Position numbers and translations under genes: made by a program
Assembly: GCA_005877505.1 (NCBI GenBank)
Contig: VBOO01000018.1
Span: 1-36,582, forward strand
Source of the DNA: Nitrospirota bacterium
GTDB taxonomy: Bacteria; Nitrospirota; Nitrospiria; Nitrospirales; NS-4
Direction of reading: 5' to 3'
DNA length: 36,582 nucleotides
Notes under the pieces: generated by a model
Database searches by the model: none
The model's input: the letters and a program-made list of their open reading frames with translations, nothing else
What the model was told of the DNA's origin: nothing
Part shown: piece by piece, positions 1 through 36,582 of the stretch
How the letters are laid out: each line of letters starts with the position of its first letter
How positions within the stretch are numbered: position 1 is the stretch's first letter

Positions 1-2
1 CC

Positions 3-1037
3 ATGCAGCTCCTGGCGGTCGTCGTCGGGATGTTGGGGCTCGGGGTTCCCACAGCCCTCGCGCAAGGGGCCTCGGACGCCTCCACGATTTACCGGCTCAA
101 CCCTGACAGTAACTTCCAGCGCGGCTGCTTCGCGCCGTGCATGTGTCCGATGTTCCAGAAGACCGGTGTCCGGGGGACGTTCGTTCTCACGCCCACCGGA
201 TTCGATGGGCTGTTCAACACGTACGCGGTCACCGACGTGAACTGGATCGTCGCCTCCGGCGATCATGAGCTGCGCGTGACCGGGTCCGGCACGTACAAGG
301 TCGGCTGCGAATTTGCCGTGCAGCAGGAACTCGCGCTCGATTTGAAGATCGGGGACCACCCGGTTCAACACTTCGACAGCGGGCTCGTGCCTGGCGGGGA
401 AAAGTTTCCAGCGATCAGCGTGACCATCTCGATGCACGGGCAAGTGTGTTTCGACACCGTGTTCTTCGTCGACGCCTCGCCGGTTCCCGCCGACCAGATC
501 CACCCATACAAGCTGGTGCCCGAGAGCACGTTCCAGCAGGGCTGTTTTTCTCCCTGCCTTTGCGCGCTCGGATCGCCGCAGCCCCTCAGCGGGACCTTTG
601 CCCTGGTCGACCTGCGACAGGGCCCGCTGTTCACCGAGTTTGCGGTCGTCAACGTGGATTGGCTGGTTGCCAGGGATCCGGACGCATCGGGCATTCCGGT
701 GCGCGGGGCTGGGACCTATCGCGTAGAGGGCGAATTCGCGGCGCAACAGCAGCTCAGTCTGGACTTGTATGTGGGCGATGACGGCCCGACACACTTCGAC
801 AGCGGGCTGATGGCAGGCGGAGGCGAGTTCCCACGCATCGATATTTCAGCCTCGGTTAACGGACAGCACTGCTTCGATACCGTGATCAACCTGCACGCGC
901 TTCCGTCTGATCAAACGACAGCGGTGATCGGCCGGGATCCTGCCGTGTTCAGCCAGGTCGAACCGAGTGTTAGAGGTCCTTGTAGCCTACGCTTCGAGAA
1001 ACAGCTCGCGGCCTTTTGGTCCACGGCGCCTCGGTGA
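3..1037 (+). CDS. Predicted secreted protein with two tandem ~135 aa homologous domains (CFxPCxC and HFDSGL...CFDTV motifs)
   Basis: ORF with signal-peptide-like N-terminus (MQLLAVVVGMLGLGVPTALAQG) and internal duplication; true start could lie upstream of the window. Confidence 0.7.
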   Translation: MQLLAVVVGMLGLGVPTALAQGASDASTIYRLNPDSNFQRGCFAPCMCPMFQKTGVRGTFVLTPTGFDGLFNTYAVTDVNWIVASGDHELRVTGSGTYKVGCEFAVQQELALDLKIGDHPVQHFDSGLVPGGEKFPAISVTISMHGQVCFDTVFFVDASPVPADQIHPYKLVPESTFQQGCFSPCLCALGSPQPLSGTFALVDLRQGPLFTEFAVVNVDWLVARDPDASGIPVRGAGTYRVEGEFAAQQQLSLDLYVGDDGPTHFDSGLMAGGGEFPRIDISASVNGQHCFDTVINLHALPSDQTTAVIGRDPAVFSQVEPSVRGPCSLRFEKQLAAFWSTAPR

Positions 1038-1145
1038 CTACCGGTCGGATGCTCTTGGACGTCCCTCAGGGCGTCTCCCTATTAGATACGGGGAGGTCAC
1101 GAGAGTCGTCCTCAAAGGACGGCAGAAACGGAAGTGAAGAAAGTG

Positions 1146-1196
1146 AGGTCAGAGTCCCATTATCGAGTCAGGGATTCGAAAAGGGACTCTGACCCC
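1146..1196. repeat. REP-like palindromic element, copy 1 (GGTCAGAGTCCC...GGGACTCTGACCCC)
   Basis: Inverted arms around a ~24 nt loop; near-identical to 1604-1656. Confidence 0.85.
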
Positions 1197-1211
1197 ATTT
1201 ATGCTTACCAA

Positions 1212-1418
1212 TTACTTCGCGACTTTCCTTTCTAAGAGGGTGTCGACCTTGGATTCCAGGATATAAAGCTGCAATATAAAATACGCGAGAATGGCACCAA
1301 GCCCTGCCTGTAGCCAATCTAGCTTGGTGGCCGTCATCTCGATCCCGATGTAGCCCCAGAGCAGCAGAGTTAACGCAAGAAGAATCCCTTTAATCCAGCG
1401 CATCACATTGCCTTCCAT
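1212..1418 (-). CDS. Small membrane protein, 68 aa
   Basis: ORF with hydrophobic segments (GILLALTLLLWGYIGIEM; AGLGAILAYFILQLYIL); AGGAGG-like RBS upstream (tcttccctcctttt on + strand). Confidence 0.6.
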   Translation of the reverse strand: MEGNVMRWIKGILLALTLLLWGYIGIEMTATKLDWLQAGLGAILAYFILQLYILESKVDTLLERKVAK

Positions 1419-1603
1419 CTTCCCTCCTTTTCTACTGCTGTTTCAGCCGGTCATCTAAACGCTTCATCTGTTCATCGATGTGGCCCACCGGAAATATGCC
1501 CATATTGCACCGCCAATTTCAGTATACCAGTTCGCACAGATGATGATACTACCCGCGAATCGCACCGATTGCAAGATTAATGGAAAAGTTGTAATGGAAA
1601 AGT

Positions 1604-1656
1604 GGGGTCAGAGTCCCATTATCGAGTCAGGGATTCGAAAAGGGACTCTGACCCCA
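1604..1656. repeat. REP-like palindromic element, copy 2 (GGGGTCAGAGTCCC...GGGACTCTGACCCC)
   Basis: Same core and loop as 1146-1196, direct orientation. Confidence 0.85.
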
Positions 1657-1718
1657 CTTACTCCCCACTTACTCCCCGTCACTTCTCGGCCCGGATCGTC
1701 AGTTGGGTGGAGAAACCG

Positions 1719-2456
1719 CTACTCGGCGTAGATCAGTAACAAGACCCCGATGAGCAGGATGCGAGCCGACCAGGCCAGCCCCCAGCTCGATCGGGCGCCC
1801 GTGACTCGGTCCCCACTCAGTGCCAGCGTCTGGAAAGGATTGTCGGCCAGCTTGCACATGCCGGCCAGAATCGCGGTCGTCCCCATCACACTGTGGTGGA
1901 TCGCGATCGCGGCGGCTGACGGGTGAGCGCTGTGACTGTGGAGAAAGAGCATGAGGCCCCCGAAAAGAGCCAAGACCGGAAGCGGCGCTCCCCACGCCGG
2001 ATGCCTGGCACGTCCCATCCGCCTGAACACCTTCACGAATCCCACGCAGAGGAGCAGGATCGCATACAGTTTGTGCTGGATCGTTTCATAGTCGTCACTG
2101 AAGAAGGTCTGGCTAAAACTGAGAGACCCGATCGGCCAGGCGTCGTAGTCGCTCCAGACCATCAGGTACCCACCGGCGGCCAGCATCGCGGCAGGTAGCA
2201 GAAGCGCAACCAGGCCAGCGCTGCGGCTCCCATCACTCCGCGCAGCTCGCTGAACCCGATCAGCAGCACGAAAAACCCGGAAGGGACCCTTCCCATTGCC
2301 CGGCAACTCCGGATGTCTCATGGGCAAGCTGCTGGGAGGGCTGGGGCGTTTCGTCATAGTGCCCGGTGAAGGCAGAGAACACCAGCACGAACAGCAACGC
2401 GCTTGCCAGACCGACTGCTTCAGAATGAAACCGTCGCATGAGCTTTTCTCATCCAA
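1719..2456 (-). CDS. Multi-TM membrane protein; N-terminal third probably frameshifted
   Basis: C-terminal part has clear TM helices (HKLYAILLLCVGFVKVF; LPVLALFGGLMLFLHSHSAHPSAAAIAIHHS); N-terminus looks out of frame, with a signal-peptide-like start (MRRFHSEAVGLASALLFVLVFSAF) in another frame. Confidence 0.5.
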   Translation of the reverse strand: MDEKSSCDGFILKQSVWQARCCSCWCSLPSPGTMTKRPSPPSSLPMRHPELPGNGKGPFRVFRAADRVQRAARSDGSRSAGLVALLLPAAMLAAGGYLMVWSDYDAWPIGSLSFSQTFFSDDYETIQHKLYAILLLCVGFVKVFRRMGRARHPAWGAPLPVLALFGGLMLFLHSHSAHPSAAAIAIHHSVMGTTAILAGMCKLADNPFQTLALSGDRVTGARSSWGLAWSARILLIGVLLLIYAE

Positions 2457-3242
2457 TTACCTGAATTGTCTAGCTGCCTCAGACCAATCTTTTGGCCTGA
2501 CGGTCTTCTCTGGCCATTTCTCCTGGGACGCGACAGACGGCGCCGCCACAGCTTGCCGCTTGGTGTCCGTCAGCGCCTTCGCCTCCTCAGCGGTCTCAAC
2601 GATTCCTCCCCTGATGTTCGTCCATCCCTCTCGGTTCCAGCGATCCAGCTCCCGTGCCAAGCTCATCGGACCCGGTCTGAGCAGGATGATCGGTCCACGC
2701 GGCAGCCTGTGCATGTCCGTCCATGCGTGTAGCTCAGGCAGCTCCAGCCGGTCGCCCCCGCTCATATAGAGCAGGTAAGCCCGCCGATCAAGCTCTTTCA
2801 GGGCCTGGACAGCCCCGGCCTCGGGGGCAGGCCGTTTAGCGCCGGAGCGAGGCAAGGGGATCTCCAGGTCAGGGGACCGCGAGCGTACGACCAACGCCGT
2901 GAGGGACACGAGCACAATCGCGCGCCGGCGGTCCCAGACAAAGAGCCTGGCTGTCGCCTCGGACGCCGTGACTCTCGGACTCACCGCCAGCCCGACCGCC
3001 GCCGTGCTTACGCCAACGCGCCGCGGCACGACGGACAGCAGCGCACGCCCGTCTCCGCCGGTCATCGCCCGCCCCAGGAGCTTATTCCCTTCCTTGAAGA
3101 GCAACACTTCTCCTCCGAGCGGTGGATGCGTGAGCAGGCCGTCTTCCAGAAGATCGGCGACCAGGGTGACCTGCTGGCCGGGCGCAGCGATCGTGTCATA
3201 GGCGATCAGCAGGCCGCGCGTCTTGTCCTCAGATGATGCCAT
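2457..3242 (-). CDS. Hypothetical protein, possibly HAD/lipin-like C-terminal domain
   Basis: ORF; likely start MASSEDKTRG (3242), overlapping the stop of the 75 aa ORF by a few nt; segment AYLLYMSGGDRLELPELHAWTDMHRLPRGPIILL resembles HAD/lipin-like sequences. Confidence 0.5.
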   Translation of the reverse strand: MASSEDKTRGLLIAYDTIAAPGQQVTLVADLLEDGLLTHPPLGGEVLLFKEGNKLLGRAMTGGDGRALLSVVPRRVGVSTAAVGLAVSPRVTASEATARLFVWDRRRAIVLVSLTALVVRSRSPDLEIPLPRSGAKRPAPEAGAVQALKELDRRAYLLYMSGGDRLELPELHAWTDMHRLPRGPIILLRPGPMSLARELDRWNREGWTNIRGGIVETAEEAKALTDTKRQAVAAPSVASQEKWPEKTVRPKDWSEAARQFR

Positions 3243-3456
3243 GCCCGCGCCGGGCGAACGAGAAGGCGTCAAAGGCGGCGACGATCCCCAGCGACAGGAA
3301 GACCACGTCAGTGAATTCCCAGAGATTCGCCCAAGAGAGATAGAGGAGCACCGCGCTCGGCACGGCAAACCACACGCCTCGCCGGAGGCCGAGAACGAAA
3401 TGCCCGAGCCCGGCGAGCACCAGGCTCATGGCTGCCGCAAAGACCGCTCGCCCCAT
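3229..3456 (-). CDS. Small membrane protein, 75 aa
   Basis: ORF with two hydrophobic segments, overlapping the start of the downstream gene. Confidence 0.55.
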   Translation of the reverse strand: MGRAVFAAAMSLVLAGLGHFVLGLRRGVWFAVPSAVLLYLSWANLWEFTDVVFLSLGIVAAFDAFSFARRGHGII

Positions 3457-3465
3457 GATGCGATC

Positions 3466-4611
3466 TTACCGACGGACTCGCGTTCGCCCGGATTGCCCTC
3501 GTCGGGGCACGGCACGCCGGGGCACGGCGCGCCGTGCCCCTACATCCTGTTTCTTGGCTCTCGCCTCTTCGAGCCGGGCCTCCGCCAGCGCGTCGGCGGC
3601 CTGGGCCGTGGTGAGACCCTCCGCGCGCGCCTTCCTGAAGATCGCATGGAGCGTCGCCGGGATCTGACTGACGAGCCGCTCGGCCTTGGCCCGGTCATAG
3701 CCTTTGGGGGCACCCTGGAGGCCGACCAGGATGCTCATGATTCCGCCGGCGTTGACCACGTAGTCCGGCGCGTAGAGGACGCCGCGCTCCTCGAGCCGCT
3801 TGGCGTCGGACGGGTCTTCCAGTTGATTGTTGGCGGCGCCGGCGATCGCGCGACAGCGCAGCTTGGGGATCGTCTTGCGGTTGAGCACGCCGCCCAGCGC
3901 GCACGGCGAGAGGACATCGCACTCCGATTGTAATATTTCATCCGGCTCGACCCGCCAGGCCTCGAACTCGCGTCGCGCCAGCATGGCCCGCTGGGGGTTC
4001 GTATCGGCAATGATGAGCCGGGCGCCGGCCGTCGCCAGCAGTTCTCCCAACTGATAGCCGACCTTCCCGACGCCCTGAATGGCCACCGTGCGATTCCGCA
4101 TGGACGGGTCCCCGTACACTTCCTTGAGACAGGTCTCGATGGCGTAGAGCACGCCCTTCGCCGTCGGATAGGAGGGATCGCCGCTGCCGCCTTTTTTCTC
4201 CGACGTGCCGGTCACGTGCCTGGTCTCCTTGCGGACGATCTCCATATCCGCGACGGTCATGCCCACGTCTTCGGCGGTGAGATAGCGCCCGTTCAGGCCC
4301 TCGACCGCCCGCCCGAAGGCCCGCAGCAGTCCCTCGGTCTTCATGCGCCGGGGATCGCCGATGATCACGGCCTTCCCGCCGCCGAGCGGGAGCCCGGACA
4401 CCGCGGCCTTATAGGTCATGGCTTGCGCGAGCCGCAGGACGTCCTGCAACGCCTCCTCCGACGAGGCGTAGGGCCACATGCGGACTCCGCCCAGGGCCGG
4501 ACCCAGGACCGTGCTGTGGATCGCGATGATCGCGTGCAGGCCCACCGAGTCGTCCTGGCAGAACACGACCTGCTCGTGGCCGCCGCGTTGCATGTCTTTC
4601 AGCACATCCAT
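3466..4611 (-). CDS. Glu/Leu/Phe/Val dehydrogenase, leucine-dehydrogenase-like
   Basis: MTYKAAVSGLPLGGGKAVIIGDP catalytic motif and Rossmann VAIQGVGKVGYQLGELL; start taken as MDVLKDMQRG. Confidence 0.88.
   Translation of the reverse strand: MDVLKDMQRGGHEQVVFCQDDSVGLHAIIAIHSTVLGPALGGVRMWPYASSEEALQDVLRLAQAMTYKAAVSGLPLGGGKAVIIGDPRRMKTEGLLRAFGRAVEGLNGRYLTAEDVGMTVADMEIVRKETRHVTGTSEKKGGSGDPSYPTAKGVLYAIETCLKEVYGDPSMRNRTVAIQGVGKVGYQLGELLATAGARLIIADTNPQRAMLARREFEAWRVEPDEILQSECDVLSPCALGGVLNRKTIPKLRCRAIAGAANNQLEDPSDAKRLEERGVLYAPDYVVNAGGIMSILVGLQGAPKGYDRAKAERLVSQIPATLHAIFRKARAEGLTTAQAADALAEARLEEARAKKQDVGARRAVPRRAVPRRGQSGRTRVRR
3503..3543. repeat. GGGGCACGGCGCGCCGTGCCCC palindromic repeat (partly duplicated) inside the 3' end of the dehydrogenase ORF
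   Basis: Perfect 22-bp palindrome at 3519-3540 followed by TAC, preceded by a 15-bp near-tandem GGGGCACGGCACGCC; second copy at 12811-12838. Confidence 0.85.
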
Positions 4612-4742
4612 TTCACGGTCACCTGAAGAGTCAGCGCGACGGGTTATAGCACAATTCACGAAGGGAGGACAGTGTCGCCGATGCGTGATGCAACAGGCCT
4701 GATTGGTTTGACAATGTCAGGGCTTCTCGGTAGACTCCCCCC

Positions 4743-5558
4743 ATGCCAAAGCTGGACGCGTCCGAGCTCGAACACCTGTCGGAGTCAGATTTGCAGTCGC
4801 TGTTGATCCCCGACCTGCTGCCCCGGCACATCGCCGTCATCATGGATGGGAACGGCCGCTGGGCCGCCCAGCGGGGGCTGCCCCGGATGGCGGGACATAC
4901 CGAAGGGATCAAATCCGTCCGGGAGATGATCACGCTCTGCCGGGACCTCGGCATCAAGGCGCTGACGATCTACGCCTTCTCGCAGGAAAACTGGAGGCGG
5001 CCCGCGTCCGAAATCAATGCGCTGATGTCGCTGCTCCAGCACTACCTCCAGGTGGAGATGGAAGCGCTCATCGAACAGGGCGCCCGCTTCCGGGCCATCG
5101 GACGCATCAACGCCCTGCCCGAATCCGCGCTGGCGTGGGTGCGCAAAGTGGAGCGGGCGACCGCGCACCTCGACACGCTCAACCTGACCGTCGCGCTGAG
5201 CTACGGCGGGCGCTCGGAAATCGTGGACGCCGTCCGCCGGCTCGCCGAGGACGTGAAGAATGACGTCGTCAAGCCGGGTCAGATCGACGAGGACCTCTTG
5301 GAAGGCTATCTCTCCACCCACGGGCTCCCCGATCCGGACCTTCTCATCCGAACGAGCGGCGAGACGCGCATCAGTAACTTCCTGCTCTGGCAACTCGCCT
5401 ACACGGAGATGTACTTCACGCCCACGCTCTGGCCGGACTTCCGCCGGCGCGAGACCCTGCTGGCCCTGCTCGACTATCAGCGGCGCGAACGGCGCTTCGG
5501 CCAGACCCGCGATCAACTCGACCACCCGGACGACCAGGTCGGTAAAAGGACCGCTTAG
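4743..5558 (+). CDS. uppS: Isoprenyl transferase / undecaprenyl diphosphate synthase
   Basis: HIAVIMDGNGRWAAQRGLPRMAGHTEG and DLLIRTSGETRISNFLLWQLAYTE motifs. Confidence 0.95.
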   Translation: MPKLDASELEHLSESDLQSLLIPDLLPRHIAVIMDGNGRWAAQRGLPRMAGHTEGIKSVREMITLCRDLGIKALTIYAFSQENWRRPASEINALMSLLQHYLQVEMEALIEQGARFRAIGRINALPESALAWVRKVERATAHLDTLNLTVALSYGGRSEIVDAVRRLAEDVKNDVVKPGQIDEDLLEGYLSTHGLPDPDLLIRTSGETRISNFLLWQLAYTEMYFTPTLWPDFRRRETLLALLDYQRRERRFGQTRDQLDHPDDQVGKRTA

Positions 5559-6361
5559 TGGATCCGCGGCGGGTCTACTCGGCCCTCGTCTTTTTTCCGC
5601 TGTTCTACCTTCTGGTACGTTTCCTGCCGCCGGTCGCCTTCTCGATCTTCGTCGCGAGCGGCATTCTCCTGGCCCAATACGAGTACTATCGCTTGCACTT
5701 CCCGCACCGATTCTCCCCGCCCGTGGGGCTTGGCCTTCTCTCCGGGCTCCTGATCACCATTGGGTTCGCAGTCCCCGGCCTGCTGCCCGAGCCGGCGACC
5801 ATCACCTTCATCGTCATGGCGATTCTGCTGAGCCACGTGCTCTCGGGCCGCGACCTCAAAACCGGGCTTCTCGACACCGCTGTCGTTGTGTTCGGGGCTT
5901 TCTATGTGGCGTGGCTTCTCGGCCATCTGATCCTGATTGACCGGCTTGCCAATGGTCCGCTGCTGATCTTCTTCCTCTTCCTGGTGACGTGGGCCAACGA
6001 TACAGCCGCATATTACGTGGGCACCCTGCTGGGGCGACATCCCCTGGCGCCGGTGATCAGTCCGAAGAAGACCTGGGAGGGTGCGATCGGCGGCCTGCTC
6101 GGGTCGGTGGCGGCCGCGTTCGCATGCCGTGCGTGGTTCCTGGCGTCACTGAGTATGAGCGAAACCTTCTGGTTGGGGCTCTTGCTCGGCCTCGCGGCAC
6201 CGCTCGGCGATCTCTGCGAATCCGCCTTGAAGCGCGGCGCCGGCGTCAAGGATTCCGGCAGGATCATCCCCGGTCACGGAGGCATACTGGACCGCGTGGA
6301 CAGCTTGATCTTTACGACTCCGGTTCTCTACTATGGCCTCCTCGCGATGCGACCTTTCTGA
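5558..6361 (+). CDS. cdsA: Phosphatidate cytidylyltransferase
   Basis: TWANDTAAYYVGTLLGRHPLAPVISPKKTWEGAIGG and GDLCESALKRGAGVKDSGRIIPGHGGILDRVDSLIF signature. Confidence 0.95.
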   Translation: MDPRRVYSALVFFPLFYLLVRFLPPVAFSIFVASGILLAQYEYYRLHFPHRFSPPVGLGLLSGLLITIGFAVPGLLPEPATITFIVMAILLSHVLSGRDLKTGLLDTAVVVFGAFYVAWLLGHLILIDRLANGPLLIFFLFLVTWANDTAAYYVGTLLGRHPLAPVISPKKTWEGAIGGLLGSVAAAFACRAWFLASLSMSETFWLGLLLGLAAPLGDLCESALKRGAGVKDSGRIIPGHGGILDRVDSLIFTTPVLYYGLLAMRPF

Positions 6362-6372
6362 GGAATCAGCGC

Positions 6373-7548
6373 ATGAAGCGGATCGTCATTCTGGGTTCCA
6401 CCGGGTCCATCGGCACCAACACCCTGGACATCATCGGCAAGTTCCCTGAGAAGTTCCAGGCGGTCGGCCTCACAGCCAACGGCAACGTGGACAAGCTCGA
6501 AGAGCAGGTCCGGACATTTTCCCCGGCCGTCGTCGCCATGGCGGACCGAACCGCCGCGGAGCGCCTGCGCGCGCGGTGCAAGGGTCTGAGGACGACGATC
6601 CTGAGCGGGACGGACGGGCTCCTGCAGACTGCCACGCTGGCGGAGGCTGACCTTGTCATCTCGGCCATCGTCGGCGGCGCCGGGCTCATGCCCACGATTG
6701 CGGCGATCACGGCCGGCAAGTTCATCGCCCTGGCGAACAAAGAGCCGATGGTGATGGCGGGGCGCCTCATGCAGGAGGAGGCCCGCAAGCGCGGCGTCCG
6801 GATCTTCCCCGTGGACAGCGAGCACAGCGCGCTGTTCCAGTCCATGGAAGGACACCGCGTACAGGACATCCGCCGGCTCATCCTCACCGCTTCGGGCGGC
6901 CCGTTCTGGAACCTGACCCGGGAGCAACTGCGCGACGTCACAGTCGAGCAGGCCCTCAAGCATCCGAACTGGAAGATGGGCGACAAGATCACCATCGACT
7001 CGGCGACCCTAATGAACAAGGGCCTGGAGGTTGTGGAGGCCCGGTGGCTGTTCGACATCCCCGCTTCGAAGATCGAGGTGGTGGTCCACCGCGAGAGCAT
7101 CATCCACTCGCTCGTCGAGTACGCGGACCGCTCGGTGATCGCCCAGCTCGGCCTTCCGGACATGCGGACCCCGATCGCCTATGCGATGAACTATCCGGAG
7201 CGCGTCCCGCTGGACCTCCCGTCTCTGAACCTGGCCCAGATCGGCGCGCTCACGTTCTTCAACCCCGATCATGACCGGTTCCCCTGTCTCCAGCTCGGTT
7301 ACGACGCCCTGCGGGTCGGGGGCACGATGCCCGCCGCCATGAACGCCGCCAATGAAGTGGCCGTGCATGCCTTCCTGGACCGCCGGATCGGCTTCCTCGG
7401 CATCGCCGAAACCATCCGCCGGACCATGGACGCGCACACCCCAGTCGAGGTCTCGACGATCGAAGACGCGCTGCACACGGACGCCTGGGCGCGCGCGAAA
7501 GCCGTCGAGGTCGTGAACTCGCTCGCGGTGACGGCTCCGGTGACGTAA
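6373..7548 (+). CDS. dxr: 1-deoxy-D-xylulose 5-phosphate reductoisomerase
   Basis: MKRIVILGSTGSIGTNTLDII start; ALANKEPMVMAG, PVDSEHSALFQ, NWKMGDKITIDSATLMNKGLEVVEA motifs; supplied ORF is 5'-extended. Confidence 0.95.
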   Translation: MKRIVILGSTGSIGTNTLDIIGKFPEKFQAVGLTANGNVDKLEEQVRTFSPAVVAMADRTAAERLRARCKGLRTTILSGTDGLLQTATLAEADLVISAIVGGAGLMPTIAAITAGKFIALANKEPMVMAGRLMQEEARKRGVRIFPVDSEHSALFQSMEGHRVQDIRRLILTASGGPFWNLTREQLRDVTVEQALKHPNWKMGDKITIDSATLMNKGLEVVEARWLFDIPASKIEVVVHRESIIHSLVEYADRSVIAQLGLPDMRTPIAYAMNYPERVPLDLPSLNLAQIGALTFFNPDHDRFPCLQLGYDALRVGGTMPAAMNAANEVAVHAFLDRRIGFLGIAETIRRTMDAHTPVEVSTIEDALHTDAWARAKAVEVVNSLAVTAPVT

Positions 7549-7604
7549 TCGTGTCCGCCTCTGTGGTAGACTAGGAAGCACACTCGCAAGAGAGCACGAC
7601 GCGC

Positions 7605-8708
7605 ATGCAAGCCTTCCAGCACTACGGCTTCTACACGCTCGCCTTCGTGATCGCCCTTGGCGCCCTCGTCGCCTTCCACGAATTCGGCCACTTTTGGGTC
7701 GCCCGGCGCTGTCGGGTCAAGGTCCTGAAATTCTCCATCGGCTTCGGGCCGAAGCTGGTTGGCCGCCAGATCGGCGAGACCGAGTACGTCATTTCCGCAG
7801 TCCCGCTTGGCGGCTACGTGAAGATGCTGGGAGAGGACCTCGGCGAGGAGGTGAGCGAGGAGGACAAGCTGCGGTCGTTCGCCCACGCGCCGCTCCTCAA
7901 GCGCGCGGCCATCGTCGCGGCCGGTCCGGTCTTCAATCTCCTGTTGGCCTACCTCATCTTTACCGCGTGGCTGGCGACCGGCGAGCCGCTGTTCGTACCC
8001 TCCTTCGCCGACTTGGCCTCCACCGTAGAATCGGTCGTGCCCGGTTCCCCCGCCGAGGCCGCCGGCCTGCGCAAAGGCGACAAGATCGTCCAGATCGGCC
8101 ACAAGCGCATCGCCACCTGGAACGAGATGACGGATATCGTCAAGCGGAACCCCGGCTCGCCGCTGCCACTCGTCGTCGAGCGAGACGGGCGGACCGAGAC
8201 CCTGACGATCACGCCAGCAGCGCGGAAGGAGAAGCTGGCCGACGGGACTGAGATCGAAATCGGGCAGATCGGCATCACCAAGTCGAACAGGGCCGCCCTC
8301 CGGAGCGAACACGTCTTGATGGCGCCGGTGGACGGCTTCGAGGCCACCTGGGGCTGGACCAAGCTGACCGTGGTGGGCATCGCTAAGATGATCACCCGTG
8401 AGATCTCGACCGACAACATCGGCGGTCCGCTGACCATCGCCAAGATCTCCGGGGACGCCGCGACGCAGGGATTCTCGAACTACGTCTTCCTCCTCGCCAT
8501 CCTCAGCATCAACCTCGGTGTGCTCAACCTCCTGCCGATCCCGGTCCTCGACGGCGGGCATCTGGCGTTCTTCGCAATCGAAGCGGTCAAGCGCCGGCCC
8601 CTGAGCATCCGCAGCCGCGAGTTGGCCCAGCAGGTTGGGCTCTTTCTCCTGATCTGCCTGATGCTCTACGCCTTCCGAAACGACATCCTCAACCTCTGGC
8701 CACGGTAA
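7605..8708 (+). CDS. rseP: RIP metalloprotease RseP (site-2 protease with PDZ domain)
   Basis: HEFGH zinc motif, PDZ VVPGSPAEAAGLRKGDKIVQI, NLLPIPVLDGGH motif. Confidence 0.93.
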   Translation: MQAFQHYGFYTLAFVIALGALVAFHEFGHFWVARRCRVKVLKFSIGFGPKLVGRQIGETEYVISAVPLGGYVKMLGEDLGEEVSEEDKLRSFAHAPLLKRAAIVAAGPVFNLLLAYLIFTAWLATGEPLFVPSFADLASTVESVVPGSPAEAAGLRKGDKIVQIGHKRIATWNEMTDIVKRNPGSPLPLVVERDGRTETLTITPAARKEKLADGTEIEIGQIGITKSNRAALRSEHVLMAPVDGFEATWGWTKLTVVGIAKMITREISTDNIGGPLTIAKISGDAATQGFSNYVFLLAILSINLGVLNLLPIPVLDGGHLAFFAIEAVKRRPLSIRSRELAQQVGLFLLICLMLYAFRNDILNLWPR

Positions 8709-8919
8709 GCCCGGGGTATCCATGAATATCTACTCCGGCCGCCGATTCTCTCGCCCGGCGGCGCTTTTCTCGCTCGGTCTCCTCGACGTACTGCTACGAG
8801 TACGCCTGCGTCGCCCTCGCTTGCGAGAAGCCCATGACCCGTTGCATCTTGGGGAGCAACAGGTGCCCCGCTTCGGCCTCAACTGCCTCGCTACGACATC
8901 CATGAATACTCCGGGCTTA
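8706..8919. mobile_element. MITE-like element filling the rseP-proS spacer, bounded by ~22 bp imperfect terminal inverted repeats
   Basis: Left TAAGCCCGGGGTATCCATGAAT (8706-8727); right ATCCATGAATACTCCGGGCTTA (8898-8919), whose reverse complement TAAGCCCGGAGTATTCATGGAT matches 19/22; internal hairpins. Confidence 0.55.
8830..8868 (-). repeat. 39-nt hairpin repeat (GGGCACCTGTTGCTC...GATGCAACGGGTCATGGGC)
   Basis: 30/39 identity with 9655-9693, differences mainly in the loop. Confidence 0.7.
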
Positions 8920-8921
8920 TT

Positions 8922-10706
8922 ATGCATCAATCGCAGTTGCTGATTCCCACCCTCCGGGAGGATCCGGGGGAAGCGGAGATCGTCAGCCACCGGCTAATGC
9001 TGCGCGCCGGCATGATTCGCAAGGTCGCCGCCGGCATCTACACGTACCTGCCGCTGGGCCTGCGCGTCATCCGGAAGGTCGAGCGCATCATCCGCGAAGA
9101 GCTGGACAAGGCTGGGGCGCAGGAGGTTCTCATGCCGATCGCCTCGCCGGCGGAGCTCTGGCTGGAGACCGGCCGCTGGGACTTCTATGGCAAGGAACTC
9201 TTCCGGTTCAAGGACCGGCACGAGCGGGACTTCTGCCTCGGGCCGACGCACGAGGAGGTGATCACCGACCTGGTGCGGCGCGAGGTCCGCTCTTACAGGC
9301 AACTCCCGGCGAACTTCTACCAGATCCAGACCAAGTTCCGGGACGAGATCCGGCCGCGCTTCGGGCTGATGCGCGGGCGCGAGTTCATCATGAAGGACGC
9401 CTACTCGTTCGACGCCGACGAAGCCGGCGCGAAGGAGAGCTACCGGAAGATGTATGAGGCGTACAAGGCCATCTTCACCCGCTGCGGGCTTACCTTCCGC
9501 CCGGTGGAAGCCGACACCGGCCTGATCGGCGGCACCTCGTCGCATGAATTCATGGTCCTGGCCGACACCGGCGAAGAGGGCATCGCCGTCTGCGACGCCT
9601 GCGATTACGCCGCCAACGTAGAACGGGCCGAGTTGGTGGGTACGGGAGTGGCGCGGGCACCCGTTGCTCTGGCGAATGCAACGGGTGGTGGGCCCCCTCC
9701 CGTGATGCAGGAACACGCCCACAAGCCACCTGCAGACACCCTGCGGGAGAAGCGGCGTGTCCCCACTCCGGGGAAAAAAACCGTCGAAGAAGTCACAGCG
9801 TTCCTCAACGTACCAGCCACCCAGCTCGTGAAGACGCTGCTGTATCGCGCCGACGGCAAGCCGGTCGCTGTTCTGGTGCGCGGGGACCACGAAATCAACG
9901 AGGTCAAATTGAAGAAGGCGCTGGGCGCGACGGACCTGGTCATGGCCGATCCGGCCTTGGTGGCGAAGCTCACCGGCGCGCCGGTGGGCTTCGCCGGGCC
10001 CATCGGGCTGTCCGGCGCGACCATGCTTGCTGACTGGGCAGTCAGGCCTCTGACCAACATCGTGGTGGGTGGCAACGCCGCGGACACCCATTGGGTGGAC
10101 GTCACGCCGGGCCGCGATTTCACGCCGGACCGCTACGCCGACATCCGGAACGCCATCGCCGGCGACGCCTGTCCCCGCTGCGCGAAGCCCCTACGCATCG
10201 TCCGGGGCATCGAGGTCGGCCATGTCTTCATGCTGGGCACCAAGTATAGCGAGAAGATGAAGGCGCACTACCTCGACAAGCAGGGCCAAGAGTGTCTCAT
10301 CGTGATGGGCTGCTATGGGATCGGTGTGGGACGGACCTCCGCGGCCGCGATCGAGCAGAACCACGACGCAAAGGGGATCATCTGGCCGGCGCCGATCGCC
10401 CCTTTCCACGTGCACATCCTGCCGCTCGCCGGCAAGGGCAAAGTCCTCGAAGCGGCCATCGCGCTCGAGACGGAATTAACAAGGGCTGGAATCGAGGTGC
10501 TGGTGGATGACCGGGACGAGCGGCCCGGGGTGAAGTTCAACGACGCCGACCTGATCGGCTGCCCCCATCAGGTGGTGATCGGCGAGAAGAATCTCTCCCA
10601 GGGCCTGATGGAACTCAAGGAGCGCCGCACCGGCACCGTCACGAAACTTCCGCACGCCGAAATCACAACCAGTCTAATCAGATTGCTTAAACTAGTCTCA
10701 AACTAG
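8922..10706 (+). CDS. proS: Prolyl-tRNA synthetase with editing domain
   Basis: [68 protein letters not shown]. Confidence 0.96.
9655..9693 (+). repeat. 39-nt hairpin repeat inside proS coding sequence
   Basis: CACCCGTTGC/GCAACGGGTG perfect 10-bp arms; homologous to 8830-8868 and sharing GGCACCCGTTGCTCT with 23099-23113. Confidence 0.7.
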
Positions 10707-10786
10707 GGGCTCTTCTGCCCACGATGAGACGGTCGCCGGGCTCACCTTGTCATCGGGAGCCAGAGCGTTGAGGTAGCGCAGCGTCT

Positions 10787-11320
10787 TCACGGAGGGCTTT
10801 TGGCCTTTGAGGCCGCGTCATCCTTCAGCTCGTCCAGACGATCGGGCGGCTCCGTCGATGAGGGGGGGACGCCCCGCATCTTCTGCACGGGAGCAGGGGC
10901 GCCTGTTGGTGCCACGGAGGCGGCTCGGGCTTGTTTGATTTCATTTTGAAGCCGGCCCACTTCCTCCAACGACCGCACCACCTGGGCTTTGGCCTCGTTG
11001 AGCTGGGTGGTCAGCGTGCGATTCTGGGCTTCCAGTTCAGCGACCTGATTTTTCAGGCGGGCGATCTCGGACATCAGGTCGGCGCTTCGCTTCTCTTCCT
11101 CCGCCAGTTGCCGCTGGAAGTTGTTCGTCCGGTTGACCTGCGCGTTGTAGGTCTCCTGGGCCACACAGCCGGTCATGGTGAGGGCCAAAGTAATCAAAAC
11201 GAAAAGAACAAAAAGGGGACAGGCACCTTTTCTGGGGAGATTCGGCTCGACCGCTCGGATCAGCAGCCCAGTCCGAGGCGAGAAAAGCGAGAAAAGGAGC
11301 CTGTCCCCTTTTTTCATCAT
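10787..11320 (-). CDS. Predicted lipoprotein with coiled coil
   Basis: FVLITLALTMTGC lipobox-like region then a Glu/Gln-rich coiled coil; ATG overlaps the upstream stop codon. Confidence 0.7.
   Translation of the reverse strand: MMKKGDRLLFSLFSPRTGLLIRAVEPNLPRKGACPLFVLFVLITLALTMTGCVAQETYNAQVNRTNNFQRQLAEEEKRSADLMSEIARLKNQVAELEAQNRTLTTQLNEAKAQVVRSLEEVGRLQNEIKQARAASVAPTGAPAPVQKMRGVPPSSTEPPDRLDELKDDAASKAKSPP
11211..11314. repeat. REPIN-like element: two inverted REP arms (AAAAGGGGACAGGCACCTTTT ... AAAAGGAGCCTGTCCCCTTTTTT)
   Basis: ~22-bp inverted arms ~60 nt apart. Confidence 0.8.
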
Positions 11321-12771
11321 TTCTTCTGCTGGAAGATGCCGGCGTCACACATCATGTACTTGACCTGCCGCATCGGGATGATGATGACCTCCTTGGGGGT
11401 ATCGATCTCGAGAATCTCCATGTCGTCGCTGATGGTGTGCCGGATGACGTTGTTGTAGCGCAGCTCCTCTTTGTCCGTCAGGACGACTCTCACCCAATAT
11501 TCCACGGGAGGCTCCTTTGGTTTAAAGTAATCCTGCCTCTCACGCTGCGATGCGGATCTGCTCGAGGATAGGTAGTCGACGATGTACTGGCTCAGATATC
11601 CATGCTGCCAGAGTTTCGCGTCGGCGAGCTTCGTGTTCACCTTGTGGAGAATCCGCACCTTGCAGCGCGCCTTGGCCTCGAACTCTTCCAGGGTCACCCC
11701 GCTGATGTCGCAGTCGTTGCCCCGTGGGCTCTCGACGACGACCTTGGGCAGGTGGACGACCTTCTGGCCGTTGAGCCGCTTCAGGATGTCGTCGAACGTC
11801 AGGAGGATCGTGCAGTCGGAATCCCCGCCCAGGGTCGCATTGGGCACACAGAGAAACCGCGCGCGGCTCTTCCGATACATGGTCAGAATCCGGTACACGC
11901 TCTTGGCCATCACGACCGTGTCGCGCTTCTCCAGCCCCAGCGAGTCGAAGAGCGTGATAATCTTGTGGCGATTGAGGAAGGCCGTGATAGAGGGCTCGGT
12001 GTGGATGGTCTGGATGTTGGGCAGGCCGGCCTCATAGACCCGCAGGGCCTCCTCGGGCAGGTGTTGCTTGCCCTGGCGGAGGATCTGCACAGTTTTTTCC
12101 TCCATGCCCTTCAGCGCCGTGAGGCAGCCCATCCACAGGAGGACGTTCGTGTTGATCCCGGAAATCGTCTTCGCATCCTCCGACATCGTGTGTGCGTCGA
12201 ACGAATAGAAGTTGGCTGAGGTGACCGCCGGTCCGTCCAGGACCTTCATCAAGTGATTGATCGACGGCGCATGCGGCATCAGCGCCTTCCGATAGTCCTT
12301 GTGCAGGGTGATGACCGACAGGTCAAAGTTGATCCGGTTCGGGTACTGGGCGGCGAGCTGGTGGATCTTGGGCACGTGCACGTAACCGACCGTGAACATG
12401 TGCAGGCTCTTGTCGGTGTACTTGAGGAAATCCTCCAGCCACTCCATGGCCTTGGGGTGGAGGAAGAGGTCGGTCCACTCCATGTACTCGTTCCCGCCCC
12501 AGACCCACAGCTCCCCGGGACGGGTCGGCTTCTTGCTGATGTAGTCCAGGATGAAGTCCCAGTCCTCCTGGGTCGTCTTGCCCGGTTCTTCGGTCGTGCG
12601 GTAGCTATGGTCGATCTCGTAGCAGAACGTGCACTTCACCGGACAGGTCTTGCCGATGCTGATCGGAATCTTCCGCCTCTCCATCTCTTTGATGAGGACG
12701 TCGCGGGGATCGGACGGCCGCTCATAAGTCAGCCTGGCGTCTGTGGGGATGACGGGAATTTCGGTCGCCAT
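11317..12771 (-). CDS. Radical SAM protein of uncharacterised type
   Basis: CPVKCTFCYE (CxxxCxxC) cluster-binding motif and GELWVWGGNEYMEW near the N-terminus; large unrecognised C-terminal region. Confidence 0.85.
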   Translation of the reverse strand: MATEIPVIPTDARLTYERPSDPRDVLIKEMERRKIPISIGKTCPVKCTFCYEIDHSYRTTEEPGKTTQEDWDFILDYISKKPTRPGELWVWGGNEYMEWTDLFLHPKAMEWLEDFLKYTDKSLHMFTVGYVHVPKIHQLAAQYPNRINFDLSVITLHKDYRKALMPHAPSINHLMKVLDGPAVTSANFYSFDAHTMSEDAKTISGINTNVLLWMGCLTALKGMEEKTVQILRQGKQHLPEEALRVYEAGLPNIQTIHTEPSITAFLNRHKIITLFDSLGLEKRDTVVMAKSVYRILTMYRKSRARFLCVPNATLGGDSDCTILLTFDDILKRLNGQKVVHLPKVVVESPRGNDCDISGVTLEEFEAKARCKVRILHKVNTKLADAKLWQHGYLSQYIVDYLSSSRSASQRERQDYFKPKEPPVEYWVRVVLTDKEELRYNNVIRHTISDDMEILEIDTPKEVIIIPMRQVKYMMCDAGIFQQKK

Positions 12772-12810
12772 GGTTCACGTACTCTACCTGATACAGAATG
12801 AACGCCGCAA

Positions 12811-12838
12811 GTAGGGGCACGGCGCGCCGTGCCCCTAC
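12811..12838. repeat. Perfect 28-bp palindrome GTAGGGGCACGGCGCGCCGTGCCCCTAC
   Basis: Self-reverse-complementary; contains the proC stop codon; core shared with 3519-3543. Confidence 0.92.
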
Positions 12839-13650
12839 CCCTCCCCTAATTCACGGGAGCGCTTCGTCGCGGCTTCGACGGCCTCGATCAGCGAAGCCCG
12901 CAGGCGGCCGTGCTCGAGCGCGTGCAGGCCGGCGATGGTCGTGCCTCCCGGAGACGCTACCTTGTCCTTCAGCGTTCCAGGGTGCTCCCCGGTCTCCAGG
13001 ACCATCCGCGCCGCGCCCAGCACGGTCTGCGCGGCCAGGGCCAGGGCTGCCTCGCGCGGCAACCCCATCTTCACACCCCCGTCGGCGAGCGCTTCGATGA
13101 TCAGAAAGATGTAGGCCGGCCCGCTCCCGCTGAGACCGGTCACGGCGTCCATGAGGCGCTCGTCAACCAGCACGACCTTGCCGACCGACTCGAAGACCGC
13201 GCGGGCCAGCTGCTCATCCTCGCGCGAGAGGTTCCCGCCGAGGGCGATCGCCGAGACCCCGGCCTGGACTTCGGACGGAGTGTTCGGCATGCAGCGGATG
13301 ACCCGGACACTCGGTGACAGGTGCGCGACGATTCGGCGGATCGGATAGCCGGCGGCCACCGAGAGGATCAACTTCGCCTCGGTCAGCACGGAACGAAGGT
13401 CGTCCAAAACAGAATCAAACACTTGAGGTTCGACCGCTAAGATTGTGATATCTGACCAGACCGCCGCGGCCTTGTTGTCCATCCCGACCCGGATCTGATA
13501 CCGGGCTTTGAGGTGATCCAGGCGCTGGGCCAAGATGTCGGTCGCGTGGATGTCGTCCGGCGAGGCTGCCTTGGCGGCCAGCATCCCAGCAATTAGGGCC
13601 TCGCCCATGTTGCCGGCGCCGATGATGGCGATCTTCTTCCCGAGGGCCAT
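12835..13650 (-). CDS. proC: Pyrroline-5-carboxylate reductase
   Basis: KIAIIGAGNMGEALIAGM; SGSGPAYIFLIIEALADGGVKMGLPR; SPGGTTIAGLHALE. Confidence 0.95.
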   Translation of the reverse strand: MALGKKIAIIGAGNMGEALIAGMLAAKAASPDDIHATDILAQRLDHLKARYQIRVGMDNKAAAVWSDITILAVEPQVFDSVLDDLRSVLTEAKLILSVAAGYPIRRIVAHLSPSVRVIRCMPNTPSEVQAGVSAIALGGNLSREDEQLARAVFESVGKVVLVDERLMDAVTGLSGSGPAYIFLIIEALADGGVKMGLPREAALALAAQTVLGAARMVLETGEHPGTLKDKVASPGGTTIAGLHALEHGRLRASLIEAVEAATKRSRELGEG

Positions 13651-13656
13651 GGCTGA

Positions 13657-13857
13657 TTAATGTTCCGGATGACGCTTGGCATCGAGGCGCACCAGCTCTT
13701 CGTGGATCAGCGTCCGGGCCATCTCGGTGATCCGGAAAACCACGGCCGGCGGAAGGTCCGATTTGCGCGACCCCAGAACCGTCCGCACATCTCCGGCCCT
13801 AAGCTTGAGGCGCACGGCGATCCGTTTGGCAAGGGCATCGACCGTCATGACCTTCAT
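13657..13857 (-). CDS. Hypothetical protein, ~66 aa
   Basis: Start MKVMTVDALAKRIAVRL overlaps the dut stop (ATGA); supplied ORF start is upstream inside dut. Confidence 0.55.
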   Translation of the reverse strand: MKVMTVDALAKRIAVRLKLRAGDVRTVLGSRKSDLPPAVVFRITEMARTLIHEELVRLDAKRHPEH

Positions 13858-14300
13858 CGCAGGCCGGTGGACCCGAACCCGCCCGCACCGCGCGCCGATC
13901 GGGGCAGCTCGTCGGTCACCTCCACCTCCGGCGACGCACACGGCAAGACGAGCAGTTGCGCGATCCGCATGCCCTCTTCGACCACGAAGTCCTGGTTGGA
14001 GAAGTTCTTCAGTTCGATCTTGAGCTCCCCGCGGTAATCCGGGTCGATCCAGCCGGCGCCGACCTCGATGTTGTGGCGCGTCGAGAGGCCGGACCGCGAC
14101 CCGATCCGGCCGACATGGCCGGGCGGCAGACTGATGGCGATGCCGGTCGCCACGAGGGCATGCCCGATCTCCACCCGGCCGTCCCTCACCGTGGACGCTG
14201 GGATGACGGTCGCCTCGCTCGCGAACAGATCGTAGCCGGCCGCGCCGGCCGTGGCCTTCACCGGCACCCTCGCGTTGGGGGAGAGCTTCGTGACCTTCAC
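13854..14300 (-). CDS. dut: dUTP diphosphatase
   Basis: AGYDLFA, GRIGSRSGLSTRHNIEVGAGWIDPDYRGE, RIAQLLVLP, RGAGGFGSTG motifs; probable GTG start overlapping the rpiA stop. Confidence 0.93.
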   Translation of the reverse strand: MKVTKLSPNARVPVKATAGAAGYDLFASEATVIPASTVRDGRVEIGHALVATGIAISLPPGHVGRIGSRSGLSTRHNIEVGAGWIDPDYRGELKIELKNFSNQDFVVEEGMRIAQLLVLPCASPEVEVTDELPRSARGAGGFGSTGLR

Positions 14301-14977
14301 GGACGGGTCAGCGTGACGATCCCCTGCTGCGTGGCGACCACGGCCAGGTCGGCGCGTCCGACGAAGAGGCCCGTGCAGACGACGCCCGGTGTCTTCTCCA
14401 GTTCCGCCTCCAGCCTTATCGGATCGTCGATCTTCGAGAACCACAGATCCAGGATGTAGTGTCCCACCTCAGTGACAAAGAGCGCGCCGTCCTTCATCCG
14501 AGGCGTGACGCGACAGCCGAGCCGCTCCAAGCGCTTCGCGAGGGTCCGCCACCCGAACGGGACGACTTCCACCGGCAGGGGAAACGACCCACCCAAGACC
14601 GGCACTCGCTTCGTCTCATCCACCACGACGACGAAGCGGGTCGCCGCCGCCGCCACGATTTTTTCTTTTAGAAGCGCGCCGCCACCACCCTTGATCAGAT
14701 TCAGCCGGGGATCCACCTGGTCCGCCCCGTCCAGCGCCAGGTCCACTACCCACTCGGCATCATCGGCCAGCAACGGGATCCCGGCCTCACGCGCCAGGCG
14801 CGCCGTCTCGAGGGACGTGGCCACGCCACGGATGCGCAGTCCCTTCTTGATCCGCCCGCTCAATTTGCCCACGACGAAACGCAACGTGGAACCGGTCCCC
14901 CACCCCACGATCTGACCATCCTTCACGTACTCCACCGCCGCGTCTGCCGCCATGTTCTTGAGCGCGTCCCGGTCCAT
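14297..14977 (-). CDS. rpiA: Ribose-5-phosphate isomerase A
   Basis: GWGTGSTLRFVVGKL, DGADQVDPRLNLIKGGGGALLKEKIVA; start MDRDALKNMAADAAVEYV. Confidence 0.94.
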   Translation of the reverse strand: MDRDALKNMAADAAVEYVKDGQIVGWGTGSTLRFVVGKLSGRIKKGLRIRGVATSLETARLAREAGIPLLADDAEWVVDLALDGADQVDPRLNLIKGGGGALLKEKIVAAAATRFVVVVDETKRVPVLGGSFPLPVEVVPFGWRTLAKRLERLGCRVTPRMKDGALFVTEVGHYILDLWFSKIDDPIRLEAELEKTPGVVCTGLFVGRADLAVVATQQGIVTLTRP

Positions 14978-17010
14978 TAGCACCCCTTCCTTTTGGAGGT
15001 GGATGCCGGCTTCTCCTTCTTGTATGTGACCAGGGTCATCCACGTCCGCAGCAACTCGGCCACGTTCCAGGCCTGCGCGATGCACCCGCGCGGTGTGAAC
15101 GGGGGGTCTCCGTCGAAGACCTCGCTCAGGGTCCCGAGACCGTTCGACTGGAGATGCCGGATCATCGGGTCCAGAAAAGACCGTGCGCGGACCGGATCGC
15201 GATACACCTTGAGATGCGCCGTGACAAACGGGCCCAGCAACCATCCCCACACCGTCCCCTGGTGATAGGCCGCGTCGCGGCTGCGCTGGTCCCCGGCGTA
15301 CTGGCCCACGTACGCCGGGTGGTCTGGAGCCAAACTCCGCAGTCCGTGCGATGTCAACAGGTGCCGGGCGCACACATCCACAATGGCCCTCTGCCGGTTC
15401 AACTCCAAGGGGCTGGCCGGCAGCGACACCGCAAAGATCTGATTCGGCCGCAAGGACGGATCATCCCCGTCCGGCCCGTCCAGCACATCGTAGCAGCAGC
15501 CCAGGGCATCGTTCCAGAACCGGGCGAACCCGGCCTCCGCGCGATCAGCCAGTTCCGCGTATTCGTCGGCGGGCTTTTTGACGATCCGGGCCAACGCCGC
15601 CATGGTCCGCAGGGCGTTGTACCAGAGCGCATTCACCTCCACCGGCTTGCCGATACGCGGCGTGACGACCCAGCCCCCAACCTTGGCATCCATCCACGTG
15701 AGCTGCACACCCTCCTCGCCGGCCCAGAGCAGCCCGTCCGCATGGTCCAAGTGGATGCCGTAGCGGGTGCCGCGCCGGTGCCAGTCCACGATTTCGGCCA
15801 GCACGGGAAACAGCTCCCGCACCAGCCGGTCATCGCCCGTCGTCGCGTGATAGGCGCGGATCGCCTCCACATACCAGAGCGTGGCATCCACGGTATTGTA
15901 TTCGGGAATCACGCCGGCGTCCGGGAAACGGTTGGGCACCATGCCACGGTCCACGAAGGTTGCGTACGTTTTCAGGATCAGGCTGGCGATGGCGGGGCGT
16001 CCCGTCGTCAGCGTAAGCCCGGGCAGTGCGATCATCGTGTCGCGGCCCCAGTCGACGAACCAATGGTAGCCCGCGACGACCGAGCGACCGTCGGAGTCAG
16101 CCGGGGATGGCCGCGCCACAATGAACTGCTCGGCGGCGAAGATCGTCTGCTCCACCCACGCCGGCGCCTGCTTTGACACGACAGGATGAGCCTTGGCAAA
16201 CGCGCCAAGGAGCGCGCGCTGGTGACGCGTGCGCCGCTCAAGGGCTTTCGCTCCATCTACGGACGCGCCGGGGTCGGTCGTGAGGACGATCGTGAGCGGT
16301 TTCCCCTGCTCGACCGTCCCTTGAATCGTCCCGACATGCAGGTGATCTTCGTGGTCTTCCAGCCCTCGGGCCCTCTCCGCGGCGAGGTCGAACCCCCAGT
16401 GCCAGTCATGGGCCCTCTCGCACCGTCCCCGGTCCGACCGCAGATGGAACGGGACGGCGCCGTCGTACGCCGCCACGGTGAGCCCTCGGTCCTCAGCCGT
16501 GACGCGCATCTGCCACCCGTTCCCCCTGGTGCTGCCGTGGTGGTCGCGGTAATTCACCAGCGTCTTGATGCGCAAGGCCACAGGACCGGAGCCACGCGTC
16601 AGCTCGTAGCACACGTAGGTGGTATTCGCACCCTGCTCCATCCAGACCCGCTTCTCGAGGAGCTCGTCGGCGAGGGCATACGTCCATACCGGCAGCGAGT
16701 CTTCCAACCGGAACCGTTCAAGATAACGGTAGCCATCAGGATTCACCGACCCGTCGTGCCAGCGGTTCGTGAAGAGCGGGTATTGGCGCCCGCCATGCTC
16801 CGCGGTCTCATCGAGCTTCGCGACCAAGAGCGTGCGCCCGACCGGCGGATTCAGCGCCGCCACGAGGAGACCGTGATACCGGCGCGTCAGCAGGCCGGCA
16901 ACCGTGCCGGACGCGTATCCGCCAAGCCCGTTGGTGACCAGCCACTCGCAGATTTCAGCCTGGTTCAGATTTCCGCAGACGTCCCGTCCGAAGTCAATGA
17001 GGAGGCTCAC
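14977..17010 (-). CDS. Amylo-alpha-1,6-glucosidase / glycogen debranching enzyme family
   Basis: EWLVTNGLGGYASGTVAGLLTRRYHGLLVA; DWGRDTMIALPGLTL; YHQGTVWGWLLGPF. Confidence 0.92.
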   Translation of the reverse strand: MSLLIDFGRDVCGNLNQAEICEWLVTNGLGGYASGTVAGLLTRRYHGLLVAALNPPVGRTLLVAKLDETAEHGGRQYPLFTNRWHDGSVNPDGYRYLERFRLEDSLPVWTYALADELLEKRVWMEQGANTTYVCYELTRGSGPVALRIKTLVNYRDHHGSTRGNGWQMRVTAEDRGLTVAAYDGAVPFHLRSDRGRCERAHDWHWGFDLAAERARGLEDHEDHLHVGTIQGTVEQGKPLTIVLTTDPGASVDGAKALERRTRHQRALLGAFAKAHPVVSKQAPAWVEQTIFAAEQFIVARPSPADSDGRSVVAGYHWFVDWGRDTMIALPGLTLTTGRPAIASLILKTYATFVDRGMVPNRFPDAGVIPEYNTVDATLWYVEAIRAYHATTGDDRLVRELFPVLAEIVDWHRRGTRYGIHLDHADGLLWAGEEGVQLTWMDAKVGGWVVTPRIGKPVEVNALWYNALRTMAALARIVKKPADEYAELADRAEAGFARFWNDALGCCYDVLDGPDGDDPSLRPNQIFAVSLPASPLELNRQRAIVDVCARHLLTSHGLRSLAPDHPAYVGQYAGDQRSRDAAYHQGTVWGWLLGPFVTAHLKVYRDPVRARSFLDPMIRHLQSNGLGTLSEVFDGDPPFTPRGCIAQAWNVAELLRTWMTLVTYKKEKPASTSKRKGC

Positions 17011-17720
17011 ACGCGCCCGTACACCGGAATCGCGGCGCCGTGGATCACCTCAGCGTCCGGAGAGCAAAGAAAGAGAATGACCTTGGCGATGGCCTCCGGC
17101 GTGGGCCACTGGCTGTGATCCGCGTTGGGCATGGCCTGGCGATTGGCCTCCGTATCAATGATGCTGGGCAAGATCGCGTTGACGTTGATCCGGTACGGCT
17201 TGAGCTCTTCTGCGAGGCTCTGGGTCAGGACCAGTTCGGCCGCCTTGGAGGCCGCGTAGGCGGACAGTCCGGCGTCGCCCTTCAGGCTCGACCGGGACGC
17301 CACATGGACGATCCGCCCACGGTTCTGCTTGATCATCTGCGGCACGACGGCCTTGGCGCAGAGATAGACCGATTTAAGGTTCAGGTTCAGCATGCGGTCC
17401 CAGGTCGCCTGGTCGGTCTCCCAGACGGGCTTCCCACCGGAAAACCCGCCCACGATGTTCACGAGGACATCCACCCGGCCGTGGCGGGCAACGATCTCCC
17501 CAGCGAACCGTTTGACCGCGTCCTCATCCGTCACATCGACCTGGAGACAGCTCAGGCGGGCCGACAGCGATCCAGTCTCCTTTGCGAGTCGATCCTGCTC
17601 GGACGGCACCACGCAGGTGGTCACGACCGTCGCGCCCGCCCGGAGGAAGCTGAGAGTCACGACCCGGCCGAGGCCACCGGTGCCTCCCGGGATCGCCACG
17701 ACTGATCCGGTAAAGTCCAT
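17007..17720 (-). CDS. SDR family oxidoreductase
   Basis: GGTGGLGRVV, NIVGGFSGGKP, YAASKAA; start MDFTGSVVAIPGG. Confidence 0.9.
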   Translation of the reverse strand: MDFTGSVVAIPGGTGGLGRVVTLSFLRAGATVVTTCVVPSEQDRLAKETGSLSARLSCLQVDVTDEDAVKRFAGEIVARHGRVDVLVNIVGGFSGGKPVWETDQATWDRMLNLNLKSVYLCAKAVVPQMIKQNRGRIVHVASRSSLKGDAGLSAYAASKAAELVLTQSLAEELKPYRINVNAILPSIIDTEANRQAMPNADHSQWPTPEAIAKVILFLCSPDAEVIHGAAIPVYGRV

Positions 17721-17722
17721 TC

Positions 17723-18103
17723 CTACCAGGCGGCCAATGTGCGGATGTAGGCCAGCACATCCCGCATCTCGCGCTCGTCTATCTCGCTCATCCAACCGGG
17801 CATGGCCGTGCCGGGCCGGCCGACCTTGATGACCTCGAGCAACTCGGCGTCTTTTTTCGCCTGCGTGGCGGGCGACGTCAAATCGGCCGGCTTGGGATTG
17901 AGTTTCTCCGCCGCCGCCCCGTCGCCCTTGCCGGAAGGCCCGTGGCAGTTGACGCAGTTCTGCTTATAGATCCGCTCACCCGCCTCAAGATCTGGTTTCG
18001 GTTTGAGCCGCTGACCGGTCGCCCCTCCGAACCACACGACGAGGCCTGCGCCAACGAGAACGACAATGAGGCCGGTGCGACGAATCACCGGTGAATTCTC
18101 CAT
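17723..18103 (-). CDS. Membrane-anchored monoheme cytochrome c
   Basis: N-terminal TM helix, CVNCH heme motif, GTAMPGW Met ligand region. Confidence 0.9.
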   Translation of the reverse strand: MENSPVIRRTGLIVVLVGAGLVVWFGGATGQRLKPKPDLEAGERIYKQNCVNCHGPSGKGDGAAAEKLNPKPADLTSPATQAKKDAELLEVIKVGRPGTAMPGWMSEIDEREMRDVLAYIRTLAAW

Positions 18104-18243
18104 AGGTGCAGCCGACGGATGAGCGGCGGTAGTATCCTACATTCCCGAAGCCCTTGCAACACGTGCGGGCCGATGATTGCGACCCCCGCCAGACGCTGCT
18201 ACAATCCTATGAAGCCATGATCGTTATGGAGGAGCGCTGACCA

Positions 18244-19989
18244 ATGCCACTACCGACTGCGCTGCAGAAAGCCTTCACCACCACCCTGAACGAACTGGGC
18301 GCCGACTTGGCCCTGATTGCACTGAAGGAGGACGGGTTCGGCCCCTTTGTGTCTCACGCGCACCGGGGCTTCGCCCCTCGAGAGGTCCAGGCCGTCGCTC
18401 GGGCGCTGTCGCATCCGGAGGTCGGGTTCGACAGCGCCGCGGGCAATGGCGACGCGCGGCAGCGGACGGTCCGCATCCGGATGACGGCCCCGTCCCACCG
18501 GTCGCTCCTCACCATTCCCCTGCAGGTCTCCAAGCGGGTCTGCGGAGCCCTCGTGATCGGGCGCAAGGACATCGTCACGTTCTCGGACAAGGACCGGAAA
18601 AATCTGGCGGAAGCAGCCAAGGATCTCGAGGCGGCGTTGACGAAGGCCGGCGTGCCGGCCCTCGCCCCTGGTGCGCCCGTGGCGCCCACGGTGGAGATGG
18701 GAGCCGGGGGACTCGAACCCCTCATGGCCCAACTCCGGTCTCTGATCCCGTACGATCGCGCGCTTGTGACCCGGCCGGAGCCCCGTTCAAAGACCCTCAT
18801 GCTCCTGCTCTCCTACACACCCGGACACTGCGAATGGCGCGAAGGCCAGACGCTGACACTGGAAGGGTCCGCTGCCGGGTGGGTCATCCGACATAAAAAG
18901 CCGCGGGTGGACCGGGATCTGGCCTCCACCCAAGGACGTTTCCTGGACTACAAGGAGCTGTACAAGGACAAGTTCAAGACAGCGATGGTCCTGCCGCTCA
19001 AAAAGGGACAGGACCTCAACGGGACCATTCTCCTGGGGTCCAAGACGCCGGACGTCTACAACGCGGACATGGCCCGGGCCGCCGCGCCCCAGTTGGAGCA
19101 CCTGGCTTCGCTTCTCCCCAAGTTGGGGCCAGGTTCGACCGCTTCTCCCTTCCTGGAACGACCCGACTCCGCAAGTGGCGTTGCTCTGGCCGGGCAGACC
19201 GCCGGCTCCATGCAAGTTCACGATCCCCAGGAGTCCCACGAGTTGCTGCTCCGGCATGAGCGGCAGCAGGCCATCCGGGAGGTCACGGCCTTCCTCGAAC
19301 AGGAAATCCAGCGCCCCCTGACCAAGACCCGCCTGGAAATGGAAGAGACTGTTCGGGACACGGCCGCCGAGAAACCGGCGGGCGCTGATGTGCTCCAACG
19401 GCTGGAGAAGGCCTCCTTGGAACTGACCCGCATCGAAGCCATTCTCAATGAGGTCCTCGACTTCGCCAAGCCGCTGGACCTGCACCCGCGCGTGGTCCGG
19501 ATCCCCGAGGTCCTCGAGAGCGCGCTGGCGGTCATCACCGGGGACCTGCAAAAGAATGCCATCACGGTCACCCGGGACTTCTCTCCCTCGCTGCCGGCTA
19601 TCAAAGTGGACGAGGGCAAGCTCCAACAGGTCTTCCTGAGCATCCTCAAAAACGCTCTCGAGGCCATGACGCCCCACGGACACATTCGCCTCCAGGCGGT
19701 GCCCCACAAGGGCGCGCGCGGGCGGCACGAGGTGGCCATCACGATCCAGAACGACGGCGCGCCGATTCCCACCGAGCACATCGGCAAGATCTTCGAACCC
19801 GGCTTCACCACCAAGGCCGCCGGCACCGGGCTCGGCCTGGCCTCTGTCAAGAAGATCATCGAAGAGCACCAGGGGCAGATCTCCATCGCCAGCGGCCCAG
19901 ACCAGGGCACGGCGGTCATCATCCGCCTGCCGGCCTATGCCGCCGCTCGCCCTCGGGGCCGCGGCCCGCGGCGCCATCATCGGTCCTAG
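18244..19989 (+). CDS. GAF-domain sensor-histidine-kinase-like protein with degenerate H-box
   Basis: Two GAF-like regions; HATPase motifs KNALEAM, GTGLGLASVKKI; H-box position reads LEQEIQRPL. Confidence 0.85.
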   Translation: MPLPTALQKAFTTTLNELGADLALIALKEDGFGPFVSHAHRGFAPREVQAVARALSHPEVGFDSAAGNGDARQRTVRIRMTAPSHRSLLTIPLQVSKRVCGALVIGRKDIVTFSDKDRKNLAEAAKDLEAALTKAGVPALAPGAPVAPTVEMGAGGLEPLMAQLRSLIPYDRALVTRPEPRSKTLMLLLSYTPGHCEWREGQTLTLEGSAAGWVIRHKKPRVDRDLASTQGRFLDYKELYKDKFKTAMVLPLKKGQDLNGTILLGSKTPDVYNADMARAAAPQLEHLASLLPKLGPGSTASPFLERPDSASGVALAGQTAGSMQVHDPQESHELLLRHERQQAIREVTAFLEQEIQRPLTKTRLEMEETVRDTAAEKPAGADVLQRLEKASLELTRIEAILNEVLDFAKPLDLHPRVVRIPEVLESALAVITGDLQKNAITVTRDFSPSLPAIKVDEGKLQQVFLSILKNALEAMTPHGHIRLQAVPHKGARGRHEVAITIQNDGAPIPTEHIGKIFEPGFTTKAAGTGLGLASVKKIIEEHQGQISIASGPDQGTAVIIRLPAYAAARPRGRGPRRHHRS

Positions 19990-19993
19990 CCCC

Positions 19994-20023
19994 TTGACAG
20001 GGTCCGTTGGCTCAGGTTATGGT
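19994..20023 (+). promoter_or_regulatory. Possible sigma70 promoter upstream of the 20102 gene
   Basis: TTGACA -18 nt- TATGGT. Confidence 0.4.
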
Positions 20024-20101
20024 CACGACTATATTCAGCCTTTGTTAGAGGTCCTCTTCGACACAATGGTTTTATCCAGCCCATCAGTAAGGAGGGATCC
20101 C

Positions 20102-20452
20102 ATGAAACACACTTTGCTTGTGATCGCACTGGCGACAGGATTCATCTTCATGGCCGCGTCGGTATTCGCCAACCCGGCCCTGCTGAAGAAACGGCACGAA
20201 GGCTACCCGAATCCCGATGGCGGCACCACAGCCACCGGGGAAGTCGCGGCGGAAAAGGCTGCTGCAGATGCCCCCAAGGAACTGGAGAAGCAGAATCGGG
20301 ACGCCATCGGAGGCGTGGCGGATGAGACCCAACTCAAGCACACCCAGGATTCGCGCCTGCCGGCTGTCGTGGGTCCCGGCCACGTCACGACTAAAGGTGT
20401 CACTGAGAACCAGATCAAAGACGCCACCAAAGTCAACGCGAATCCTAAGTAA
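20102..20452 (+). CDS. Small exported hypothetical protein
   Basis: MKHTLLVIALATGFIFMAASVFA signal peptide; aaggaggg RBS ~10 nt upstream. Confidence 0.75.
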   Translation: MKHTLLVIALATGFIFMAASVFANPALLKKRHEGYPNPDGGTTATGEVAAEKAAADAPKELEKQNRDAIGGVADETQLKHTQDSRLPAVVGPGHVTTKGVTENQIKDATKVNANPK

Positions 20453-20480
20453 GCACACCGCTTAGCTCGTCGCAGTATGA

Positions 20481-20512
20481 GGGGAGGGTTCGTTACGGAC
20501 CTTCCCCTTTTT
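20481..20512 (+). terminator. Rho-independent terminator overlapping the 3' end of the convergent AmpG-like gene
   Basis: GGGGAGGGT tcgttacgg ACCTTCCCC TTTTT. Confidence 0.7.
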
Positions 20513-21716
20513 CATGCCCCTCTCCTGCCCACTCCTTCACCCACGGCAGCAACAGGAACGCAGGCCACGCGAGGAAGAACGTCGCGGTAAAGTAGGCGGC
20601 GTAACCCATCCCTTCGGTCGCCACTCCCGAAAACGCCCCGGAGAGGGCGCGAGTCAGGCCGAATAACGCGCTCAAGAGAGCGTACTGTGTGGCCGCGTGG
20701 GCCTTCGAGCAGATGCTCATGAGAAACGCCAGGAAGGGGGCGGTGCCCAGTCCCCCGCAGAACGACTCCACCAGCGAGGCGACGTACATCAGCGTTGTAT
20801 TGGGCGGGAGCGCCGCGGCTGCGGCATAGACCAGATTGGACACCGCCTGGAAAATGCCGAGCACCCAGAGCGCCCGGAAGATCCCCCACCGGCTGGTCAG
20901 GCTTCCCCCGATCAACGCGCCCCCGATCGTCGCCACGACGCCCAGCGTGCCCGGCACCAATCCGATCTGAACCGGCGTGAAGTGCCGGTCCACCCAGAAG
21001 GGCTTGATCATGGGGCCGATGGCCATATCGCCCAGCTTGAAGGTCAAGACGAAGGCCGCCACGGCCAGGAAACCGGGCCGGGCGAAAAACAGCGTCAGCG
21101 GAGCACGGATGGCGTCGGACGCGGAGCGCGGTGGGGGCGGTAGCGCTGCGGAAGGTGTGGCATCCGCCAGCGGAGCCCGAGATGAGATCATGGAAAGCAG
21201 GCCCATCAGCACGGCCGCACCCATGAACACCAGGCCCCAGCCCGCGAGCCCGGCCGCCGCCACCACGAGCCCGCCGGCCGCGATCAGCGCGATGCGATAG
21301 GCGGTCACCCTCACGCCGTTGGCGATGCCCATCTCGTGCTTCTCCAGCAACTCGATCGTGTACGCGTCGATCGCAATATCCTGGGTCGCCGACAGGATGG
21401 CGAACAGAACCAGGGCGCTCCAGAGGATCCAGATGTCCGCTCGCGCGTGTGAGCCGGCGAGGAGGAGAAGCGGCAGACACATCAGCAACTGGCAGGCCCA
21501 GACCCATGTGCGCCGGTGGCCCCAGACGTCCACGGCCGGCGCCCAGAGGAACTTGAGCGTCCATGGAAGCCCGACCAGGCCCAACAAGCCGATATCCACA
21601 AGGCTCACGCCTTGCAGGCGCAGGTAGACGGGGATTGCGTCCATCACCATGCCGAACGGAAAGCCTTCGGCGAAGTAGAGCGCGGCGACCCAGACGAGCT
21701 TCTGACGTGTGCTCAT
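20493..21716 (-). CDS. MFS transporter, AmpG/PAT-like family
   Basis: YFAEGFPFGMVMDAIPVYLRLQGVSLVDIGLLGLVGLPWTLKFLWAPAVD; DIAIDAYTIELL; start MSTRQKLVWVAALY. Confidence 0.85.
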   Translation of the reverse strand: MSTRQKLVWVAALYFAEGFPFGMVMDAIPVYLRLQGVSLVDIGLLGLVGLPWTLKFLWAPAVDVWGHRRTWVWACQLLMCLPLLLLAGSHARADIWILWSALVLFAILSATQDIAIDAYTIELLEKHEMGIANGVRVTAYRIALIAAGGLVVAAAGLAGWGLVFMGAAVLMGLLSMISSRAPLADATPSAALPPPPRSASDAIRAPLTLFFARPGFLAVAAFVLTFKLGDMAIGPMIKPFWVDRHFTPVQIGLVPGTLGVVATIGGALIGGSLTSRWGIFRALWVLGIFQAVSNLVYAAAAALPPNTTLMYVASLVESFCGGLGTAPFLAFLMSICSKAHAATQYALLSALFGLTRALSGAFSGVATEGMGYAAYFTATFFLAWPAFLLLPWVKEWAGEGHEKGEGP

Positions 21717-21879
21717 GACAGGTGTGTCTCTCTGTGCAGGATATAGGGAAAGGCCGCACTCTGATAGCATGTCTGGTGGAGATCGTCAAACGCGTGTGTT
21801 GAGTCTTGATTCGGAGGCGCGCCATGCTATACTCGGTATATTCACGATAGTTTCACCGCAAAGCAACGGAGAGAACGGC

Positions 21880-22083
21880 ATGAGGCGCTTCACCATCACC
21901 GACATCGCCGAGGGCAACGGCCAGCCCCACCCGGCCTTTACCCACACCGCAACCTATCCAGTGCTGGAAGTCCTCTTGCCTGGCAACGGAAACCTGCCTG
22001 GGTTCCTGGTGGCTGATGACCAGGGCCGCTTCCACCTCATCAGGATGGACCACTGCCGCCTCGGCAAGATCGAGGCCTTCTGA
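21880..22083 (+). CDS. Hypothetical protein, 67 aa
   Basis: MRRFTITDIAEGNGQPH...; co-directional with the next two ORFs; supplied ORF is 5'-extended. Confidence 0.6.
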   Translation: MRRFTITDIAEGNGQPHPAFTHTATYPVLEVLLPGNGNLPGFLVADDQGRFHLIRMDHCRLGKIEAF

Positions 22084-22086
22084 TCC

Positions 22087-22644
22087 ATGCCGCAAGCGTC
22101 GCCGGCGGACATCGGCCGGGAGCTCTCCGACCTGGCCTTCGGCATTGTCGAACAGAACTGGCTGGAGCAGCACATCGGCAAGGTGATGGACTTGAAGAGC
22201 CTCGACCAGCTTCAGCTCAACGTCGCGGAGTGGGAGCTCACCTATCTCATCCTGTTCGCCATCACCAACGGGTGCGGTACGTTTTCCTCCGCGGACTCCG
22301 AGCGCACGACGGCCATCCTCAAGGCGTTTCACTCGGCGCTCCTCTCCCACATCGCGGAGCAGGCCGGACAGGAGGTCGCCGAGGAGCACAAGAAACACCT
22401 GCCCGCCCGGTACCGGCTGTATGGACAGGCGATCGAAGGCGAGGACACGACCAAACCCTATAAGACCCCCTACCGACTGCTCGGAGAGGCAGCCGCGCTG
22501 CAGATACTGGGGAAACCGCTCACGGACCCACACGACGGCGACAACTTCCGCGAGACGATCAAAGTGATCTTTACCGAGGTGCGTGAGGCGGCGATCAAGG
22601 TCCTGAGCTTCCAGCAGGCTCAGGCAATCGAAGGGAAGGCGTAA
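22087..22644 (+). CDS. Hypothetical protein, 185 aa
   Basis: ORF 3 nt after the preceding stop. Confidence 0.65.
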   Translation: MPQASPADIGRELSDLAFGIVEQNWLEQHIGKVMDLKSLDQLQLNVAEWELTYLILFAITNGCGTFSSADSERTTAILKAFHSALLSHIAEQAGQEVAEEHKKHLPARYRLYGQAIEGEDTTKPYKTPYRLLGEAAALQILGKPLTDPHDGDNFRETIKVIFTEVREAAIKVLSFQQAQAIEGKA

Positions 22645-22653
22645 GCGTAAGGC

Positions 22654-23082
22654 ATGGACTTCGACATCGGCTCCAATCACTACCGGAACGCGGCGCCCAG
22701 CATCGAAATCGAAGGCATGCCGCACCTCTCGTTCGAACACAATCGTCGCTACAACGAGATGACGTTGAGGGGGTTTCTCTACGACACGAAAGGCAACCTG
22801 GTGGGGAAGATCGTGGAAAGCAGCCTCGCTATGAACGTCCAAGGCGAATTCGAGATGCGCTCAGAGCCCTTGGTCGTGAAGGTGCTGAGACGCGAGACCG
22901 AGGAGGTCATCTTGGAAGTGAAGTTCCTGGACAAGAACCGCGTCCAGATCCACAAGGCCAAGCTGTACTCCATCAAAGGCCGCCCCTTCGAGGCGACCCC
23001 GAAGCACTGGAAGATCGGCGACGACCCGCCCCACAGCGGAGAAGACATGGACTGCGGCAGCAACGCGGTCTCGCTGAAATGA
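22654..23082 (+). CDS. Hypothetical protein, 142 aa
   Basis: ORF in same cluster with beta-rich-looking composition. Confidence 0.65.
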   Translation: MDFDIGSNHYRNAAPSIEIEGMPHLSFEHNRRYNEMTLRGFLYDTKGNLVGKIVESSLAMNVQGEFEMRSEPLVVKVLRRETEEVILEVKFLDKNRVQIHKAKLYSIKGRPFEATPKHWKIGDDPPHSGEDMDCGSNAVSLK

Positions 23083-23117
23083 ATCTTGTCGCGGGTGGGG
23101 CACCCGTTGCTCTTTGA

Positions 23118-23230
23118 GCGGGTCCTGCCTCCGCATAGCCCAGCGCATCTGGGCGTTTCGCCGTCGAGGCCCCGCAGACCCGGCTGTACGCCCCGTGCTG
23201 CATCTGGGCGCCCATGCGGCGTCACCCGCT
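23118..23230 (-). repeat. ~113 bp dispersed structured repeat, left inverted copy
   Basis: Reverse complement AGCGGGTGACGCCGCATGGG...GTACAGCCGGGTCTGCGGGGCCTCGACGGCGAAA...ATGCGGAGGCAGGACCCGC aligns to 24648-24762; additional partial modules at 23099-23117 and 23234-23270. Confidence 0.75.
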
Positions 23231-23347
23231 CAATTGCAACGGGTCGAAACGCCGTCGCAGCCCCGCGGACATCGCGCTTCGATCTCGGCAGCCGTAACAC
23301 AGACACTTGAGCCAATAAAGTTGCAAGGGCGCCATCGGTTGCAAGTG

Positions 23348-24121
23348 TTAGATAGCAACCCCATTTGCGCGTGCAAATGAGACGATGTCAACCGAAGGCA
23401 CCCAGAGTGAAATTGCCAAACGGGCTGTGAGCCTTGTGGCCCCCTTGTTCTGTATCTGATTCGCTCCTTCGATGACAGAGGCCACATGCATGCCGAACAC
23501 CAGAGTGTCAGCAAGAAAACCAGGACAGCCTGAAGATCCCGAATACATGAGCGCATCTGTTTCGTAAAAGTCCAGGGCACGACCTGAAGGATGCTGCTGC
23601 GTATGAAAGGCCGAGACGTTAGCGCCTTGGAATCGTTCGGTCAGATTGACCACACGCCCAACAGGGTTGAACACCACACTCGCTAGTGGAAAACCCAGCG
23701 AACCACAACTTGTCCCAATGGGGACCCTGGCCGTGTTCAGCGCTACTGTCACGGACGAGCGCGGATTTTGTAAACGTAGGAGCGCAACGTCTCGCACTCT
23801 GTCTTCGGCGATCAAGGATGCACGCTCCATCGGTTGACCAATGTCTGGGGCACGGATAGCTTCAAACTGCGTGTGAACCGGCTTAGTTGGATCGTTCTCA
23901 ACGTGAACAAAGTGTGCCGCCGTCACAAGAACGCCAGGCGAAATCATGAATGCGGTGCCGTTGGTTGCATTGACCTGGTTCGGCGCGACTTGGGAGACGC
24001 CCAACACGCCGTACACGGATGCGCGAACCGTCGCAGAACTCTTCGCGAACAAGTGTCCCTCTCGCTGATTGTCTAACTTGAATTGAGTTGGCGAACTGTC
24101 GAGTTTTATTACTCTGCCCAA
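23348..24121 (-). CDS. Trypsin-like serine protease
   Basis: Triad-like motifs TAAHFV (His), RDVALLRL (Asp), SGSSGCPGF (Ser). Confidence 0.85.
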   Translation of the reverse strand: MGRVIKLDSSPTQFKLDNQREGHLFAKSSATVRASVYGVLGVSQVAPNQVNATNGTAFMISPGVLVTAAHFVHVENDPTKPVHTQFEAIRAPDIGQPMERASLIAEDRVRDVALLRLQNPRSSVTVALNTARVPIGTSCGSLGFPLASVVFNPVGRVVNLTERFQGANVSAFHTQQHPSGRALDFYETDALMYSGSSGCPGFLADTLVFGMHVASVIEGANQIQNKGATRLTARLAISLWVPSVDIVSFARANGVAI

Positions 24122-24131
24122 AACGTTTCTT

Positions 24132-24554
24132 TTAGTCCCTCTCCGCCCACACGCGCCATGAGGTCTTCTTATAAGTACCCTTATCCGTGTTGATGATCCA
24201 GATTTCCAATTCCGGAAAGGCTTCAGCTAGACGTTTCCAGGCAACGCGGTGCTGTTTGGCCCTAGCAGGAAGGCCGGTTTCCGACTTATGGGAAAGCGCG
24301 AGGACAAGATGCTTGGCTTCATCGTTGAGACGAGAAACCACTCGGAAAAAGCCCTCATAAAAGTCCTTGGCTCTAGCAGGGCCAGTCTCCTTATAACCTA
24401 TGACTTCGATGTAGTAAGCCGTCTCCCCCTTTCTTGCCACAATGTCAACTCCGGTCTGACCATGCTCTCTTCTGGGAGTCAGAGCAAAGTCATCGCGTTC
24501 AAGTATCCCCTGAAGGCATTCCTCTACTTCGACATTAGCCACAGACTTTGGCAT
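24132..24554 (-). CDS. Putative PD-(D/E)XK-superfamily (Mrr-like) nuclease
   Basis: Core GVDIVARKGETAYYIEVIGYKE followed by ARAKDFYEGFFRVVSRLNDEAKHLVLAL; located 10 nt upstream of the protease gene. Confidence 0.6.
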   Translation of the reverse strand: MPKSVANVEVEECLQGILERDDFALTPRREHGQTGVDIVARKGETAYYIEVIGYKETGPARAKDFYEGFFRVVSRLNDEAKHLVLALSHKSETGLPARAKQHRVAWKRLAEAFPELEIWIINTDKGTYKKTSWRVWAERD

Positions 24555-24647
24555 TTGTGATCATCAATTTTTTGTTCTTTGAATCCTCTGGAGCGTACAT
24601 CGAACTCTCGGAAAAATCTATCGACGCTGGGGAGATGTCCAAGGCTA

Positions 24648-24762
24648 AGCGGGTGGCGCCGCATGGGACCCGGGCGGAGCGGAAGAGCCTACAGCCGAGT
24701 CTGCGGGGCTGCGACGGCGAAAGGATCTGAGCACGTCCGGGTGATGCGGTGACAGGACCCGC
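24648..24762 (+). repeat. ~115 bp dispersed structured repeat, right copy (inverted relative to 23118-23230)
   Basis: AGCGGGTGGCGCCGCATGGG...CTACAGCCGAGTCTGCGGGGCTGCGACGGCGAAA...ATGCGGTGACAGGACCCGC. Confidence 0.75.
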
Positions 24763-24770
24763 AACCAGAG

Positions 24771-25574
24771 CTACTTCGCCGATTGGGCGCAGCGGAAGCC
24801 GATGAAGGCGTTGCGGGTCTCCGGCGCAAGCTTGGAGGTGCGGCTGCCTGATAAGAGATACACCGGCATGTCGGACCACGAGCCGCCCCGCACCATCCTG
24901 TACTGACCAGTTCGCGGCCCCTGGGGGTTATTCTCGGGGCTCTCTCTGTAGTATTCGCCGTCATACCAGTCCTGGACCCATTCCGCGACATTCCCAGCCA
25001 GATCGAAGGCCCCGTACGGCCCTTGACCTCCTGGATAGCTGCCGACGGGCTTAAGAAGATCGTAAGAGAATTTGCTCATCTGTCCGAACAGAGCCAGCGT
25101 GGCGCTTGGTTTGGTCTCCCCCCAGGGAAACGGCCGCTCGTTCGTCCCGCGGGCGGCCTTCTCCCACTCAGCCTCGGTCGGAAGCCGCCGCCCGTTGATC
25201 CGGCAGTAGGCGTCGGCATCGACCCAGGTCACTCCGACGACAGGACGATTGGAATGGTCAGGAAACTTGACCAGGTCCCAGTTCAACGGCTTCTGCCATC
25301 CCGCGAATTCAAGGAACTTGGCGTACCGTTCCGTCGTGATCTCGTACCTATCGAGATAGTACGCGTCCAGGTACACCTTGTGGCGGGGCTGCTCGTCGTC
25401 CAGCCCCAGACCCTCAGGCAGCCCCATCCAGAATTCCCCGGCCGGCACCAGGACCATGGGCGAGCCGTCCTTGGCGATGATTTCCTTCGTCAGGTCACCC
25501 TCCGCTGCCATCGCCAACGAGAGGCCAGCCGCTAGCAGAAACACGACCACCCATGTCAGCTTCGGGATCCGCAT
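24771..25574 (-). CDS. Formylglycine-generating-enzyme (SUMF1/FGE) domain protein, exported
   Basis: FWMGLPEGLGLDDEQPRHKVYLDAYYLDRYEITTERYAKF; GRRLPTEAEWEKAARG; GNVAEWVQDWYD; RGGSW; FIGFRCA. Confidence 0.92.
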   Translation of the reverse strand: MRIPKLTWVVVFLLAAGLSLAMAAEGDLTKEIIAKDGSPMVLVPAGEFWMGLPEGLGLDDEQPRHKVYLDAYYLDRYEITTERYAKFLEFAGWQKPLNWDLVKFPDHSNRPVVGVTWVDADAYCRINGRRLPTEAEWEKAARGTNERPFPWGETKPSATLALFGQMSKFSYDLLKPVGSYPGGQGPYGAFDLAGNVAEWVQDWYDGEYYRESPENNPQGPRTGQYRMVRGGSWSDMPVYLLSGSRTSKLAPETRNAFIGFRCAQSAK

Positions 25575-25725
25575 CAACTGAACGATGAATGATGAATTCT
25601 GAATTCAGCATTCTGCATTCTGCGTTTCAGTCTAGCACACGCCCCGCTTGACTTCATGGCACCCTGCTCATATAGTGACTCCACTCCTCATGCACGTGCG
25701 CTCCGAACACCTCACTCCATAACCC

Positions 25726-27714
25726 TTGGCGCGGTTCCCTTTCCAATCCGTGCGACGTGCCGGGCGCCTCTGCGCTATTGCCATGCTCGTGGCCGGCCTG
25801 TTCCTGACAGGCCGCACGCCGCTCGATGCACAGCCAAAGCCCGCCCCGTCCAAGGCCGAGGAGGAGGTCAAGGTCCAGATCGACACGGCCAGGGCCTTGG
25901 TCGAGGAAGGCAAGACTGACGCGGCGGTCGAGGCCCTTCAGAAAATCATCGCGGCCTCGCCACAGAGCGAGCACATCCCCGAGGCCTATCTCCTGCTCGG
26001 CAAGGTCCTGATCGACCAGAAGAATTACGAGGAGGGCGGCGCGTTCTACCGGCGTCTCCTAGAGGAATACCCGAGTTCCGAATTGAGGCCACAGGCCCGA
26101 CTCGGATTGATCGGGACCCTGCTCCTGACTGGGCAACTGAATGCCGCGCTGCCCCTCCTGCTTGAAGCCAAGGGTCAGACAACGGACCCGGCCGTAAAGC
26201 GGATCGTGCTTCGGCAACTGGAAGAGGTCTACCTCGCCAACCAGGACTATGTCCGGATGGTGGAGACCGCCCTCGAGACCCGCGCGCTCGCTTCCGAACA
26301 GGAACGGCGCCAGATTGAGCAGCGCGTCGCCGAGACCCTCAAAACGAGAGTCGGCGAGAAGGACCTCCGTCACTTCGTGGACAAGAATCCCCGCACGTTC
26401 CCGTCTGATATTGCGCTGCTGCGGCTGATCGAGCTCTACGGGTCGGCCGGCGAAGATTACAAGCTAGCCAGGGCCGCCCGCGATTTCCTGACCCAGTTCC
26501 CTCTGCACGAGCAGGCCGCCTCCGTCGAGGCCATCCTGTCCGCGCAACGGAAGAAGCTCAAGAGCATGGCGTACCGCATCGGCGCCCTGTTGCCCCTCTC
26601 GGGCGAATTGAGCCCGTACGGCACCGACGTGCTGAACGGCATCCAGACCGCCTTCGACCAGACGACCGCGGCCATCCCGCAACTGGCGGTGGGCCTCGTC
26701 GTCAAGGACACCGAGGGCGATGCGAAGGTCCTCGACTCCGAGCTCCAGGACCTGCTGAGAGAGTACCAGCCGATCGCCGTGATCGGCCCGTTGCTGAGCC
26801 GCGAGGTGAAGGCCGTGGCGGTCGCCGCGGATGCCAATGAAGTGGTCTTCATCACGCCGACAGCCACTCTCGCCGACGTGCAGCGCATCAGCCAGTACCT
26901 GTTCAACACCGCCGTCAACAGCCGCGCCCTCGTGCGGGACCTCGCCGCCTATGTGACCGGCCCGCTGGGCTGGAAACGCTTCTGCATCCTCGCCCCGCGG
27001 GACCAGTACGGCGCGGAGATGACCCAAGCCTTCGGAGAAGAAATCCGCCGCCTCGGCGGGGAGATCATCGCCGTCGACACGTACGGACCCGATGATAACG
27101 ATTTCGGCCCCCCTCTCAAGCGCATCAAGGAGGCCGACCTCAAGCGCTACGGCAAGATGGAGTCTCCCCCGACCCCGCCACAGAAGTCTCCACCAACCCC
27201 GCCTCAGAAGAAAGGCCCCAAGGAGACCAAGATCTATGTCCCCGGGTTCGACGCGATCTTCCTCCCCGGCGAGGCCCAGAAAGTGAGCCTGATCGCCGGC
27301 CAGATTCGGTTCTATGCGGCCAAGGTGGGCCTCCTGGGGACCAATGGGATGAACACGCCGGACTTGCTCCGCTTCGACGCCCGCGCGGTCGAGGAGGCCA
27401 TCTTCGCGGACAGTTTTTTCGTGGACAGCCCGGACCCCACCGTGCGAAACTTCGTCGAGCAGTACCAGAAGCGCTTTCAGCAACCCCCCACGGCCTTTGC
27501 CGCGCAGGCCTATGAAGCCACCATGCTTGTTCTGGATGGTATACTGAAGGGAGCGACGACGGGCCGCGCCCTCAGGGAGAGCATCATGAACGTCAAGAAC
27601 GCGCCCGGTCTCACTGGGCCGTTGACCATGAACCCGGCGGGATACTTGGAACGGCACTACGCGCTGATTCAGGTCAAGAACGGCGGCCTCGTGCCGCTGA
27701 TGGACATGCGATGA
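25726..27714 (+). CDS. TPR plus periplasmic-binding-fold protein (LpoA/penicillin-binding-protein-activator-like)
   Basis: N-terminal signal and TPR-like region (AVEALQKIIAASPQSEHIPEAYLLLGKVLI), then IGALLPLSGELSPYGTDVLNGIQTAFDQ; apparent TTG start. Confidence 0.85.
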   Translation: MARFPFQSVRRAGRLCAIAMLVAGLFLTGRTPLDAQPKPAPSKAEEEVKVQIDTARALVEEGKTDAAVEALQKIIAASPQSEHIPEAYLLLGKVLIDQKNYEEGGAFYRRLLEEYPSSELRPQARLGLIGTLLLTGQLNAALPLLLEAKGQTTDPAVKRIVLRQLEEVYLANQDYVRMVETALETRALASEQERRQIEQRVAETLKTRVGEKDLRHFVDKNPRTFPSDIALLRLIELYGSAGEDYKLARAARDFLTQFPLHEQAASVEAILSAQRKKLKSMAYRIGALLPLSGELSPYGTDVLNGIQTAFDQTTAAIPQLAVGLVVKDTEGDAKVLDSELQDLLREYQPIAVIGPLLSREVKAVAVAADANEVVFITPTATLADVQRISQYLFNTAVNSRALVRDLAAYVTGPLGWKRFCILAPRDQYGAEMTQAFGEEIRRLGGEIIAVDTYGPDDNDFGPPLKRIKEADLKRYGKMESPPTPPQKSPPTPPQKKGPKETKIYVPGFDAIFLPGEAQKVSLIAGQIRFYAAKVGLLGTNGMNTPDLLRFDARAVEEAIFADSFFVDSPDPTVRNFVEQYQKRFQQPPTAFAAQAYEATMLVLDGILKGATTGRALRESIMNVKNAPGLTGPLTMNPAGYLERHYALIQVKNGGLVPLMDMR

Positions 27715-28430
27715 ACCACATCGGTCTGATCATCCATACGATCTCATACATGGCGCTCCCGCTGCTCCTGGCCATGGTCTTCCACGAGTACGCGCACGGA
27801 TGGGTCGCCGACCGCTACGGCGATTCCACGGCTCGCCTGGAAGGGCGGCTGACACTCAACCCCGTCGCGCACATCGATCCGTTCGGGACGATCCTGCTGC
27901 CGTTGCTGTGTCTGATCTTTCCCTCCGGCATCCTGCTCGGCTACGCCAAGCCGGTGCCGGTCAACGCCTGGAACCTGCGCCATCCGCGCCGCGACATGGC
28001 GCTGGTGGCCGCCGCGGGGCCCGGCATGAATCTGCTCCTGGCCATCGCGAGCGCCGTCGCGCTCAGCGCCATCCTGGCCATTGACCCGTCCGTCGCCGAT
28101 TCCCTCTCCGCCAGCGGGCCCGGCGTCCGGAGAGACCTGCTCGGCATGTTCCTGGTGCCCCTGGCTTGGATGTGCTGGTATTCGGTCATCATCAATGTGG
28201 TACTGATGGTTTTCAACTTGATCCCCATCCCGCCGCTGGACGGCGGGCGGATCATGGTCAGCCTCCTCCCCCCGCGCCAGGCCGAAACGCTCAGCCGCCT
28301 GGAGCCCTACGGGATGCTCATCATTTTCTTCCTCGTCGTCGCCGATCCGCACATCCATCTGTTCGGGATGGTGATGGGCCCCCTGGTCCACGCGCTGACG
28401 AACACGATCTTCTCGACATTTACGTCGTGA
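27711..28430 (+). CDS. Site-2 protease family (peptidase M50)
   Basis: HEYAHGWVADRYGD and NLIPIPPLDGGRI. Confidence 0.93.
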   Translation: MNHIGLIIHTISYMALPLLLAMVFHEYAHGWVADRYGDSTARLEGRLTLNPVAHIDPFGTILLPLLCLIFPSGILLGYAKPVPVNAWNLRHPRRDMALVAAAGPGMNLLLAIASAVALSAILAIDPSVADSLSASGPGVRRDLLGMFLVPLAWMCWYSVIINVVLMVFNLIPIPPLDGGRIMVSLLPPRQAETLSRLEPYGMLIIFFLVVADPHIHLFGMVMGPLVHALTNTIFSTFTS

Positions 28431-28448
28431 ATCGGATAGACACGCGCC

Positions 28449-29432
28449 ATGGCTAAACGCGTCGTGAGCGGAATGCAGCCGAGCGGTTTGTTGCACCTGG
28501 GGAACCTGTTCGGCGCGCTCGACAACTTCATGCGCCTGCAGGCCGAACATGAGTGCTTCTACTTCGTCGCCGACTGGCATGCGCTCTCGACGAACTACGA
28601 GGACACCGCCCGCATCCGGGAATACACCCGCGAGGTCCTCATCGACTGGCTGGCCACGGGCCTCGACCCCGGGCGCTCGACGCTCTTCATTCAGTCCCGC
28701 GTCCCGGAGCATGCCATCTTACATCTGCTCCTCTCCATGATCACGCCGGTGCCGTGGCTGGAGCGGAACCCCACGTACAAGGAGAAACAGGAGAACCTTG
28801 AAGGACGCGACCTGTCCACCTACGGCTTTCTCGGCTACCCTGTCCTGCAGACCGCGGATATCCTGTTATATAAGGGAGACTACGTGCCGGTGGGTGTGGA
28901 CCAGCTTCCCCATCTCGAGCTGACGCGGGAGATCACCCGGCGCTTCAACGCCCTCTACAAAACGGTATTTCCCGAGCCCCAGGCCCTCCTGACAGAGATC
29001 CCGAAGGTCCCCGGCACGGACGGCCGGAAGATGAGCAAGAGTTACAACAATACGATCAACCTCTCGGACACCGAGGCGACGGTCCGCGCCAAGCTCAAGA
29101 CCATGGTGACCGATCCCGCCCGCGTCCGGCGGACGGACAAGGGCAACCCGGACGTCTGCCCGGTCTTCACGGTCCACAAGTCGGCGTCTCAACAAGCCGT
29201 CATCGACCGGGTGAACAAGGAGTGCCGGACGGCCGAGATCGGGTGCATTGATTGCAAAGGGCTGCTCGCAGATGCGCTGGTGGCCCGCCTCACGCCGATC
29301 TGGGAGAAACGGCGGGAGCTCGTGCAGATGCCGAAGCTCGTTGACGAGGTGATTGCCGCGGGGACCACGAAGGCGAGCGCCGTCGCCCGCCAGACCATCG
29401 CGGAAGTGAATGCAGCGATGAGGATGGGGTAA
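28449..29432 (+). CDS. trpS: Tryptophanyl-tRNA synthetase
   Basis: SGMQPSGLLHLGNLFGAL, GRKMSKSYNNTI. Confidence 0.96.
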   Translation: MAKRVVSGMQPSGLLHLGNLFGALDNFMRLQAEHECFYFVADWHALSTNYEDTARIREYTREVLIDWLATGLDPGRSTLFIQSRVPEHAILHLLLSMITPVPWLERNPTYKEKQENLEGRDLSTYGFLGYPVLQTADILLYKGDYVPVGVDQLPHLELTREITRRFNALYKTVFPEPQALLTEIPKVPGTDGRKMSKSYNNTINLSDTEATVRAKLKTMVTDPARVRRTDKGNPDVCPVFTVHKSASQQAVIDRVNKECRTAEIGCIDCKGLLADALVARLTPIWEKRRELVQMPKLVDEVIAAGTTKASAVARQTIAEVNAAMRMG

Positions 29433-29444
29433 CAGTGACAGGCC

Positions 29445-29789
29445 ATGAAGCGGATCGCGCTTGCGGGCATGTTGATGATGAGCCTCGGGCTCCTCGGACC
29501 CGCCGAGCCTGCGCTGGCAGTCACGGACTCCCAGGTCTCTCCGGGTATCGATCGGCACGATCCTCCCGTCAGGCGGCTCCCCGGCGAGATCACCTTCGAG
29601 ACCTACCGGATGCTCTCCACGGGCACCACCGAGGCAGAGATCCTCACCCGCGCGGGCCAACCGCGCTACACCTTCCGGATCGCCCGTGGCACCTGGGTGT
29701 GGGTCTATCTGAACGACGAGTGGCTCGTGGAGGTGACCTTCTCCGGCGGCCGCGTCGCCAACATCAGCCGCTACCGCCCCAAGCCCTAG
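29445..29789 (+). CDS. Exported hypothetical protein, SmpA/DUF2845-like
   Basis: Signal peptide; TTEAEILTRAGQPRYTFRIARGTWVWVYLNDEWLVEVTFSGGRV. Confidence 0.65.
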   Translation: MKRIALAGMLMMSLGLLGPAEPALAVTDSQVSPGIDRHDPPVRRLPGEITFETYRMLSTGTTEAEILTRAGQPRYTFRIARGTWVWVYLNDEWLVEVTFSGGRVANISRYRPKP

Positions 29790-29879
29790 TGCCCCTCGGC
29801 TTCTCTCCTGTGCTTGTCGAAGAGCCGTCCCTGGGCTACAATCCGATCGTCCCGAAACCCACTCTGAGGAGGTCACGCC

Positions 29880-30335
29880 ATGGAACTCAAAACCTCAGCG
29901 TTTGAGGCCGAAGGGATGATCCCCAAGAAGTACACGTGTGATGGACCGGACGTGTCCCCGCCCTTGAGCTGGTCCGACGTTCCGGCAAGGGCCAAGAGCC
30001 TGGCGCTCATCGCCGACGACCCGGATGCGCCGATGGGCACCTGGGTGCATTGGGTGGCGTGGAACATCCCACCGCACGCGCGAGGCCTCGAGGAAGGGGT
30101 GCCGAAGAAGGACTCGCTTCCGAACGGGATGAAGCAAGGGACGACGGATTTTCGCAGCATTGGCTACGGCGGCCCCTGCCCGCCATCCGGGACTCACCGC
30201 TACTTCTTCAAGTTGTACGCGCTCGACACCGGCCTGAACCTGCCGTCGAGCACGACCAAGAAGGATCTGGAGAGAGCGATGCAGGGACACATCGTGCAAC
30301 AGGCCGAGCTCATGGGCCGGTACGCCCGGAAGTAG
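29880..30335 (+). CDS. YbhB/YbcL family Raf kinase inhibitor-like protein (PEBP)
   Basis: CDGPDVSPPLSWSDVPARAKSLALIADDPDAP; WVHWVAWNIPP; GPCPPSGTHRYFFKLYALD. Confidence 0.95.
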   Translation: MELKTSAFEAEGMIPKKYTCDGPDVSPPLSWSDVPARAKSLALIADDPDAPMGTWVHWVAWNIPPHARGLEEGVPKKDSLPNGMKQGTTDFRSIGYGGPCPPSGTHRYFFKLYALDTGLNLPSSTTKKDLERAMQGHIVQQAELMGRYARK

Positions 30336-30387
30336 GGGAGAGGCCAGGTCAAAAATCATCTGTCAAGAAAGCCGGAGGGGAATAACG

Positions 30388-30669
30388 ATGGCGCGCCTCA
30401 AGCTGCAAGGAAAGGAATACCATCTGGAGAAAGAGGACATTGTCAATGCGGTCAAGAGGTTTGAACCTCAGCCAACACACGATTTCACGATCAGTATCGA
30501 TGGGACCTATTACCCCATTAAACAGGCGATCAGCGCCGCCACGGGGCTCCCGATCGAAACGTTCTCAGGCTCCGAAGCCCATGAATTCCTGCGAAAGCTC
30601 GGCTTTGTCATCGAGAATTACGAGCAGCGCATGCGAAAGCGTAAGAAAAGAAAAAGTCTCCACTTTTGA
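30388..30669 (+). CDS. Hypothetical protein, 93 aa (possible small DNA-binding-like domain)
   Basis: MARLKLQGKEYHLEKEDIV...YYPIKQAISAATGLPIETFSGSEAHEFLRKLGF; basic tail. Confidence 0.65.
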   Translation: MARLKLQGKEYHLEKEDIVNAVKRFEPQPTHDFTISIDGTYYPIKQAISAATGLPIETFSGSEAHEFLRKLGFVIENYEQRMRKRKKRKSLHF

Positions 30670-30716
30670 TCCAGACCTTTCCCCTTGGCTCCCGCCTGAC
30701 AAAGTTTGAGGTGGTC

Positions 30717-31721
30717 ATGTCAGACATACCTCCTTTGAATGTCCTCATCGCCAACGAGCAGGCTCAAGATGCCAAGGACGTGACTTCGAGTCTGCGTGCA
30801 TTTTTTCCTGACAGCCGGATTGAGGTGGTGTACTCCGCAGACGAAGTGCTGCGCTGGGCAGCCAAGTGTGAGTGGCATACTATCCTTGCTGATGTGGGCT
30901 TATTCCGTCACAGTGGGCTTGGGACGCTGACCGAGCTCAAACGAAAAGCACCAACGGCAATTCTTATTATTCAAGCCGATTGCAACGACATGACACTTGG
31001 CATGCAAGTTCTGCGCTTTGGCGCAGATTTTTGCGTAGCGAAGAACTCTCCTGCATTTTTGACTGAATTGCCCTTTGTCCTGCGAACACTGTTGAGGAAT
31101 CAAGAGCTAAGCGCGCAGGTGAATGCAGCGACAGATCGAGTCCGGCGCCTGGAGGAGAAAGTGTCACGCACGCAGGCGGAACGGCAGTCCCTCGTTGAGC
31201 AACTCGACCAAGTACGCCAACAGCGCACACAGTTGCAGGGACGCCTTCACAGCCAAGAAGTTGAGTTATCGCAGACAAAAGAGAAGAAGCAACTGCTCCT
31301 GGACCAATGGGAGAAGATCCGCCAAGCGCACACTCAGGTGGAAGAAGATCTCCAGCGGGTGACAGGGCAGTTGTCTCAGGAACGTGGAGAACACCGGGCA
31401 TACAGGGAGCAGCTTGAGAGGCTCCGACAAGAGCGCGACCAGTTGCAAGAACGACTGCTCCATATAGAGGGGGAGAAACAGTCGCTCCTGACACAGTTGG
31501 GACAAACGCGGCAAACGTATGCGCGGTTGGAGGAAGGACTCCAGCGCCACGACGCAGAGCTGTCTCTTGAACGGACCGAAAAGCAGGCGTACAGGGAGCA
31601 GCTCGAGAAGCTCCGCCAAGAACGGGACCAGCTGCAGGAGCGACTGTCGCAGACCGAGATGGGAAAGCAGTCACTCCTCACCCGGACATACCCCGGCACA
31701 GGAACAAATCCAGCGCCTTGA
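30717..31721 (+). pseudogene. Receiver-like domain plus long coiled coil, copy 1; reading frame broken near 31675-31700 and continuing in another frame to 32034
   Basis: NVLIANEQ...ILADVGLF...VAKNS receiver-like region; coiled coil continues in frame of ORF 31519..32034 and ends QMEERIKRLEERLLQEHRQ as in copy 2. Confidence 0.7.
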
Positions 31722-32051
31722 AGAGCAATTGTCTCAGGAGCGTGGGCAACAACAGACCTCCTCAGAGCAGCTCGAAGCGCTGCGACAAGAGCGCGCACAG
31801 ATGCTGGGCGATCTGGCCAATATCCAGGAAGAAAGGCAGTACTTGCTGCACCAGGTGGAGAATGAAGTTCAAGAGCATGCCCAGGCGCTGGAACAGCTGG
31901 CCCAGCTCCAAGGAGAAAAACAGTCTTTACTGGAGCAATTGGAGGAAATGAGTCGAACACGCCAACAGATGGAAGAACGAATCAAGCGCCTCGAAGAGCG
32001 GCTGCTTCAGGAACATCGGCAAAAATTGCCCTAACTGAAATCTTTGAGTCT

Positions 32052-33011
32052 GTGATGCCGCAACAACACGAGGACAGGCTTGCGAGAAGACTCATCCTGG
32101 ATGAGCTCTTCGACCTGTCGCTGTACAAGGCCCTCCGCGACCTGACGGAAGGCGACGTTCAGGGGATCCTCAACGAGCTCATCCAGGTCGAGACCACCCA
32201 CTTCGCCTTCTGGCAGGACTTCTTCACCCTCCAGCTCACCACCCTCGATCTTCCGCGTCGCCTCAAGCTCCGGGGCATCATTCTGGCGTGCCGCCTCTTC
32301 GGCACACCCGCCATCCATCTAGTCCTGCAAGCCATTGAGGTCTACGGCGTGCGGAAATACCTGACGCTCTGGAAGTCCTACAAGGACGGGCCGCTGGGCG
32401 CGGCGGTCAAGGACGTCCTGGTGGATGAATTCAAACACGAGGACACGGTCGTTACCACACTAACGGAACGAAAAATCAATCCGGAGAGAATCCGCAACAT
32501 CTTCTTGGGCATGAACGACGGTCTGGTCGAGATCTTAGGGGCGGTCAGCGGCTTCTTCGGGGCCTTCGGCGATGCGGTCACCGTCCTCATCGCCGCCTCC
32601 ACCACAGCCGTGGCTGGATCGCTCTCAATGGGCGCCGGCATCTATGTGGCGACCAGCTCCGAGAAGGAAATCAAAGAAACGGAGGCGGCCAAACAGCAAT
32701 TCCTCGGGGCGGATATGGTCGCGGCCGAGAGGGAAGAGCAGCCGCTCGGCTCCGCGCTCATCGTGGGCGGCAGTTATATAGCCGGGGCCATGGTTCCGGT
32801 GCTGCCGGTCCTGTTCGGCGCAAAGGATGTGTTGCCCTCGCTCCTGACGGCCGGCAGCATGATCATCCTGGTATCCATGGTGCTGGCGTTCCTCTCCGGC
32901 ATGGAGGTCAAAAGACGCATCCTTACGAACCTGGTCATCATCGCCTGCGCGGTGGCCATCACCTATGCAATTGGCCTTGTGGCCAAGACCCTCTGGGGCG
33001 TCTCGGTCTGA
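32052..33011 (+). CDS. Ferritin-like/erythrin plus VIT1/CCC1 transporter (Er-VIT/MbfA-like)
   Basis: N-terminal helical ExxH (ETTHFAFW) region; GMNDGLVEILGAVSGFFGAF and AGSLSMGAGIYVATSSEKE VIT motifs. Confidence 0.88.
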   Translation: MMPQQHEDRLARRLILDELFDLSLYKALRDLTEGDVQGILNELIQVETTHFAFWQDFFTLQLTTLDLPRRLKLRGIILACRLFGTPAIHLVLQAIEVYGVRKYLTLWKSYKDGPLGAAVKDVLVDEFKHEDTVVTTLTERKINPERIRNIFLGMNDGLVEILGAVSGFFGAFGDAVTVLIAASTTAVAGSLSMGAGIYVATSSEKEIKETEAAKQQFLGADMVAAEREEQPLGSALIVGGSYIAGAMVPVLPVLFGAKDVLPSLLTAGSMIILVSMVLAFLSGMEVKRRILTNLVIIACAVAITYAIGLVAKTLWGVSV

Positions 33012-33021
33012 CGCGACCCCA

Positions 33022-33092
33022 AGTTTCTTTCTTTTCAAATACATCTTCGCCACATCCAGCCGGGCATGATGGGCGAGTACGCCAGGAAGTAG
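33022..33092. pseudogene. Chimeric remnant: TPR gene fragment (33022-33069) fused to PEBP 3'-end remnant (33069-33092)
   Basis: GTTTCTTTCTTTTCAAATACATCTTCGCCA matches 34347 onward; ATGGGCGAGTACGCCAGGAAGTAGG resembles the PEBP 3' end ATGGGCCGGTACGCCCGGAAGTAGG. Confidence 0.75.
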
Positions 33093-33232
33093 GTAAAAAG
33101 CCAAAATAAAATAGTCGACATTTGTCTGGTTTTGTCGTACCATGTCATGGGGTTTCCAGAAATACTGGTCTCGCTCCAAGATACTGAGGCCAAGCCCCAA
33201 TCCCCTCTCAAGAAAGCGGGAGTGAACGAAAA

Positions 33233-33328
33233 ATGGCGCATGTCAAGCTGCGTGGCAAGGAATACCACGCAGAGAGAGAGCATATTGTGAAGACGCCCAC
33301 AGTTGTAATCCACCTGGCTACCACCTAA
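33233..33328 (+). pseudogene. Truncated paralog of the 93 aa gene (MAHVKLRGKEYHAEREHIVK...)
   Basis: First ~20 residues match MARLKLQGKEYHLEKEDIVNAVK; upstream tcaagaaagc-ggag is also shared. Confidence 0.8.
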
Positions 33329-33346
33329 CACATTGGGAGGTTGATC

Positions 33347-34213
33347 ATGTCAGACATAAGTCCCATCAATATCCTCATCGCCAACGAGCAGGCGCAAGAA
33401 GCCAAGGAAACTGCTTTGAGTCTGCGTGCATTCTTTCCCGAGAGCCGGATTGAGGTGGTGTACTCAGCCGACGAAGTGCTCCACTGGGCAGCCAAATCTG
33501 AGTGGCATACGATCCTTGCTGATGCTGACTTATTTCGTCAGAGTGGGCTGGCGATGCTGACCGAGGTCAAACGGCAAGCGCCTAAGGCAACCATCATAAT
33601 TCAAGCCGATTGCAACAATATGACTCTGGGAACGCAGGTCCTCCAATATGGTGTCGATTTTTATATCGCGAAGAACACTCATGCCTTTTTAAGTGAATTG
33701 CCCTTCGTGCTACGAGCATTTTTGAAGAATCAAGATCTGAATTCGCGGTGGAATGCCGCGAACGAGCGAGTCCTGCGCCTAGAGGAGCAAGTGTCACGAA
33801 TGCAGACGGACCAGCAATCCTTAGTTGAGCACCTCGATCAAGCACGTCTGGAGCGTACCCAGCTGCAGGAACAACTTCAAGCCTACGAAGTTGAGTTATC
33901 GCAGACCAAGGAGAAGAAACAATTGCTTCTGGACCAATGGGAAAAAATCCGCCAAGCGCACGCGACGATGGAGGAAGAATTCCAGCAGGTGACAGGGCAG
34001 TTGACTCACGAACGAGGAGAAAACCAGGCTTACCGCGAGCAGCTTGAGATGCTGCGGCAAGAGCGCGACCAGCTCCAGGAGCAGGTGTCGCTGCTCCAGA
34101 TGGAGAAGCAGACGGTCCCCGCCCAATTGCAGCAAATGCGTCTTGGTCATACACAGATGGAAGAACGGATCAAGCGCCTCGAAGAACGGCTGCTGCAGGA
34201 ACAGCGAGGCTAA
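33347..34213 (+). CDS. Receiver-like domain plus coiled coil, copy 2 (intact)
   Basis: MSDISPINILIANEQAQEAKETALSLRAFFPESRIEVVYSADEVLHWAAKSEWHTILAD, paralogous to 30717. Confidence 0.85.
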   Translation: MSDISPINILIANEQAQEAKETALSLRAFFPESRIEVVYSADEVLHWAAKSEWHTILADADLFRQSGLAMLTEVKRQAPKATIIIQADCNNMTLGTQVLQYGVDFYIAKNTHAFLSELPFVLRAFLKNQDLNSRWNAANERVLRLEEQVSRMQTDQQSLVEHLDQARLERTQLQEQLQAYEVELSQTKEKKQLLLDQWEKIRQAHATMEEEFQQVTGQLTHERGENQAYREQLEMLRQERDQLQEQVSLLQMEKQTVPAQLQQMRLGHTQMEERIKRLEERLLQEQRG

Positions 34214-34218
34214 TTGCT

Positions 34219-34953
34219 CTAATTGGCGTGGTTCAGTGACTCAAGGAGCCGCTCCGCCTCGGGACGGTATTCCTTGGCCCACGCGTAGGGGTCCCTGGGA
34301 CGATCCATGTTCACGATGGCGAGCAGCTCGCGCTTCGCGAAGTCGGGTTTCTTTCTTTTCAAATACATCTTCGCCAGATCCAGCCTGGCATGAGTGTAGC
34401 TGGGATCCAATTTCACCGCTCGTTCCAGGTACTCGAGGGCGGCTTCGGGATTGCCTCCCATAAACCGGGGCAGTTCCTCCAGCATCATCCCTGCCATATG
34501 GATCGCGGGAACGTGATCCTTTTGCAGCTCGAGAGCCCGGGTCACGTGCCGCCTCATCTCCTCCAAGCTCAGCAAGGACGCCGTCACCCCATTCAGTTCT
34601 GCCGCCTTCCCGAGGGCGGCGGCGTACAGGAAGTGGGCTTCCGCGTCAGCCTCCTTCAGCTCTAGGGCGCGCTGCGCCAGGCGGGCTGCTTCTTCGTAGG
34701 CCCTAATCCGTTTCTCGTCGCCGGTCAGAAGATCATTGCCCATGTCGAAGTACGTGCCGGCAAGCTTCAGCAAGAAACTTGGGTCCGAGGACTTCTGCGA
34801 TTGAACCTCAAGCAAGGCGGCGAGTTCCCGTTCAAGGGACTGAGGGTAATCCGGAGGCACCGTGGGAGAACCCGCGAAGACTGAGAGAGCCATCAGAACG
34901 ACGAGCGCGCAGACCGCGCACACTCGCATCGGCACGTCTTTCGCCTCCCTCAC
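34219..34953 (-). CDS. Exported TPR-repeat protein
   Basis: Signal peptide (MRVCAVCALVVLMALSVFAG); EAALEYLERAVKLDPSYTHARLDLAKMYLKRKKPDFAKREL. Confidence 0.8.
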   Translation of the reverse strand: MREAKDVPMRVCAVCALVVLMALSVFAGSPTVPPDYPQSLERELAALLEVQSQKSSDPSFLLKLAGTYFDMGNDLLTGDEKRIRAYEEAARLAQRALELKEADAEAHFLYAAALGKAAELNGVTASLLSLEEMRRHVTRALELQKDHVPAIHMAGMMLEELPRFMGGNPEAALEYLERAVKLDPSYTHARLDLAKMYLKRKKPDFAKRELLAIVNMDRPRDPYAWAKEYRPEAERLLESLNHAN

Positions 34954-34956
34954 CGC

Positions 34957-35820
34957 CTACTTCCCCGCCGGCTTGATCCTCTTCCCTTCGAAGGCAATCG
35001 TTTCGCCCGGGTGCAGTTGCCGGAACGGAACGCCTTGCTTTTTGAGCGCCTGACGGAACAGTGTGGCGTCCTGCGCCAGGACCGGGAACGTCATGAAGTG
35101 CATCGGGATCGCCAGCTTCACCCTCACGCTGGCCGCCGCGCGCGCCGCCATCTCCGGTTCCATCCCGAAGTGCCCGCCGATGTTGATCAGGGCCACGTCC
35201 GGGGCGTAGTGTTCGCCGATGAGGTCCATGTCCTTGAAGTACGCGGTGTCCCCGGAATGATAGATCGTGGGCCCGTTCCTGATCTTCAGGATGAACCCGG
35301 CGGCGACGCCGCCCGTGGCTAACTCCGGCTCCTGCTCCTTGTCCTTGGCAAAGGGATTCCCCAGACCGCTCGAGTGCACGGCCGGCGTCATCGCCACCAC
35401 GACCTCGCCGTCGGCAATCGTGATCTCCCCGCCGATGTTCATCAGGGTGTCGAAGCCCATCTGCTCCTTGGGATAGCCGAGCAGCTTTGCCATGTTCGTG
35501 CCCAGCTCGAAGTTGGTGATCAGGCGCGCGCCGGTCTTCTTCGCAATCGCCACGGCATCCCCGACGTGGTCGAAATGGCCATGCGTGATCAGGATGTAAT
35601 CGGCCTTCTTGAGGTCCGCCAGCGGATCGCCTTTGTCCTTGGCCTTGAGATTCACCGGGTTCGTGAGCCATGGGTCGATCAAGAGCACCACGCCGTTGGG
35701 CGTCGCGATCTCAAAGGCCGCATGGCCGTGCCAGGTCAGGGTGGTCAATGACGCGGCGTTGGCGCCCGATGCGACCAGCGCGATCATTCCGAGCAGCGCG
35801 ACCCCGAGTTTGCGTATCAT
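34957..35820 (-). CDS. UPF0173-like metal-dependent hydrolase (metallo-beta-lactamase fold), exported
   Basis: LTTLTWHGHAAFEI, ILITHGHFDHVGDA, TIYHSGDTAYFKDM; start MIRKLGVALLGMIALVASGANA. Confidence 0.92.
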   Translation of the reverse strand: MIRKLGVALLGMIALVASGANAASLTTLTWHGHAAFEIATPNGVVLLIDPWLTNPVNLKAKDKGDPLADLKKADYILITHGHFDHVGDAVAIAKKTGARLITNFELGTNMAKLLGYPKEQMGFDTLMNIGGEITIADGEVVVAMTPAVHSSGLGNPFAKDKEQEPELATGGVAAGFILKIRNGPTIYHSGDTAYFKDMDLIGEHYAPDVALINIGGHFGMEPEMAARAAASVRVKLAIPMHFMTFPVLAQDATLFRQALKKQGVPFRQLHPGETIAFEGKRIKPAGK

Positions 35821-35970
35821 GCGACGCCTCCTGTCTGCGTGGTCCATGCCGAATTTGTTCCTCGAATTGTTGTCTCTCAGACCGGAAGAGGAAGACCGCT
35901 TGCGACGGTTCATTCTCCCCGTGCCGCTCGGCCGCCCCCCAACCGGTGAGAGGACGAAAAGGGGCTGTGG

Positions 35971-36582
35971 CTAGACCGAGCCCCGCGGGCTCAACGCTCC
36001 CTGCACAGCCTTACCGATCTCCGCGGGATTGCGGACGACGATGACGCCGGCGTCCTCCAGAGCGGCCATCTTCTCGGCGGCCGTGCCCTTGCCCCCGGCG
36101 ATGATCGCCCCGGCGTGTCCCATGCGGCGCCCGGGCGGTGCCGTGATGCCGGCGATGAAGCCGATGACCGGCTTACGGATTTCCTGCTTGATGAAGGCCG
36201 CGGCTTTTTCCTCAGCCTCCCCGCCGATCTCACCAATCATGACCACCGCGTCTGTCTCCGGGTCTTTTTCGAACATCGCCAAGAGATCGATATATCCGGT
36301 GCCGATGATCGGATCGCCGCCGATCCCGATGCAGGTCGTTTCGCCGAGCCCCAGGGTCGTGAGCTGATTGACCGCCTCGTAGGTGAGCGTCCCGCTGCGG
36401 GAGATCACCCCCACCCGCCCCTTCTTGTGGATGAAGCCGGGCATGATCCCGATCTTGCACTCGTCCGCCGTGATGATCCCCGGACAGTTCGGCCCGATCA
36501 ACCGGACCTCACGGCCCCGCAGGGCCCGTGTCACCCGCACCATGTCGTTGACGGGGATGCCCTCCGTGATGCAGACGATCAG
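35971..36582 (-). CDS. sucD: Succinyl-CoA synthetase alpha subunit, 5' part cut off by window end
   Basis: [71 protein letters not shown]. Confidence 0.95.

Follow-up and report, generated by a model that had tools for sequence, protein, structure and literature searches.

Does a putative nuclease gene that directly neighbours a protease gene, with both enclosed by two inverted repeats, represent a mobile module whose products act together in defence or as a toxin? This had been proposed from the letters alone for a segment of about 1.5 kb in the window, i.e., the complete stretch of 36,582 nucleotides of Nitrospirota DNA analysed here (Table 1). On balance, we consider it probable that the segment is instead a recently acquired accessory gene pair, in which a solo protein with a PD-(D/E)XK fold lies beside an unrelated protease.

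Table 1. Features of the acquired segment and its surroundings (positions refer to the window).
Feature	Position	Strand	Remark
Left flanking conserved gene, 142 aa, hypothetical	22654..23082	+	adjoins FGE-type gene in five relatives
Repeat copy A, ~113 bp, subfamily A	23118..23230	+	dispersed quasi-palindromic intergenic family
Trypsin-like serine protease gene	23348..24121	-	257 aa ORF, TTG start
PD-(D/E)XK-fold gene	24132..24554	-	140 aa ORF, ATG start
Repeat copy B, subfamily B, same family as copy A	24648..24762	-	97% identical to copies elsewhere
Right flanking conserved gene, FGE-sulfatase (sulfatase-modifying factor-like)	24771..25577	-	domain match

The basic layout was confirmed from the ORF coordinates: both ORFs are intact and co-directional, the nuclease-like gene lies 10 nt upstream of the protease gene, and the 140 aa ORF contains the motif GVDIVARKGETAYYIEVIGYKE. 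The lower GC content ascribed to the pair likewise holds true (0.511/0.541 for the two genes), with GC3 values of 0.532/0.554 vs. 0.79–0.88 (about 0.85) in the flanking genes. An Rfam search of positions 22500–25500 gave no match.

The gene pair is a recent horizontal acquisition, since five relatives (G003, G004, G005, G006, and G007) feature an empty site, where the flanking genes are separated by 9–175 bp without nuclease or protease, and a sixth (G002) carries a different insert. Misassembly at the flanking repeats is less likely, because the longest exact stretches that these share with the other copies compared comprise 47 and 60 bp. In G002, a single repeat copy comes after the left neighbour, and next to it lies a gene for an NTF2-fold immunity protein (PF15631, E 1.5e-20; L062, G002:C232, 176–645), after which the contig ends. 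The insertion site appears to have taken two different inserts within one genus, and the G002 insert marks it as a possible insertion hotspot.

For the upstream protein, structure prediction supports the proposed PD-(D/E)XK-like core at the level of the fold. The AlphaFold model based on an alignment of 21 sequences reached a pLDDT of 92.9, with 3 residues below 70 and none below 50, and displays the alpha-beta-beta-beta-alpha-beta core of the superfamily. Foldseek related it with a probability of 1.00 and E-values of 0.005–0.01 to AF2093 (2ph7) and to AVA_3312 (2okf), an fdxN element excision controlling factor, and further structural neighbours are Hjc resolvases as well as YaeQ and MmcB-like proteins. 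The predicted fold is also shared with Mrr_cat (PF04471), for which the 140 aa protein scored 15.9 bits and thus below the cut-off of 21; this domain was weakly matched by 9 of the 21 family members, and other members reach an E-value of 7.7e-6. The sequence similarity of the 140 aa protein to any named family stays below cut-off.

The active site of this protein family is non-canonical. In common with the PD-(D/E)XK superfamily, it keeps the first-helix Glu as well as the core Asp and Glu, and E11, D37, and E50 are each found in 20/21 aligned members. In contrast to the superfamily, the lysine of the ExK motif is absent from every one of the 21 sequences (Ile in 19, Thr in 1, and Val in 1), leaving the D...(D/E)xK catalytic set incomplete. 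Because this lysine is missing, cleavage may not occur in the 140 aa protein. Displaced catalytic residues are known in the PD-(D/E)XK superfamily, and, as judged from the alignment, R61 (20/21) or K63 (16/21) might stand in for the missing lysine; besides R61, the positions R75, R98, W106, and R108 are strongly conserved (21/21 each). Hence, the protein is best described as a predicted fold-level member of the superfamily and a candidate nuclease.

With respect to its distribution, the 140 aa protein belongs to an unnamed, widely scattered, and cross-domain family of solo genes. Searches of 97 further genomes of the order did not detect the gene, and among 396 genomes from the phylum only two others encode a clear homologue (52 and 40% identity). 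A profile built from three sequences retrieved 25 homologue loci, including these two again, in very different bacteria and archaea. Some of the homologues have conspicuous neighbours, e.g., a DpnI-type restriction gene followed by a small ORF and the nuclease homologue, all in one direction (L082, 4149–5602), MrcB_N and HNH genes (L070), a PDC-S11 candidate (L071), or a divergent Cas9 gene located about 70 bp from the start of the homologue (L087, 4871–8387). As individual examples, the restriction and CRISPR neighbours hint that the nuclease-like protein may serve in defence on its own, which is plausible; many other homologues sit among ordinary metabolic genes.

The downstream gene product is a trypsin-like S1 peptidase, as had been suggested from its His/Asp/Ser motifs: the Trypsin_2 domain was matched with 43.6 bits (cut-off 27.6; E 6.6e-11), and the triad H70/D111/S197 is intact in an alignment with remote relatives. 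Its N-terminus shows no hydrophobic stretch upon inspection and does not resemble a signal peptide, in line with the earlier description. The protein is a stand-alone enzyme of 257 aa comprising the trypsin domain only. Its best PADLOC matches, RT-Protease_XI (E 4e-12) and Avs1b (E 2e-8), concern the trypsin parts of these defence-linked proteins and represent a lead, not membership. The structure model is weak (pLDDT 60.5), and its matches to Deg/HtrA protease domains are only supportive. All relatives of the protease are remote (about 30% identity in searches of 98, 396, and 399 genomes), and those inspected are S1 proteases that are larger or of the secreted type, with no such nuclease beside them. 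When genome and viral collections were scanned with each single protein and plasmids and phages were searched by tblastn, neither protein had a convincing relative, the exception being a trypsin match of 30% on two Arthrobacter/Paenarthrobacter plasmids; a profile scan of viral contigs likewise gave no convincing relative.

Joint action of the two products is not borne out by the genomic neighbourhoods of the homologues, and the recurrent pairing that the earlier reading had set as its own test was not observed. An ORF motif scan revealed trypsin-motif genes within 2.5 kb of the nuclease homologues at 0/25 loci, some of these neighbourhoods being shortened by contig ends, and a relative of the protease was found in none of the five nuclease-bearing genomes that were searched as a whole. 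Moreover, when 88 proteins neighbouring nuclease homologues were run against PADLOC and Pfam, the trypsin family was absent among the 25 most frequent neighbour families listed, and there was no recurrent partner, none occurring in more than three neighbours.

Trypsin-activated nucleases are known from the Hachiman, AVAST, Lamassu, and DRT systems. In these, a metallo-beta-lactamase fold and disordered gating loops characterise the nuclease, and the protease is part of a fusion protein with a defence enzyme, namely HamA, Avs1, LmuA, or RT (Tuck et al., 2025; PMC12799240). By analogy with HamMAB and Avs1, infection could render the protease described here active, which would then cleave and unmask the upstream nuclease. 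The gene order, with the nuclease directly preceding the protease, and the horizontal acquisition are shared with these gated pairs (PMC12799240), and the defence-linked trypsins among the best PADLOC matches point in the same direction. However, the HamM/Avs1a type differs from the present pair in several respects: the upstream protein has a predicted PD-(D/E)XK instead of a metallo-beta-lactamase fold, it is compact and without a disordered insertion that could block the active site, and the protease is neither fused to a sensor or defence enzyme nor accompanied by an adjacent sensor gene. Since the nuclease homologues furthermore occur without the protease in the loci and genomes searched, we regard a protease-activated defence pair of this kind as improbable. 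Even less probable, in our view, is a second and independent form of nuclease immunity under protease control, with a stand-alone trypsin-like enzyme regulating a PD-(D/E)XK-fold protein in place of a metallo-beta-lactamase nuclease. Conflict systems combining NucA with trypsin also resemble the pair in joining a nuclease to a trypsin-like peptidase, but NucA is a nuclease of the HNH superfamily and often occurs with further peptidases and other partners (eLife, 2020; PMC7159879).

Alternatively, both genes could be unrelated housekeeping-like passengers, e.g., a DNA repair or recombination factor and a quality-control protease, without any function in conflict. The occurrence of Hjc, YaeQ, and MmcB-like proteins among the structural neighbours, the Deg/HtrA matches of the weak protease model, and the many homologues located among metabolic genes are consistent with this option, but housekeeping genes are not typically distributed so patchily or acquired so recently, and we consider it rather unlikely. 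As a further option, the pair could form a mobile composite unit ending in the two repeats, which indeed flank it in inverted orientation, and the G002 site, where a repeat precedes the unrelated immunity protein gene, would fit as well. The properties of the repeat family, however, make such a unit highly improbable. In fact, copies A and B are only 75% identical and belong to different subfamilies, most copies sit between ordinary genes without cargo, and no transposase gene lies between the two. Matching element-specific terminal repeats, as expected of a composite transposon, are consequently not found at this locus, the family being dispersed throughout the genome. At the junctions, the flanks of the relatives are diverged to an extent that would mask a target-site duplication.

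Thus, the inverted arrangement of repeats around the pair stood up to closer inspection but is not specific to it, and the view of the pair as a mobile unit is not supported. The repeat unit of 113–115 bp has sharp ends (GCGGGTCCTG ... CACCCGC) and 19 matches in the source genome, with 13–27 matches per genome in other members of the genus and 3–21 in other members of the family, and it was not found in 13 searched genomes of other families. In comparison with shuffled sequence, copy A folds on itself better and copy B does not. Since the flanking copies come from separate subfamilies, and copies at unrelated loci share 97% identity with copy B, the two flanking copies do not constitute the termini of a dedicated element. 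They may nevertheless have supplied homology for recombination. A transposase for the repeat was not identified, and the single Y1 transposase match of the source genome is located on a contig without a detected repeat copy. Of the toxin genes, represented in this test by the two families PIN and ParE, 2/27 were located within 1.5 kb of a repeat copy vs. 0.8 expected, which is not significant.

Like REP/REPIN-type repeats, the family is intergenic, multi-copy, quasi-palindromic, and limited to one bacterial family among the genomes searched, but it differs in its unit of about 113 bp and about 20 copies per genome. An identity as integron attC sites was rejected by inspection, as the GTTRRRY/RYYYAAC ends are absent and most copies have no cargo. 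The empty site of G007 holds a copy in inverted orientation that matches copy B with 97.6% identity over 84 bp, and orthology of these two was rejected as well, given that copy B is no less similar to copies at unrelated loci. Across the loci examined, the family amounts to 78 matches in two subfamilies, and in several places a partial second copy follows about 12–20 bp downstream.

Returning to the favoured explanation of an acquired accessory pair, the segment would have landed in a repeat-bearing intergenic site. The PD-(D/E)XK-fold protein would move as a solo gene among distantly related bacteria and archaea, and it would most likely act on its own upon DNA that is foreign or altered, in a restriction-like or repair-like manner. 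The trypsin-like protease would be a separate cytosolic peptidase, which arrived or was trapped together with the nuclease-like gene, and joint action would not be needed. Against such independence, the short intergenic spacing, the shared direction, and the similar composition suggest one operon that was acquired together.

Apart from adding one acquired locus, the analysis assembles a small and unnamed family of solo PD-(D/E)XK-fold proteins that spans bacteria and archaea and has a non-canonical active site conserved among its members. Furthermore, it illustrates that adjacency of a nuclease and a protease gene need not imply a module, and the comparison of homologues is what sets the present locus apart from the trypsin-activated nucleases described in 2025. 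The window further contains a second low-GC stretch, in which the ORFs at 30666–31721 and 33341–34213 (GC3 0.61) have near-identical starts (MSDI-P-NVLIANEQAQ-AK) and are apparently duplicated.
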